From Thermoanaerobaculia bacterium (GTDB taxonomy: Bacteria; Acidobacteriota; Thermoanaerobaculia; Multivoradales; JAGPDF01): a stretch of 64,000 nt of DNA. Under the pieces are notes generated by a model that was not told where the DNA came from, ran no database searches, and saw only the letters and a program-made list of their open reading frames with translations. Where the stretch lies: positions 1-64,000 of the forward strand of contig JAGPDF010000006.1 of the NCBI GenBank assembly GCA_018057705.1, written 5' to 3'. The position numbers and the translations under genes are program-made. This document shows positions 1 to 64,000 of this stretch, one piece after another (the stretch's first letter is position 1; the number at the start of each line of letters is the position of its first letter).

Positions 1-1447
1 GCGAACGGGCGGCGGGGGCGGCGGCGATCGCGGCGGAGCTGGGGCTGCCGTTCACCTCGGAGCGCCATCCGGTGCCGGAGCCCGCGCAGCGGCGCGAGGG
101 CAGCGAGGCGGCGGCGCGCCGGGTGCGGTATGCGGCCCTCGAGGTCTTTCGCGAGCGCATCGGCGCCGACCGGATCCTTACCGCGCACCACCGGAACGAT
201 CAGATCGAGACCCTTCTTCTGCGAATCGCTGCGGGGAGCGGACTTGCCGGACTTCAGGGAATCCACCGCCGCCGAGGGGCGATTCTGCGTCCACTCCTGG
301 ATCTGGATCGGTCCGTTCTGGAGGCGTTCGTCGCGGCCAAGGGAATCGTCCCGCTCGCCGATCCCACCAATCTCGACCTCGCGATCGAACGCAATCGCAT
401 TCGCCATCGGCTCTGGCCGCACCTCGAGCGGGAGGAGCCCGGCCTGGGTTCGGCCCTGGCCGCCGTGGCCCAGGCGGCGGAGCGAGCCCGGAAAACCCTT
501 GACGGCCGTCTCAGAAGGCTGCTGGTAAGGGAACATGACGATGCCCATCCCTGCCTCGAGGTCGGAGCCCTTCCTCCTTCAACGGCAGGAGAGCCCGAAT
601 TGGCCTCCGCGCTCGCTGCCGCGTCTGGAGCTGCAGCGCGAGCTCGCACCGCTCTCGGCCAGTGTTTCGAGAAGCTGCTGGCAAAGGAAGGCCGGGGCCT
701 GCAGCCGCGCCTCGAGATCGCTGCGATTCTTCCTTTACCGGAGCCTTTGCCTTTTTTCGCCCTGGGCCTCCTCGAGCGTCTGGAAGGCCGGGAGAGGCCG
801 GGGTCGACGCGGTCGAAACGCGAGCTGCTCCGCCAACTCTCCGCGGAGGTCCGGGTGCCAGGAGGGCTGGCCGGCGGGCGGTTCGCCGGCACGCCGAGGC
901 TCGCGCTGGCGGCTGGGGACGGTCTCTTTTGGCAGGCATCCGGCGGCTTTTTGTGGCTCGCTCCCCTGCCCGCCGCCGTACCGGCCTTTTCATATATTCT
1001 GGAGCTGCCGGGAGAGGTGGAAATTCCGGAGCTGCACGGTCGTATCCGGCTCTCCCGAGAGCCTCTGGCACCCTGGATGCGCATCGGCGAGCGCCGGCGC
1101 GCGGCTATTGCCATCCCTTCCCGAAGCCCGGGAGCGGACCCGGTTCGGGTGGAGATTCGCAACCGCCGGCCCGGGGACCGCATCCGGTCCCTGGGAGCGC
1201 CTGGAATGCGGCGGCTGAAGGAACTGTTGATCGATCACAAGGTGCCGTCCGTGGAGCGGGACAGGATTCCCCTTCTCCTCATCGACGGCGCCATCGCCTG
1301 GGTACCGGGTATCACCGTTGCAGACCGGTTCCGGTTGCAGGACGAAAGTGACGCCTGGGTCGTCGAGTGGATCGACAACCCGAAGCGGGACTTTCGACGT
1401 ATGACTATCGAAGCAGGTCCGGCCGACGGCCGGGAGGAGTCTCGAAC

Positions 1448-1451
<4 letters not shown>
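1..1451 (+). CDS. tilS: tRNA(Ile)-lysidine synthase TilS, 5' end missing
   Basis: TilS ligates lysine to C34 of tRNA-Ile(CAU) so that it reads AUA codons. The frame is open from base 3, so the gene begins before the window and its ATP-binding PP-loop motif is not visible. What remains contains the typical [15 protein letters not shown] stretch (HxxDQxET signature), a second conserved block around [12 protein letters not shown], and the C-terminal TilS domain ([12 protein letters not shown], then the [10 protein letters not shown] region). Residues encoded by 444-599 and 600-755 form an ungapped tandem duplication of 52 residues at roughly 40% identity, which is unusual. The stop TGA at 1449-1451 overlaps the TTG start of ftsH, so the two genes are probably cotranscribed and translationally coupled, a common pairing in bacteria. 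Confidence 0.93.
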
Positions 1452-3403
<1,952 letters not shown>

Positions 3404-3417
3404 CGCCGCTGGCACTG

Positions 3418-3453
3418 CGCCCCGCACGGCGTCCCGCACTGCGTCCCGCACTG
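3418..3453. repeat. 12-bp tandem repeat, three units
   Basis: Three head-to-tail units of CGTCCCGCACTG. The first is degenerate (10 of 12 matching), the second and third (3430-3453) are identical, and a partial fourth follows. The repeat lies between the ftsH stop and the folP promoter region. No function is evident, and replication slippage is the simplest explanation. Confidence 0.75.
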
Positions 3454-3491
3454 CGTCCGATGCGCCCCTGCGACGGCCTGCGCCTCTCCGT

Positions 3492-3497
3492 TAGACT
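3492..3497 (+). promoter_or_regulatory. candidate -10 element of folP operon
   Basis: TAGACT, matching the TANNNT pattern seen elsewhere in this window. It would start a transcript near 3504, giving a leader of about 21 bases that contains the AGGAG site ahead of folP. No convincing -35 box is visible, so readthrough from ftsH is equally possible. Confidence 0.4.
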
Positions 3498-3524
3498 TGC
3501 GGGCGGAAGCGTCGCGCCCAGGAG

Positions 3525-4529
3525 ATGATCGCCCAACCCGCCCCAGCCGCTTCGTTCCGCCTCACGCTCGCGCGCGGGCAGGAGCTCGAGCTCATGCCGC
3601 GCCGGCCGCGTCTCATGGGTGTCGTCAACGTCACGCCGGACTCGTTCAGCGACGGTGGCCGGTTCCTCGCCCCGCAGAGCGCCATCGACCAGGCCCTCCG
3701 TCTGATCGAGGAGGGCGCCGATCTCATCGACCTGGGGGCCGAGTCGACCCGTCCCGGCGGCAGCGTCTACGGCGCGGGCGCGCAGGAGGTCGAGGCTCGC
3801 GAGGAGCTCGCGCGCCTGCTGCCAGTGCTTTCTGGCCTGCGGCGGCAGAGCCCGATTCCGATCTCCGTCGACACCCGCAAGGCTCTGGTGGCCCGCGCGG
3901 CCCTCGACGCCGGCGCCGACCTCCTCAACGACGTATCGGGCCTCGAAGACCCGGAGACCGCAACGCTCGCCGCGCGCACCGGCTGTCCAGTGGTGCTGAT
4001 GCACCATCAGGGCATCTTCCAGCGCCCATGGTCGGCGGACGAGGGGCGGGTCTCTGAAACGCCGGGAACGCTCGGGCCGGCCGGAGCGGGCGGGCGGCTC
4101 GTCGAGCAGGTCCGTGCGGGCCTCGCCGCCATGCTCGCTCGCGCGCTCGCCGCCGGCTGCCGCCGGGAGCAGATCGTGCTCGACCCGGGACTCGGTTTCG
4201 GCAAGTTGGGTCGGCAGAATCTCGAGCTCCTCGGCCGCCTGGGCGACCCGGCGGGCCTCGCCGCGCTCGGCAGGCCGATCCTCGTCGGCGCGAGCCGCAA
4301 GAGCTTTCTCGCCAGCGCGTCTGCCGCCCGGCACGCAGCCCCCCCACCGCCGCCCGCGGAGCGCCTGCCCGAGAGCCTGGCGGCTGCGGCCTGGGCGGCG
4401 GCCGGCGGGGCCGCGATCCTGCGCGTGCACGACGTCGGCGCGACGCGCCGCTTCCTCGCCGCCTGGACGGCGATCGACGACTGCGGCACGACCGCAGGGA
4501 ACGCCGATCGCGAGGAGATCCCGGCATGA
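3525..4529 (+). CDS. folP: Dihydropteroate synthase
   Basis: Condenses 6-hydroxymethyl-dihydropterin pyrophosphate with p-aminobenzoate in folate synthesis; this is the sulfonamide target. Family signatures are visible: MGVVNVTPDSFSDGG near residue 28, IDLGAESTRPGG, SVDTRKA, LLNDVSG, VVLMHH, LDPGLGFGK, and GASRKSFL. The ATG at 3525 follows AGGAG. At 334 residues it is longer than the usual 270-290, because of an N-terminal extension of about 25 residues, a Gly/Ala-rich insert after the HHQG segment (about residues 168-190) and an Ala/Pro-rich insert after SRKSFL. Its stop overlaps the start of cdaA by ATGA, placing folate synthesis in the c-di-AMP/cell-wall operon. Confidence 0.95.
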   Translation: MIAQPAPAASFRLTLARGQELELMPRRPRLMGVVNVTPDSFSDGGRFLAPQSAIDQALRLIEEGADLIDLGAESTRPGGSVYGAGAQEVEAREELARLLPVLSGLRRQSPIPISVDTRKALVARAALDAGADLLNDVSGLEDPETATLAARTGCPVVLMHHQGIFQRPWSADEGRVSETPGTLGPAGAGGRLVEQVRAGLAAMLARALAAGCRREQIVLDPGLGFGKLGRQNLELLGRLGDPAGLAALGRPILVGASRKSFLASASAARHAAPPPPPAERLPESLAAAAWAAAGGAAILRVHDVGATRRFLAAWTAIDDCGTTAGNADREEIPA

Positions 4530-5311
4530 GCTTCGGAGAGTTCCTGGAGCTCTTGACCTGGCAGGACCTGCTCGACGTCGCCATCGTCACGCTCGTCTTC
4601 TACAACCTCCTCCTCCTGATCCGGGGCACCCGCGCGGTGCAGATCCTGGTCGGCCTCGTCTTCGTGGCGGCGACCAGCTACCTCGCCCGCTGGGCGAATC
4701 TGGTCGCCCTCGAGACCCTCATCCAGAAATTCCTGATCATCCTGCCGTTCGCGCTCGTCGTGCTCTTTCAGCCCGAGATCCGCCGGGCGCTCGCCCGGTT
4801 CGGGCGCGGTCCGTTCTTCGGCGCCGCGCCCAGCAAGGCCCACGCCTACCTGCACGACGTGGTGCTCGCCGCCTCGACGCTCGCCGAGCGCCGGACGGGC
4901 GCGCTCGTCGTCTTCGAGCGCAAGGAGGGGCTGCGGGTCTACGTCGAGAACGGCATAGCGCTCGACGCCCGGCTCTCGTTCGACCTCCTGGTCAGCATCT
5001 TCACGCCGGACGCTCCGCTGCACGACGGCGCCATCATCATCCAGGCGGAACGCATCGCGGCCGCCTCCTGCTTTCTCCCGCTGACCGCCAACCCAGAGCT
5101 CTCGAAGGAGCACGGCTCGCGCCATCGCGCGGCCCTCGGGATCAGCGAGGAGACCGACGCGCTCGCCTTGGTGGTCTCCGAGGAGACCGGAGAGATCTCG
5201 CTCGCCGTCGCCGGCGAGCTCGAGAGGCATCTGGACAAGGCGCAGCTCTCCGCCCGCCTGCGCTTCCACCTCGTCACCGACGTCGACGCGTCGTCACGGG
5301 AGGATCGATGA
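4526..5311 (+). CDS. cdaA: Diadenylate cyclase CdaA
   Basis: Membrane-bound enzyme that makes cyclic di-AMP from two ATP. The first 90 residues hold three predicted transmembrane helices around an IRGTRAVQ segment, followed by a DAC domain with the two catalytic signatures DGA (about residue 166, in LHDGAIII) and RHR (about 199, in GSRHRAALG). Length (261 aa) is normal for the CdaA class rather than DisA. It overlaps folP at its start and cdaR at its end by ATGA, and glmM follows. The cdaA-cdaR-glmM order is the conserved c-di-AMP module known from Firmicutes, in which CdaR and GlmM modulate the cyclase. Confidence 0.95.
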   Translation: MSFGEFLELLTWQDLLDVAIVTLVFYNLLLLIRGTRAVQILVGLVFVAATSYLARWANLVALETLIQKFLIILPFALVVLFQPEIRRALARFGRGPFFGAAPSKAHAYLHDVVLAASTLAERRTGALVVFERKEGLRVYVENGIALDARLSFDLLVSIFTPDAPLHDGAIIIQAERIAAASCFLPLTANPELSKEHGSRHRAALGISEETDALALVVSEETGEISLAVAGELERHLDKAQLSARLRFHLVTDVDASSREDR

Positions 5312-6021
5312 GCCGGATGAGCGGCAAGCCGTGGGGACTCCGACTGCTCGCCATTTTCGCCGCGATCGCGGTCTGGTTTTCGGCGTCGTTCGTGAAGCGC
5401 GAGCGGGTGAGCGAGAAGTTGATCGACGCGACGGTGACCTACAACCCGGCGCGCGGCACCGTGATCCTCGACCCGATCCAAACGGTCAAGGTGCGCCTGC
5501 GCGGGCCCGACAAGCAGATCCGGACGCTTGCGCCGCACGTCGTCGACGTGGTGATCGAGGTTCCCGGTCTCGCGACCGGCACGCTCGACATCCAGCTCGA
5601 CGAGAGCAACGTCCTGCGGCCCGAGAGTTTCGAAGTCCTGGCGATCGAGCCCAATTCGATCGCCTTGCGACTCGACCGCGAGAAGACCCAGATGCTCCGC
5701 GTCTCGCCCCGCCTGGTGGGCGAACCGGCCGCCGGCGCCGAGCCGCTCTCGCCGGTCGCCCGGCCCGACATGGTCCAGGTCACCGGACCGGAGTCGATTC
5801 TCGCCGGCATCACCGCCGCCACGACGAGCCCGATCAGCCTCGACGGCCACGCGCTGACCTTCAAGCAGACCGTGAGCGTCGTGCCACCCGATCCCCTGGT
5901 GCGCATCATTCAACCCTCGGTCGTCACCGTCGAAGTTCCCATGCACTTCCCCGGCGCCGACACCGACGAGGCCTCGGCCCGGGACCGCGCCGCCGACGCC
6001 GGACGACAGGAGAACCCATGA
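5308..6021 (+). CDS. cdaR: CdaR/YbbR-like cyclase regulator
   Basis: Predicted membrane-anchored extracytoplasmic protein that regulates the neighbouring diadenylate cyclase. The ATG at 5308 is chosen because it forms an ATGA overlap with the cdaA stop; the frame is open further upstream, but that part is antisense-like filler inside cdaA and folP. The 237-residue product starts with an uncleaved membrane helix (WGLRLLAIFAAIAVWF, about residues 8-25). YbbR-type beta repeats follow, with typical phrases such as TVKVRLRGP, VDVVIEVPGL and PDMVQVTGPESIL. CdaR proteins often have four YbbR repeats; this one has room for about two. Assignment rests on the YbbR pattern and the operon position. Confidence 0.88.
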   Translation: MSRMSGKPWGLRLLAIFAAIAVWFSASFVKRERVSEKLIDATVTYNPARGTVILDPIQTVKVRLRGPDKQIRTLAPHVVDVVIEVPGLATGTLDIQLDESNVLRPESFEVLAIEPNSIALRLDREKTQMLRVSPRLVGEPAAGAEPLSPVARPDMVQVTGPESILAGITAATTSPISLDGHALTFKQTVSVVPPDPLVRIIQPSVVTVEVPMHFPGADTDEASARDRAADAGRQENP

Positions 6022-7481
6022 GCCGCCGACTGTTTGGAACCGACGGTATCCGGGCTCCGTTCGGAGTCGAGCCGCTCACGGCCGCGACGGTGCGACGCAT
6101 CGGCTTCGCCCTGGGCCAGGAGCTCTTCGCGGCGCAGACCGAACCGAAGCCACCACTCGTGCTGCTCGGCGGCGACACGCGCGCGAGCTCTCCGGCGCTC
6201 GTCGAGTGGATGACCGAGGGTCTTCGGGTCGCGGGCGCGCGCACGCTCGACCTCGGTACGCTGCCGACACCGGCGGTCGCCTGGGCGGTTCCGCGCTGGG
6301 ACGGCGCCGCCGGGGTGGTGGCCTCCGCGAGTCACAACCCCGCGGCCGACAACGGCCTCAAGCTGATCGATCGCGCCGGTTTCAAGTGGGAACCGGAGGC
6401 CGAAGCACGGCTCGAAGCCCGGCTCGCCGATCTCCTCGAGGATCGCACCGCTTCCGCCGCGGCCGCCGATGCCCAGGATGCCGACGGCCGCGATCGTCGC
6501 CTCGGGGCCGGGACGGCTCCGGGCCCGGCGGACTTCCAGCCCGCTTCGCCGGTCACGGCGCGCCCGACCGATCCGGAGGTGATCGGGCGTTACCTGCGTT
6601 GGCTGATCGGCGAGAGCGGAGGACGCCAGGCGCTCGCCGGGCTGCGCGTCGCCCTCGACACCGCGAACGGCGCTGCCTCGCGGCTCGCCGGCGAGCTCTT
6701 CGCCGGGCTCGGCGCCGAAGTCGAGCTCCTCTTCGCCCATCCGGACGGCAGCAACATCAACTGCGACTGCGGCTCGACCCACCCGGAGGCACTCGCCGCG
6801 CGACTCGCAACGGGCGACTTCGACCTCGGCTTCGCCTTCGATGGCGACGCCGATCGCGCGCTGCTGCTCGACGAGCGCGGCCGGCTGCACGACGGCGATG
6901 CCATGCTCTACCTCTGGGCCCGCGATCTCGCTCAGCGGGGCCAGTTGGTCGTGCCGACGATCGTCGCCACCAGCATGAGCAACTTCGGACTGGAAAGGGC
7001 CCTCGAGGCGCTGGGCGTCGGCGTCCTGCGCTGCGATGTCGGGGATCGCGCCGTCGTCGAGACGCTGCGCGACAACGGTCTGCGCCTCGGCGGAGAGCAG
7101 TCGGGTCACCTCGTCGACCTGCACTGTTCGACGACCGGTGACGGACTGTTGACCGCGGTGCGCATCGCGGCGATCGCCGCCCGGGCGGCGCGGGCCGGGC
7201 GCACGATCTCGGCCGAGCTCGCCGGTTTTCGCCGCTTTCCCCAGATCCTGCGCAACGTGCCGGTGGAGCGCAAGCCGCCCTTCGCGGAGCTCGCCGGCGT
7301 CGCCGCCGCGGCGCGCCGCGTCGAGGAGAGCCTCGGCTCCCAGGGCAGGCTGGTGCTGCGCTACAGCGGCACCGAGCCGCTGGCGAGAATCATGATCGAG
7401 GGGCCCGACGAGGCCTCGATCGGCGAGCTCGCCGGCAGCCTCGCTGACGCCATTCAGCTCGAGATCGGAGGCGCCCGATGA
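6018..7481 (+). CDS. glmM: Phosphoglucosamine mutase
   Basis: Interconverts glucosamine-6-phosphate and glucosamine-1-phosphate, feeding UDP-GlcNAc and peptidoglycan synthesis. Visible motifs: LFGTDGIRA at the N-terminus, the active-site serine loop SASHNPAADNG (Ser near residue 105), the magnesium loop FDGDADR, GGEQSGH and the phosphate-binding LRYSGTEP near the C-terminus. At 487 residues it is about 35-40 longer than usual because of an Asp/Ala/Gly-rich insert around residues 150-185, directly before the second domain. The start ATG overlaps the cdaR stop and the end overlaps the pdxJ start, both as ATGA. Confidence 0.95.
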   Translation: MSRRLFGTDGIRAPFGVEPLTAATVRRIGFALGQELFAAQTEPKPPLVLLGGDTRASSPALVEWMTEGLRVAGARTLDLGTLPTPAVAWAVPRWDGAAGVVASASHNPAADNGLKLIDRAGFKWEPEAEARLEARLADLLEDRTASAAAADAQDADGRDRRLGAGTAPGPADFQPASPVTARPTDPEVIGRYLRWLIGESGGRQALAGLRVALDTANGAASRLAGELFAGLGAEVELLFAHPDGSNINCDCGSTHPEALAARLATGDFDLGFAFDGDADRALLLDERGRLHDGDAMLYLWARDLAQRGQLVVPTIVATSMSNFGLERALEALGVGVLRCDVGDRAVVETLRDNGLRLGGEQSGHLVDLHCSTTGDGLLTAVRIAAIAARAARAGRTISAELAGFRRFPQILRNVPVERKPPFAELAGVAAAARRVEESLGSQGRLVLRYSGTEPLARIMIEGPDEASIGELAGSLADAIQLEIGGAR

Positions 7482-8275
7482 CCGTCCCTGCGCTGCAGCT
7501 CTCGGTGAACGTCGACCATGTCGCCACGCTGCGCCAGGCGCGGCGGGGCGACTTTCCGGATCCGGTCGAGGCGGCCGCGGTCGCCGAGTCCGCCGGCGCC
7601 TCCGGCATCACCATCCACCTGCGCGGCGACCGGCGGCACATCCAGGACGGCGACCTCGAACGCCTGCGCGCCTCCGTGCGCGGCAAGCTCAACCTCGAGA
7701 TGGCGGCGAGCGACGAGATGATCGCCATCGCCTGCCGCTCGCGCCCGCATCAGGTGACCCTCGTGCCCGAGAGGCCGGAAGAGCTCACCACGGAGGGCGG
7801 GCTCGACGTCGTCTCTCACCTCCCCCGCCTGCTGGCCGGCGCCGAGCGCCTGCGCGCCGCCGGCATCGACGTCTCGCTGTTCGTCGACCCCGACCCGAAG
7901 CGCATCGACGCGCTCGCCCCGCTCGCCGGCCTCGCGACCGGCATCGAGCTCAACACGGATGCCTACACGCGCGCCCGCGGTGGATTCGCCGCCAGCCGCC
8001 GGGCCGAAGCCGCGCGCGCCGCGGACATGGCCGCCGCACTCGGCTTCCGCATCTACGCCGGCCACGGCCTGACCGCCGGCAACGTCGGCGGTATCGCCTC
8101 GATCCTCCGGATCGAAGAGCTCAACATCGGGCATGCCCTGATCTGCCGCGCCGTCATCCTCGGCCTGGAAGGCGCGGTGCGCGAAATGCTCGCGGCGATG
8201 CAAACGGCGCGGGACACCGCCCGCGCCAGTGCGGGTGCCGGTGCCACCGGCGCCGCGCCCGCCCTCGCGCCCTAG
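7478..8275 (+). CDS. pdxJ: Pyridoxine 5'-phosphate synthase PdxJ
   Basis: Last ring-closing step of DXP-dependent vitamin B6 synthesis: condensation of 1-deoxyxylulose-5-phosphate with 3-amino-2-oxopropyl phosphate. The 265-residue TIM barrel starts with the family hallmark LSVNVDHVATLRQARRG and contains GITIHLRGDRRHI, LNLEMAAS, the VTLVPERPEELTTEGGLD loop, SLFVDPD, and YAGHGLTAGNV near the C-terminus. The ATG at 7478 overlaps the glmM stop. The last about 15 residues are a low-complexity Ala/Gly tail. Its TAG stop forms a palindromic CTAG with the stop of the convergent gene, so there is no intergenic space for a terminator. Confidence 0.96.
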   Translation: MTVPALQLSVNVDHVATLRQARRGDFPDPVEAAAVAESAGASGITIHLRGDRRHIQDGDLERLRASVRGKLNLEMAASDEMIAIACRSRPHQVTLVPERPEELTTEGGLDVVSHLPRLLAGAERLRAAGIDVSLFVDPDPKRIDALAPLAGLATGIELNTDAYTRARGGFAASRRAEAARAADMAAALGFRIYAGHGLTAGNVGGIASILRIEELNIGHALICRAVILGLEGAVREMLAAMQTARDTARASAGAGATGAAPALAP

Positions 8276-8487
8276 CGCTCGATCTCGATCAGCGGCTCGC
8301 GCTCGAGCTCGGGCTCGGCGGCGAGGATGAAGGTGCGCGCGATCGGCAGGAGCGAGCGTCGGTAGGACCCACCGAGCTGCAGGTTGACCTCGTAGAAGCC
8401 TTGCGGCCAGATCGTCAGCAGACGTCCGCGCTTGGCCTCGCCGGTGATCGAGTCGAAATAGACGAGAACGTCAGCCGGGGTTTCCAT
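8272..8487 (-). CDS. Small conserved-looking unknown protein (71 aa)
   Basis: I do not recognise this family. The product is 71 residues, begins METPADVLVYFDSITGE and ends in a Glu/Arg-rich tail. It has no signal peptide, membrane segment or cysteines, and alternating hydrophobic residues suggest a small beta fold. The ATG follows AGGAG by about 7 bases, and the gene starts only 3 bases after the stop of the NtrC-like regulator, so the two are certainly one operon. It may be an accessory of that regulator, which is inference from position only. Its stop shares CTAG with the convergent pdxJ stop. Confidence 0.7.
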   Translation of the reverse strand: METPADVLVYFDSITGEAKRGRLLTIWPQGFYEVNLQLGGSYRRSLLPIARTFILAAEPELEREPLIEIER

Positions 8488-8490
8488 GGT

Positions 8491-9993
<1,503 letters not shown>

Positions 9994-10184
9994 AGGTTGA
10001 CCCTCGGCCCCTCCTGGAATTGCCGCAGCAAGAACAAGAAAGGCTGCTGGTAAAGAAAAAGAAACCGATCATCGCGGCTGAGTCGAACCATCGGCGCGGG
10101 CGGCCCACGCCGGCGTTCTGGATGCGAAAGCGAGTCGTCGCAGCCACGAAAGGAACGCCCCCAGCACCCTTTACCGAGCTTTTT
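9994..10184. other. Intergenic region without a supported gene
   Basis: Lies between the start of the NtrC-like gene and the end of ligA. It holds an A-rich tract (10029-10066, containing GGCTGCTGGTAAAG) and, at 10168-10181, one of three copies of the 14-mer CCTTTACCGAGCTT, which runs into six T residues on the plus strand. No tRNA or stable hairpin was recognised. It must contain the promoter of the NtrC-like gene, but no clear box is visible. Confidence 0.5.
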
Positions 10185-13887
<3,703 letters not shown>

Positions 13888-13895
13888 GACGGTGC

Positions 13896-13924
13896 TTTCT
13901 ACCCCGAGCCACCGCAACGGTCAA
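13896..13924 (-). promoter_or_regulatory. sigma70-type promoter for the HD-GYP gene, leaderless
   Basis: On the minus strand TTGACC (13919-13924), 17-bp spacer, TAGAAA (13896-13901). The predicted first transcribed base is about 13889, two bases before the TTG codon at 13887. The -35 and spacing match the sigma70 consensus well. Confidence 0.65.
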
Positions 13925-13943
13925 GCACGCCCTCGAGCCCTCT

Positions 13944-13980
13944 GGCGCCGGCGGACACCCGAGGCGCTCCCGCCGGCGCC
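13944..13980 (-). terminator. Strong hairpin after the bactofilin-like gene
   Basis: Perfect 11-bp inverted repeat GGCGCCGGCGG / CCGCCGGCGCC with a 15-base loop, located 24 bases after the upstream gene's stop and before the HD-GYP promoter. There is no U-run, so termination is inferred from position and stem strength. Confidence 0.45.
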
Positions 13981-14003
13981 GGGATCACCGGCCAGGACAG
14001 GCT

Positions 14004-15686
14004 TCAGGCCCCCCGAGTGTCGTCTTTCGGAGCCTCTTCGGAAGCCGCGAGGTCCTCTGCCAGCTGCAGGTCCGTCGGCTCGGCGAGCGCTCCCGGTTCG
14101 GGCGCAGGCGAGCTCGCCGCCGGCGGAGTGACTGGCGGTGCGGGCGGCGCAGGCGGCGCGGGCACTGCGGGCAGAGGCTCCCCAGCGTTCGCCGCTTCGG
14201 CTGTCCTCGCGTTTCGGGCCGACAGACCGGGGCCCCCGTCGGACCGTCGCCAATCGCGTCCGAGCAGCGACAGGGTCATCGCACCGAGACCCATCGTCCA
14301 GGCGGCGTACTTGAGGAAGAAGCCGAGCGCGATCAGGGCGAAGGCGAAGAGTCCGAGGAAACCGCCGGGCAGGCCGACGAGCCGCGCCAGAATCGTCACG
14401 CCCTGGATCATGGCGACGCCGACCACCACCGGCAGGAACGGCTCCGCGAGCTGCCAGCCGAAGCGCTCCGCCGCCCAACGGCCGAGCGACTGGGCGACTG
14501 CGGCGAAGCCGAGCAGCGTCGCGACGAGCAGGGCGAGCACCGCCACCGGCACCAGCACCAGCAGCGGAATGCCGACGATCGAAACCGCGAGGATGACGGT
14601 GACGAAGATCAGCACCGGGAAGAAGAGGAGCTGGGTCAGAAGGCCGGCAAAGACCGCCTTCCACGGCTCCTCGGTCAACCGCCGCGATGTGTGCTCCATC
14701 GGACCACGCGCCAGCAGCACCGAGATGCAGCAGAGCAGCATCAGGAACAGGGCGCGCAAGATGCTCCAGACGAGCTCGCCGGCGTCGCTGTCGAACATGA
14801 AGGGCCAGGCTGAGCTCCACCCGTGGTCGCCCTTGCCGCCCCAATCGCCGCCCCAGCCGACCGTCGAGCGCTGTCCCTCGACGGTCGCTCCGTCCTCGGC
14901 CTGAACGCTGCCCCCGATGGCGACGGCATCCTGCTCGACAGTCGCTCCGGACTCGAGGCGTACTTTGCCGCCGACCGCGACCGCGCTGCCTCCCACCTGA
15001 CCACCGCTCTCGACGGTGACGCTGCCACCGACCGCAACCGCGTCCCCTTCGACGTGACCGGAGACGGTCACCGAGCAGCCGATGCAGACGGTGTCTCCGG
15101 TGGTCTCGCCGGCCTCGACATGGATCGACCTGCCGAACGAGACGCGATCGTCGCCGTCGCTTTCGACCCGGATGTGACCGATGCCGGGCACCGGCGGTGC
15201 CGGCGGAATCGGAGGAGTCGGCGCAAACCCAGGGGTCCCGGAGACGCCAGCTGACCCGTCCTCATCGAGGCCGAGCGCCGCGCGCCGCTCTTCGGCGTCG
15301 AGCGCCGCCAGGCTGGCGACGAGCTCGCCATCCTTGCCGAGGAAGGCACGCAGCTCATCATCGGAGAACGCCTTGCCGTTGACCTCGACCTCCGCCTCGT
15401 CGTCGACGAGCTCGATCGAACGGATCGCCGGATCGCCTTCGATCGGCCGCAGGCGGATCGAATCGTCCTCCACCCAGACCCGGAATCGCTGATGGATCTG
15501 GTCGCCGAGGCTGCCCTTCTCGACGGTCTCGGCCGCGGCGGCGACGGGAACGGTGGGTACGGCGACGGCGCCGCCGGCAAATCCGAGCAGCAGCAGAGTG
15601 ACCGCAGTGAGGCGAGCGAGACACGGGGAGAGACCCCCGCGCCCGGACACGGGAGCGTCAGGCCGAAAGCGCAGCGATGCCAGCAT
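14004..15686 (-). CDS. Exported beta-repeat (bactofilin-like) protein with C-terminal membrane domain
   Basis: 560 residues. The ATG at 15686 follows AAGGAG by 9-10 bases and gives a good signal peptide (LTAVTLLLLGFAGGAVA). An acidic domain and a Pro-rich linker follow, then about 100 residues of short repeats of the form GDAVAVGGSVTVESGG, which predict a right-handed beta-helix like polymer-forming bactofilins. After a Gly/Trp-rich stretch come four or five hydrophobic helices (about 315-480) and a Pro/Ala-rich tail. The helix repeats would lie outside the membrane. It is the last gene of an ECF sigma operon and overlaps the preceding gene by 29 bases. It is plausibly an envelope-integrity component or part of the signal input, but its function is unknown. 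Confidence 0.8.
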   Translation of the reverse strand: MLASLRFRPDAPVSGRGGLSPCLARLTAVTLLLLGFAGGAVAVPTVPVAAAAETVEKGSLGDQIHQRFRVWVEDDSIRLRPIEGDPAIRSIELVDDEAEVEVNGKAFSDDELRAFLGKDGELVASLAALDAEERRAALGLDEDGSAGVSGTPGFAPTPPIPPAPPVPGIGHIRVESDGDDRVSFGRSIHVEAGETTGDTVCIGCSVTVSGHVEGDAVAVGGSVTVESGGQVGGSAVAVGGKVRLESGATVEQDAVAIGGSVQAEDGATVEGQRSTVGWGGDWGGKGDHGWSSAWPFMFDSDAGELVWSILRALFLMLLCCISVLLARGPMEHTSRRLTEEPWKAVFAGLLTQLLFFPVLIFVTVILAVSIVGIPLLVLVPVAVLALLVATLLGFAAVAQSLGRWAAERFGWQLAEPFLPVVVGVAMIQGVTILARLVGLPGGFLGLFAFALIALGFFLKYAAWTMGLGAMTLSLLGRDWRRSDGGPGLSARNARTAEAANAGEPLPAVPAPPAPPAPPVTPPAASSPAPEPGALAEPTDLQLAEDLAASEEAPKDDTRGA

Positions 15687-16161
15687 GGGATGGACTCCTT
15701 TTCGACGAAAGCGCGACCAGCCCGCGAAACGCGGCCAGCGCGAGCGCTGCATTCAAGGCGAGAAGTGCGACCAACGGCGGCTGAGCCAGGGCGCGACCGA
15801 GAACCCGGCCGACACTCGCCAAGGCACCCCAGATGGAGAGTCCGGCCGTCAGATGCGACATCAGATCGGCAACCGAACTGATCCAGAGATTGAGCACCCC
15901 GGCCGGTCCGACCAGCCGGGCCAACGGCCCGACCGCCGGCAGGAGCAGCCCCGCCGAGACCGCCACCGCGAGGAGAGCGGCAGCGAGCGCCGCGCGGCTC
16001 CACCGCGAATCGAGCCAGCTGCGCCGCGGCAGCGCCGCCATCACCCGCAGCACGAATCCGGGCCGCGGAGCCGGCTCCGGGAGGTGTGCGAACCAGGCCG
16101 CAAGAGAGGCATCCTCGGGCAGGAGCGGTCGGGTATGGGCGTCGCGGGGGGGGGTGTTCAT
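15658..16161 (-). CDS. Small membrane protein, candidate anti-sigma factor
   Basis: 167 residues. A soluble N-terminus of about 50 residues (with LPEPAPRPGFVLRVMAALP) is followed by a membrane helix at about 55-78 and two more hydrophobic stretches. Its ATG overlaps the ECF sigma stop as ATGA, the classical arrangement of a sigma factor and its membrane anti-sigma. I do not see the zinc-binding HxxxCxxC motif of ZAS anti-sigmas, so the role is inferred from position. The start region contains a run of nine C bases (16142-16154 region read on the minus strand), a possible slippage site. The 3' end runs 29 bases into the next gene. Confidence 0.72.
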   Translation of the reverse strand: MNTPPRDAHTRPLLPEDASLAAWFAHLPEPAPRPGFVLRVMAALPRRSWLDSRWSRAALAAALLAVAVSAGLLLPAVGPLARLVGPAGVLNLWISSVADLMSHLTAGLSIWGALASVGRVLGRALAQPPLVALLALNAALALAAFRGLVALSSKRSPSHAGIAALSA

Positions 16162-16805
16162 TTCATCTCTCCAGTCGGCCCTACGATTGCTCCACCTCCG
16201 GGTTTCACACCCGGGGAATCGGGATCGAGACCGAGCGTCCGCATCTCGCGCGCGAGCTCGGCGCGAGCGCGGAAAATGTGGATCTTCACGGTGCCCAGGG
16301 GGAGCCCCAGGACCTCGGCGATCTCGTCGTACGACATCTCCTGGGCGAAGCGCAGGAGCAGAATCCCCCGATAGGCCGGGCGCAGGCGCGCCACGGCGCG
16401 CTCGAGCAGCCGGCCCGACTCCCTGGCCAGGGTCCGCAGCAGCGGATTCTCCGCCGCGAGGTCGGCCGGCATCTCGGGCGACTCCTCTTCCCCGGGGAAA
16501 GGGGCGTCGAGGGAGACCGTTTCGAGCCCCCCGCGGCGCAGCTCGTCGAGAGCGCTGTTGTGCGCGATCTTGAAGATCCAGCTCGAGAACTTGCGTTCCG
16601 GATCGAACCGCGGCAGGGCCTTCCAGGCCTTGAGGAACGTCTCCTGGGCGAGATCCTCGGCGAGCTCCGGTTGCCGGACGATGCGCACTACCAGCGCGTA
16701 GACCGGCCGGTGAAAGCGCTCCACGAGCTCGCGGAACGCCTCCTCCGAGCCACGCTTCGCCTCGACGGCGAGCGCCTCGTCGCTCTTCGCCCCGCTCCGC
16801 TCCAC
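16158..16805 (-). CDS. ECF-type RNA polymerase sigma factor
   Basis: Alternative sigma factor of the sigma70 ECF group. Region 2 is clear: RELVERFHRPVYALVVRIV, then DLAQETFLKAWKAL and FSSWIFKIAHNSALDELRR. Region 4 shows ILLLRFAQEMSYDEIAEVLGLPLGTVKIHIFRAR split over residues 140-190. The GTG at 16805 is preferred because GGAG lies 8 bases upstream, and a -10-like TACGCT (16838-16843, minus strand) would give it a 26-base leader. A GTG at 16823 would add six residues. The Gly/Pro-rich tail is variable. It forms an operon with the membrane protein and beta-repeat protein that follow, and is divergent from the flavoenzyme gene. Confidence 0.9.
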   Translation of the reverse strand: MERSGAKSDEALAVEAKRGSEEAFRELVERFHRPVYALVVRIVRQPELAEDLAQETFLKAWKALPRFDPERKFSSWIFKIAHNSALDELRRGGLETVSLDAPFPGEEESPEMPADLAAENPLLRTLARESGRLLERAVARLRPAYRGILLLRFAQEMSYDEIAEVLGLPLGTVKIHIFRARAELAREMRTLGLDPDSPGVKPGGGAIVGPTGEMK

Positions 16806-16958
16806 AACATTGACTCCGGCCACCGGCCATCAAGCCTAGCGTACCCGCCGACGTCGCCTGTGGCACTTGCGTCGGGATCCGTGCCCCGGGTTGCGGGCGG
16901 AGGGGTGTCCCCCGGCTGCCCGCCCCAACGCGCTGGGCATCGGAGCCAGCGGCCCGGA

Positions 16959-16964
16959 TATGCT
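16959..16964 (+). promoter_or_regulatory. leaderless -10 element of the flavoenzyme gene
   Basis: TATGCT, positioned so the predicted first base, 16971, is the A of the start codon. There is no Shine-Dalgarno sequence in front of this gene, which fits leaderless translation. No clear -35 box. Confidence 0.5.
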
Positions 16965-16970
16965 CCGGCG

Positions 16971-18578
16971 ATGCCCGATGCACCCCTCGTTCTGCCGCTC
17001 GACGCCCACAACCAGCGGCTGGTCGACAACGTCCATCCGGCGGCCTGGGAGAATCCCGTACCGGCCGGGGTCTACCACCTCGTCGTCCTCGGCGCCGGCA
17101 CGGCCGGCCTGGTGGCCGCCGTCGGCGCCGCCGGTCTCGGAGCCCGGGTTGCCATCGTCGAGAAGCACCTGCTGGGAGGAGATTGCCTCAACTCGGGCTG
17201 CGTCCCTTCGAAGGCGGTGCTGCGCGCTGCGCGCGCCTTCCGCGACCTGCGGCATGCGGCCGAGTTCGGCGTGCGGGCGACGCCGGAGGGCGGCGACTTC
17301 GCGGCGGCGATGCAACGCATGCGACGCCTGCGGGCCGAGATCAGCGGCCACGACTCCGTCTGGCGGCTGCGCGACCTCGGCATCGACGTCTTTCTCGGCG
17401 AAGGCCGATTCACCGGCGCGGATACCCTCGAGGTCGCGGGGAGCCGGCTGCGGTTCCGCCGGGCGCTGGTGGCGACCGGGGCGCGCCCCGCGGTGCCCGA
17501 TCTGCCCGGACTCGCCGAGGTCGGATGCCTCACCAGCGAGACGGTCTTCCAGCTCACCGATCTGCCGCGGCGGCTGGCGATCCTCGGCGGGGGACCCATC
17601 GGGTGCGAGCTGGCCCAGGCCTTCGCCCGGTTCGGCAGCCAGGTCACTCAACTGGTGCGCGGTCGCCATCTGCTGACGCTCGAGGAGGAGGTCTGCGTCG
17701 CGGTCGTCCAGAAGGCCCTCGAAGCCGACGGGGTGCGGATCGTTGTCGACTGCCGACTCCTCGGCGTCCAACGGCCGCAGCGCAGCAAGGTCGTGCACTT
17801 CGAGCTCGACGGCAATCAGCATCAGCTGCCGGTGGACGAGATCCTCGTCGCCACCGGGCGCGCGGCCAACGTCCTGGGACTCGGCCTCGAGAGCGCCGGT
17901 GTCGCCTTCTCGCCGCGCGGTGTCGAGGTCGATGACCGGCTCCAGACGACGAATCCGCGCATCTACGCCTGTGGCGACGTCGTGTCGGCGCGCCGCTTCA
18001 CCCATCTCGCAGATGCCCAGGCGAGGATCGTGCTGCAGAACGCCCTCTTTCGCGGCAGGAAAAGAGCCAGTGCGCTGCTCGTCCCCCGGTGCACCTTCAC
18101 CTCGCCCGAGGTCGCCCAGGTTGGCCTCCATGATGACGAGCTGCGCCAGCGCGGGATCCGCTTCGAGACCCTGGAGGTGTCGCTGGCGGAGAACGACCGC
18201 GCGCGCCTCGATGGCGCCGGCGCCGATGCCGGGCTACTCCGCCTCCACTACAAGCGGGGGGGCGACCGGATCCTCGGGGCGACCCTGGTGAGCGAGCACG
18301 CCGGCGAGACGATTGGCGAGCTCGTCGTGGCGATCCAGCACGGCGTCGGCCTCGCCCGACTGGCCGAGACGATCCACCCCTACCCCACCCAGGCGGAAGT
18401 GGTGAAACGGGCCGCCGACGCCTGGCGCCGGACGAAGCTCACCCGGGGGGCAAAGCGCCTCTTCGCCTTCTGGTTTCGCCGGCAGGAGAAGAGTGAGCTC
18501 CGGCGGTTTGCCAAATCCGATGGGCTGGCGGCCGCTCAGTCCGACGCGCTCGCGAAGCCGCCACCCAGCGCGCGATAG
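16971..18578 (+). CDS. FAD-dependent pyridine nucleotide-disulfide oxidoreductase (MerA/Lpd-like)
   Basis: 535-residue class I flavin disulfide reductase. It has an N-terminal Rossmann motif GAGTAGL, redox-active cysteine pair in GGDCLNSGCVPSK, a second Rossmann motif GGGPIGCE, the FAD-contact RIYACGDV, and a dimerization domain ending with HPYPTQAEV. It lacks the N-terminal HMA domain and C-terminal vicinal cysteines of true mercuric reductases, so annotation as MerA would be unsafe. A lipoamide-dehydrogenase-like or quinone/thiol reductase role is possible. A basic C-terminal extension of about 60 residues is typical of MerA-like proteins of soil bacteria. The 3' end overlaps the convergent efflux gene by 43 bases. 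Confidence 0.87.
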   Translation: MPDAPLVLPLDAHNQRLVDNVHPAAWENPVPAGVYHLVVLGAGTAGLVAAVGAAGLGARVAIVEKHLLGGDCLNSGCVPSKAVLRAARAFRDLRHAAEFGVRATPEGGDFAAAMQRMRRLRAEISGHDSVWRLRDLGIDVFLGEGRFTGADTLEVAGSRLRFRRALVATGARPAVPDLPGLAEVGCLTSETVFQLTDLPRRLAILGGGPIGCELAQAFARFGSQVTQLVRGRHLLTLEEEVCVAVVQKALEADGVRIVVDCRLLGVQRPQRSKVVHFELDGNQHQLPVDEILVATGRAANVLGLGLESAGVAFSPRGVEVDDRLQTTNPRIYACGDVVSARRFTHLADAQARIVLQNALFRGRKRASALLVPRCTFTSPEVAQVGLHDDELRQRGIRFETLEVSLAENDRARLDGAGADAGLLRLHYKRGGDRILGATLVSEHAGETIGELVVAIQHGVGLARLAETIHPYPTQAEVVKRAADAWRRTKLTRGAKRLFAFWFRRQEKSELRRFAKSDGLAAAQSDALAKPPPSAR

Positions 18579-19969
18579 AGCTCGACCGCCGCGACCAGTT
18601 CGTCACGGCGCGCCGTCTGCAGCTCGAGCTCGGCCACCAGGCGCGAGCGCTCGACGTCCAGCACCTCCAGGAAGCTCGATTCGCCCTCCCGATAGCGGTC
18701 GCGAGCGATCGCTGCCGCAGCCTCGAGCGCCGCGCTCTGCTCAGCCAGGGCCGTGCGCCGCTCGCGCCGCGTCTGGGTGGCGAACAGCGCGTCCTCGACG
18801 TCGCGGAAAGCGCCTTCGGCGGTCGCGAGGTAGCCGATCACCGCCTGCTTCTGGCGCTCTTCGGTAGCCGCCACCAGCGCACGGTTCCGGCCACCCTGGA
18901 AGATCGGCTGCAGGAGGCCGGCCGCCACCTGCCAGACCGCCGCCGCAGGGTTCCAGAGGTTCCCGAGCTCGGCGCTCTCGCGGCCGTAGTAGCCGGTGAG
19001 ACCGATCGAGGGGAAGAGGGCGGCACGCGCCTGCCCGACGCGCGCTGCGGCGGCCGCGAGGCGGGCCTCCGCGACCGCGACGTCCGGGCGGCGCAGGAGG
19101 AGCTCCGACGGCAGGCCGGCCGGCACCTCCGGCACGGCGATCTCCTCCAGAGCCTTGCCACGTTCGATCGCACCGGGCATGCCGCCGAGCAGAATGGCGA
19201 GTCGATTCTCGGTCGCGCGGCGACGACGCTCGATTTCGGGCAACGCCGCCGCGGCGGCGGCGCGTTCGGCGCGCGCCCGTTCGAGGTCGAGGCGCGAGAC
19301 CAGCCCCCCTTCGAAGCGATCCCGGATGAGCTGCTCGGTGCGCTGCCGAGTTTCGACCGTCTCGCGCGTCACCACGGCCTGGCGGTCGAGGCTGGCGAGG
19401 TCGAAATAGGTCGAGGCGACGTCGGAGACCACCGCGAGACGCACCGCATCCCGGGTCCAGGTGGCGGCGAGGAGATCCTGACGCGCCGCCTCGGCCTGGT
19501 TGCGCGCCCGGCCGAAGAGGTCGAGCTCGAACGAGACCGTCGCTGCCACCCGTCCGTAGTCGACCTCGGTGGCGCTTCCCGGTGCCTGCGCGCCGCTCGA
19601 CTCCGCGAGGCGCGTGCGCGCCGCCGTGGCCTCGAGCGCGACCGCAGGCAGTCGGTCCGCACCCGCGAGCCGGGCGAGGGCGCGCGACTCTTCCAGCCGC
19701 GAGATCGCCAGCGCGAGATCGTGATTGGCCTCGAGTCCGAGCGCCACCAGGGCGTCGAGCTGCGGGTCGTCGAAAGCCAGCCACCAGGAGTCGGCGACTG
19801 CCGCTCCCGCACTCCCGTCCGACATCCCGACGGCGGCAGACGAGCGCCAGCTCTCCGGCGCGACCGTCGAAGGCGGCTCCGGAGGGGGGGCGAGGGAACA
19901 GCCGGCCGTAGCGAGAAGTACGACCGTGAGAACAGGCAGGAACGCGGGCATGAACGTGCGGCGAATCAC
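18536..19969 (-). CDS. RND efflux outer-membrane lipoprotein (OprM/NodT family)
   Basis: Outer-membrane channel of the first tripartite pump. 477 residues: a lipoprotein signal with Cys at about 24 (LLATAGCSLAPPP), then two repeats of the outer-membrane efflux domain with typical phrases WWLAFDDPQLDALV, NHDLALAISRL and LLQPIFQGGRN. The GTG start at 19969 overlaps the RND gene stop (GTGA) and has AGGAGG 7 bases upstream; an ATG six codons later is the alternative. It is the last gene of the tetR-MFP-RND-OMF operon and converges on the flavoenzyme gene with a 43-base overlap. Confidence 0.94.
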   Translation of the reverse strand: MIRRTFMPAFLPVLTVVLLATAGCSLAPPPEPPSTVAPESWRSSAAVGMSDGSAGAAVADSWWLAFDDPQLDALVALGLEANHDLALAISRLEESRALARLAGADRLPAVALEATAARTRLAESSGAQAPGSATEVDYGRVAATVSFELDLFGRARNQAEAARQDLLAATWTRDAVRLAVVSDVASTYFDLASLDRQAVVTRETVETRQRTEQLIRDRFEGGLVSRLDLERARAERAAAAAALPEIERRRRATENRLAILLGGMPGAIERGKALEEIAVPEVPAGLPSELLLRRPDVAVAEARLAAAAARVGQARAALFPSIGLTGYYGRESAELGNLWNPAAAVWQVAAGLLQPIFQGGRNRALVAATEERQKQAVIGYLATAEGAFRDVEDALFATQTRRERRTALAEQSAALEAAAAIARDRYREGESSFLEVLDVERSRLVAELELQTARRDELVAAVELYRALGGGFASASD

Positions 19970-22900
19970 GAGGAGACCTCCTGCCCGGCGGAGGATTCCG
20001 CGACGCCCGGGCGGCGTCGCCTCTCCCCCAGCCGCGCGATGATCACGTAGAAGACCGGAATGAAGAAGACCGCGATGAACGTCGCGGCGATCATGCCGCC
20101 GAAAACGCCGGTACCGATCGAATGTCGGCTCGCGGCGCCCGCGCCGGTCGAGACGACCAGCGGCAGCACCCCGAGGACGAAGGCGAGCGAGGTCATCACG
20201 ATGGGACGGAACCGCAAACGCGCCGCCTCCTGCGCGGCGCCTTCGATCGTGGCCCCGGCATCCCGCCGCTGGGTGGCGAACTCGACCATCAAAATGGCGT
20301 TCTTCGACGCCAGGCCGATGAGCGTGATCAATCCGATCTGGAAATAGATGTCGTTCGCCGCCCCGCCGAAAAGGGCGCCGCGCAACCAGACCGCCGCGAG
20401 CGCGCCGAGCACAGCGATCGGCACGGTGAGCAGCACGGCCACCGGCAGCTTCCAGCTCTCGTACTGCCCAGCCAGGATCAAGAAAACCACCAGGATCGAG
20501 AACAGGAAGACCACCGCCGAGGAGCCGCCGGTCTTCTTCTCCTGGAAGGCCGAGCCGCTCCAGGCGTAACCGAAGTCCTGTGGCAGTTGGGCGTCGGCGA
20601 GCTTCTCCATCGCCGCGATCGCCTCGCCCGAGCTTCGTCCGGGGGCGGCGGCCCCGAGGAGCTTCACCGCCGGAAACCCGTTGAAGCGCTCGAGCACCTC
20701 GGGGCCGACCGTCGACTTCACGGTGACCAGCGCAGAGAGCGGCATCATGCGGCCGTCGGCGGCGCGCACGAAGACGCGCCCGAGATCGTCGGGCGACTTG
20801 CGGTCGACCGCCTCGGCCTGAAGCTGCACCCGGAAGGCCCTGCCGCTGCGCGTGAAGTCGTTGACGTAGAGCGTGCCGAAGGTGCTCTGCAACGCCGCGT
20901 AAACGTCATCGACCGAGATGCCCGACGCCTTGGCGCGTTCACGGTCCAGCGCCACCTCGAGCTGCGGCACGTCCGGCCGGAAGAGCGTGCGTACGCCGGC
21001 CAGCTCGGGCAGCTTGTTGGCCTTCTCCATCAGGCCGAACGCCACCTCCGACATGTGGTGGGTGCTGCCCTCGCCGCGATTCTGAACGAAGAACTCGAAC
21101 CCGCCGGTCGCACCGAGCCCCTGGATCGGCGGTGGATTGAAGCCGAAGATCACGGCCTCCTTGATCCCGCCGGTGCTGCCGTAGAAGCCGCCCAGCACCT
21201 GCTCGAGTTTCGACTCGCGCTCGTCCCAGGGTTTCAGAATGACGAAGAAGGTGGCAGCGTTCGACTTGCTGCCGCCGCCGACGAAGTCGAAGCCGACGAT
21301 CGAAACGATGCGCTCGACCGCCGGATCCGCCAGCACCGCCTGCTCCACCTGACGCGCCACCTTCGCCGTGCGTTGCAGCGTCGCGCCGTCCGGGAGCAAG
21401 GCCGCGGCGATGAAATAGCCCTGATCCTCACTCGGCACCAGCCCGCCGGGCACCACGTTGAGCAGCCCGAAAACCGCCAGGAGCGCGACCAGAAACAGGC
21501 CGATGGTGAGCGCCTTGTGGCGGATCAGAAAGTCGACCTTGGCGCCGAAACCGTCGGTGCGGCGCTGGAACCAGGCATCGAACCTGCCCAGCAGACCGTG
21601 CGGCGCGATGTGCTCCGGGCGGAGCAGGATCGCGCACAGCGCCGGGGTCAAAGTGAGCGCGACCACGCCGGAGAGAAATACCGAGATGGCGATGGTGATG
21701 GCGAACTGGCGGTAGAGCTCGCCAGCGAGGCCGCCGAAGAAGGCGACCGGCAGAAAGACCGCCACCAGGACGAGGACGATCGCGATCACCGGTCCGGTGA
21801 CTTCGGTCATCGCCTTGAACGCCGCTTCGCGCGGCGAGATCTTCTCGGCGCGCTGAATGCGCTCGACGTTCTCGAGCACGACGATGGCGTCGTCGACGAC
21901 GATGCCGATGGCGAGCACCAGCCCGAACAGCGTCAGGGTGTTGATGCTGAATCCGAGGGCGTACATGCCGGCGAACGCGCCGATGAGGGACACCGGCACG
22001 GCCATCAGCGGAATGAGCGTCGCGCGGAACGAACCGAGGAAGACCCAGACGACCAGGAACACCAGCACCATCGCCTCGAGGAGGGTCTTCACGACCTCTT
22101 CGATCGACACCCGCACGAACCGGGTCGAGTCGTACGGCGTCGCCCAGGCCATCCCTACGGGAAAGCGCTTGGCGACTTCCCTCATCGTCGCCTGTACGCC
22201 ATCCGCCGTCGCCAGCGAATTGGCGCCCGGCTGCAGGAAGATCGCCATGTTGATCGCCGGCTTGCCGTTGACGTTCGACACCGTGTCGTAGTCCCGGGCG
22301 CCGAGCTCGACCCGCGCGACATCGGCGAGGCGCACCCGCGCCCCATCCGCTGCCGACCGCAGGACGATCTCCTCGAACTGCCGCGGCTCCGTGTAGCGAG
22401 GGGGTGCGGTGACGGTGAAAGAGAGCTCGGTCGGGCCCGGCGTCGGCTCCTGGCCGATGCGCCCGACCGCGAACTGCGCATTCTGCTCGCGGATGGCGGC
22501 CGCGACGTCCGCCGGCGTCAGGCCGAAGAGCGCCAGGCGGTCCGGCTTGAGCCAGATCCGCATCGAGAAGTCCTGGGCGCCGAAGATCAACGCCGAGCCG
22601 ACTCCCGGAACGCGCTTGATCTCCTCGAGGATGTTGAGCGTCGTGTAGTTGGAGAGGAAGAGCGGGTCCAGACGGCCTTCCGGCGAAGTCATCGAGATGA
22701 TCTGCAGGAAGTTCGACGACTGCTTCTGCACCGTGACGCCGTTTCTGCGGACCTCCTCGGGGAGCCGCGGCTCGGCGAGGCGGACGCGGTTGCTGACATT
22801 GGTCGCCGCCTGGTCGACGTCGGTGCCGGTCTCGAAGGTCACGGTGATGCTCACCGAGCCGTTCGAAGACGAGGTCGACGACAGATAGAGCATTCCCTCG

Positions 22901-23118
22901 ACGCCGTTGATCTGCTCTTCGATCGGGGCAGCGACCGTGACCTGCAGGGTCTCGGCCGACGCTCCGGGATAGAAGGCGTTCACCGTCACCTGCGGCGGCG
23001 CGATCTCCGGGTACTGCGCGATCGGCAGGTTGAAGATCGCCGCCGCGCCGATCAGCAGAATCAGCAGCGAGATGACGGTGGCGAGAATCGGCCGCCGGAT
23101 GAAGAGATGCGAAATCAT
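19966..23118 (-). CDS. Hydrophobe/amphiphile RND efflux permease (AcrB/MexB family)
   Basis: Proton-driven inner-membrane drug pump of 1050 residues, the normal HAE1 length. It starts with FIRRPILATVISLLILLIGAAAI (split here over the first helix) and has AQYPEIAPP, two large periplasmic loops and twelve membrane helices. The proton-relay residues are present: the Asp pair in GIVVDDAIVVLENVERI (about 407-408) and the Lys in LASKNAILMVEFA. The ATG overlaps the MFP stop by ATGA and the TGA overlaps the GTG of the outer-membrane gene, so pump assembly is translationally coupled. Substrate cannot be read from sequence. Confidence 0.97.
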   Translation of the reverse strand: MISHLFIRRPILATVISLLILLIGAAAIFNLPIAQYPEIAPPQVTVNAFYPGASAETLQVTVAAPIEEQINGVEGMLYLSSTSSSNGSVSITVTFETGTDVDQAATNVSNRVRLAEPRLPEEVRRNGVTVQKQSSNFLQIISMTSPEGRLDPLFLSNYTTLNILEEIKRVPGVGSALIFGAQDFSMRIWLKPDRLALFGLTPADVAAAIREQNAQFAVGRIGQEPTPGPTELSFTVTAPPRYTEPRQFEEIVLRSAADGARVRLADVARVELGARDYDTVSNVNGKPAINMAIFLQPGANSLATADGVQATMREVAKRFPVGMAWATPYDSTRFVRVSIEEVVKTLLEAMVLVFLVVWVFLGSFRATLIPLMAVPVSLIGAFAGMYALGFSINTLTLFGLVLAIGIVVDDAIVVLENVERIQRAEKISPREAAFKAMTEVTGPVIAIVLVLVAVFLPVAFFGGLAGELYRQFAITIAISVFLSGVVALTLTPALCAILLRPEHIAPHGLLGRFDAWFQRRTDGFGAKVDFLIRHKALTIGLFLVALLAVFGLLNVVPGGLVPSEDQGYFIAAALLPDGATLQRTAKVARQVEQAVLADPAVERIVSIVGFDFVGGGSKSNAATFFVILKPWDERESKLEQVLGGFYGSTGGIKEAVIFGFNPPPIQGLGATGGFEFFVQNRGEGSTHHMSEVAFGLMEKANKLPELAGVRTLFRPDVPQLEVALDRERAKASGISVDDVYAALQSTFGTLYVNDFTRSGRAFRVQLQAEAVDRKSPDDLGRVFVRAADGRMMPLSALVTVKSTVGPEVLERFNGFPAVKLLGAAAPGRSSGEAIAAMEKLADAQLPQDFGYAWSGSAFQEKKTGGSSAVVFLFSILVVFLILAGQYESWKLPVAVLLTVPIAVLGALAAVWLRGALFGGAANDIYFQIGLITLIGLASKNAILMVEFATQRRDAGATIEGAAQEAARLRFRPIVMTSLAFVLGVLPLVVSTGAGAASRHSIGTGVFGGMIAATFIAVFFIPVFYVIIARLGERRRRPGVAESSAGQEVSS

Positions 23119-24296
23119 GAACCGGCTCCGGATTCGCCCGCCGCCCCATCCGTCTCGACCGCCGGCTCGACCGCGTCGACAGCCGCGTCGACGACCTGCA
23201 CGACCGCTCCCGGACCGACCTTGAGCGCGCCGTCGACGATCACCCGCTCACCTGCGGCGAGGCCCGAGCCGACGATCCAGTCGCTGCCGCTCCACTGCTC
23301 GAGCACGACCGGCCGGGACTCGACCTTGTCGCCGACGCCAACGACGTAGACGAACTGGCCCTCCGGCCCCTGCTGCACGGCGCGCTGCGGCACCACCAGC
23401 GCTGCGGACCGGGAGACGCCCTGCAGCACCACGCGCACGAAGAGTCCCGGGAGGAGCGCGGCGTCGGCATTGGGGAATTCCGCGCGCAGCTCGACCGAGC
23501 CGGTCGAGACGTCGATCTGCGAGCCGGTGAAGTTCAGCTTGCCGCGCAGCGGATGGATCCGGCCGTCGGCGAGCACGAGCTCGGCGGAGACGTCCGAGAG
23601 CGACTTCCCGGCGCGGGCGAGCTCCGCCTGAAGACGCGCGAACTCGCGGTCCGAGACCGTGAACAGCGCCCAGATCGGGTCGATGCGCCAGATGCTCGTC
23701 AGCAGCGAATTCTCGCCATCGTCGACCAGACTCCCCTGGGACTTGAGCGCTCGGCCGGAGATTCCCGAGACCGGCGCGACGACCTGCGTGTAGCCGAGCT
23801 CGAGCTCGGCCGAACGCAGGGCGGCGCGGGCGCTCTCGAGGCTCGCGCTGGCCTGGTCGCGGGTCGACATGGCGTCGTCCAACTCGCGCCGGGAGACCGC
23901 CTCGCGCTCGACCAGGGGACCCAGCCGCGCCACGTCGCGCTCGGCGCGGGTGAGAGCCGCTTGCGCCTCGCCCACCACGCCTTTCGCGCGGTCGACATCG
24001 GCACGGTAGGAGGCCGGATCGATCCGGAAGAGGAGCTGCCCCTCGCGAACCGGCTCGCCCTCGTTGTAGGCCCAGCTCTGCAGGATGCCCTTCACCCGCG
24101 AGCGGACTTCGACCTCGCGCGAGCCCTGGAGCCGCCCCGGCACCGCGAAGGCCATTTCGAGGGTCTTCGGCGCCAGAGTCACGACCGTGACCTGTGCCGG
24201 CGGCGGAGCCAGTTGGGCCGGCGGCTTGCCACCGCCACAGGCGAGGCTCCAAGAGGATGTGATGAGTACTGCGACTGTCATCAAGGAACGATTCAC
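23115..24296 (-). CDS. RND periplasmic adaptor (membrane fusion) lipoprotein
   Basis: AcrA/MexA-type adaptor, 393 residues. The GTG at 24296 is chosen because GAGGAG lies 6 bases upstream; an ATG at 24329 has no ribosome site and sits 7 bases from the tetR stop. The signal peptide ends in WSLACGGG, a lipobox-like site. A lipoyl half-motif (RSRVKGILQSW...EGEPVREGQLLFRID), a coiled-coil hairpin (about 100-165), the second lipoyl half (TQVVAPVSGISGRA) and beta-barrel segments follow in the standard order. Second gene of the tetR operon. Confidence 0.94.
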   Translation of the reverse strand: MNRSLMTVAVLITSSWSLACGGGKPPAQLAPPPAQVTVVTLAPKTLEMAFAVPGRLQGSREVEVRSRVKGILQSWAYNEGEPVREGQLLFRIDPASYRADVDRAKGVVGEAQAALTRAERDVARLGPLVEREAVSRRELDDAMSTRDQASASLESARAALRSAELELGYTQVVAPVSGISGRALKSQGSLVDDGENSLLTSIWRIDPIWALFTVSDREFARLQAELARAGKSLSDVSAELVLADGRIHPLRGKLNFTGSQIDVSTGSVELRAEFPNADAALLPGLFVRVVLQGVSRSAALVVPQRAVQQGPEGQFVYVVGVGDKVESRPVVLEQWSGSDWIVGSGLAAGERVIVDGALKVGPGAVVQVVDAAVDAVEPAVETDGAAGESGAGS

Positions 24297-24335
24297 GAGG
24301 CTCTCCTCAGAGTTCGAAAGGGTGCGCATTTGGAT

Positions 24336-25001
24336 TCAGGAACCCGCCGGGCGGGGCCGGCAACCATGGATGAAGATTCGGACGGCGCTACGCACCTGCT
24401 CTTGGATCTCCTGCGGCGTGACAGGACTCGGGTCGCCGGCGAGCGCCCGGTTGTGCAGGTGTCCGCGCAGGAGCGCCAGGAACTGGCCGGCGGCGCGCAC
24501 CGGCTCGGCGATCTCGAGCAGCCCCTTGTCCACCTTGTCGCCCAGGTACGAAGCGAGCGCCTGCTGGATCGGCCCGCCCTCTTCGGTCAGGAAGACTTCG
24601 CGCAGCTCGGGTGCATGGGGAGCTTCGGCGCACAGCGCGCGCCACCAGGCGACCACCGACGGTTCGAGCACCACGGCCAGGTAGCGCTCGCCGAACGCGA
24701 GCAGACCCTGCTCCGGGTCGATCGAGATCCCTTCGACGCAGAGCGGCCGCATCACCGCCTCGGAGTAGTCGCGCAGGATCGCCTCGAACAGGCCGCGCTT
24801 GGTGCTGAAGAGTGCGTAGAGCGTGGCGAGCGACCCCCCCGAGACCGCGACGACATCGGCGCAGGTCGTGGCGGCGTAGCCCTTCTCGAGGAAGAGGGTG
24901 CGGGCGGCCGCGAGGATCGCCTGTCGGCGCGCTGAAGCGCGGCCCGAGAGGCCATCGGACGCACAGGGGTGGCAGGCGGAGGTGGGCGGAAGGTCGCTCA
25001 A
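24336..25001 (-). CDS. TetR-family repressor of the efflux operon
   Basis: 221 residues with the N-terminal helix-turn-helix (RQAILAAARTLFLEKGYAATT, then VVAVSGGSLATLYALFSTKRGLFEAIL) and an all-helical ligand domain resembling AefR/AcrR-type C-termini. It is the first gene of the pump operon. The only in-frame initiator is TTG at 25001, with no Shine-Dalgarno. The promoter TTGTCA-17-TACAGT predicts transcription from about 25002, one base upstream, so the mRNA should be leaderless. A 20-bp palindrome covers the -10 box and half the spacer, which implies autorepression and control of all four genes. Confidence 0.93.
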   Translation of the reverse strand: MSDLPPTSACHPCASDGLSGRASARRQAILAAARTLFLEKGYAATTCADVVAVSGGSLATLYALFSTKRGLFEAILRDYSEAVMRPLCVEGISIDPEQGLLAFGERYLAVVLEPSVVAWWRALCAEAPHAPELREVFLTEEGGPIQQALASYLGDKVDKGLLEIAEPVRAAGQFLALLRGHLHNRALAGDPSPVTPQEIQEQVRSAVRIFIHGCRPRPAGS

Positions 25002-25008
25002 GGAGCGT

Positions 25009-25028
25009 ACTGTAACTTACATTACAGT
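25009..25028. promoter_or_regulatory. TetR operator palindrome
   Basis: Perfect inverted repeat ACTGTAA-N6-TTACAGT. Inside it TGTAACTTACA (25011-25021) forms a second, overlapping palindrome. It covers the -10 element and the adjacent spacer, an ideal position for repression by the TetR encoded 8 bases away. Size and symmetry fit TetR-family operators. Confidence 0.75.
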
Positions 25029-25037
25029 CCATGACAA
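25009..25037 (-). promoter_or_regulatory. Promoter of the tetR-efflux operon
   Basis: Minus strand: -35 TTGTCA (25032-25037), 17-bp spacer, -10 TACAGT (25009-25014). The predicted first transcribed base is about 25002, immediately before the TTG start codon. One of three promoters here with both boxes and ideal spacing. Confidence 0.7.
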
Positions 25038-25092
25038 GAGGGGGGCGAGCGCCTTTCCTCGCGCTGTCCGCCAGCTTCGGCCGGCCTGCAGG

Positions 25093-26004
25093 TCAGTAGA
25101 TTTCGGCGACGCAGCAGCGCAGGGAGCCGCCCGCCTTCTCGATCTCGGCGAGCGCCACGGACTTCACTTCGAATCCCCAGGCGGCGAGGTCGGCGCGGTG
25201 CTCCCGGGTGAGCGCTTGCGCGGCGGCTTCGCTCATCCAGACGTCGCGGTCCGAGAGCGCGATGCAGTTGCCGGCGAAGGCCGCCTTCTCGGCGTCCGTG
25301 ATCACGAGGACCCGCTCGCCGTAAAGGCCGGCGATCGCCCGCGGCACCTCGGGGTCGCGGAACGACGGCGGGTGGATGACCAGGGCGCGGCTCGCCAGCA
25401 CCGACATGACGACGTTGGTGTGGTACTCGGCCGGATCGAGCTCGAAGACGAACATCAGATCGAGGCCGAAGGCCTCGTGCATCTTGTCGGCTCCCCTGCG
25501 GTCGCAGCGTTCCGTGAGGCCGCAGAAGCCGATGTTTCTTCCTCGATCGACGATCAGCGGGCCGGTCAGTTCGGCGACGCAGTCTTCCGGCAGTCGCTCG
25601 ATGCGTTTCGCGAAAAGACCAGTAAATAGGGACGGAATGTCGGAGCGCTTTGCCTCTCTGCGGCGCACCTCGTGGCGCATGGCGCCGAGGATGAGTCTGT
25701 CCTTCGTCGTCGCGAAGACGTTGTTCGGGAAGACGGCGTCGGGAGTTTGCGCGTCGCCGGGCAGGGTGAAGACCGGGAGGGTACCGACCAGCGCTCCTGC
25801 GAGGTGGGCATGCTCCACCAGTGCGCGCTCCTCCGACGTGCCGGTCTTCATGTCCATGTAGCGGTTGTCGGTCGCCGACTCCTCCGCGAGCCGGAAGCCG
25901 AGCGGCGAGACCAGGAAGGCGGCGCGCGCCGCGGTGGGGTGCGCAACGGGAAAACGGCCTCCCGCGATCGCGTCGCGGAAGGCCTGGGGGGAGTCGACGA
26001 TCAT
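25093..26004 (-). CDS. Arginine deiminase-related / dimethylargininase-like amidinotransferase-fold protein
   Basis: 303-residue member of the guanidino-group-modifying superfamily, of the type also called CtlX or arginine deiminase-related. Visible: PDAVFPNNVFAT (substrate and active-site Asp region), a central LIVDR, the catalytic His in EYHTNVVMSVL, and the C-terminal nucleophile region GGSLRCCVAEIY with two adjacent cysteines. It probably hydrolyses an arginine-like guanidino or ureido compound; the exact substrate is unknown. The ATG at 26004 has AGGGA upstream and lies 16 bases after the sdhB stop, so it is likely the last gene of the succinate dehydrogenase operon, an uncommon partner. 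Confidence 0.85.
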   Translation of the reverse strand: MIVDSPQAFRDAIAGGRFPVAHPTAARAAFLVSPLGFRLAEESATDNRYMDMKTGTSEERALVEHAHLAGALVGTLPVFTLPGDAQTPDAVFPNNVFATTKDRLILGAMRHEVRRREAKRSDIPSLFTGLFAKRIERLPEDCVAELTGPLIVDRGRNIGFCGLTERCDRRGADKMHEAFGLDLMFVFELDPAEYHTNVVMSVLASRALVIHPPSFRDPEVPRAIAGLYGERVLVITDAEKAAFAGNCIALSDRDVWMSEAAAQALTREHRADLAAWGFEVKSVALAEIEKAGGSLRCCVAEIY

Positions 26005-26020
26005 GGGTTCCCTGCGGCGT

Positions 26021-26799
26021 TCAGCCGGCGCCGCCCGCGGCGCCGCGAGCCATGCGCGGCGGCGCGATCTTCGCCTTGAGGTAGTCGCGGTTCAGCTGGG
26101 CGATGAAGTCGACCGAGATCTGCTTCGGGCAGACCGCCTCGCACTCGCCGTAGTTCGTGCAGCTGCCGAACATCTCCTCCTCGAGCTGCGCGACCATCGA
26201 CTCCACCCGCAGGTAGCGCTCCGGCTGACCCTGCGGCAGGAGGGCGAGGTGCGAGATCTTGGCCGAGGTGAAGAGCTGCGCGGCGCCGTTCGGGCACTGC
26301 GCAACGCAGGCGCCGCAGCCGATGCACTGGGCGGCGTCCATCGCCAGATCGGAGTCGATCTTCGGGATCGGGATGGCGTTGCCGTCGGGCGCCGAGCCGG
26401 TATTCACCGACACGAACCCGCCTGCCTGGATGATGCGGTCGAAGGCGCTCCGGTCGACCATCAGGTCGCGCAGCACGGGGAAGGCCCGCGACCGCCAGGG
26501 CTCGAGGGTCAGCTCGTCGCCGTCCTTGAAGTGGCGCATGTGCAGCTGACAGACGGTGGTCCCCTTCTGTCCGCCGTGGGCGACACCGTTGATCACGAAG
26601 CCGCAGGTGCCGCAGATTCCTTCGCGGCAGTCGTGGTCGAAGGCGATGGGCTCCTCGCCGCGGCCGACCAGACGCTCGTTGAGGACGTCGAGCATCTCGA
26701 GAAACGACATGTGGGGACTGACATCGGGGGCCTCGTAGGCGACCATCCTGCCCGGAGCATCGGCGGCCGGCTGCCGCCAGACCTTGAGCTTGAGCTTCA

Positions 26800-26800
<1 letters not shown>
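26021..26800 (-). CDS. sdhB: Succinate dehydrogenase/fumarate reductase iron-sulfur subunit
   Basis: 259-residue electron-transfer subunit. The [2Fe-2S] domain has CREGICGTC and TTVCQLH, and the C-terminal part has [12 protein letters not shown] and [13 protein letters not shown] for the [4Fe-4S] and [3Fe-4S] clusters. The ATG at 26800 shares one base with the sdhA stop (TGATG) and has AAGGAG about 9 bases upstream; a longer frame upstream lies within sdhA. It resembles the B subunit that accompanies single-protein SdhC anchors of the Bacillus/epsilon type, matching the gene order here. Confidence 0.95.
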
Positions 26801-28713
<1,913 letters not shown>

Positions 28714-28715
28714 GA

Positions 28716-29393
28716 CTACCTCACCACGCCGGTCAGCACGGCGATCGGGAATGAGACGTTGCCGAGGGTGATCACGATGGCGAACAGCGTCGCGAACCGG
28801 CGGCGCCACGGATTCCACGCCGGCTGGTTCCAACCGAGTGTCTGGAAGAAGCTCCAGAGCCCGTGGAACAGGTGGAAGCCGAGCGCGATGTTCGCCACGA
28901 TGTAGAAGGCCGCGACCCAGCCGACCTGGAATCCGACGATGACGTTCTGGTAGACCTTGCCGGGGACGAAGTCGGGGTGCGCCGATCCCAGAGTCAGGTG
29001 CGCCAGGTGGTAGATCACGAAGAGCAGCAGGAGGACGCCGCCCCAGCGCATCGTGCGCACGGCATAGCTCGACTGCAGCAGCTCGTGGCTCTGGTAGCGC
29101 ACCGGCCGGGCGCGGCGCGACTGCAGCGTGAGCGACCAGGCGGACCAGATGTGCAGCAGAACCGCCGCGAGCAGCACCGCGCGGGCGATCCACAGCGCCT
29201 GGCCGGAGCCGAGAATCGGCTTCCCGAGCTCGCGCAGCGCTTCGGCGTAGTGATCGAACTTCGCCTCGCCCTGGTAGAGCTTCAGATTGCCGAACATGTG
29301 GATGAAGACGAAGCCGAACAGGATGAGGCCGGTCACGGCCATCACCGCCTTCTTCCCCAGGGTCGTACGAGAAAAGCCGACGGTCGCGGTCAT
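28716..29393 (-). CDS. sdhC: Succinate dehydrogenase cytochrome b subunit (SdhC, b558 type)
   Basis: 225-residue membrane anchor with five hydrophobic helices of the Bacillus/epsilonproteobacterial type that replaces separate SdhC and SdhD. Conserved histidines likely to bind two haems occur in helix phrases [25 protein letters not shown] and GFHLFHGLW. The N-terminus [22 protein letters not shown] is typical. It is the first gene of sdhCAB. Its ATG has only weak ribosome-site sequence (GGGGTGAG) upstream. Confidence 0.94.
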
Positions 29394-29544
29394 CTCCAGC
29401 TCACCCCACTCTCATTCCTGCTGATCTACGCCGGCAGGGCCGCCGGCGGACTGCCTCGCCGTTCGTTCGCCCGATGATACCGATCCGGTCTGCACCCGCA
29501 CCATCCCATGGGGCGGGAGGAGAGCCGCCGGAAGGGCCCCGGAT
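29394..29544. other. Intergenic region between sdhC and pcnB
   Basis: Holds the unseen sdhC promoter and the 3' end signal of the pcnB-like gene. A short GC stem (GCCGGC at 29430-29435 and 29442-29447, 6-base loop) is the only structure noticed. No small gene is supported. Confidence 0.4.
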
Positions 29545-30879
29545 TCAGCGCCGCTTGCGCCGGCGGGGGCGCTTGCGCGGCGGCGCTGCACGGGCGCCGC
29601 CGAGGGGCGCGCCGAGGGAATCGCCGGAAGCCAGCACCGGGCGCCGGCGGGAGGCCGCCTGCCACTGAGCCAGCTCCTCGAAACCCTCGGCGGTCGCCTC
29701 GGCGAGCAGCTCGAAGAGCCAGAGGGCGTCGGGGAACCAGGATCTCGACACCGCGAGATGGCGCTCGCCGGCGGTGCGGTGGGGCTCGCAGAGGCGCAGG
29801 AAGCCCTTGAGCGCGTCGGTGGTCTGCTGGGTGCGAACGCGCGAGAGGGCGAAGCGCTTGATGAACGGGGCACAGACTTCGTCGACCAGCAGGGCGAGTT
29901 GCTCGCGGCGCAGGGCCTTCCTCGCCAGAGCCTCGATGTCGAAGCGGCGCAGCAGCACGCCGGGCAGGAGGAGCGCAGCCAGAAGACCGCCGTCCGAGAC
30001 TTGCCGGCCGGCAGCGATCTTGCGGTCGAGCGTGGGGAGGATCTTGCCGAAGTCGCCGAGGCCGCGCTCGCTCGCCTGGACCATCGCGTAGGCCTCGGGC
30101 AGCAGAACTTCGAGCACCCCGAGGTCGAGCATCCACTGCATGGCCTTGCCCGAGCTGCCGCAGCGCAGGAGCGCCACGAGCTCTTCGCTGACGCGCGCCG
30201 GCGACGCCTTGGTGAGCTCCTGCCGGAGATCGTGGATCGCCGCCTGGCTCTCCGCCTCGATCGTGAAATCGAGCCGCCCGGCGAGCTCGCAGGCGCGCAG
30301 CATCCGCACGGGATCTTCGCGGAAGCGCACTTGCGGATCGCCGATCGTGCGCAGAACGCTCTGGCGGAGATCCTCCATGCCGCCGACGTAGTCGAGAATC
30401 GAGAAGTCGGCGATGTTGTAGAAGAGAGCGTTGACTGTGAAGTCGCGGCGGAAGGCGTCTTCGACCGCGGTTCCGAAGCTGTTGTCGCTGGTGATCAGCA
30501 GCTCGGGTTCCGAGTTCGCGCCCGGCGCCGCCAGCCGGGGCTCGCAGCGAAAGGTCGAGACCTCCACGACCACGTCGCCGAACAGGATGTGCACCAGCCG
30601 GAATCGTCGACCGATGATCCGGGCGTTGCGGAAGACCCGGCGGATCTCCTGCGGCTTGGCGTCGGTCGCGATGTCGAAGTCCTTCGGCTGGCGCCCGAGC
30701 AGCAGGTCACGGACGCTGCCACCGACCATGTAGGCGAGATAGCCGGACTCCTGCAGGCGATAGAGGACCTTCAGCGCCTCTTTCTGGATCCGGCTGCGGG
30801 AGACCGCATGCTCGGAACGGGCGACGATGCGCGGTGGGATCGAGTCGCTCGCTGCGGTGGGTGGGACGGAGACGCTCAA
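29545..30879 (-). CDS. pcnB: Poly(A) polymerase I-like nucleotidyltransferase
   Basis: 444-residue class II nucleotidyltransferase-fold protein. The head domain has YMVGGSVRDLLLGRQPKDFDIATDA with the catalytic Asp pair, the RRFRLVHILFG segment, and the RRDFTVNALFYN region. A PcnB-like neck and body follow, and the C-terminus is strongly basic (RKRPRRRKRR), typical of poly(A) polymerase rather than CCA-adding enzymes. It would add poly(A) tails that promote RNA decay. The start is TTG at 30879; a TAGACT hexamer overlapping the stop of the upstream gene predicts a transcript beginning 3 bases earlier. GGAGG is present but only 3 bases away. Confidence 0.88.
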   Translation of the reverse strand: MSVSVPPTAASDSIPPRIVARSEHAVSRSRIQKEALKVLYRLQESGYLAYMVGGSVRDLLLGRQPKDFDIATDAKPQEIRRVFRNARIIGRRFRLVHILFGDVVVEVSTFRCEPRLAAPGANSEPELLITSDNSFGTAVEDAFRRDFTVNALFYNIADFSILDYVGGMEDLRQSVLRTIGDPQVRFREDPVRMLRACELAGRLDFTIEAESQAAIHDLRQELTKASPARVSEELVALLRCGSSGKAMQWMLDLGVLEVLLPEAYAMVQASERGLGDFGKILPTLDRKIAAGRQVSDGGLLAALLLPGVLLRRFDIEALARKALRREQLALLVDEVCAPFIKRFALSRVRTQQTTDALKGFLRLCEPHRTAGERHLAVSRSWFPDALWLFELLAEATAEGFEELAQWQAASRRRPVLASGDSLGAPLGGARAAPPRKRPRRRKRR

Positions 30880-30888
30880 GCGCCTCCG

Positions 30889-30894
30889 AGTCTA
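30889..30894 (-). promoter_or_regulatory. leaderless -10-like hexamer of pcnB
   Basis: TAGACT within the longer TATAGACT on the minus strand; its TAG (30892-30894) is the stop codon of the serine hydrolase gene. The predicted first base is 30882, giving a 3-base leader. Confidence 0.4.
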
Positions 30895-32118
30895 TATCGC
30901 TTCGGATGCGGGAGCGAGCGGAGCCGGGCGGTCGAGCTCCAGATCCCGATAGAGGGCTTCGGCCAGGCGCTCGAAGCGCTGACGATGGGCGTCGTCGGAC
31001 GGCATCCCGTTCACCGCCAGCGCCGCGACCAGCCCGGCGTCGGGATCGGCGAACGCCGTCGAACTGCGCGCACCGCTGTGACCGAAGGTCCGCGGCCCCG
31101 CGAGCGGCCCGTAGCCGTACGGCATCTGCGGCTCCTGGTAGTGCGCCGAATTGACGATGACCCCCAGGCCCCAGTCGAGACGGGCGCGGAAGGTGGCGTC
31201 GACCATGCCGACCCGGTGGCGCGCCGCGAGCGCCTCGACCGTCTCCCGGCGCAGCAGGCGCCGGCCGTCGAGCTCTCCGCCAGCGATCAACATCCGGTAG
31301 AGCCGGGCGAGCTCGCTCACCGGCCCGCAGCCGTTGCCACCGGGCGACGGCACGACCAGGCGGGCCTCGGCAGTCGCACCGCTCTCGCTCAGCGCGGGCC
31401 CGGCCGCCGCAACCCCGGCTTCGGCCGCGGCCGCAGTCGGCCCCGATGCCGACGCCGATGCTGCGCTGGTATCGAACATCGGCGCGATCCTCGAGCCGTA
31501 GTCGCGGAAGCGCTCCGCGGGCATGCCGATCCAGCAGTCGAATGCCCCGAGAGGCTCGAAGATCTCCTCGCGAACATAGCGTTCGAACCGCCGCCCGTCG
31601 AGCCGGTGAACGAGCTCGCCGAGGATGAACCAGCTCGAGGCCAGGTGGTAGCCGGCCTTCCTCCCCGGCTCCCAGCGCGGTTCGAGGCGCTGCGCGCAGA
31701 CGCGGGCCACGGTGCCCTCCCAGCCGGCCTCCGGCCAGCCGGTCGCGAGCATGCGCACTCCCCCGGTGTGCGTCAGCAGATGGCGCACGGTCACCCGCTC
31801 TTTGCCGCCCTGCGCGAATTCGGGGATGTGTCGAGCGACCGGATCGTCGAGCTCGAGCCGGCCGCGTTCCCAGAGCTGGCAGATCGCGACCGCCGCGACC
31901 GGCTTGGTGGACGACATCCAGAGCATCAGGTGGTCCCGGCGCATCGGCTCGCCCGGGCGAGCCTCGCCGAAGGCGACATCGGCGACGACCGCACCGCGTA
32001 GAGCGAGGAAGAGCTGCCCGCCGAGCTCGAGGCCGGCGTCGATCTGCTCTTCGATCTCGGCGGCGGTCCGGCCGAGGCGGCCGCGGTCGAAGAGACCGTC
32101 GGTGGCGAACGCCGTCAC
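30892..32118 (-). CDS. Beta-lactamase-fold serine hydrolase
   Basis: 408-residue class C beta-lactamase / esterase / D-peptidase-fold protein. The nucleophile motif SSTK (SxxK) is at about residue 69, LLTHTGGV follows, a Tyr-containing second motif is at GYHLASSW, and FGHSGARSS near the C-terminus supplies the KTG-equivalent HSG. The GTG start at 32118 overlaps the apaH stop (GTGA), implying coupling. No signal peptide is obvious, so it may be cytoplasmic. A low-complexity Ala/Ser-rich insert of about 45 residues (starting FDTSAASASASG) sits between the second and third motifs, apparently a surface loop. Substrate unknown. Confidence 0.88.
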   Translation of the reverse strand: MTAFATDGLFDRGRLGRTAAEIEEQIDAGLELGGQLFLALRGAVVADVAFGEARPGEPMRRDHLMLWMSSTKPVAAVAICQLWERGRLELDDPVARHIPEFAQGGKERVTVRHLLTHTGGVRMLATGWPEAGWEGTVARVCAQRLEPRWEPGRKAGYHLASSWFILGELVHRLDGRRFERYVREEIFEPLGAFDCWIGMPAERFRDYGSRIAPMFDTSAASASASGPTAAAAEAGVAAAGPALSESGATAEARLVVPSPGGNGCGPVSELARLYRMLIAGGELDGRRLLRRETVEALAARHRVGMVDATFRARLDWGLGVIVNSAHYQEPQMPYGYGPLAGPRTFGHSGARSSTAFADPDAGLVAALAVNGMPSDDAHRQRFERLAEALYRDLELDRPAPLAPASEAI

Positions 32119-32903
32119 TCGGCGTTCCCGACCTGAACGCGCTCGCCGTCCTCCAGGCGCACGGCGGTCAGTTGTCCGCCCCAGGCGCAGCCGGAGTCCA
32201 GGGCGAGGATCCTCGCACCCTGTCGAAAACCCGCCGCCGCCCAGTGTCCGAAGACGATCTCCGTCCCGGCGCTCTTCCGGCCGGGGACTTCGTACCAGGG
32301 CAGGCAACCCTTCGGAGCCTCCTCCGGTGGACCGGCGAACTCGCGACAGAGCTCGCCGTCGGCGCGCACGGTGCGCACCAGAGCGAGAACGCGCAGCGCG
32401 CGCACCTCGGCGCTCTCCTCCTCGGCCTCGCCTCCCTTGCGCCGGAGAGTCGCGAGGAGTTGCGCCGCGCCCTCGCCGCGCAGGCGGCTCTCGAGGCGCG
32501 CGGCGGTCGAAAGCGTCTCCTCCGCCGTCCAGGCCGGCAGCAGCCCCGCGTGCACCATGAGGCGGGCCGGGGTGCCGACGGCGAGCGGCCGGCGGCGCAG
32601 CCAGTCGAGCAGCGGAACCTGGCGGCTGGACTTCAGGATCGGGCGCAGGGTGTCGCGCGGCCGTTCGTGGGCGACGCCGAAAGCGACCGCCAGCAGATGC
32701 AGGTCGTGGTTGCCGAGGACCGATTCGATTCGCCAGTCGTGATCGGCGGCCCACTCGAGCACCTCGAGCGAACGCGGCCCCCGGTTCACCAGGTCGCCGG
32801 TGAACCAGAGACGGTCGGTGCTCTTCGCGAAGTCGATCTTCTTCAGGAGCTTGCGCAGGGTGCGGTAGCACCCATGCACATCGCCGATCGCCCAGGTCGC
32901 CAT
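32115..32903 (-). CDS. apaH: Symmetrical bis(5'-nucleosyl)-tetraphosphatase (ApaH-like)
   Basis: Calcineurin-type metallophosphatase that splits Ap4A to two ADP. Motifs: GDVHG at residue 7, WFTGDLVNRGPRSLEVL, VLGNHDLHLL, VHAGLLPAW and a late FGHWAA. Phrases such as AIGDVHGCYRTL and TDRLWFTGDLVNRGP are characteristic of ApaH. The ATG at 32903 is chosen over a TTG six codons upstream because a TATCCT hexamer predicts transcription from 32905, leaving a 2-base leader. 262 residues, close to E. coli ApaH (280). Confidence 0.92.
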   Translation of the reverse strand: MATWAIGDVHGCYRTLRKLLKKIDFAKSTDRLWFTGDLVNRGPRSLEVLEWAADHDWRIESVLGNHDLHLLAVAFGVAHERPRDTLRPILKSSRQVPLLDWLRRRPLAVGTPARLMVHAGLLPAWTAEETLSTAARLESRLRGEGAAQLLATLRRKGGEAEEESAEVRALRVLALVRTVRADGELCREFAGPPEEAPKGCLPWYEVPGRKSAGTEIVFGHWAAAGFRQGARILALDSGCAWGGQLTAVRLEDGERVQVGNAE

Positions 32904-32911
32904 CCGGTCGG

Positions 32912-32917
32912 AGGATA
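32912..32917 (-). promoter_or_regulatory. leaderless -10 element of apaH
   Basis: TATCCT on the minus strand with its last base 8 bases before the ATG; the predicted first base is 32905. No -35 box is evident. Confidence 0.45.
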
Positions 32918-32976
32918 GCAATCGGGAGCGCCCGGCGGTCGCTCGGGAGCGATCGGCGGCCGTGACGATCCGGCGA

Positions 32977-34779
32977 CTAGCGCTGGTTGGCCTTGAGGAT
33001 CCGTTTGCGCAGGCGGAAGGCCTTGGGGGTGACTTCGACCAGCTCGTCCTCCTTGATGAACTCGAGCGCCTGCTCGAGGTTCATGAGGCGCGGCGGAACG
33101 AGATGCACGGTGTCGTCGGAGCCGGAAGCACGCATGTTGGTGAGCTTCTTCTCCTTGACGATGTTGACGTCGAGGTCGTTGCCACGGGCATGCTCGCCGA
33201 CGATCATTCCCTCGTAGACCTCGTCCGTCGGCGAGACGAAGAGGACGCCGCGCGGCTGCAGGCCCTCGATGGCGTAGGCGGTGACCTTGCCGGGACGGTC
33301 GGAGACCAGAGCGCCGGTCGCCCGGTGCTCGATGTCACCCTGCCAGAAATCCCAGCCGTCGAACAGCGAGTTCATGATGCCCTGGCCCTTGGTGTCGGTC
33401 AGGAACTCGGTGCGGAAGCCGATCAGGCCGCGCGACGGGATGCGGTACTCGATGCCGACCCGGCCGGTGCCGTGGTTGACCATCTTGGTCATCCGGCCGC
33501 GGCGCGCGCCGAGCTTCTGCGTCAGGACGCCGATGAAGTCCTCGGGACAGTCGACGATCAGCTGCTCCATCGGCTCGGCGAGCTTGCCGTCGACCATGCG
33601 GGTGATGACCTCGGGCTTGCCGACCGAGAGCTCGTAGCCTTCGCGGCGCATCATCTCGATCAGGATCGCGAGCTGCAGCTCGCCGCGGCCCGAGACCTTC
33701 ATGGCGTCGGCGGTGTCGGTTTCCTCGACGCGGATCGCGACGTTGGTGAGCAGCTCCTTCGCCAGGCGATCCTTGAGCTTGCGACTGGTGACGTGAGTGC
33801 CCTCGCGGCCGGACATCGGCGAGTTGTTGATCGAGAAGACCATGGCGATCGTCGGCTCCTCGACACGGATCTGCGGCAGCGCCTGCGGATTCTCGACCGA
33901 CGAGAGGGTCTCGCCGATCGCGACCTCCGAGAGCCCCGCGATCGCGACGATGTCGCCCGGGCCGGCCTCGGCGATCTCGGTGCGCGCCAGACCGTCGTAG
34001 CCGTAGAGCACGGTGACCTTGGCGGTCTCGACCCCGCCGTCGATCCGGATACGCGAGACCTCCTGCGCCTTCTTCACCGAGCCACTGAAGATGCGGCCGA
34101 TCGCCAGCCGCCCGACGTAGTCGTCGTAGGCGAGGCTGGTGATCAGGAACTGCAAGGGCATCTCCGGGTCGTAGTCGGGCGGCGGAACCGTCGTGACGAT
34201 CTGCTCGAAGAGCGGCGCGAGGAGCGTGTCCTCGCCGTCGGGTGAGGTGCGGCAGAGACCCTTGCGTGCGTTGCAGTAGAGGACCGGGAACTCGAGCTGC
34301 TCTTCCGAAGCGTCGAGATCGATGAACAGGTCGTAGACCTCGTTGACCACTTCGTTGATCCGCGCGTCCGGGCGGTCGATCTTGTTGATCACCACGATCG
34401 GCGTGAGGTTGGCTTCGAAGGCCTTGCGCAGCACGAAGCGCGTCTGCGGCAGAGGTCCCTCCGAGGCGTCGACGAGGAGCATCACGCCGTCGACCATCTT
34501 CAGGGTGCGCTCGACCTCGCCGCCGAAATCGGCGTGGCCAGGGGTGTCGACGATGTTGATCCGCGTCCCCTTGTAGATGATCGAGGTGTTCTTGGCCATG
34601 ATCGTGATCCCTTTTTCGCGCTCGAGATCGATCGAATCCATGACCCGTTCCATGACAGCTTCGTTGGCGCGAAAGATCCCGCTTTGCCAGAGCATGGCGT
34701 CGACGAGCGTCGTCTTGCCGTGGTCGACGTGGGCGATAATGGCGATGTTGCGGACGTCCGTCCGTTGACTGCGGCTCAC
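32977..34779 (-). CDS. typA: Ribosome-associated GTPase TypA/BipA
   Basis: Translational GTPase of the EF-G group involved in 50S assembly and stress or cold adaptation. G1 [10 protein letters not shown]2 region with EREKGITI, G3 DTPGHADF, G4 NKID, then domains II, III and V and the TypA-specific C-terminal domain ([33 protein letters not shown] split near residues 430-490). The GTG at 34779 is chosen because GGAG lies 9 bases upstream and the product (600 aa) starts [18 protein letters not shown], as in the family. A GTG at 34830 would add 17 basic residues without a ribosome site. Confidence 0.95.
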
Positions 34780-34884
34780 TGGTCTCGTCTCCGTGTTTTT
34801 GAGTCGGCGCGGAACGCGCCGTGCGTTCACCCGAATGGGCGGAGACAGCTTATCAGATGCCCCCGGGGGGCCGCGAGTGGGCCG

Positions 34885-37800
34885 CTACAGGTCCGCCAAC
34901 GGCCCGAGATCGACGCTCCGGCGCCGGGCCACCTCGAGCGCCTGATCGAGGGTCTCCTTCTCGCCGGCCTCGTGCGCCGCTACCGCGAGCAGCAGCCAGC
35001 CCTCCGTACCATCCAGGGTCGAGCGCGAAACCACCAGGCGCTTCAAACGCCGATGAGCAGCAGCGGCGTTGCCGGAGGCGAGCTCGAGGCGCGCCACGAC
35101 CAGCGACGCTTCGCCTTCGATCGCCGCGCGCTGGCTGCGGTCGAGTCCCTGGGCCGCGGCCGCGACCTCGCGCTTCGCTGAGGCGAGGTCGCCGCGATCG
35201 ATCGCGAGGCGGGCCAGCCCGAGGTGGGCGAGGGCGTCGAGGCCGCGTCCTTCGCGCGCCAGTTCCTCCGGCTCCTCGGCCGGAGCGAAGTCGACCGGCA
35301 GGCGGACTTTCGCCGCAAAGACTTCCGCATAGCGCGCGCTCGCGGTTTCGCGCTCGCCGGCGGCGGCCGCGGCCGTCGCATCCCTGAGCGCGGCGCGCTT
35401 CGGCGACCGCCCCAGGTCGAAAAACAGCGCGAAGACCTCGTCTCGCGGGTCGAGAACGATGCCGAGCGGCCGTTGGTCGAGCTCGAGCGTCAGCTCGGTT
35501 TGCGCACCTGTCAGCCGCAGGCGCCCGTCGAGGCGCGGGCGAGGCGGTGGATCGCCCCGCCTGCGCGGCTGCGGGGGCGGCGGTGCGTCGGCCGGCCAGG
35601 GGACGTCGATCGGCACCTGAAAGGGCACCGCGAAAGTCGTGTCGTCGACCTCCATCTCGGCGCGCCCCTCGCGGGCGACGACGGACCGGCCGTCGGCCCC
35701 GGCGACGACGCGATAGCGAAACCGGTAGGGCGCCTGCTGCCGGGCACGGATCGTCAGCGGCCACTTCTCGCCCTGCTTCGCGCCGAGCGTGGAATCGAAG
35801 TGGATCTCCGGCAGGCCCGTGCCGTAGATGAAGCGTCGCGCAAAACCTTCGAGCCCGGTGCCCGAGAGGCGCTCGATCATCTGGATCAGGTCGCCCGTGG
35901 AGAGAACCTTGCCCGAGGCGGCCTCGACGACCGCGCGGAGAATGGCGAGGAAGTCCTTCTCCGTCCAGTAGCGCGAGAGCATGCTCCAAACGACGGCCCC
36001 CTTCTTGTAGACGATGGCGTCGTAGGCGGCGGGCTCCTTGCCGGAGAGCAGCCGTGTGCCGAGCGTCACCGGCCCGAGCGATTCGACGGTGTGACCGTCT
36101 TCGGTGGTCGCCAGGAGCTCGCCCTGCCAGCCGGAGGTCGGGCCGACGAGTGGACGCTCGGCCGCGGGCAGGCGGTTGCGCGCCCAGAGCATCGCCGCGT
36201 ACGTGGCCATCGATTCGCTGATCCACTGGTCGCGATAGCTCGCCCAGCCGACCCGGTTCCCCCACCACTGGTGAGCGATTTCATGCGCCACCGTCGTGCG
36301 CCGGTCTTCGATCCCCAGCAGCAGACGCCAACCGGGATGAAGATCGCTCATCGCCAGCGAGGACAGCGTGACGAAGCCCGGGAGCCCCTGCGACATGAGG
36401 CGAGGCACCGTCACGACCCGCAGCGCGGATCCGGTGTAGGGCGAGAAGATCTCGCCGTAGTAGACCAGCGAGTCGGTGACCGCCGCGACGATCTCCTCGC
36501 GCACCTTCTTCGGGAGATCCTCGCTCTCGGCATCGAAATAGACCTCGACCGCTACCGGCGGCAGCTCCGGGCGCTCCACGGTGGCGCGCACGACCTCGAA
36601 GCGTCCGGCCTCGAATGAGTACCCGAACGCCGGAGTGCCGAGCTGGCGGCGCTCCCAGTGCGTGCCATCGGGACGCTCGCCGCCGTCGATGCGATCCCCC
36701 GCCGCGACCACCTCGAGGCGCTTCGGCCAGTTGAGGGTCACTTCGTACGTTGCCCGATCGAGGGCGCCGACGTGCGGGTACCAGGAGAGCGTGTCGCGCA
36801 GGGCGTAGAGCGATCTGCCCGCACGGTCGAGGAAACGCCCGTCGTACTCGACCTCGATCGCGGTTTCGTCGCCTGCCGCCGGCGCCGCCGCCAAGACGAT
36901 CGCGAGCTCGGCGCCCGATCGGTGAAAGTCCAGCAGAGCCCCCCTGGCGTCCCGCACCACCCGCACGACGAGGTCGGGGTGCAGCGTCGCGACGACGACC
37001 CGGTGGCTGACGCTCTGCGATCGCACCACCACTCGCGCCCGGCCGGAGAGGGTGAGGTCGCCGCTGCCCGAGAGCGTCGCCTCGAGAACGTAGCGCACCG
37101 GTTCGAAGAGGGTCCGTCGGGCCAGCGGCTTGCCGGTGGCGTCGCGCATGGGCGCGGACATCCATTGCTCCCACTCTCCGAAGTCAGCGAGCTCCAACCC
37201 CAGGCCGCGGCCCTTCTTCTGCTGCGTTCGGAGCTCGCGGGCAATGCGCCTCTGCTCGCGTTCGTCGGCCTCGATGGGCGCGAACCGCCCCAGACTGACG
37301 GCGTCCTCGGCGGCGGGGTCGATCTGGAAGATGAAAGGGGGCTCGTCTTCCTGGTGCAACCAGGCGACGAAGGCGCCGTTGTAGAGCGCCTCTCCGAGCG
37401 CGTCGGCGAGAAGGGTCGCATCGACTCCGAGCACTCGACGCTCACCGCTCTTTTGCCAGCGGGACCAGAGTGCGCTCGCGCGCTCGATCTCGGCGGCGCC
37501 CGGAGCGCTCGCGACGGCGCGACGAAACAGCGCGGCACTCGCGGTATCGCTGGCGACGACGAAGACCGCGGCGTCAAAAGGGCGGTCGAGTCGCGTCTCG
37601 CCGGTGAAGAGCTCGAGCTGGCCGGCCTCGGTGGCATCCGGCGGCACCAGACTGATTCGGCCTTCGCCGATAAAGACCACCTCCACGACCCGGCCCGCGA
37701 GCGGCGTGGCCGGAAAGAGCCAGCCATTTTCGAGACGGACCTCGGCGAGGTCGACGGCCAGATTCAGTCGCGTCACAGGAACGGCCCTGGCGACGTCCAG

Positions 37801-37995
37801 CGAGCTCTCGATCAGCGCCGCGATGACCGCCTTGGGCTCGAGAGCCGCCCCGCCCGGCGCCGCCGGGGCTTCGGCCGCCCGAGCGCCCTCGGCGCCGGCG
37901 CAGAGCGCGGCCAGCAGGAAGGCACGGGACAACAGCGGCCCCCTTCGCCGCGACGGTCCGTCGCGCAGTTGCCACCTCGGATTCGCTGCCGGCAT
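34885..37995 (-). CDS. Secreted M1-family metallopeptidase with long extensions
   Basis: 1036-residue gluzincin. The ATG at 37995 follows GAGGAG and gives a signal-like N-terminus (basic stretch, LLSRAFLLAALCAGAEGARA). About 290 residues without recognised domain precede a beta-rich M1 N-domain. The catalytic site VAHEIAHQWWGNR is followed 18 residues later by the third zinc ligand in SESMATY (HExxH-18-E), around residues 560-585. A TPR-like helical tail closes the protein. A GAMEN motif typical of M1 exopeptidases is not obvious, so it may be an endopeptidase-like or divergent member. A -10-like TAAGCT lies upstream in the RAYT-proximal intergenic region. Confidence 0.9.
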   Translation of the reverse strand: MPAANPRWQLRDGPSRRRGPLLSRAFLLAALCAGAEGARAAEAPAAPGGAALEPKAVIAALIESSLDVARAVPVTRLNLAVDLAEVRLENGWLFPATPLAGRVVEVVFIGEGRISLVPPDATEAGQLELFTGETRLDRPFDAAVFVVASDTASAALFRRAVASAPGAAEIERASALWSRWQKSGERRVLGVDATLLADALGEALYNGAFVAWLHQEDEPPFIFQIDPAAEDAVSLGRFAPIEADEREQRRIARELRTQQKKGRGLGLELADFGEWEQWMSAPMRDATGKPLARRTLFEPVRYVLEATLSGSGDLTLSGRARVVVRSQSVSHRVVVATLHPDLVVRVVRDARGALLDFHRSGAELAIVLAAAPAAGDETAIEVEYDGRFLDRAGRSLYALRDTLSWYPHVGALDRATYEVTLNWPKRLEVVAAGDRIDGGERPDGTHWERRQLGTPAFGYSFEAGRFEVVRATVERPELPPVAVEVYFDAESEDLPKKVREEIVAAVTDSLVYYGEIFSPYTGSALRVVTVPRLMSQGLPGFVTLSSLAMSDLHPGWRLLLGIEDRRTTVAHEIAHQWWGNRVGWASYRDQWISESMATYAAMLWARNRLPAAERPLVGPTSGWQGELLATTEDGHTVESLGPVTLGTRLLSGKEPAAYDAIVYKKGAVVWSMLSRYWTEKDFLAILRAVVEAASGKVLSTGDLIQMIERLSGTGLEGFARRFIYGTGLPEIHFDSTLGAKQGEKWPLTIRARQQAPYRFRYRVVAGADGRSVVAREGRAEMEVDDTTFAVPFQVPIDVPWPADAPPPPQPRRRGDPPPRPRLDGRLRLTGAQTELTLELDQRPLGIVLDPRDEVFALFFDLGRSPKRAALRDATAAAAAGERETASARYAEVFAAKVRLPVDFAPAEEPEELAREGRGLDALAHLGLARLAIDRGDLASAKREVAAAAQGLDRSQRAAIEGEASLVVARLELASGNAAAAHRRLKRLVVSRSTLDGTEGWLLLAVAAHEAGEKETLDQALEVARRRSVDLGPLADL

Positions 37996-38068
37996 GAGAA
38001 CTCCTCGGTTCTCTTTAGCTTAACCCGCTGGCTCCGCGCCGCGGCCGCAGCGCCCATCTCGTCGTCCG

Positions 38069-38178
38069 GGGACACTCAAACGGGACACACAAATGGGACA
38101 CAGAAACGGACATACCACCGGGGACACGATAGAGGGACACAATGAAGGGACACGATGGAAGGACGCAGTCAAGGGCAC
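38069..38178. repeat. Left array: nine GGGACAC units at 13-bp phase
   Basis: Units begin at 38069, 38082, 38095, 38107 (CGGACAT), 38121, 38134, 38147, 38160 (AGGACGC) and 38172 (AGGGCAC). The first three spacers are TCAAAC, ACAAAT, AGAAAC; later ones are GATAGA, AATGAA, GATGGA. The change of spacer class near 38107-38121 divides it into an outer and an inner part. It lies about 90 bases beyond the transposase stop. Confidence 0.85.
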
Positions 38179-38267
38179 TGCTCAGCAGCGCGCCTAGCGG
38201 CTAGCGACACGCAGTGCCGATTCCGCCTCTGCCCTGTCGATCCCGCAGCCGAACGCCAGCGGTTGGG

Positions 38268-38951
38268 TCAGCTGCGCGAGGTGCGACGAGATCCTCGAGG
38301 ATGTCCAACCCGGCAGCAGTTGGAAAGCAGTTCGCGGCCAGTCGCCTTGGCAATCTCTGCCAGAAAGCGCTCGTCTCCGAGCGGAAAGCCACTCTTCTCG
38401 TGCCGCCTCATGCGGGTCCTTTCACTCCAAGTCGACGAGTCTGCGAGAAGGGCGCTCCAGTCGCCGATACGCCTGTCGAGGCCTTCGACTTCGACCAGGT
38501 CGTCGGCTCCGCGCTCGACATGGGCCCGCGCGCTGGAATAGGGCCAGTCGACAGCACGATCAGCCAGGCCGGCGCGAACCGGATTCATCAGGACATAGCG
38601 TGTCGCCGCATAGAGATGCGGCTCATCCATCGCAAAGGAGGAGAACCGGCCTTGCCAGAGGCAACCGGTCCAGCCCTCTCTCCGGTTGATGATCGTCGTG
38701 TAGCGTCTATGGGCCTCCCCTACAGCGCGTGCGAGGCTCCCTGGTTCGCGCGGTACAGCGATCAGGTGAACGTGGTTGGGAAGAAGACTGTAAGCCCAGA
38801 TCGCGACCGAGTACCTCTGGCACTGGTCGGCCATGAGCTGCCGGTAGAGCTCGTAGTCGAGAGCGCGGAAGAAGGTCGTCTGCCGCCGGTTTCCCCTTTG
38901 GGTGACGTGGTGGGGTACGCCCGGAACAACCCATCGCGGGATTCTGGTCAT
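38268..38951 (-). CDS. REP-associated tyrosine transposase (RAYT, Y1_Tnp/HUH family)
   Basis: 227-residue single-strand transposase of the IS200/IS605-related RAYT type. N-terminal PRWVVPGVPHHVTQRGNRRQ, the HUH pair in LLPNHVHLIAV, WQGRFSSFAMDE, the catalytic Tyr region ATRYVLMNPVRAGL, WPYSSARAH, and a C-terminal GFPLGDERFLAEI. All parts are present, so it looks intact. The ATG at 38951 gives the family-typical MTRIPRW start. An ATG at 38990 adds 13 residues and would use the neighbouring array unit (AAGGGGAC) as ribosome site. The usual GTAG-marked REP palindromes are replaced here by heptamer arrays. Confidence 0.92.
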   Translation of the reverse strand: MTRIPRWVVPGVPHHVTQRGNRRQTTFFRALDYELYRQLMADQCQRYSVAIWAYSLLPNHVHLIAVPREPGSLARAVGEAHRRYTTIINRREGWTGCLWQGRFSSFAMDEPHLYAATRYVLMNPVRAGLADRAVDWPYSSARAHVERGADDLVEVEGLDRRIGDWSALLADSSTWSERTRMRRHEKSGFPLGDERFLAEIAKATGRELLSNCCRVGHPRGSRRTSRS

Positions 38952-38989
38952 GCCTGTAAGGACGTAATTCAGCGCTCCAACCTCGCACA

Positions 38990-39058
38990 TCGTCCCCTTT
39001 GGGTCCTGTTCCCTGTCCCTTTATCGTGTCCCTCCATGGTGTCCCTTTATTGTGTCCT
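38990..39058. repeat. Right inner array: GTGTCCC units at 13-bp phase
   Basis: Clear units at 39026, 39039 and 39052 and degenerate ones at 39013 (CTGTCCC), 39001 (GGGTCCT) and 38990. Spacers TTTATC, TCCATG, TTTATT are, on the other strand, GATAAA, CATGGA, AATAAA, the same class as the inner part of the left array. The array lies directly upstream of the transposase start. Confidence 0.8.
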
Positions 39059-39078
39059 GGCAGTTAAAGACGCCTTTC

Positions 39079-39107
39079 TCGATTCGAATCTGGCACATTC
39101 GGTTCGA
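39079..39107. repeat. REP-like imperfect hairpin inside the element
   Basis: TCGATTCGAAT (39079-39089), 7-base loop, ATTCGGTTCGA (39097-39107): an 11-bp stem with two central mismatches, within the 63-bp segment separating the two right arrays. A 10-bp perfect palindrome GATTCGAATC (39081-39090) overlaps the left arm. A mismatched stem of this size is what RAYT enzymes are known to recognise in REP sequences. Confidence 0.55.
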
Positions 39108-39121
39108 CGAGCGGCTTTTTC

Positions 39122-39180
39122 GTGTCCCGGTTGTGTGTCCCGGTTGTGTGTCCTGTTGGTGTGTCCTGTTTGTGTGTCCC
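39122..39180. repeat. Right outer array: five GTGTCC(C/T) units at exact 13-bp phase
   Basis: Units start at 39122, 39135, 39148, 39161 and 39174, exactly 13 bp apart, with spacers GGTTGT, GGTTGT, GTTGGT, GTTTGT. Reverse-complemented, these spacers (ACAACC, ACCAAC, ACAAAC) match the outer part of the left array. The array ends 10 bases before the hrpB -10 element. Confidence 0.88.
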
Positions 39181-39190
39181 GGATCCCCGG

Positions 39191-39196
39191 TAGCAT
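39191..39196 (+). promoter_or_regulatory. leaderless -10 element of hrpB
   Basis: TAGCAT, placing the first transcribed base exactly at the A of the hrpB ATG (39203). The adjacent outer array could supply the -35 region (TTGTGT at 39170-39175, only 15-bp spacing). Confidence 0.5.
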
Positions 39197-39202
39197 CGGG
39201 GG

Positions 39203-41752
39203 ATGACGCGCGAGCTGACGCCTTTGCCGGTCGACGAAACGCTCGCCGACCTTCTGGACGCGTTGCGGGCACGCGGCAATGCCGTGCTGCAGGCGCCGCC
39301 CGGGGCCGGGAAAACGACGCGGGTGCCGCCGGCGGTCGTGGCGTCCGCGGTGGTCGGCAGCGGGCAGGTCCTCGTCCTCGAGCCGCGGCGGATCGCGGCT
39401 CGGGCTGCGGCCCGCCGGATCGCCGACGAGCAGGGTTGGACCCTCGGCCGCGAGGTCGGCTGGCAGATCCGCTTCGAGCGGAACTTCACCCGTGACACCC
39501 GGATCCTCTTCGTCACCGAGGGCATCCTCGTCCAGCGGCTGCAGCGGGACCCATTCCTCGAGGGCATCGGCGCCGTGCTGTTCGACGAGATCCACGAACG
39601 CAGCCTGTTCGCCGATCTGTCGCTCGCCCTGGTCCGCCGCGTGCAGCTCGAGGCCCGTCCGGAGCTGAGGCTCCTCGCGATGTCGGCGACGCTCGACGGC
39701 GAGCGTCTGGCGGCCTTCCTCGACGCACCGATCGTCACCAGCGCCGGCAGGCTCTTCCCGGTCGCGCTCGAATACCTCGGGCCAACGCCCGCCGACACGC
39801 CGCTCGCGACGCTCGTCGCGCGTGGCGTTCGCAAGGGCCTGGAAACGACCCCTGGCGACCTGCTGGTCTTCCTGCCCGGAGTTCCCGAGATCCGGCGCGC
39901 CGAAGAAGCGCTCGCGACGCTCGCCCGGGAGCGCGACCTCGCCGTCGAGAAGCTCTACGGCGATCTCCCCTCAGCCGAGCAGGATCGGGTCCTGCGTCCC
40001 GGCCCGCGGCGCAAGATCGTCCTGGCGACGAACGTCGCCGAGACCTCGATCACCGTCGACGGCGTCACCGGCGTCATCGACTCCGGCTGGGTGAAGGAGA
40101 GCAGCGCCGATCCGTCGACCGGCCTCGAGAGCCTGACCCTCACCCGGATCTCCCGCGCCTCGGCCGAACAGCGCGCCGGCCGCGCCGGGCGCCAGGCTCC
40201 CGGCTGGTGCCTGCGCCTGTGGAGCGAACACGACCAGCGCGGACTCAAGGAGCGCGGCCGCCCCGAGATCCGCCGTGCCGACCTCGCCTGGACCGTCCTG
40301 CAGCTCGCCGCCTGGGGAGAACGCGATCTCGGACAGTTTCCCTGGTTCGAACCGCCAGAGGCGAGCGCGCTGACCTCGGCCGAGGCCGCGCTCACCCGCC
40401 TCGGCGCTCTGGCCAGCGACGGCATCACGCCGCTGGGCCGGAGGCTCGCCGAGTTTCCGCTGCACCCGAGGCTGGCGCTCCTCGTCCTCGACGGCGAGCG
40501 CCGCGGCGTCGCCGACGAGGTGGCGCTCGTCGCCGCGCTGCTCTCCGACCGCGATCCGACGGCAACGCCCGAAAGCCGCATCTCCGGCGCACGCACGTCA
40601 GCGCAGTCGGATCTGCTGGTGAAACTCGATTCGCTGCGCTCGGCCAGATCCTCGTCCTCCTCCACACTATTGCGCACAAGGGATTCGCTCCTCGACGTAG
40701 TGCGCCGATCACGCGCCGGAGACTCCGGAATGCCGGTCGCCTCGCCGGTGTGGACTGAGGAAAAGGAGGAGCGCCTTCAGAGATCGATCTTCACCGCCTG
40801 GGCCGACCGCCTCGCCCGGCGCCGCGAGCCTGGCAGCGACCGCGCCGTCATGGTCGGTGGGCGCGGCGTACGCCTCGCCCGCGAAAGCTCGGTGAAGGAA
40901 GCTGAGCTCTTCGTCTGCGTCAGCCTCGACGACAGGAGCGGCCCGCGCTCCGAGGCGCTCGTCCGTATTGCCTCTGCGGTCGAACGCGAATGGCTGCCGC
41001 CCGAGCGCCTTCGCGAAGCGACCGTCCTCGAGTTCGACGAGGAGCGCGAACGCGTCGTCGCCCACCGCCGCACCTGCTTCGACGACCTGGTGCTCGACGA
41101 CAAGGAGATCCCGATCCGCGACACCGAAGCTGCCGGTGCGCTTCTGCTGAAGATCGCGGCCAGCCGGCTCACCGAAGTCCTGCCGCTCGACAACCAGGAG
41201 TGGGAGAGCCTTCTCGCGCGCCTCCGTTTCCTCCACCACGCCTGCCCCGACCTCGCCATTCCAGCGCCGATAGAGGCCACCTTTACCGAGCTTCTTTCTT
41301 CGCTGTCCGGTTCCGCAAAGTCGTTCGGAGACCTCCGCCGAGCCCCCTGGCGAGAGTCCTTCCTCGGTGCTCTCAGCCACGCCCAGCGCAGCGCGCTCGA
41401 CCGCGAGGCCCCCGAGAGGCTCGCGGTCCCTTCCGGCAACCAGATCCGGCTCGACTACTCCGACCCGGCGCAGCCGGTCCTCGCAGCGCGCATCCAGGAG
41501 CTCTTCGGCCTCGCCGAGACGCCGCGTCTGGCCCGCGGCCGGGTGCCGGTTCTCCTCCACCTGCTCGCCCCGAACGGCCGGCCACAGCAGGTCACCGCCG
41601 ACCTCTCGAGCTTCTGGAAGACGACCTACGCCGAGGTGCGCAAGGAGCTCGCCGCGCGCTACCCGCGCCACTCCTGGCCGCTCGATCCGACGACCGCCCC
41701 GGCCGAGCGCCGCCCGCGGCCGCGCTCCGGGACCCGCACCCGCAATCACTGA
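39203..41752 (+). CDS. hrpB: ATP-dependent helicase HrpB
   Basis: 849-residue DEAH-type (here DEIH) RNA helicase. Motif I APPGAGKTT, motif Ia LEPRRIAARAAARR, motif II DEIHERS, motif III MSATLDG, motif V TNVAETSITVDGVTGVIDSG, motif VI QRAGRAGR, followed by the helicase-associated and HrpB-specific C-terminal domains (RLDYSDPAQPVLAARIQELFG). Length matches HrpB (about 810-850). The role in bacteria is poorly defined; some homologues affect mRNA processing. The gene abuts the RAYT element and appears leaderless. Confidence 0.95.
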   Translation: MTRELTPLPVDETLADLLDALRARGNAVLQAPPGAGKTTRVPPAVVASAVVGSGQVLVLEPRRIAARAAARRIADEQGWTLGREVGWQIRFERNFTRDTRILFVTEGILVQRLQRDPFLEGIGAVLFDEIHERSLFADLSLALVRRVQLEARPELRLLAMSATLDGERLAAFLDAPIVTSAGRLFPVALEYLGPTPADTPLATLVARGVRKGLETTPGDLLVFLPGVPEIRRAEEALATLARERDLAVEKLYGDLPSAEQDRVLRPGPRRKIVLATNVAETSITVDGVTGVIDSGWVKESSADPSTGLESLTLTRISRASAEQRAGRAGRQAPGWCLRLWSEHDQRGLKERGRPEIRRADLAWTVLQLAAWGERDLGQFPWFEPPEASALTSAEAALTRLGALASDGITPLGRRLAEFPLHPRLALLVLDGERRGVADEVALVAALLSDRDPTATPESRISGARTSAQSDLLVKLDSLRSARSSSSSTLLRTRDSLLDVVRRSRAGDSGMPVASPVWTEEKEERLQRSIFTAWADRLARRREPGSDRAVMVGGRGVRLARESSVKEAELFVCVSLDDRSGPRSEALVRIASAVEREWLPPERLREATVLEFDEERERVVAHRRTCFDDLVLDDKEIPIRDTEAAGALLLKIAASRLTEVLPLDNQEWESLLARLRFLHHACPDLAIPAPIEATFTELLSSLSGSAKSFGDLRRAPWRESFLGALSHAQRSALDREAPERLAVPSGNQIRLDYSDPAQPVLAARIQELFGLAETPRLARGRVPVLLHLLAPNGRPQQVTADLSSFWKTTYAEVRKELAARYPRHSWPLDPTTAPAERRPRPRSGTRTRNH

Positions 41753-41806
41753 GGTTGCCCCGGACGCACCCCGGAGCCCCTGTCACAGTCCCCCCCTGAA
41801 CGGGTG

Positions 41807-41835
41807 TTGACGAAAGCTCGATTCCCCGCTAGTCT
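41807..41835 (+). promoter_or_regulatory. Promoter of the second efflux operon
   Basis: TTGACG (41807-41812), 17-bp spacer, TAGTCT (41830-41835). The predicted first base is 41842, two bases before the ATG, so tolC mRNA should be leaderless. A direct repeat CTATCG (41834-41839 and 41852-41857) and the palindrome GTTAAC (41847-41852) flank the start and could be a repressor site. Confidence 0.7.
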
Positions 41836-41843
41836 ATCGCTGT

Positions 41844-43226
41844 ATGGTTAACTATCGATTGTTCGTCCTCTCGTCCCTCGCGGCGCTGACAGCATTCGCC
41901 GCGAGCCCGGCGCTCACCTCGCCCCTCCGGGCGGAGGAAACGCTCACCCTCGCCTCGGCGCTCGATCGCGGGCGCCTGCAGGCGCGCGAGACGGTCGCCG
42001 CCTCCGCCCGCCAACGCGCCGCCGAAGCCCGCGTCAAAGAGGCGGGCGGCTACCGGCTGCCCCAGGTGCGCCTCTCCGAGCAGTGGATTCGCACCGACTC
42101 GCCCGCCGACGCCTTCGGAATGCTGCTCAATCAGGAGCGCTTCTCCTTCCCCGCCTTCGTCGCCGGCAATCCGAACGATCCGGATCCGCTCTCGACCGCG
42201 ATCACCCGGCTCGAGGTCGAGATTCCGATCTGGACCGGCGGCGAGCTCTCCACCCGGCTCGAGCAGGCCCGCTTCGCCGCCGAAGCGGCGGCCGCGAGCG
42301 CCGGCCGGGCCGGCGATCAGGCGGCCGTCGCCGCCGCCGAGGCCTGGATCCGCCTGGCGCAGGCGCGCGAAGCGCAGGCCCTCTTCGAGAAGTCGCGCGA
42401 AACCGTCGCCGCGCATGTCGAGCTCGCGCGCGCCTACTCCGCCCAGGGGATGCTCGTGCGCTCCGACCTGCTGCGCGCCGAGGTCGAGCTCGCGCGCCTC
42501 GACGACCTCCTCGCCGAGGCCCGTGGCAACGTCCGCATCGCCGAATCCAACCTCGCCTTCCGGCTCGGCGAGCCGCTCGACACCCGTTACAACCTGGAGG
42601 CCCTCGCCGATCCGCCGCCGATCGCCCAGGAGAGCCCCGGTTGGCTCGCCAGCGCCGAGGCGCGGAGCGACCTGGCCGCAGCCAGGAAGCTCCTCGACGC
42701 GGGCGACCTCGAGGCCAAGGCCCTGAAGGGCGGCCTCTTTCCGCGCATCGGCCTCGTGGCGCGTCACGACCTGGTCGACGATCAACTCTTCGGCAACAAC
42801 GGCGACTCGACGACGATCGCCGCGCTGGCGAGCTTCGATCTCTACGATGGCGGCAAGCGCCGTGCTGCGATGGCCGCCGCCCGCGCCGATGCCGAGGCCG
42901 GGCGCGCCGACGTCGAGCGCTTCACCGCCGGCATCGAGCTCGAAACGAAACAGGCTTTCGAGGCGGCTTCGGTCGCCCTCGAGCGTCGCCGTACCGCTGC
43001 CGCCGCGCTCGCTGCGGCCGAGGAGACCGTGCGCATCGTCGAGGACCGCTTCCGCGCCGGCGTGATCCGGTCGATCGATCTCCTCGATGCCGCCACCACC
43101 CGCCGCGAAGCCGAGATGCGCGAGCTCGTCGCGCGCGCCGAGGCCTGGCTCACCCACCTCCATCTCGCCCTTGCCGCCGGCCTCGAGCCGGAGACCGTCC
43201 TGCGCACTTCGACTCCCCGATCCTGA
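41844..43226 (+). CDS. TolC-family outer-membrane efflux protein
   Basis: 460-residue outer-membrane channel for the downstream RND pump. Sec signal peptide (LFVLSSLAALTAFAASPALT), then a TolC fold rich in Ala/Glu/Arg helices with RLEVEIPIWTGGE and FDLYDGGKRRAA marking the two strand-turn regions. There is no lipobox, unlike the outer-membrane protein of the first pump. It belongs to the RND-TolC subgroup that pairs with the TPREEEPQI-type pumps, as found here. First gene of a six-gene operon. Confidence 0.93.
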   Translation: MVNYRLFVLSSLAALTAFAASPALTSPLRAEETLTLASALDRGRLQARETVAASARQRAAEARVKEAGGYRLPQVRLSEQWIRTDSPADAFGMLLNQERFSFPAFVAGNPNDPDPLSTAITRLEVEIPIWTGGELSTRLEQARFAAEAAAASAGRAGDQAAVAAAEAWIRLAQAREAQALFEKSRETVAAHVELARAYSAQGMLVRSDLLRAEVELARLDDLLAEARGNVRIAESNLAFRLGEPLDTRYNLEALADPPPIAQESPGWLASAEARSDLAAARKLLDAGDLEAKALKGGLFPRIGLVARHDLVDDQLFGNNGDSTTIAALASFDLYDGGKRRAAMAAARADAEAGRADVERFTAGIELETKQAFEAASVALERRRTAAAALAAAEETVRIVEDRFRAGVIRSIDLLDAATTRREAEMRELVARAEAWLTHLHLALAAGLEPETVLRTSTPRS

Positions 43227-43240
43227 AAGAGCCCGAGCCC

Positions 43241-44392
43241 ATGAATCCACGCTACCCGTCGATCCCGTTCGCAGGTTCCGTCGCGCCGCAGCACTCTCTC
43301 GCCCTTGGGCTCGCCGTGCCGATCGCCCTGGCACTGACGCTCGCCGCCTGCGGCAAGCCCCACGAAGCAGCGAAGCCTGCGGAGCCGGCCCCGGTCGCCG
43401 CCCGGCTGGCCGTCGCCGAACGCGCCGCCTCCGAGGCGCGCACCGCCTTCGCAGGCACCGTCGCCGCGCAGCAATCGAGCGCCGTCTCGTCGCGCGTCAT
43501 GGCGATGGTGACCGCCGTTCACGTCGACCTCGGCGATACCGTCGCGGCCGGCCAGGCCTTGCTGTCGATCGATCCGACCGCCGCGCAGGGGCAGGTCTCC
43601 CAGGCCCAGGGCGGCCTCGCCCAGGCTGAGGCCGCGCTGACGCTCGCCAAGCGGAATCTGGAGCGCTTCGAGGCGCTCGCCGCTTCGAACTCGGCCTCGG
43701 AGCTCGAGCTCGACATGGCCCGCATGCAGTATGAGCAGGCCGCCGGAGCGGTGAAGCAGGCCCGGGGCGCGGTCGATTCCGCGAGCTCCGTGGCGCGCGA
43801 ATCGCGCGTCGTGGCGCCGTTCGCCGGCCGCGTCGCCGCGCGGCTGGCCGAGGTCGGCGACCTCGCGGCGCCGGGCCGGCCGCTGGTGATGATCGAGTCC
43901 ACCGTCGGACGCCGCCTCGTCGTCGCCGTGCCCGAAACCGTCGCGCGGACGGCCGGGCTCGCCGCCGGCATGACCGTGGCCGTGACGATCGATGCGCGCC
44001 CGGATCTGGGAGAGCTCGCGGGACGCCTGGCCGAAGTCAGCCCGGGCCCCGATCCGGTCTCCCACAGCTACACCGTCAAGATCGACCTGCCGGCGCTCGA
44101 CCTGCCGGCCGGAGCCGCCGGGAGCGCCTTCTTCGCCACCGGGCAGCGCGACACCGTGCGCATCCCCAGCGCGGCGCTCATCGAGAGCGGCGGTCTCGAC
44201 CTGGTCGTGGTGCGCGACGAGGCCGGGCGGGCCCAGTCGCGGGTGGTGACCGTCGGAGCCCGGACCGGACCCAGCGTCGAGATCCTCTCGGGCCTGGCGG
44301 GCGGAGAGTCGGTCGCTATCGGACTCGGCGTCGCCCCGCCGTCGGGCGCCCGCATCGATCCGTTCGCTCCGATCGCCGAGGCGCAGCCGTGA
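43241..44392 (+). CDS. RND periplasmic adaptor lipoprotein
   Basis: 383-residue membrane fusion protein. The signal peptide ends in the perfect lipobox LAAC (about residue 37). A lipoyl domain (SSRVMAMVTAVHVDLGDTVAAGQALLSID), a short coiled-coil hairpin, the second lipoyl half (ARESRVVAPFAGRV) and beta-barrel and membrane-proximal segments follow. The ATG at 43241, 14 bases after the tolC stop, is chosen because upstream frame is inside tolC. Its stop overlaps the pump GTG start (GTGA). Confidence 0.94.
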   Translation: MNPRYPSIPFAGSVAPQHSLALGLAVPIALALTLAACGKPHEAAKPAEPAPVAARLAVAERAASEARTAFAGTVAAQQSSAVSSRVMAMVTAVHVDLGDTVAAGQALLSIDPTAAQGQVSQAQGGLAQAEAALTLAKRNLERFEALAASNSASELELDMARMQYEQAAGAVKQARGAVDSASSVARESRVVAPFAGRVAARLAEVGDLAAPGRPLVMIESTVGRRLVVAVPETVARTAGLAAGMTVAVTIDARPDLGELAGRLAEVSPGPDPVSHSYTVKIDLPALDLPAGAAGSAFFATGQRDTVRIPSAALIESGGLDLVVVRDEAGRAQSRVVTVGARTGPSVEILSGLAGGESVAIGLGVAPPSGARIDPFAPIAEAQP

Positions 44393-47300
44393 ACGGCACC
44401 CAATCGCAGGCCGGGCCGGGTTTCGCCGGCCGCGTCGCCGCCGCCTTTCTCGACTCGAAGCTGACGCCGCTCCTGGTCATCGCCTCACTGCTCCTGGGGG
44501 GCTTCGCGGTCCTGGTGACGCCGCGCGAAGAGGAGCCGCAGATCAAAGTGCCGATGGTCGACGTCTTCCTCCAGCTTCCCGGAGCGAGCGCCGATGAGGT
44601 CGAGCGCCGCCTGGTCTCGCCGCTCGAGAAGGCGCTGTTCGAGATTCCGGGTGTCGAGTTCGTCTATTCGACCTCGCAACCGTCGGGCGGCATGCTCATC
44701 GTGCGCTACAAGGTCGGCACCGACCCCGATCGCGCGGCGCTCGCCGTCCACACGAAGCTCGCCGAGCAGGCGGGAGGCCTCCCGCCGGGAGCCGCTCCCC
44801 CGCTGGTCGTGCCGCGCGGTATCGACGACGTTCCGGTCGTCGGCTACACGCTCTGGTCCACCACGGCCTCGCCGCTCGAGCTGCGCCAGGTCGCCCAGGA
44901 GCTGCGCTCCGAGCTGGTCCGCCATCCGCAGGTGGCCCAGGTCACGGTGCTCGGCGGCGTCCGCCGGGCGGTCACCGTGCGCTTCGATCGCGAGCGCCTC
45001 GCCGCGCATCAGGTTTCGATCCTGCAAGTCCATCAGGCGCTCGCCGGGCTCGACTGGAAGCTCCCGGCCGGATCGTTCTCCGCCGGCAACGTCGAGACCG
45101 AGGTCGAAGTCGGGGCCCTCTTCCACAGCGCCGACGAAGTCGGTGCTGCAGTCGTTGCGGTCTACGACGGCCGGCCGGTCTACCTGCGCGACGTCGCGGC
45201 GGTCACGGACGGCGCCGACGAGCCGGCGCAGTACGTCTGGATGACCGGCGGGGCGGCCGGCGCCACGAAGGGCCTGCCGGCCGGGCTCGATACGCCCGCG
45301 GTGACCCTGGCGGTCGCCAAGAAGCCCGGCACCAACGCGGTGGACCTGGTCACCGAGCTCGACGCCCTCATGGCGCGCCTGCGGGGGCCGGTCCTCCCCG
45401 GCAACATCGAGGTCACCAAGACGCGGGACTACGGTGCCACGGCCGACGAGAAGTCGAGCGAGCTCATGAAGCACCTCGGTCTCGCCACGATCTCCGTCGT
45501 CCTCCTGATGGCGGTGGCTCTCGGCCGGCGCGAGGCGGTGGTCGTGGCGGTCGCGGTGCCGGTGACGCTCGCCCTGACGCTCGCCTCTTCCTACCTCTTC
45601 GGCTACACGCTCAACCGCGTCACCCTCTTCGCGCTGATCTTCGCGATCGGCATTCTGGTCGACGACGCCATCGTCGTCGTCGAGAACATCCATCGCCACT
45701 ATCAACTGGGCTGGACGAACCCGCGGCACGCGACCATTCACGCCACCGACGAAGTCGGCAATCCGACGATCCTCGCCACTTTCACGGTGATCGGAGCGCT
45801 GCTGCCGCTCGCCTTCGTCTCCGGGCTCATGGGCCCCTACATGCGGCCGATTCCGATCAACGCCTCCGCCGCGATGCTGTTCTCGCTGATCGTCGCCTTC
45901 GTGGTCTCCCCCTGGCTCACCTATCGCCTGTTCAAGAAGCACGCGACGGAGCTCGCCGAAAGGAAGCTCGCCCAGGCCGGCGAGCTGCCCGACACCCTCG
46001 CCCTCGAAACGGTGCAGGAAGACCGCCTCCATCGGCTCTACCAGCGCCTGTTCCAGCCGCTCCTCGCGAGCCGTCCGCGCCGCTTCGCCCTGCTCGGCGG
46101 CGTCGTGGTGCTGCTCGCCGCCTCGATGGCCCTCTTCCCGCTGCGCATCGCGGCGGTGAAGATGCTGCCGCACGACAACAAGAGCGAGCTCCAGGTGGTG
46201 GTCGACATGCCCGAGGGGACGACGCTCGAGCACACCGCGACGGTGGCACGCGAGCTCGCGCTCGCCCTGCGCGACCTGCCGGAGGTGACCGACATCGAGA
46301 CCTACGTCGGGACCTCGGCGCCGTTCAACTTCAACGGCCTGGTGCGGCACTACTTCCTGCGCGCAGGGCCCCTGGTCGCCGACCTGCAGGTGAATCTGCT
46401 GCCCAAGCACGACCGCGCGACCGCCAGCCATCCGTTCGCCAAGACCTTGCGCCCTCTCATCGCGCCGATCGCCGAGCGCCACGGCGCCAACGTCAAGGTC
46501 ACGGAAGTACCGCCGGGACCGCCGGTGCTCTCGACCCTGGTGGCCGAGATCTATGCGCCGACCGCGGAAGAGCGCCTCGACCTCGCCGGGCAGGTGAAAG
46601 CGATTTTCGAGAGCACCGCGGGCGTCGTCGACGTCGACTGGTTCGTCGAAGGCCCCGGCCCGCGGCTCGATTTCGAGGTCGACCGCGAAAAGGCGTCGCG
46701 CGCCGGCGTCTCGCCGGAGGCGATCGCCCGGACGCTTCGGGTCGCTCTCGCCGGCGCCGACGCGGCGCACCTCGCCGACCCGCGCTCGCGCGAGCCCGTG
46801 CCGGTCGTGCTGCGCCTCGAACCCGCCCAGCGCTCCGGCGCGAACGAGCTGCTGGCGGTGAAGGTCCACGGAGCCGGCGGCGCGCTGGTGCCCCTCTCCG
46901 AGCTCGTGCGCCCGGTCACCACGACGCGCAGCCCGTTCATCTACCACAAGAACCTGCGCCCGGTGACCTACGTCGTCGGCGACGTGGCGGGGGCTTCGGA
47001 GTCGCCGGTCTACGCGCTGCTCGACATGAAGGAGAAGATCGCCGCCGTGCGCGACGCCTCCGGCAGGCCGATGGAGGTGCTCTTCGCCGGGCGCCCGGCC
47101 GACAGCACGCGCTCGACCCTGATCTGGGACGGCGAGTGGCAGGTGACCCACGACGTCTTCCTCGACATGGGGATCGCCTTCGCCGTCGTGATGATCCTCA
47201 TCTACCTGCTGGTGGTGGGCTGGTTCGGCTCGTTCGTCACGCCGCTCATCATCATGGCGCCGATCCCTCTGACCCTCATCGGCATCATTCCGGCGCACGC

Positions 47301-47679
47301 CCTGGGAGGGGTCTTCTTCACCGCCACCTCGATGATCGGCGCGATCGCGCTCGCCGGCATCATCGTGCGCAACTCGATCCTGCTGGTGGACTTCATCAAC
47401 CTCGAGCTCAAGACCGGCCGCTCACTCGAGAGCGCGGTCATCCAGGCTGCCGCGGTCCGCTTCCGGCCGATCGCCCTCACCGCGGCCGCGCTGGTCGTGG
47501 GCGGCATCGTGATCCTGCTCGACCCGATCTTCCAGGGGCTCGCGGTCGCCCTCATCTCCGGCGTCGTCGTCTCGACCGCGCTCACCCTGGTGCTGGTGCC
47601 GCTGCTCTACTGGATGTACGTCGACACCGTGGGTGTCGGCGCCGTCGTCGATCTACCCTCCACGGAGACCCACTCATGA
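44389..47679 (+). CDS. RND efflux permease, second system
   Basis: 1096-residue RND pump of the subgroup whose first periplasmic segment begins TPREEEPQIKVPMVDV. Twelve membrane helices and two large periplasmic loops in the standard order. The Asp pair of the proton relay is present (GILVDDAIVVVEN), but the residue equivalent to AcrB Lys940 is Arg (GIIVRNSILLVDF), so proton coupling differs from the first pump. The GTG start overlaps the adaptor stop, and the TGA overlaps the next gene start. Linked DUF2892 and ArsR genes suggest a metal, metalloid or sulfur stress role rather than general drug efflux. Confidence 0.95.
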   Translation: MNGTQSQAGPGFAGRVAAAFLDSKLTPLLVIASLLLGGFAVLVTPREEEPQIKVPMVDVFLQLPGASADEVERRLVSPLEKALFEIPGVEFVYSTSQPSGGMLIVRYKVGTDPDRAALAVHTKLAEQAGGLPPGAAPPLVVPRGIDDVPVVGYTLWSTTASPLELRQVAQELRSELVRHPQVAQVTVLGGVRRAVTVRFDRERLAAHQVSILQVHQALAGLDWKLPAGSFSAGNVETEVEVGALFHSADEVGAAVVAVYDGRPVYLRDVAAVTDGADEPAQYVWMTGGAAGATKGLPAGLDTPAVTLAVAKKPGTNAVDLVTELDALMARLRGPVLPGNIEVTKTRDYGATADEKSSELMKHLGLATISVVLLMAVALGRREAVVVAVAVPVTLALTLASSYLFGYTLNRVTLFALIFAIGILVDDAIVVVENIHRHYQLGWTNPRHATIHATDEVGNPTILATFTVIGALLPLAFVSGLMGPYMRPIPINASAAMLFSLIVAFVVSPWLTYRLFKKHATELAERKLAQAGELPDTLALETVQEDRLHRLYQRLFQPLLASRPRRFALLGGVVVLLAASMALFPLRIAAVKMLPHDNKSELQVVVDMPEGTTLEHTATVARELALALRDLPEVTDIETYVGTSAPFNFNGLVRHYFLRAGPLVADLQVNLLPKHDRATASHPFAKTLRPLIAPIAERHGANVKVTEVPPGPPVLSTLVAEIYAPTAEERLDLAGQVKAIFESTAGVVDVDWFVEGPGPRLDFEVDREKASRAGVSPEAIARTLRVALAGADAAHLADPRSREPVPVVLRLEPAQRSGANELLAVKVHGAGGALVPLSELVRPVTTTRSPFIYHKNLRPVTYVVGDVAGASESPVYALLDMKEKIAAVRDASGRPMEVLFAGRPADSTRSTLIWDGEWQVTHDVFLDMGIAFAVVMILIYLLVVGWFGSFVTPLIIMAPIPLTLIGIIPAHALGGVFFTATSMIGAIALAGIIVRNSILLVDFINLELKTGRSLESAVIQAAAVRFRPIALTAAALVVGGIVILLDPIFQGLAVALISGVVVSTALTLVLVPLLYWMYVDTVGVGAVVDLPSTETHS

Positions 47680-47867
47680 ACGTCAACGAAGCGCTGCGCC
47701 TGATCGCCGGATTCTTCATCCTCCTCTCGGTCGCCCTCGGCTGGTTCGTCCACCCGAACTTCTACCTGTTCACCGCCTTCGTCGGTCTGAACCTCCTGCA
47801 GTCGGCCTTCACGAGGTGGTGCCCGATGATGGCCATCCTGCGCAAGGCGGGCGTGAAGGAGTCGTGA
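47676..47867 (+). CDS. DUF2892 (YgaP-type) small inner-membrane protein
   Basis: 63 residues, two transmembrane helices (LIAGFFILLSVALGWF and FYLFTAFVGLNLLQSAF) followed by the conserved cysteine phrase FTRWCPMMAILRKAGV typical of DUF2892, the membrane domain attached to rhodanese in E. coli YgaP. The rhodanese part is absent here. The ATG overlaps the pump stop. Function unproven; the link with an ArsR gene mirrors ygaV-ygaP. Confidence 0.88.
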   Translation: MNVNEALRLIAGFFILLSVALGWFVHPNFYLFTAFVGLNLLQSAFTRWCPMMAILRKAGVKES

Positions 47868-47895
47868 GGCTGCCCGGCGGCGCGCTGGAGAAGAG

Positions 47896-48252
47896 ATGAG
47901 ACCCGAGCCGACGGACGACTTCTACGAGCGCATCGCCGAACGCTTGAAGGCGCTCGCCGAACCGACGCGCCTGAAGATCCTGCACGCGCTCGAAGACCAG
48001 GAGCTCTGCGTCTCGGATATCCTGGCGGTGGTCGGCGGCAGCCAGGCGAACGTCTCGAAGCACCTTTCCAAGATGCGGGCGAGCGGCGTGCTGGCGTCCC
48101 GCCGCGAAGGAACCAGCATTTTCTACCGGGTCGTCGATCCGGCTGCCTTCACCATCTGCCGCACGGTCTGTGACGCCCTCGAGCAGCGCGCGGCATCCGA
48201 ACATCAACTGCTCCGAAGCGTCGCCCAGGCGGCGCGAAAGGCCACGCCATGA
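47896..48252 (+). CDS. ArsR-family transcriptional repressor
   Basis: 118-residue winged helix regulator: LKALAEPTRLKILHALEDQELCVSDIL, then the recognition helix GGSQANVSKHLSKMRASGVL, and wing SRREGTSIFYRV. Cys38 lies at the ArsR metal-site position (ELCVSD; classical ArsR has ELCVCD), and Cys88 and Cys92 sit in the C-terminal dimerization helix (ICRTVC). This set could sense thiophilic metals or oxidised sulfur. GGAG precedes the ATG. As fifth gene of the efflux operon it would repress its own promoter near 41807-41860. Confidence 0.93.
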   Translation: MRPEPTDDFYERIAERLKALAEPTRLKILHALEDQELCVSDILAVVGGSQANVSKHLSKMRASGVLASRREGTSIFYRVVDPAAFTICRTVCDALEQRAASEHQLLRSVAQAARKATP

Positions 48253-48338
48253 AAGATGTCCTGATCTTCGCCGGCTTCGTCCTCTTCTGGTGGGTGCTCC
48301 AGACCAAGATCCTGCCGCGCTTCGGGGTCCCCACCTGA
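48249..48338 (+). CDS. 29-residue membrane microprotein
   Basis: Encodes MKDVLIFAGFVLFWWVLQTK then ILPRFGVPT, a single membrane helix with an aromatic WW pair and a short basic tail. The ATG overlaps the ArsR stop as ATGA, so translation should be coupled. It looks like a real gene from its clean amphiphilic composition, coupling and position before a terminator. Possible helper of the pump or of the DUF2892 protein; no function known to me. Confidence 0.68.
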   Translation: MKDVLIFAGFVLFWWVLQTKILPRFGVPT

Positions 48339-48341
48339 GCG

Positions 48342-48373
48342 GTGCCCAACCCGGCCGTGCGCCGGGCAGGCAC
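48342..48373 (+). terminator. Hairpin ending the second efflux operon
   Basis: Two-part stem: outer GTGCC/GGCAC and inner CCCGGC/GCCGGG with a 5-base loop, interrupted by small bulges, four bases after the microprotein stop. There is no long U-run. A second imperfect stem (48437-48461, CTGAACGCG...CGCcGTTCAG) includes the stop codon of the convergent protease gene. Confidence 0.55.
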
Positions 48374-48457
48374 TGAACCGAAAAACTGCTCCACCCCGCC
48401 CGACGACGAGCCGCCGGCCCAACTCCCGCCCGCGAGCTGAACGCGGGTCAACGCCGT

Positions 48458-50788
48458 TCAGGGAATGGAGAGACTCCACCGCGACAGGTCCGCGGACTCG
48501 AAGCCGTCGCTCCACGGCAGGTCGGGCAAGAACGTGAAGGCCCCAGGCAGGCTGGCGACCTGGGCATCCGGGTTGGCGACCGCGACGGCGACGGCACCGG
48601 CAGCATGAACCGGTGTCATCGCGGAGATGGAGGTGGAGCTGACGAAGGTCACCGACGTCGCCGGGAGGCCTCCGAACTCGACCGTCGCGCCGTCGACGAA
48701 GTTCGTGCCGGTCAGAACGACCAGCGTACCTCCCCACTCGCTCCCGCTGGCCGGCAGAACCGACCCCAGCGAGGGCGCCAGGGCGGGCGTGATCGTGAAG
48801 TTCATGTTGGAGACGTCGAAGAAGATGTTGCCGACACAGGCGACGCGCACCCGCGCCTGCGTCGTCGCCAGGTTGGGGACGACGACCGTCTCGGAGCCGT
48901 CGTTCGCGGTCGCGGCCGCGAGGACGTTCGCGAGACTCTGCCCGCCGTCGATCGAGAGCTCGATCGCGACTTCGCCGCAGGCGATCGGCGCGGCGTCGGT
49001 TCCGGCGACGTTCCAGGTCACCGTCTGAACGCTGTTCCCGGCCCAGCTCAGGGCGGTATCGGGCTGGGTAACCCGGAACGGCCCCGCCGTCGCGTGGACC
49101 GTCACCATCGTCGAGTCCCAGTCGACGCCACCCCCGCCGGCGCGGTTGTCCCGCGCCGTCAGGCGGAAGGTCATCGTGCGATTGCGCGTCGACATCGACT
49201 CGCCGAGCGTTTCGACATTGGCCAGGATGTCGGAGAGACGCGGGAAGGTCCGGCTCGGTGCGGCGAGCGGCACGAACGAGCGGAAGATCGGCCGCACCGC
49301 GGCGGCGTCGGTATTGGGCGGTGAGGCGGTGCCGAGATCGAACTCCTCCCACATATAGGTCGGGGTGTCGCCATCGTCATCGGTCGCCCCACCGGTGAGG
49401 GTGAACGGCGTCTGTTTCGGAACGGTGAACGCCGCGCCGGCCTCGGCGACCGGTGGCGTGTTGCCGGTGGCCGAGCTCGCGGCACAGGAGTTCCCGGTCG
49501 CGCCGGTCGAAAAGGCGACGATCTGGTCGAAGCTCCGGCTGTGGAACGTGTCGTCGCTGTGCGGCTGCAGATCCTCGGCGCCGCAGATGCCGGCGTAGGC
49601 CATGATCGTCGATCCGCTGCCCGGCTCGTAGGCCGAGGAGGCGCTCCGGTTGCCGCCGCCACAGTTGCTGGTCGTGCCGTTGAAGGTGTGGGCGCCGCCG
49701 AACTGATGCCCCATCTCGTGGGCGACGTAGTCGACGTCGAAGCCGTCGCCGACCGGATTCGAGCTGCCGGTGACACCCCGCGCCTTGCTGGCGGTGCACG
49801 GCACCTGGAGAGCGGCGACACCCCCGCCGCCGGTCGAGAAGACGTGGCCGATATCGTAGTTGGCGCTGCCGATGACGGTGTTGAGGTTGGTCTGGTTCTC
49901 ACCCAGCATCGTCGAGCCGCTGTTGTTGGTGTAGGGGTCGGTGGTGCCGTTGGTGTAGACAATCAGATTGTTATTGGCGACCAGCACCATGCGGACCGCC
50001 ACCTCACGCTCGTAGATGGCGTTCACCCGGTTCATCGAGACCACCATGGCATTCAGCGCGCAGGCGACCGCCGCCGGGTTCGGCGCGCAGACCGCCGTCG
50101 AATACTCGCCGGTCGCCGCCAACGCCAGGCGATAGGTGCGCAGGGTACCGCCGGAGGCGACGACCGCTGATGGCGGGGCGGGGCGCTCGACTTCCAACGA
50201 GCTCGCCTGTCGACCCTCCTCCCGGACCTCACAAACGAAAGGGGCTCCTGGAGCGCGGCGCCCCTCGCTCTTGAAGAAGGAGAGGGCGACCTGCCCCTCC
50301 CCGCGACGATAGGGATCGATGTAGATCGTGCCCTCGGTCGCGAGCACCATGGCGTGGAACCCAAGGGGGGTGAAACTCAGGCGCCCGCCAGCCGTCGGGT
50401 CGTCCGCGCCCTGAACCGTGAAAGTCCGGAGCTCTGGATAGCGCGCCGCGAGCTCCGGTTCGAGGACCGGGGACTCCTCCACCCGAAAGAGCCGGTCGCT
50501 GCCGTCCGGGTAGGGCAGGGCGACGAGGAGCGGCGCGGTGAGCGCCGCGGACGACCCCTCCGCCGGCGCGAGTGCCAGGAGGTCTTCGAGCTCGCCCAGG
50601 TCGACCGCGAGCGCACGGAAGCTCCGCGGCAGGGGGGCCTCCGCGACTCCGCGCGGTGCGAGAGCGGCGAACGACGCCGGGGAGAGATCGCGAAAGGGGC
50701 CTTGCGCGGCGGCCAGGCCGGGCAGGCTGGTCACGAAGGGAAGGACGAGAGCGAGGGTGGGGAGAAGCCGAGTGACGGCAGCGCGCAT
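48458..50788 (-). CDS. Secreted reprolysin-like zinc metalloprotease with IPT/TIG domain
   Basis: 776 residues. Sec signal (LLPTLALVLPFVTSLPGLAAAQ), an N-terminal propeptide-like domain, then an M12/reprolysin-type metzincin domain with zinc site HEMGHQFGGAH (about residue 355-365) and Met-turn STIMAYAGICG. A PKD/Ig-like region beginning NTPPVAEAGAAF follows, then an Ig-like segment and a C-terminal IPT/TIG domain (PASGSEWGGTLVVLTGTNF). It ends with SDGFESADLSRWSLS, a tail common in secreted proteins of these bacteria. The ATG at 50788 is preferred; a GTG at 50800 adds four residues. Confidence 0.9.
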   Translation of the reverse strand: MRAAVTRLLPTLALVLPFVTSLPGLAAAQGPFRDLSPASFAALAPRGVAEAPLPRSFRALAVDLGELEDLLALAPAEGSSAALTAPLLVALPYPDGSDRLFRVEESPVLEPELAARYPELRTFTVQGADDPTAGGRLSFTPLGFHAMVLATEGTIYIDPYRRGEGQVALSFFKSEGRRAPGAPFVCEVREEGRQASSLEVERPAPPSAVVASGGTLRTYRLALAATGEYSTAVCAPNPAAVACALNAMVVSMNRVNAIYEREVAVRMVLVANNNLIVYTNGTTDPYTNNSGSTMLGENQTNLNTVIGSANYDIGHVFSTGGGGVAALQVPCTASKARGVTGSSNPVGDGFDVDYVAHEMGHQFGGAHTFNGTTSNCGGGNRSASSAYEPGSGSTIMAYAGICGAEDLQPHSDDTFHSRSFDQIVAFSTGATGNSCAASSATGNTPPVAEAGAAFTVPKQTPFTLTGGATDDDGDTPTYMWEEFDLGTASPPNTDAAAVRPIFRSFVPLAAPSRTFPRLSDILANVETLGESMSTRNRTMTFRLTARDNRAGGGGVDWDSTMVTVHATAGPFRVTQPDTALSWAGNSVQTVTWNVAGTDAAPIACGEVAIELSIDGGQSLANVLAAATANDGSETVVVPNLATTQARVRVACVGNIFFDVSNMNFTITPALAPSLGSVLPASGSEWGGTLVVLTGTNFVDGATVEFGGLPATSVTFVSSTSISAMTPVHAAGAVAVAVANPDAQVASLPGAFTFLPDLPWSDGFESADLSRWSLSIP

Positions 50789-51013
50789 CGGATGTCTCAC
50801 GTTCTCTGGATGCGCGCCGCCGAACGTCCACGCCGGCGCGGGCCCTCCAGAATCCCAGAGTATCAGGCACCAACCGTCGCCGCTTGCCCGGCCTCTCGAG
50901 TTCCCCTATCCTTGCTGCAGCCGTTTCACCGGCACTCGGCTGCTCCGCCCGCGCGGGGGCCGTTCCACCGCGCAGGTTCCGGGTCCGCATCCACGCCGGA
51001 CTGGAGAGTCCTC
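50789..51013. other. Divergent intergenic region of two secreted-protein genes
   Basis: 225 bases shared by the leftward protease and rightward secreted protein. It should hold both promoters, but I cannot point to convincing -35/-10 pairs. No small gene or RNA was recognised. Confidence 0.35.
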
Positions 51014-52378
51014 ATGCGCACCGAGTCCTTGCTCCCTGCAATCCTCGCGATCGCCCTGGCGGCACCCGCCGCCGCACAGACGGGCCTGCAGATGCAACCG
51101 GCGGGAGGAGAGACAGCGAACCCTGCGGCCCCCGGCCTGGAGCGCTTCGAGACCGAGGCCGCTGCCATCATCCAGTACGACGACGGCGAGCCCGACACCT
51201 ACAGCTCCGGCTCGAGCTCGTTCGGGCAGCTGGAGTTGATGATGCGCTTCGACGACATCGGCGGGACCGACGTCACGCTCGGGGGCGTGGACGTCTGCCT
51301 GCGTCAGACCGGCAGTGACCCGAAGATCCGCTTCGAGGTGATCGTGTGGACAGCGGACGGCCCTGGCGGTGCCCCCGGGCACGAGCTCGCGCGCTACGCC
51401 GCCGTGGCGGAGGGCGTCACGGCAACGCCGGGCTTCCACAGCACCAGCTTCAGCTACCCGCTCACCAGCCCCTCGACGGTCTATATCGGGGTGCGCTACA
51501 ACCCCGTCGTCGACCCCAGCTTCTCCTTCTGCGTGGACCTCGACGGCGCCACGGTGCACCCGGCCTTCTATCGCTACAACGAGGCCGGCGCGTGGGCGAG
51601 CCTGCCGGCCGTATTGCCTTCCTACAAGGCCCTCATGGTCCGCGCCTACATCTCCACTCCCGGCGTCTTCCTCGAGTCGCTTCTGCTGCCCTCGTTTCTG
51701 ATCGACACCCTCAGCCCTGGCGGCACGACCACGCTCTACGCCGTGCGCAATCTGTCCAACGCACCGGTGAACGCCGACGTCGAGTATTTCGACGTTCTCG
51801 GAACCAGCCTCCTCAGCGGCACGATCTCTCTCGACCCGGACGAAACCTACACCGCCAACCTCCGCGACGTCGCCGGTCTGCCGGCCGATCCCGATGGCTA
51901 CGCCCGCGGCTACGTCGAGATCTCGACCGCGGGGGATCCGCACCAGGTGCCGGTCCTCGCCGGGGACTTCTTCCAGGTGGATGTCGCCGACAACTTCGCC
52001 ACCGGCGACAAGCTGGTGCGGCGCTCGACCGACCTGTGCACCCGGAGCTCGATCCGCTTCCTCACCTTCCCCTTCTCCGGCAGCAGAACGCGCCTGGGAC
52101 TCTGGATCGCCAATCCACGCGGCGTGGGCGCCGCGGATCCGGCCTCATTCACCGTGCAGGCCTTCGACGAGGCCGGCAACCCCCACGGTCCTCTGATCGG
52201 AATCCTCACCGATCAGCACTCTCTCGAGCTCGAGGCCTCCGACTTCGCAGGCGGGCTCTCCTTCGGCTCCCTGCACTTCAACTTCACCAACAGCAGTGGC
52301 GGCGTGGCCTACTCCGAGGCGCAGGCTGGCGGCCGCTTCTCGGTGGGCATGACCGGCCAGTGCCACGAGGCCCCCTGA
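51014..52378 (+). CDS. Secreted protein of unknown function (454 aa)
   Basis: Not a family I can name. The ATG follows GGAGAG and gives a short signal peptide (LLPAILAIALAAPAAAQ). The mature part has an N-terminal beta-rich domain of about 200 residues (IIQYDDGEPDTYSSGSSSFG; FRYNEAGAW-like segment) and a second beta domain (TTTLYAVRNLSNAPVNADVEYF; LGLWIANPRG). Three or four scattered cysteines could form disulfides. It is divergent from the metalloprotease and may be coregulated with it. The overall look resembles extracellular carbohydrate- or surface-binding proteins, but no catalytic motif is visible. Confidence 0.8.
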   Translation: MRTESLLPAILAIALAAPAAAQTGLQMQPAGGETANPAAPGLERFETEAAAIIQYDDGEPDTYSSGSSSFGQLELMMRFDDIGGTDVTLGGVDVCLRQTGSDPKIRFEVIVWTADGPGGAPGHELARYAAVAEGVTATPGFHSTSFSYPLTSPSTVYIGVRYNPVVDPSFSFCVDLDGATVHPAFYRYNEAGAWASLPAVLPSYKALMVRAYISTPGVFLESLLLPSFLIDTLSPGGTTTLYAVRNLSNAPVNADVEYFDVLGTSLLSGTISLDPDETYTANLRDVAGLPADPDGYARGYVEISTAGDPHQVPVLAGDFFQVDVADNFATGDKLVRRSTDLCTRSSIRFLTFPFSGSRTRLGLWIANPRGVGAADPASFTVQAFDEAGNPHGPLIGILTDQHSLELEASDFAGGLSFGSLHFNFTNSSGGVAYSEAQAGGRFSVGMTGQCHEAP

Positions 52379-52424
52379 TCCGGTCCCGGCGCGCCGCGGC
52401 CTGGACCGGCGCGCCGACTCCATG

Positions 52425-52450
52425 CCCGCCGGTCTTCATGAGCCGGCGGG
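52425..52450. terminator. Bidirectional hairpin between convergent genes
   Basis: Perfect 8-bp stem CCCGCCGG / CCGGCGGG with a 10-base loop, midway between the secreted-protein stop and the rtcB stop. Just upstream the palindrome CGGCGCGCCG occurs twice (52387-52396, 52407-52416) and can form another stem. No U-run. Confidence 0.5.
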
Positions 52451-52483
52451 AGACGACCGCCCGCGCGCAGCGAAACCCGGGCG

Positions 52484-53731
52484 TCAATCCTTGTAAGGGT
52501 CGAGCTCGTCCGCGCCCGCCATGACGACGGCGAGCGGGCGGAGCCGGTGCAGGATCTCGATGCCCGGTTGCTGCGCCAGCACCTCGTCGAGCCGGCGATA
52601 GGCGAATGGGCTCTCGTCGGGCCCTGCGCCGCGCAGAACGACTCCCGATTCGCGCACTGCGGTGCGCAGCATCTCGTCCGAGACTTTGCCCGGTCGCACG
52701 GCCTTGCCGTCGGCACCGCGCACCAGGGTGCCGGCTCTCGGTCCGAAGCGGTGGCGCCTGCCGGCGGCCTCCGAACGCGACATGACGCGCCCTGCGCCGT
52801 GCACCGTCGAGTACATCGCCGCGCGCTGCGCGTCCGCGGCGCCGCCGGTTTCGCCGACGCCGCAGAGGATCACCGAGGTACCGGTCATCGAAGCGCCAAC
52901 GAAACCGGGTTGACCGGGGAACGCCGGCGTCGCGCCCTTCCGGACCACGATCAGCTCTTCACCGAAGTGTCGCTCGCGCCAGGCGAAGTTGTGGTGGTTG
53001 TGGACCGTCTCGACGATCTCGCCGCCGACGATCTGCGCCGCCACCTTGCGGCAGACCCACTCGCGGCCGGCGTAAGCGTAGCGGCCCGCGAGCTCCATCA
53101 GGCGCCAGTAGCGCTCCCCCGCATCGCTCGCCAGGTCGAACAGCGCCTCCGTTTCGGGCACCCGCTCCCCCCAGGACCTGCCCTTCCCGATCGCCATGAA
53201 GCCCGACGCGACGGTGTGGCCGAAGCCGCGCGAGCCGAAATGCACGCCGACCCAGACCCGCTCCTCCTCGTCGGCGAAGAGGTCCACGTAGTGGTTGCCG
53301 GAACCGACCGTGCCCAGCTGATCGCGTGCCAGCTGGCGCAGTCGTTCGCGCTCGGGGAGGCCGGCGGGCACCGCGCTCCAGGCCGCATCCTCGAAGAGCG
53401 GGTGGTCGTCCGGAGCGTCGTTCGCGTCGTTGGTCCGGCCGATGCCGAACGAGATCTCGCGCTGGATCCGGTCCGCGAGCAGCTCGAGCCGCTCCCGGGG
53501 CAGATCGCCCGCGACAAGATCGGTGCGTACGGCGCAGTTGCCGCAGGCGATGTCGAAACCGACGCCGGCGACGGAAACCCGATGCCGATAGGCCGCCACG
53601 CCTCCCACCGGCATGATGTAGCCGAGATGCCCGTCGGCCATGAGCGCCACGCGCTCGGCGCGCCGCGCAACGTCGGCGAGCTGGGCGAGAGTGTTCGGTT
53701 CGTGGCTGCCGAGGACGAGCACGGCCGGCAT
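52484..53731 (-). CDS. rtcB: RtcB-family RNA ligase
   Basis: 415-residue member of the RtcB family, which joins 2',3'-cyclic phosphate or 3'-phosphate to 5'-OH RNA ends using GTP and Mn2+. Metal-site motifs: FDIACGN (usual DIGCGM), GTVGSGNHYVDLF, VHFGSRGFGH, VHNHHNFAW, and STVHGAGRVMSR, which contains the His that is guanylylated. The C-terminus ILHRLRPLAVVMAG...DPYKD is standard. It is shorter than E. coli RtcB and resembles the RtcB2/3-type paralogues. No archease or RtcA neighbour. Probably RNA repair rather than tRNA splicing; the third gene of a cytochrome-aminotransferase-rtcB run. Confidence 0.92.
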   Translation of the reverse strand: MPAVLVLGSHEPNTLAQLADVARRAERVALMADGHLGYIMPVGGVAAYRHRVSVAGVGFDIACGNCAVRTDLVAGDLPRERLELLADRIQREISFGIGRTNDANDAPDDHPLFEDAAWSAVPAGLPERERLRQLARDQLGTVGSGNHYVDLFADEEERVWVGVHFGSRGFGHTVASGFMAIGKGRSWGERVPETEALFDLASDAGERYWRLMELAGRYAYAGREWVCRKVAAQIVGGEIVETVHNHHNFAWRERHFGEELIVVRKGATPAFPGQPGFVGASMTGTSVILCGVGETGGAADAQRAAMYSTVHGAGRVMSRSEAAGRRHRFGPRAGTLVRGADGKAVRPGKVSDEMLRTAVRESGVVLRGAGPDESPFAYRRLDEVLAQQPGIEILHRLRPLAVVMAGADELDPYKD

Positions 53732-53772
53732 TGTGCCCCATCCGGCTCGGAAGCGGGAGCCGGAACCCCAGC

Positions 53773-55203
53773 TTAGCCGGCCGCCTCGCGCATCTCGCGG
53801 GCGAACGCCAGGAAGGCCTCGGCGTCGGCGAACGTGGAGGCCCAGCCGAACGACACCCGCACCGCTCCCGTCGACTTGTCGTCGATGCAGCGGCGGAAGT
53901 CTTCGTAGGTGATGTGCGCGACGTTGTCGCCGACCTCGCGCATGCAGTGGAAGAGCTCGCCCTTCGACAGCCCGAGGGCGAGCTCGCCGGCGCCCGGGTT
54001 GCAGAAGCAGCCGGTGCGCAGCGAAATGCGGTGCTCGCCAGCGAGACGCTCGATCACCGGATGGTCGATGAAATGCCCGCGGGCGTCGTAGAAGTTGAGC
54101 GTCACCGTGGCACCGCGGCGGTCGGCGGTGCCCGGACCGTAGATCCGCACCACCGGCGCCCCGTTGCCGTGACGCAGCGCCCCGAGCTCCGACAGCAGCC
54201 AGCCGGTGAGACAGCGCACCCGCTCATGGACGGTTTCGACCCCGAGTGTCTCGAGCAGGTCGAGGCCGTACTCGACCGCCGGGAGAATCGCGTAGTTCAG
54301 CGTGCCGTCCTCGAAAGCGGCTTCGCCCTCGGCGAGAGTGTGAATGTCGGCCTGCACAGAGGCGACGGTGATCGTGCCGCCGGCGAACCAGGGCCGGTGG
54401 AGCCGAGCGAGGGCGCTCCGCCGCGCGAGGAGAGCTCCGACGCCGGTCGGATAGCCGAACATCTTGTAGAACGAGAGGGCGACGAAGTCGGGATGCACCA
54501 CCCCCAGGTCGAGCCGGTTCGACGGCACGAAGGCGGCGGCGTCGAGCAGAACGTCCCAGCCCTGCGCCTGGGCGCGCGCGATCCACGACAGGGGATGCTG
54601 CACGCCGGAGAAATTCGACTGCGCCGGATAGGCGAAGAGGTTGTTCCCGCCCGGCCGGGCGCGCGCCAGCTCGCGGTCGAGCGCCGCCTCGTCGACCCGC
54701 AGCTCCGGCGGGATCACCGGAACGTAGATCGTCTCCGCACCGTGCGCGCGATCGAACTCCCGGATGCCGTTGACCGAGTTGTGATTGTCGAAAGTGAGCA
54801 GGAAGCGGTCGCCGGGCTCGAACGGGTACGACTCGCCCACCAGCTTCAGCGACTGGCTGGCGTTGGCCGTGAAGATCGCCACGTACTCCCGCGGATCGGC
54901 GTTGAAGAACGCCAGCACCCGGCGCCGGCAGCTCTCGACATAATGCGTCGCCGCGGCGGAGGTCGGGTTCGTGGAGTGCGGGTTGCCGAGCACCGACCCC
55001 AGCAGGAGATCCATGTGGCGCCGCACCTGGCTCTCGCCGTAAAGGCCACCACCCGTGTAGTCGAGATAGACGTGCCCCTCCCGGTCGAGGCGCGCGAGCT
55101 CGCGGGCGCGGAAGTCATCGAGCATCCGGGTCGAGTCATAGCCGGGAAAGGCCGCGGAGAATCTCCGGTGGCGCTCCTCCAGTCCGGCGCCTGCCGGAGC
55201 CAT
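53773..55203 (-). CDS. PLP-dependent class V aminotransferase (MOCOS-N / cysteine desulfurase-like)
   Basis: 476 residues of the fold shared by NifS/SufS, isopenicillin-N epimerase and molybdenum cofactor sulfurase. VYLDYTGGGLYGESQV, FTANASQSLKLVGESY, the Asp/Gln cofactor region DVLLDAAAFVPSNRLDL, and the Schiff-base Lys in SFYKMFGYPTGVGALL. RTGCFCNPGAGE near the C-terminus matches the active-site cysteine loop of Moco sulfurases. A lone N-terminal domain without MOSC suggests a sulfur-transfer or desulfurase-like role. The ATG at 55203 has GGAG nearby; a GTG at 55239 that overlaps the cytochrome stop (GTGA) would add 12 residues and is also plausible. Confidence 0.88.
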   Translation of the reverse strand: MAPAGAGLEERHRRFSAAFPGYDSTRMLDDFRARELARLDREGHVYLDYTGGGLYGESQVRRHMDLLLGSVLGNPHSTNPTSAAATHYVESCRRRVLAFFNADPREYVAIFTANASQSLKLVGESYPFEPGDRFLLTFDNHNSVNGIREFDRAHGAETIYVPVIPPELRVDEAALDRELARARPGGNNLFAYPAQSNFSGVQHPLSWIARAQAQGWDVLLDAAAFVPSNRLDLGVVHPDFVALSFYKMFGYPTGVGALLARRSALARLHRPWFAGGTITVASVQADIHTLAEGEAAFEDGTLNYAILPAVEYGLDLLETLGVETVHERVRCLTGWLLSELGALRHGNGAPVVRIYGPGTADRRGATVTLNFYDARGHFIDHPVIERLAGEHRISLRTGCFCNPGAGELALGLSKGELFHCMREVGDNVAHITYEDFRRCIDDKSTGAVRVSFGWASTFADAEAFLAFAREMREAAG

Positions 55204-55235
55204 GGAGCTCCCGGGCTCCCGCAGCGTGCGGTCCG

Positions 55236-55859
55236 TCACTGCGCGACCGGAGTTTCCGGAGCCGTCTTCGTCGACCGCGAGCTCCAGGTGGCCGGATCGA
55301 CGACACTCTGGCGAAAGGTGGCGTGACAGGCGGTGCAGGTCGCGAGCGTCCGGCCGAGCGCCTGCAGGACGGCGGCACTGTCGCGCAGGCGCGCTGCCGC
55401 GGCGATGGTGTCGGCGGTATGGTGGAACTGCAGCGCCTGCTCGCTGAAGCCGGGCGCCCCCGCTCCCATGTGGTTGCACATCTCGCCCATCTCCTCGGAG
55501 TAGCCGATGCGCTCGACTGCGGACTCCACCGCGCCGAAATCGCCGCTCGCGGTAGCGGTCACGATCTCCTGCACGGCGAGAAGGTGATCGCGCATGTTCT
55601 GCTTCTGGTGATTCGCCATGTGCGGCAGCAGGGGTACCGGGACGCGCGCGTCCAGGCTTGCGAGCTTCTGCTCGGCCTCGCAGGAGATGCCGCCGCCAAC
55701 CTGCGGCGCGGCCAGGTCGCCCATGGGAGGGGCGGCGGACGGCGACCTTCGATCGACGGCGGGAGCCTGACCGGCGGCGACGCTGAATGGCGTCGAAGAT
55801 ACGACGGCGAACAGGGCGACCAGCAAGGTCGAACCCAGCATGGAAGCGTGCCTCTTCAT
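55236..55859 (-). CDS. Exported cytochrome c (c'/c-556-like, one haem)
   Basis: 207 residues. Signal peptide (MLGSTLLVALFAVVSSTPFSVAAG), then a helical domain with a single CTACH haem-attachment site near the C-terminus, as in cytochromes c' and c-556 where CxxCH lies in the last helix. The HMANHQKQNM segment could supply the N-terminal axial Met. The ATG at 55859 follows AAGGGGG by 8 bases; upstream frame is not protein-like. Last bases overlap the alternative GTG of the aminotransferase. Its redox partner is not evident. Confidence 0.82.
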   Translation of the reverse strand: MKRHASMLGSTLLVALFAVVSSTPFSVAAGQAPAVDRRSPSAAPPMGDLAAPQVGGGISCEAEQKLASLDARVPVPLLPHMANHQKQNMRDHLLAVQEIVTATASGDFGAVESAVERIGYSEEMGEMCNHMGAGAPGFSEQALQFHHTADTIAAAARLRDSAAVLQALGRTLATCTACHATFRQSVVDPATWSSRSTKTAPETPVAQ

Positions 55860-56031
55860 TTTGAATCCCCCTTCTCGCGGGCGGCAGGAGCGCCGCAGCA
55901 AGGCTCGACCGGCTGGGCCGCTCCGCCCTCCAGGGTTGCGCCCGCGGGCGCTCCGCGCGCCGCCGTTCCGTCTACGGATCGATGTTTGCGGTCGCAACTG
56001 CGCGACCTGGGCCCGACGCCGCGCCCAAGCG

Positions 56032-56037
56032 TAGGAT
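56032..56037 (+). promoter_or_regulatory. candidate -10 of the DUF302 gene
   Basis: TAGGAT predicts a start near 56044 and a 23-base leader that contains GAGGAGG before the ATG. No -35 recognised. Confidence 0.35.
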
Positions 56038-56066
56038 AGCGCTGTTGCCTGACGAGGAGGTACACC

Positions 56067-56465
56067 ATGCGAGACACCGGAATCGCCTACGAGGTGGTGC
56101 TCGACCTGCCGTTCGACGAGGCGGTCGCGCGCTGCCGTGCCGAGCTCGCCCGCGAGGGCTTCGGAGTCCTGACCGAGATCGACATCCAGGCCAAGCTCAA
56201 GGAGAAACTGGGGGTGGACGTCCCTCGCAACCTCATCCTCGGCGCCTGCCACCCCCCCTCTGCCCACCGCGCCCTCGTGGCCATGCCGGAGGTTTCCGTG
56301 CTCCTGCCCTGCAACGTCGCCGTGGCGACCGAGCAGGGCCGGACGGTCGTCCGCGCCATGAACCCGGAGGGGGCGATGAAGCTCCTGGGCAGCGCGGCGC
56401 TCGACGAGGTCGCCGTCGGAGTCGGCGCCGCTCTGCGCCGGGTCCTCACCGCCGTCGCCGGCTGA
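56067..56465 (+). CDS. DUF302 domain protein
   Basis: 132 residues, the compact alpha/beta DUF302 fold: YEVVLDLPFDEAVARCRAEL, FGVLTEIDIQAKLKEKLGVD, ILGACHPPSAHRAL and LLPCNVAVATEQGRTVVRAMNP are the family's hallmark blocks. GAGGAGG precedes the ATG. DUF302 proteins are widespread and of unknown biochemical function, often in stress or redox contexts. Cysteines at CHPP and LLPCN are conserved in the family. Confidence 0.92.
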   Translation: MRDTGIAYEVVLDLPFDEAVARCRAELAREGFGVLTEIDIQAKLKEKLGVDVPRNLILGACHPPSAHRALVAMPEVSVLLPCNVAVATEQGRTVVRAMNPEGAMKLLGSAALDEVAVGVGAALRRVLTAVAG

Positions 56466-56543
56466 CCGGAGAGGGCCCCGCGGGCCCGGCATCGGATGTG
56501 CGGCTCCGGTTGGGCTGGACCGGTTGTGCTGTAATCGACCTCC

Positions 56544-57980
56544 GTGCACATCGCCTCGTACGACTCTCACTCCCTGCGCGATCGCGGCCCGGCCTGGTGG
56601 TCGATCGCGGAGCTCTTCTCGGTGGGCCAGAGCGCGCGCCTGCGCCGGCTGCTCTGGATCTGGCTGGGGCTCATCGCCGTCTCGATCGTCTTCGGGATTC
56701 TGAACGTCCGCCTCGATTGGAACGGCCTCGAGTTCGCGATCGCGGGCATGCCGTTCGAGGTCACGATCTACCCGCCTTTCCTGATCTCCGTCTTCATCGC
56801 GGTCTGGCTCGGCCCGACCTGGGCGGCGATCCCGATCTACTTCGCCAATCTGGCGAGCGCCCTCGCCTCGGGAATCGAGTGGCCGCTCGCGGCTCTCTTC
56901 GCCGTCGCCGGCGTCATGGAGACGCTGATGCTCTGGGCGCTCGTCGTCGCGGTGCGCGTCGATCCGGATCTGCGGCGCGGCCGCGATCTCGCCTGGTTCG
57001 CCGGCGCCGGACTGGTGGCGGCGGTCACCGGCTCGCTCGCCGCGATCCTGTGGAACAGCAGCCATGCCCTCGACCCGTTCGCCGGCCAGCGCATCTGGCG
57101 CGGATGGGTGATCGGCGACCTGCTGCAGCTCCTGCTCATCGTCCTGCCGATCCTGCGACTCGCCGGACGAAGGGTGCGCGGCTGGGTCGACCGCCAGTTC
57201 GTCACCCCGCCGCTGCACGACTTCACCTACACCCACGGCGTCGCGCTGACCGTGGTCGGCTTCGGCGTGCTCGGGCTGGTGGTGTTCCTCGGCGTCCATC
57301 AGGCGATCGGGACGATCGAGGTCGCACTCGACGCCCGCACCGCGAGCGGCGACCTGCTGCTGCCCCGGCTGCGCGAGATCGTCCTGGTCATGGGGCTGCT
57401 GTCGACCGCGCTGATCGTCGCCACGGGCATGTTCTCGACGGCACTGGCCCGCCTCGGCGAACGCCAACGGCGCGACGCGCTGCAGGACAGCCTGACCGGC
57501 TGCGCCAACCGCCGCGCCTTCGCGCAGCAGTTCCAGAAAGAGGCGGAGCGCAGCCGCCGGCTGCAGCTCGGAATCGGCCTGCTGTTCGCCGACCTCGACC
57601 ACTTCAAGGAGGCGAACGATCGGCACGGTCACGCCGTCGGAGATCTCATCCTCGAGCGCGCGGCGCGCCGCATCGAGGGCGCCCTGCGCGAGACCGACCT
57701 GCTGTTCCGCTGGGGCGGAGAGGAGTTCGTCGTGCTCATGCCGCACACGCCGCCCGAAGAGGTCGGCGCGATCGCGGAACGGGTTCGCCTCGCCCTCGAG
57801 CGGACGGCGCTCGTTGCGCTCCCCGGGGGCCCCGAGATCGCCATCACCGCGAGCCTCGGCGGCGCCGCCGCCGCGACCTTCCCGTTCGACGCCAATGCGC
57901 TGCTGCAGCAGGCCGACGCCGCCTGCTACGAGGCCAAGCGCCGCGGCCGCAACCGCGTCGAGCTCGCGCCCACGGCCTGA
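56544..57980 (+). CDS. Membrane-bound GGDEF diguanylate cyclase
   Basis: 478 residues. An eight-helix membrane module of MASE1/5TMR-like character (residues about 30-300) precedes a GGDEF domain. The active site is GGEEF (FRWGGEEFVVLMPH), the start DSLTGCANRRAF and the Mg site FADLDHFKEAND are intact, so it should make c-di-GMP. The RxxD inhibitory site reads ALRETD just before the active site, compatible with product inhibition. The GTG start has no ribosome site; TGTAAT (56530-56535) predicts a start at 56542, a leaderless arrangement with a weaker -10 match. It complements the HD-GYP protein at 12211-13887. Confidence 0.93.
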   Translation: MHIASYDSHSLRDRGPAWWSIAELFSVGQSARLRRLLWIWLGLIAVSIVFGILNVRLDWNGLEFAIAGMPFEVTIYPPFLISVFIAVWLGPTWAAIPIYFANLASALASGIEWPLAALFAVAGVMETLMLWALVVAVRVDPDLRRGRDLAWFAGAGLVAAVTGSLAAILWNSSHALDPFAGQRIWRGWVIGDLLQLLLIVLPILRLAGRRVRGWVDRQFVTPPLHDFTYTHGVALTVVGFGVLGLVVFLGVHQAIGTIEVALDARTASGDLLLPRLREIVLVMGLLSTALIVATGMFSTALARLGERQRRDALQDSLTGCANRRAFAQQFQKEAERSRRLQLGIGLLFADLDHFKEANDRHGHAVGDLILERAARRIEGALRETDLLFRWGGEEFVVLMPHTPPEEVGAIAERVRLALERTALVALPGGPEIAITASLGGAAAATFPFDANALLQQADAACYEAKRRGRNRVELAPTA

Positions 57981-58045
57981 GCGCCCCGAGGGAGTCGTCG
58001 CCGAGCCGTCACGCCGCCGTCTCCGGAGGAACGAGACCGGCGGCC

Positions 58046-58051
58046 TAGTCT
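58046..58051 (+). promoter_or_regulatory. leaderless -10 element of the phosphatase gene
   Basis: TAGTCT, identical to the -10 of the second efflux operon. The predicted first base is 58058, the A of the start codon. No -35 recognised. Confidence 0.5.
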
Positions 58052-58057
58052 GCCTTC

Positions 58058-59452
58058 ATGCGCATCGACCCTTTCCGGCCGACCGGTCTCCACGTTTCAG
58101 CTCTTGCCCTGGCTGCGCTCCTCCCGTTCCCCCTCGCGTGCACCGCCCTGCCGTCCGCGCCGCCGGCACCTCGCGCGGTGGTGATGCTGATCGGCGACGG
58201 CTTCGGCTTCTCGCAGCTGACACTCGCCCGCCTGGCGCTCGCGGGCAAGGGTGGACGTATGGCGATGGAGGCGATGCCGGCGACCGGCTTCGTCTCGACC
58301 TGGTCGGCCTCGAACGCGGTCACCGACAGCGGCGCCGGTGCGACCGCCTTCGGGTCGGGCGTCAAGACCGACAACCGCTACATCGGGCTCGACCCCGAGC
58401 GCCGGCCGACGCGGTCGCTGGGCGAGATCGCCAAGGCGGCCGGTTGGCGGGTCGGCTATGTCACCACGACGCGCATCACGCACGCGACCCCGGCCTGTTT
58501 CTATGCCCATCACGACGATCGCTACGACGAGGAGGCGATCGCCGCGCAGTTGATCGCGGCCGACGTCGACCTCGCCCTGGGGGGCGGCAAGGCGAACTTC
58601 CTTCCTGCGGCGGAGAGCGGCGCGCGGCGCGACGGCCGGAACCTCCTCGACGAGGCTGAACAGAGCGGCTGGAGACTGCTCGAGCGCGGCTCTCCGCTCG
58701 CCTGGGACGGCACGGGCAAGCTCCTCGGACTCTTCGCCAACGGCCACCTCGCCTACGCGCTCGACGACCGCAACTATCCCGCCGAACGCCGGGATCCTCC
58801 GCTCGCGGAGCTCACGCGTCTGGCGCTCGACGGCCTCGCCCGGGGCGACAAGCCCTTCTTCCTCATGGTGGAAGGGGGCCGGATCGATCATGCCGGCCAC
58901 GAGTTCGACGCCGCCGGCGTCGTCGCCGAGTCGAAGGGTTTCGACGAGACCGTGGCGACGACCCTGGCCTGGGCGAAGGAGCATCCCGGAACCCTCGTCG
59001 TTCTCACCGCCGACCATGCCACCGGGGGACTCGCCGTCAACGACTTCGCCCGGATCGACGAGCTCGCCCGCCAGCGGGCCTCCGTGGCCTGGATGGCGAA
59101 CCAGATCCGCAACGCCGGCGCCGGCGTCGAAATGCTCTCCGCCCGCACCGGCTACGGCGACTGGTCGGCGGAGGACGTGGAAGCGATTCGAGTGGCTCCC
59201 GACAGCTACGAGGCCTGTCGCCGCCTGGGGACGAAGCTCGCCGTGCGCAACGGCCTGACCTGGGTGCCGCGGGTCAACGACGACGACACCCACGGCCACA
59301 CCGGTGAAGACGTGCCGATCTTCGCCTTCGGGCCCGGCGCCGAGCGCTTCGCCGGCGTCCTGGACAACACCGAGATCCCGCAGCGGATCGCAGCGCTCGC
59401 CGGACTGCCCTTCCCGGACACCACTGCCGGGCGTGGGCCGTCGCCCCCCTGA
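58058..59452 (+). CDS. Alkaline phosphatase (PhoA superfamily), exported
   Basis: 464 residues. Signal peptide or lipoprotein signal with Cys near residue 28 (LALAALLPFPLACTALP). Metal and nucleophile motifs of alkaline phosphatase: MLIGDGFGFSQ, the phosphorylated Ser in TDSGAGATAFG, ITHATPACFYAH, EGGRIDHAGHE, LTADHATGG and the late DTHGHTGEDVPIFAFGPGAE. It hydrolyses phosphomonoesters in the periplasm. Closest in layout to secreted E. coli/Bacillus-type enzymes. The gene begins with the start codon at the predicted transcript 5' end. Confidence 0.93.
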   Translation: MRIDPFRPTGLHVSALALAALLPFPLACTALPSAPPAPRAVVMLIGDGFGFSQLTLARLALAGKGGRMAMEAMPATGFVSTWSASNAVTDSGAGATAFGSGVKTDNRYIGLDPERRPTRSLGEIAKAAGWRVGYVTTTRITHATPACFYAHHDDRYDEEAIAAQLIAADVDLALGGGKANFLPAAESGARRDGRNLLDEAEQSGWRLLERGSPLAWDGTGKLLGLFANGHLAYALDDRNYPAERRDPPLAELTRLALDGLARGDKPFFLMVEGGRIDHAGHEFDAAGVVAESKGFDETVATTLAWAKEHPGTLVVLTADHATGGLAVNDFARIDELARQRASVAWMANQIRNAGAGVEMLSARTGYGDWSAEDVEAIRVAPDSYEACRRLGTKLAVRNGLTWVPRVNDDDTHGHTGEDVPIFAFGPGAERFAGVLDNTEIPQRIAALAGLPFPDTTAGRGPSPP

Positions 59453-59697
59453 GCGCCGTGCGCCGGAGAGCGGATCAGCCGCCAGGTTGACGGCGAACCC
59501 CGTTCGCAGCGATCCTAGGCTCATGGTCCCCGGGAACTGCAGCCCGCAATGACCGACCCGCTTTTCTGGCACCGATCGGAGTTCGGCTTCCCGCTCCCCT
59601 GCCCTACGCTATGGGTGGCCTTCTCGCGTCGCACCGACGATGTCTTTGTCTTCCGGCCGCACTGCGGCAAGGCCAGGGCCGCAGAGGGCGAGGGCAA
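59453..59697. other. Intergenic region before the EamA gene
   Basis: 245 bases with no supported gene. TACGCT at 59605-59610 could be a -10 box starting transcripts at about 59617, after the ATG at 59611; that favours the later TTG start of the exporter gene. Confidence 0.35.
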
Positions 59698-60717
59698 TTG
59701 ATCGGCGGCCAGAACCGAACCTGGATCTATCTGACCACCGCGGTCGTTCTCTTCCTGATCTGGAGCAATAGTTTCATCGCGGCCTCGTATCTGCTCGGCG
59801 GAGAGCGTCCGGCAGCGCAGTTCACCTGGGACGGGCTCTCGGCGGCGCGCTTCGCGCCGCTCGCTCCGATCTGCCTCTTCTACTGTTTCGTCTTTCGCCG
59901 GCGCCAGTGCCTCGAGCTGCTGCGCCGCTATCCGTTCCGGCTACCCATCGCCGGTTTGCTCGCGGTACCGGCCTACAACCTGGCGCTCTACTACGGCCAG
60001 CAGCACGGCATTCCGCCGCCGGTCGCCGCGCTCACCAGCGCTCTCACGCCGCTCTTCCTGCTGCTCTTCGCGGCGGCGACGCTCGGCGAGCGCTTCACCT
60101 TCCGCAAGGGCACGGCGTTCTTCATCGCGCTCGCGGGGCTCTTCACGATCGCCTTGTCGCGCGGCGGCTTCGCCGGCCTGCCGACCTTCGGACTGCTGCT
60201 CGCCATCACCGCGATCGCGCCGCTCTCCTGGTCGGTCTACACCATCCTCGGCAAGGCGGTCGTCGGCGCGAGCCTCGCCCACCGCTCCCGGACGACCGAC
60301 GGCGTGACAGAGGTGCGCGAGAACGCCTCACCGCTCGACTGGACCTACCTCACGATCGGCATCGGCAGCCTGCCTCTCCTCGCCGCTCTCCCCTGGCACG
60401 GCGGTCGCGAGATGCTCGCCCTGCGTCCGGGCGGGTGGCTCGCGCTCTTCCACCTGACCGTTCTGTCGGCGCTCGTCGGCTACGCCGTCTGGAGCTGGCT
60501 GCTGCGCCATCTGCCGGCCTCGACCGTCGCCTTTTTCATCTTCCTCAACCCACCGCTCACGATGTTCTCGAAGCTGGTTCTGGCAGGCGCCTTTCCGCAA
60601 CTCTTCGTCTTCCAGTGGGTTCCGCTCGAGCTCGCGGGCAGCGCCCTCGCCCTCGGCGGTCTCGCGATTGCCATCTGGCCGGGGCGCCCGCCGCCCGCGG
60701 TTGCCGGGGCGGGCTAG
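59698..60717 (+). CDS. EamA/DMT-family transporter
   Basis: 339 residues, ten predicted membrane helices as two EamA repeats (first near FLIWSNSFIAASY, second near LSWSVYTILGKAVVG and AYAVWSWLLRHLPASTVA-like segment). The family exports amino acids or small metabolites. TTG at 59698 is chosen because GAGGG lies 5 bases upstream and the product then enters the first helix directly; an ATG at 59611 adds 29 basic, unhydrophobic residues and lies before the predicted transcript start. The TAG stop doubles as the -10 of the downstream decarboxylase. Confidence 0.86.
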   Translation: MIGGQNRTWIYLTTAVVLFLIWSNSFIAASYLLGGERPAAQFTWDGLSAARFAPLAPICLFYCFVFRRRQCLELLRRYPFRLPIAGLLAVPAYNLALYYGQQHGIPPPVAALTSALTPLFLLLFAAATLGERFTFRKGTAFFIALAGLFTIALSRGGFAGLPTFGLLLAITAIAPLSWSVYTILGKAVVGASLAHRSRTTDGVTEVRENASPLDWTYLTIGIGSLPLLAALPWHGGREMLALRPGGWLALFHLTVLSALVGYAVWSWLLRHLPASTVAFFIFLNPPLTMFSKLVLAGAFPQLFVFQWVPLELAGSALALGGLAIAIWPGRPPPAVAGAG

Positions 60718-60720
60718 AGT
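60715..60720 (+). promoter_or_regulatory. leaderless -10 element of the decarboxylase gene
   Basis: TAGAGT, whose TAG is the stop codon of the EamA gene. The predicted first base is 60727, one base before the ATG. Confidence 0.45.
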
Positions 60721-60727
60721 TGCCGGC

Positions 60728-62275
60728 ATGAGTCGCGATCCACGACAGCCGACCCCCGAAGCCGTCGCAGCCACCGGAGCCACCGGACCCGCTGCAGCGG
60801 CCGGCTCCGGCCTGGACCTCTCGAAGGAGCAGCTCCGCCAGCTCGGCGCGGCAGCCGTCGACTGGATGGCGCAGTACTACGACGGCTTGCGCGATCGGCC
60901 GCTCTATCCCAGTACCTCCTCCGCCGAACTGCGGGCGCGCCTCGCCGAACCGCTGCCGCAGGAGGGGCGACCGTTCGCGGAACTGCTCGCGCTGTGGGAC
61001 GAGGTCATCGTCCCGGGCAGCCGCCAGAACGGGCATCCTCGCTTCTTCGGTTACATCTCGGCCCCGGGGACCGCGGTGGCTGCGGTCGCCGACCTTCTGG
61101 CCGCGACCCTGAACGCCAACTTGACGGCCTGGCGATCGGCGCCGGCGCCGGTCGAGATCGAGCACTTGGCCGTCGCGTGGATCCAGGAGGCACTGGGCTG
61201 CGACCCCGGCGCCGGGGGACTCTTCACCAGCGGCGGCTCGCTCGCCAACTTCACCGCCCTTGCCGCCGCGCGCCATCGGCAAAGCCCCGGCGCCAACGAC
61301 AGCGGCATGCGGGCCCAAGCCCGACAGCTCGTCGTCTACATCTCGTCGGAGGGGCACCATGCAACCGACAAGGCTGCGGCGCTTCTCGGGATCGGCCGCG
61401 AGTTCGTCCGGCGCATCGCGGTCGACGCGGCGTTCCGCATGGACACCGGGGAGCTCGAGCGCCGCATCGTCGCCGATCGCGCCGCGGGGATGGAACCGTT
61501 CTGCGTCGTCGCGAGCGCGGGAACGGTCGTCACCGGAGCCGTCGACCCGCTCGAGTCGATCGCCGCGATCGCCCGTCGCCACGACCTCTGGATGCACGTC
61601 GACGCCTGCTACGGCGGCTTCGCGGCGCTCGCGCCATCGGTCCGCGAGCGCTTCGCCGGCCTCGCGCTCGCCGACTCGATCGCTCTCGATCCGCACAAGT
61701 GGCTCTACCTGCCGGCCGACTGCGGCTGCCTGATCTACCGCGAGCCCGCGAAGCTGGGCAGCGCCTTCGCGCTCGGCGCGGACTACACGCGCATCACGGC
61801 GACCGACTCCGAGGAGAGCTTCGCCTTCTGGGACTACGGGCCGGAGCTGACGCGCCCGTTCCGCGCCCTCAAGGTCTGGATGATCCTGGCGCACGCCGGC
61901 GCCCGTGCGATCGGCGATGCGATCGAGTCCAACCTCGACTGCGCGCGCTACCTGGCGGAGCTCGTCGAAGCGAGCGACGATTTCGAAATGCGGGCGCCCG
62001 TCGAGCTCTCGGTTTTCTGCTTCCGCCATCTCGGTCCCGCCGGAGCGCGCGCGCCGGAGCGATCCGAGGCGGCAGAGCTCCTGCTCGACGCCTGGAACGA
62101 GCGCCTCCTCGCGGCGCTGCAGCGCGGCGGCAGCTCCTACCTGTCGAACGCCTCGATCGGCAGCCGCTTCGCCCTGCGCGGCTGCGTTCTCAACTACCGC
62201 ACGACCCGTCGCGACATGGAGATCCTGCTCGAGGACCTCCGCCGGGAGGCGACCCGCCTCGGCGAGGGCGCATAG
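60728..62275 (+). CDS. PLP-dependent group II amino acid decarboxylase (aromatic-L-amino-acid type)
   Basis: 515 residues. GHPRFFGYIS, LFTSGGSLANFTAL, SEGHHATDKAA, the Asp contact in WMHVDACYGGFAAL, and the Schiff-base Lys in LDPHKWLYLP are the hallmarks of the glutamate/aromatic amino acid decarboxylase group. The order and spacing favour aromatic-L-amino-acid/tyrosine decarboxylases or related aldehyde synthases over glutamate decarboxylase. The first 35 residues are Ala/Gly-rich. It lies immediately after an EamA exporter, so the amine product could be exported; that is inference. Confidence 0.9.
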   Translation: MSRDPRQPTPEAVAATGATGPAAAAGSGLDLSKEQLRQLGAAAVDWMAQYYDGLRDRPLYPSTSSAELRARLAEPLPQEGRPFAELLALWDEVIVPGSRQNGHPRFFGYISAPGTAVAAVADLLAATLNANLTAWRSAPAPVEIEHLAVAWIQEALGCDPGAGGLFTSGGSLANFTALAAARHRQSPGANDSGMRAQARQLVVYISSEGHHATDKAAALLGIGREFVRRIAVDAAFRMDTGELERRIVADRAAGMEPFCVVASAGTVVTGAVDPLESIAAIARRHDLWMHVDACYGGFAALAPSVRERFAGLALADSIALDPHKWLYLPADCGCLIYREPAKLGSAFALGADYTRITATDSEESFAFWDYGPELTRPFRALKVWMILAHAGARAIGDAIESNLDCARYLAELVEASDDFEMRAPVELSVFCFRHLGPAGARAPERSEAAELLLDAWNERLLAALQRGGSSYLSNASIGSRFALRGCVLNYRTTRRDMEILLEDLRREATRLGEGA

Positions 62276-62297
62276 CCTGAGTCGGCCGCCCTCTCGA

Positions 62298-62303
62298 TAG
62301 ACT
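62298..62303 (+). promoter_or_regulatory. leaderless -10 element of the Nit-type amidase gene
   Basis: TAGACT; the predicted first base, 62310, is exactly the A of the ATG. No Shine-Dalgarno and no obvious -35. Confidence 0.5.
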
Positions 62304-62309
62304 CCGACC

Positions 62310-63128
62310 ATGACGACTCTCCTCGCCGCGGTGTGCCAGATGCGCTCGACCTCGGACCGGGAGGGGAATCTCCGCCAGGCCGAGGAGCTCATCCGTGCGG
62401 CGGCGGGGCGCGGGGCGACCTTCGTCGCTACGCCGGAGAACACCAACTATCTCGGGCCGCACGGCGAGAAGGTGCAATTGGCGGAGACGCTCGAGGGGGC
62501 GACCTGTTCCCTGTTCTCCGGCTTGGCTCGCGAGCTCTCTCTTCATCTTCTGCTGGGATCGTTCAACGAGAAAAGCTCGGTAAAGGGACTCTGCTTCAAC
62601 AGCAGTGTCTTGTTCGGACCGACCGGTGTGCGCCTGGCGGTGTATCGCAAGATTCACTTGTTCGATGTCGATGTTCCGGACGGCGTGTCGTTTCGGGAGT
62701 CGGAAACGGTTGCGCCGGGAGCTGAGATCGTCGTTGCCGAGACTGGCTTGGGCGGAGTCGGCCTGTCGATCTGCTACGACCTGCGCTTCGGGGAGCTCTA
62801 CCGGGCGCTCGTCGCCCGCGGCGCTGCCCTGCTCGCGATCCCGTCGGCGTTCACGGCGACGACCGGCAAGGCACACTGGGAGATCCTGGTGCGCGCGCGG
62901 GCGGTCGAGTCGCAGGCGTTCGTCGTCGCGCCCGGGCAACAGGGAGCCCACGACGACGGCGGCCTGCGCGAAAGCCACGGCCACTCGCTGATCGTCGACC
63001 CGTGGGGTCGGATCCTCGCCGAAGCCCCGGACGGCGTCGGCATCGCGGTGGCCGCGCTCGACCTCGCCGAGGTCCAGCGCGTCCGAGCGGCGATTCCGAT
63101 CGCCGCCCATCGCCGCCTGCCCGGCTAG
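62310..63128 (+). CDS. Carbon-nitrogen hydrolase, Nit1/deaminated glutathione amidase type
   Basis: 272-residue nitrilase-superfamily enzyme with the full catalytic triad: Glu in TPENTNYL, Lys in YRKIHLFDVD and Cys in LSICYDLRFGELYRAL. The phrases IHLFDVDVPDG, SAFTATTGKAHWEILVRARA and SHGHSLIVDPWG match the Nit1/NIT2-like branch 10, whose members hydrolyse deaminated glutathione, a repair reaction. The region around 62573-62586 carries one copy of a 14-mer also found at 10168 and 41280. Bases 62450-62720 are less GC-rich than the surroundings. Confidence 0.93.
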   Translation: MTTLLAAVCQMRSTSDREGNLRQAEELIRAAAGRGATFVATPENTNYLGPHGEKVQLAETLEGATCSLFSGLARELSLHLLLGSFNEKSSVKGLCFNSSVLFGPTGVRLAVYRKIHLFDVDVPDGVSFRESETVAPGAEIVVAETGLGGVGLSICYDLRFGELYRALVARGAALLAIPSAFTATTGKAHWEILVRARAVESQAFVVAPGQQGAHDDGGLRESHGHSLIVDPWGRILAEAPDGVGIAVAALDLAEVQRVRAAIPIAAHRRLPG

Positions 63129-63201
63129 GCCGGAGTCCGGCTCCAGGCGGCCGCCCCTTCGGGCAGCGAGCGGGGCGCCAACTACATGGCAGAATCCGCC
63201 G

Positions 63202-64000
63202 GTGAATCGGCGATCGGCCAGCTGGCTCCGATGGCTCCGCTGGCCCCGCTGGCTCGGCACCGTCTGCGCCGCGTGGTTCCTGGTCTCCCCTCTGCGGGCG
63301 CTGGACCCGGATCGCGCGATCACGCAGTACGTGCAGAACGTCTGGAGGGCGCCGGGCGCGCTGCCGCACGACAACATCACGGCGATCCTCCAGACCCGCG
63401 ACGGCTACCTCTGGGTCGGCACGGTCGATGGCCTGGCGCGCTTCGACGGCGTGCGCTCGGTCGTCTTCGACAGGTCGAACACGCCGGCGATCGCCAACAA
63501 CTGGATCCGGGCGCTACTCGAAGATCGGGCCGGGCGCCTCTGGATCGGCACGCTGGGCGGCGGGCTGGCCTGCCTCGAGGGCGGGAGGTTCACCCACTTC
63601 GGCGCCGACGAAGGCATCTCCGGCGAGATCGTCGCTGCCCTGTATTCGGATCGCACCGGACGCCTCTGGGCCGGGAGCAGCGACGGTCTGTTCCTGTTCA
63701 GCGCCGGCCGCTTCGTTCGCGCGCCGGGCTCCGAGGCCCTCGTGACGCGCGGCGTCCGCGCCCTGGTCGAAGACAGTGACGGGACGCTCTGGGTGGGCAC
63801 CGACAGCGGTCTCTTCCGCTTCGTCGAAGGCACGGCCCGCCCGCTGCCGGACGAATTGGGTCTGTCGAGCGACGCGATCCTCGCGCTGGCGAACGACAGC
63901 TCCGGGCTCTGGATCGGCACCTCGGGCGGCGGCCTGAAACATCTGGCGGCGGGAACCGTCACCACCTACGCCGCAAGGGAGGGTCTGCCGCACCACCGCG
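63202..64000 (+). CDS. Two-component regulator propeller protein, 3' end missing
   Basis: Open frame from GTG 63202 through the window end. A signal/membrane stretch (WLGTVCAAWFLVSPLRA) is followed by at least five periplasmic propeller repeats, each ending in LWxGT/S: LWVGTVDGLARF, LWIGTLGGGLACL, LWAGSSDGLFLF, LWVGTDSGLFRF, LWIGTSGGGLKHL. This reg_prop architecture is typical of the sensor part of hybrid two-component or GGDEF/helix-turn-helix receptors; which output domain follows lies outside. The start region has no clear ribosome site, so the exact start is uncertain. Confidence 0.88.
   Translation, partial: MNRRSASWLRWLRWPRWLGTVCAAWFLVSPLRALDPDRAITQYVQNVWRAPGALPHDNITAILQTRDGYLWVGTVDGLARFDGVRSVVFDRSNTPAIANNWIRALLEDRAGRLWIGTLGGGLACLEGGRFTHFGADEGISGEIVAALYSDRTGRLWAGSSDGLFLFSAGRFVRAPGSEALVTRGVRALVEDSDGTLWVGTDSGLFRFVEGTARPLPDELGLSSDAILALANDSSGLWIGTSGGGLKHLAAGTVTTYAAREGLPHHR

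Follow-up and report, generated by a model that had tools for sequence, protein, structure and literature searches.

The window (the whole stretch of DNA analysed, 64,000 nucleotides from a Thermoanaerobaculia bacterium) contains, at positions 38069–39180, a gene for a 240-aa REP-type Y1 (HUH) transposase placed between convergent arrays of the heptamer GGGACAC in a 13-bp phase (Table 1). The element sits between divergent genes for an M1-family peptidase (minus strand) and an HrpB-type helicase (plus strand). On its left side, nine 13-bp positions follow each other in a single register over 38069–38179 of the plus strand, six of them being exact GGGACAC and three degenerate. On the right side, the units lie on the minus strand in two sets, the inner one ending about 22 bp upstream of the transposase start codon and the outer one located 22 bp upstream of hrpB. 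The spacers are ACAAAC-like in the outer units and RATRRA-like in the inner units of both sides. This inverted arrangement of spacers, as well as the nine left units and two right sets of units, nearly all exactly 13 bp from one unit to the next, had been pointed out in a first-pass annotation of the DNA, and both were confirmed for the window element. Using 500 dinucleotide shuffles of 37901–39300 as a phase control, it was found that the longest 13-phase run did not exceed two units (a run of two in 6 shuffles), against observed runs of 3 + 3 on the plus strand and 4 + 5 on the minus strand. Elsewhere in the window, four 12-bp tandem units GGGACGCAGTGC (3412–3458, minus strand), located between ftsH-like and folP-like genes, resemble a GGGACRC array of different phase.

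Table 1. Features of the window element and of the genes beside it
Feature	Positions	Strand	Details
Flanking M1-family peptidase gene	34885..37995	-	syntenic next to the orthologous element in G007
Left outer array	38069..38107	+	units 38069, 38082, 38095; spacers TCAAAC, ACAAAT, AGAAAC
Degenerate in-register unit bridging left outer and inner arrays	38108..38120	+	GGACATA CCACCG
Left inner array	38121..38179	+	units 38121, 38134, 38147; spacers GATAGA, AATGAA, GATGGA
Left inner array, degenerate units	38160; 38173	+	AGGACGC; GGGCACT
RAYT/TIRYT-type Y1 (HUH) transposase, 240 aa	38268..38990	-	NHVH, YVLMNP; Y1_Tnp, REP_Tyr_transpos (below cutoff), AlphaFold, 4er8
Right inner array, 4 units	39013..39058	-	units 39058/39045/39032/39019; spacers AATAAA, CATGGA, GATAAA, GGAACA
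Stretch without array units separating the two right sets, 63 bp	39059..39121	.	
Right outer array, 5 units	39122..39180	-	units 39180/39167/39154/39141/39128; spacers ACAAAC, ACCAAC, ACAACC, ACAACC, GAAAAA
Flanking HrpB-type ATP-dependent helicase gene	39203..41752	+	syntenic next to the orthologous element in G007

The RAYT-like nature of the transposase, also proposed earlier, was supported. The protein matches Pfam Y1_Tnp (E 1.3e-8) and NCBIfam REP_Tyr_transpos (E 2.8e-20; 72.7 bits, below the cutoff of 80), and its residues N72, H73, H75 and Y132 are invariant among 43 sequences. The closest solved structure to its AlphaFold model (mean pLDDT 89) is 4er8, TnpAREP of E. coli, with Z 16.2, the next best match having Z 9.9. 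A helical C-terminal part is predicted beyond the catalytic core. An HTH domain was looked for in this part, but neither a credible Pfam HTH among the 43 members (one match at E 0.26) nor a structural match in the fold search was obtained. No TnpB-like ORF was found inside the element.

In the same-genus genome G007, a RAYT stands at the orthologous position, with hrpB and the M1 gene on either side. Protein identities between the two species are 60% for the RAYT, 85% for hrpB and 76% for M1. This orthologous element is also two-tiered, with other spacers (GGGACAC-ACGTTC outside and GGGACAG-TCGTTT inside). The dN/dS ratio of about 0.23 (dN 0.32, dS 1.42) means that the window RAYT is kept functional. 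Being a single copy in its genome, at an orthologous locus with this divergence, it has the behaviour of a resident gene and not that of an active insertion sequence. The remaining RAYTs of the genome share no more than 52% identity with it; three of them (52, 40 and 38%) each have their own inverted repeats with other motifs. These three genes lie at loci L053 (C26), L054 (C8:6059) and L048 1–1400 (C119), and their repeats are GTGACAGTTACC with a spacing of 28 bp, GGGACAGGCACGG with a spacing of 26 bp, and palindromes of GGGGACAGTCCCC.

Pattern searches over the 5.08-Mb genome gave 41 exact GGACACN7GGACAC matches, i.e., two units in phase; with no more than one mismatch, 69 matches were obtained vs 8 for the reversed pattern. 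Outside the window element, the units mostly form short structures, about ten convergent array pairs that enclose no RAYT and are typically centred on GGGACAC-N10-GTGTCCC, and many of these gene-less pairs fold into near-perfect hairpins. In Rfam, no match went beyond miRNA-like hairpins below the threshold. The spacers of the two arms of one element agree with each other: their identity is 0.86 vs 0.58 when arms are shuffled among elements, and none of 2000 shuffles was as high. The same matching was found in the 'deltaproteobacterial' genome DP_35 (0.77 vs 0.64, 13/2000) and was absent in the Myxococcales genome MAG102, while the comparison in the Thermoanaerobaculia genome MAG_60 was uninformative.

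One gene-less hairpin site is occupied both in this genome and in G007, with a compensatory centre (ACA-TTTT-TGT vs TCG-CTGG-CGA), both forms having -28.6 kcal/mol. A second site is likewise occupied in the two species, its spacers being different. Several other hairpins are absent from the aligned G007 site, which shows hairpin gain or loss between species of one genus. Empty G007 sites gave no exact ends or target duplication, their junctions being ragged and too diverged.

A second dispersed palindrome of about 60 bp, with the nearly invariant loop GTGGGCGACCACGCYTCAAATAGGAGCC, occurs in 32 copies in the same genome and in 17 copies in the same-genus genome, and was not found in six other genomes of the family. 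Five of its copies, all outside the window, are found no more than about 250 bp from a GGGACAC array (L041, L043, L044, L045 and L049, i.e., C6:113963, C21:6363, C32:1647, C37:38719 and C132:2045). Two candidate cases of arrays associated with other genes were also considered, namely arrays around an alpha/beta-hydrolase gene on C83 as cargo, and two MAG102 arrays around and inside an RlmL-like gene as cargo or insertion. The proteins have no clear net insertion in comparison with solved homologues, and therefore neither cargo nor insertion is claimed. The RlmL-like rRNA methyltransferase ORF (L106 2670–3923, minus strand) contains an in-frame 13-bp array (3355–3413) near the THUMP-methyltransferase linker.

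When 84,980 species genomes were scanned for three phased units, the matches listed included at least five further array-rich genomes, three of them from relatives; several of the array-rich genomes are fragmented MAGs. Exact two-unit matches number 73 in MAG_60, 43 in ACD1 (Acidobacteria), 145 in MAG102, 69 in DP_35 and 10 in a same-genus Thermoanaerobaculia bin, with 0 for the reversed control. All five genomes hold a RAYT of one clade enclosed by convergent arrays, together with gene-less hairpins. Thus, the check proposed in the first-pass annotation, on co-occurrence and orientation of arrays and Y1_Tnp genes, gave a positive answer: both occur together in at least six genomes, the window genome included, and the arrays always converge on the gene. 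In the family of the window genome, arrays were found in exactly four of eight genomes, the same four that have an array-flanked RAYT; they were not found in the three genomes with only other RAYTs or in the one with no RAYT. Genomes G306, G307 and G308 apparently correspond to family genomes G006, G003 and G007, as contig numbers and matches coincide. None of 296 other genomes of the phylum has three-unit arrays, though 24 hold a RAYT relative at E<=1e-45, and many of the RAYTs there have single GGGGACACAATAC-like repeats or palindromes on their flanks. This association of RAYT and arrays is a correlation, drawn from genome sequences.

The heptamer is constant, and the 6-nt spacer is lineage-specific: ACAAAA/G; GTACGG and others; TCGTTG/TCGATT; CCTTCG and CTTCCG; ACGTTC. 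In DP_35, there are two related RAYTs, one in CCTTCG arrays and another in CTTCCG arrays. Among all close GGGACAC pairs of the five genomes, the 13-bp period accounts for 73/76, 43/49, 10/10, 69/81 and 145/201, a statistic that is partly ascertained because the array-rich genomes were found via the 13-bp phase. Lone same-direction GGGACACN6 minisatellites also exist in unrelated genomes that have no RAYT of the clade. Arrays existing as ordinary repeats with no RAYT had been named beforehand as evidence against the link; such minisatellites do exist, but among the matches listed, no inverted multi-copy form was seen without the RAYT. In the Bacteroidetes genome SZAS-90 (L115), dispersed same-direction GGGACAC-TAGCGT arrays give 17 two-unit matches with no flanking clade RAYT, and only a distant RAYT is present elsewhere in the genome. 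In a Desulfuromonadales bin (L271), GGGACAC-N10-GTGTCCC hairpins lie on both sides of a 35%-identical RAYT, and all seven two-unit matches are on the contig of this gene.

When 45 RAYTs were placed in a tree, those with array flanks fell into two groups inside one well-supported 17-member clade. Near them stand RAYTs with other flanks: a single inverted GGGGACACAATACTTAA in MAG102 C23, similar repeats in G143 and G134, two units 19 bp apart in G009 and a three-unit array with a 14-bp phase in MAG102 C107. The array of the latter (L220), GGGACACAGTGCTT, GGGACACATTGCCT, is intermediate between the single-unit and 13-bp forms. Arranged by their arrays, these elements make up a graded series of single-unit (GGGGACACAATAC...), 14-bp-phase and 13-bp-phase forms, near one another on the transposase tree, and the inner-tier spacers (RATRRA in the window element, AATACC in a gene-less hairpin on C3) resemble the single-unit motif. 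The simplest reading of this proximity is that an ordinary terminal inverted repeat may have been multiplied in whole units, once or twice.

The arrays have defined ends. Just outside the outermost unit, the trinucleotide YYG stands in 13/28 arrays of the window genome, 12/22 of MAG_60 and 9/17 of ACD1 against a background of about 8%, whereas internal spacers end in YYG in 0/48 and 0/68 cases in the window genome and MAG_60, respectively. DP_35 has TTG as the outer end in 19/28 cases vs 2/59 internally, and many hairpins carry it at both ends (TTG...CAA). The YYG may be part of the element or of the target. Beyond about five bases outside the arrays, there is little information in most genomes, and no GT[AG]G consensus was found in the 14 bases outside the outermost units, the information being concentrated in YYG at -3 to -1.

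The first-pass annotation knew of no description of such an element. In fact, its kind has been described. TIRYTs/TIRtrons are RAYT-like genes with GGGGWSAS terminal inverted repeats in place of GTAG REPs (Di Nocera et al. 2013, PMC3733652), and they belong mostly to TnpAY1 subclass 2.1, which equals Bertels group 1 (Quentin et al. 2018, PMC6006769). The window element likewise has a Y1 gene with HUH and tyrosine, flanking GGGGWSAS inverted repeats (GGGGACAC, the start of the left array, at 38068) and dispersed repeat pairs; in some genomes, TIRtron repeats are also scattered as dimers or in groups. Unlike them, the window repeats form 13-bp-phased arrays of several units, whose spacers are specific to the lineage; the accessible text of these two papers mentions no phased arrays for TIRtrons. 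With subclass 2.1, in which the window protein is placed by motif and length only, it shares NHVH, Y---NP, a size of about 238–240 aa and a C-terminal extension. In the accessible text of PMC6006769, genes of this subclass are reported to have a C-terminal HTH and no adjacent REP-like sequences, whereas repeats are abundant in the array genomes and no HTH was detected in the window clade.

Among other relatives, REPINs/BIMEs with their RAYT are also non-autonomous inverted repeat pairs that fold into a hairpin and have a family-specific RAYT in the genome (PMC3116915), but the arrays have no GT[AG]G foot, and each of their arms is a row of 13-bp units, not one short palindrome. The canonical REPtron, a GTAG REP with TnpAREP, differs in having this GT[AG]G at the palindrome foot. 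IS200/IS605 TnpA elements have the same HUH single-tyrosine catalytic fold; unlike them, the window element has no TnpB and no near-identical multiple copies, and long inverted arrays take the place of their small subterminal hairpins. A non-exhaustive search of RAYT literature, part of which was accessible only in portions, did not bring up the phased-array form, and GGGACAC as text gave only unrelated matches. As far as these portions go, what is new is the phased-array ends and the REPIN-like phased hairpins, and not the kind of element.

Summarizing these data, it may be concluded, with a probability of roughly two-thirds, that the locus is a TIRYT-type element (TIRtron), i.e., a RAYT-like HUH transposase gene with terminal inverted repeats whose GGGACAC core was multiplied into a 13-bp-phased array. 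The transposase would recognise the GGGACAC-plus-spacer unit and would nick single-stranded DNA at the outer array ends, at YYG before the first unit, when its two arms have paired into a single hairpin, e.g., on the lagging strand. The hairpin might then be moved or copied, as has been proposed for RAYTs and REPINs. TnpAREP is known to cut single-stranded REPs near C↓T and to be capable of strand transfer (PMC8266576); in Pseudomonas, REPINs are excised as doublets (PMC3116915). The arms could gain or lose whole units via slippage or unequal exchange, their likeness being maintained by repair on the opposite arm or by selection for pairing. Multiplied units could raise the affinity or be slippage products, which would be tolerated because both arms stay complementary. 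Points against this reading are the resident behaviour of the single-copy RAYT, the ragged empty sites of G007 and the absence of arm matching in MAG102.

The phased array may also be a new class of transposase recognition site, on which RAYTs sit side by side on the heptamers in fixed phase, the spacer sets the identity of the element so that several RAYTs of one genome would each address arrays of their own, and hairpin activity is tuned by how long the array is; we consider this possible but rather unlikely. The earlier proposal that the RAYT recognises a phased array has fared well as an association, seen in at least six genomes and in the DP_35 RAYTs, each with its own spacer class, while recognition itself is what we infer from it.

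The proposal that spacer classes mark outer and inner ends did not hold as a general rule, and a two-tier end code was rejected after six genomes. Two tiers occur in the window element and its same-genus orthologue; in other genomes, arrays have one class or a different class per side, and some gene-less hairpins of the window genome have only outer-type or only inner-type spacers. A nested insertion of a RATRRA-type array element into an older ACAAAC-type hairpin, which concerns only this detail and is compatible with the TIRYT-type reading, would agree with the existence of both types as separate hairpins in the genome and with the 63-bp gap between the tiers on the right. We regard it as doubtful, because the left side keeps a continuous 13-bp register across both tiers, the gene-less C3 hairpin has both types within one array, and the G007 orthologue is two-tiered with other sequences. 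In the TIRYT-type reading, the two tiers would be two spacer subfamilies joined in one array.

Less probable is that the arrays are operator- or iteron-like platforms, where the RAYT or a host protein binds the phased units in duplex or cruciform DNA and thereby regulates the transposase or genes nearby, with rare or past movement. The conserved phase with varying spacers, the position of the right arrays just upstream of the RAYT and hrpB, the resident and constrained RAYT at an orthologous locus and the predicted C-terminal helical part are consistent with such binding. Scattered gene-less hairpins, species differences and distinct outer ends, however, call for a dispersal process, and the C-terminal part has neither a detected HTH nor a structural match. 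Ordinary, independently arisen minisatellites with a transposase merely nearby are very improbable, since the lone same-direction repeats of unrelated genomes and SZAS-90 are outweighed by the convergent orientation, the recurrent 10-bp centre, co-occurrence with one RAYT clade, the distinct outer ends and the graded series on the RAYT tree. A microsatellite or chance origin was rejected, as the shuffles, the orientation of the arrays and their co-occurrence with the RAYT all speak against it.

The usual view of RAYT repeats is that of single palindromes with a GTAG tag. The array genomes depart from this picture: members of the apparent subclass 2.1 branch do have genome-wide partner repeats, in the form of phased unit arrays. 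The natural series of single unit, 14-bp array and 13-bp array lends itself to tests of the way in which an HUH transposase reads its repeats, and of how REPIN-like hairpins originate and stay paired.
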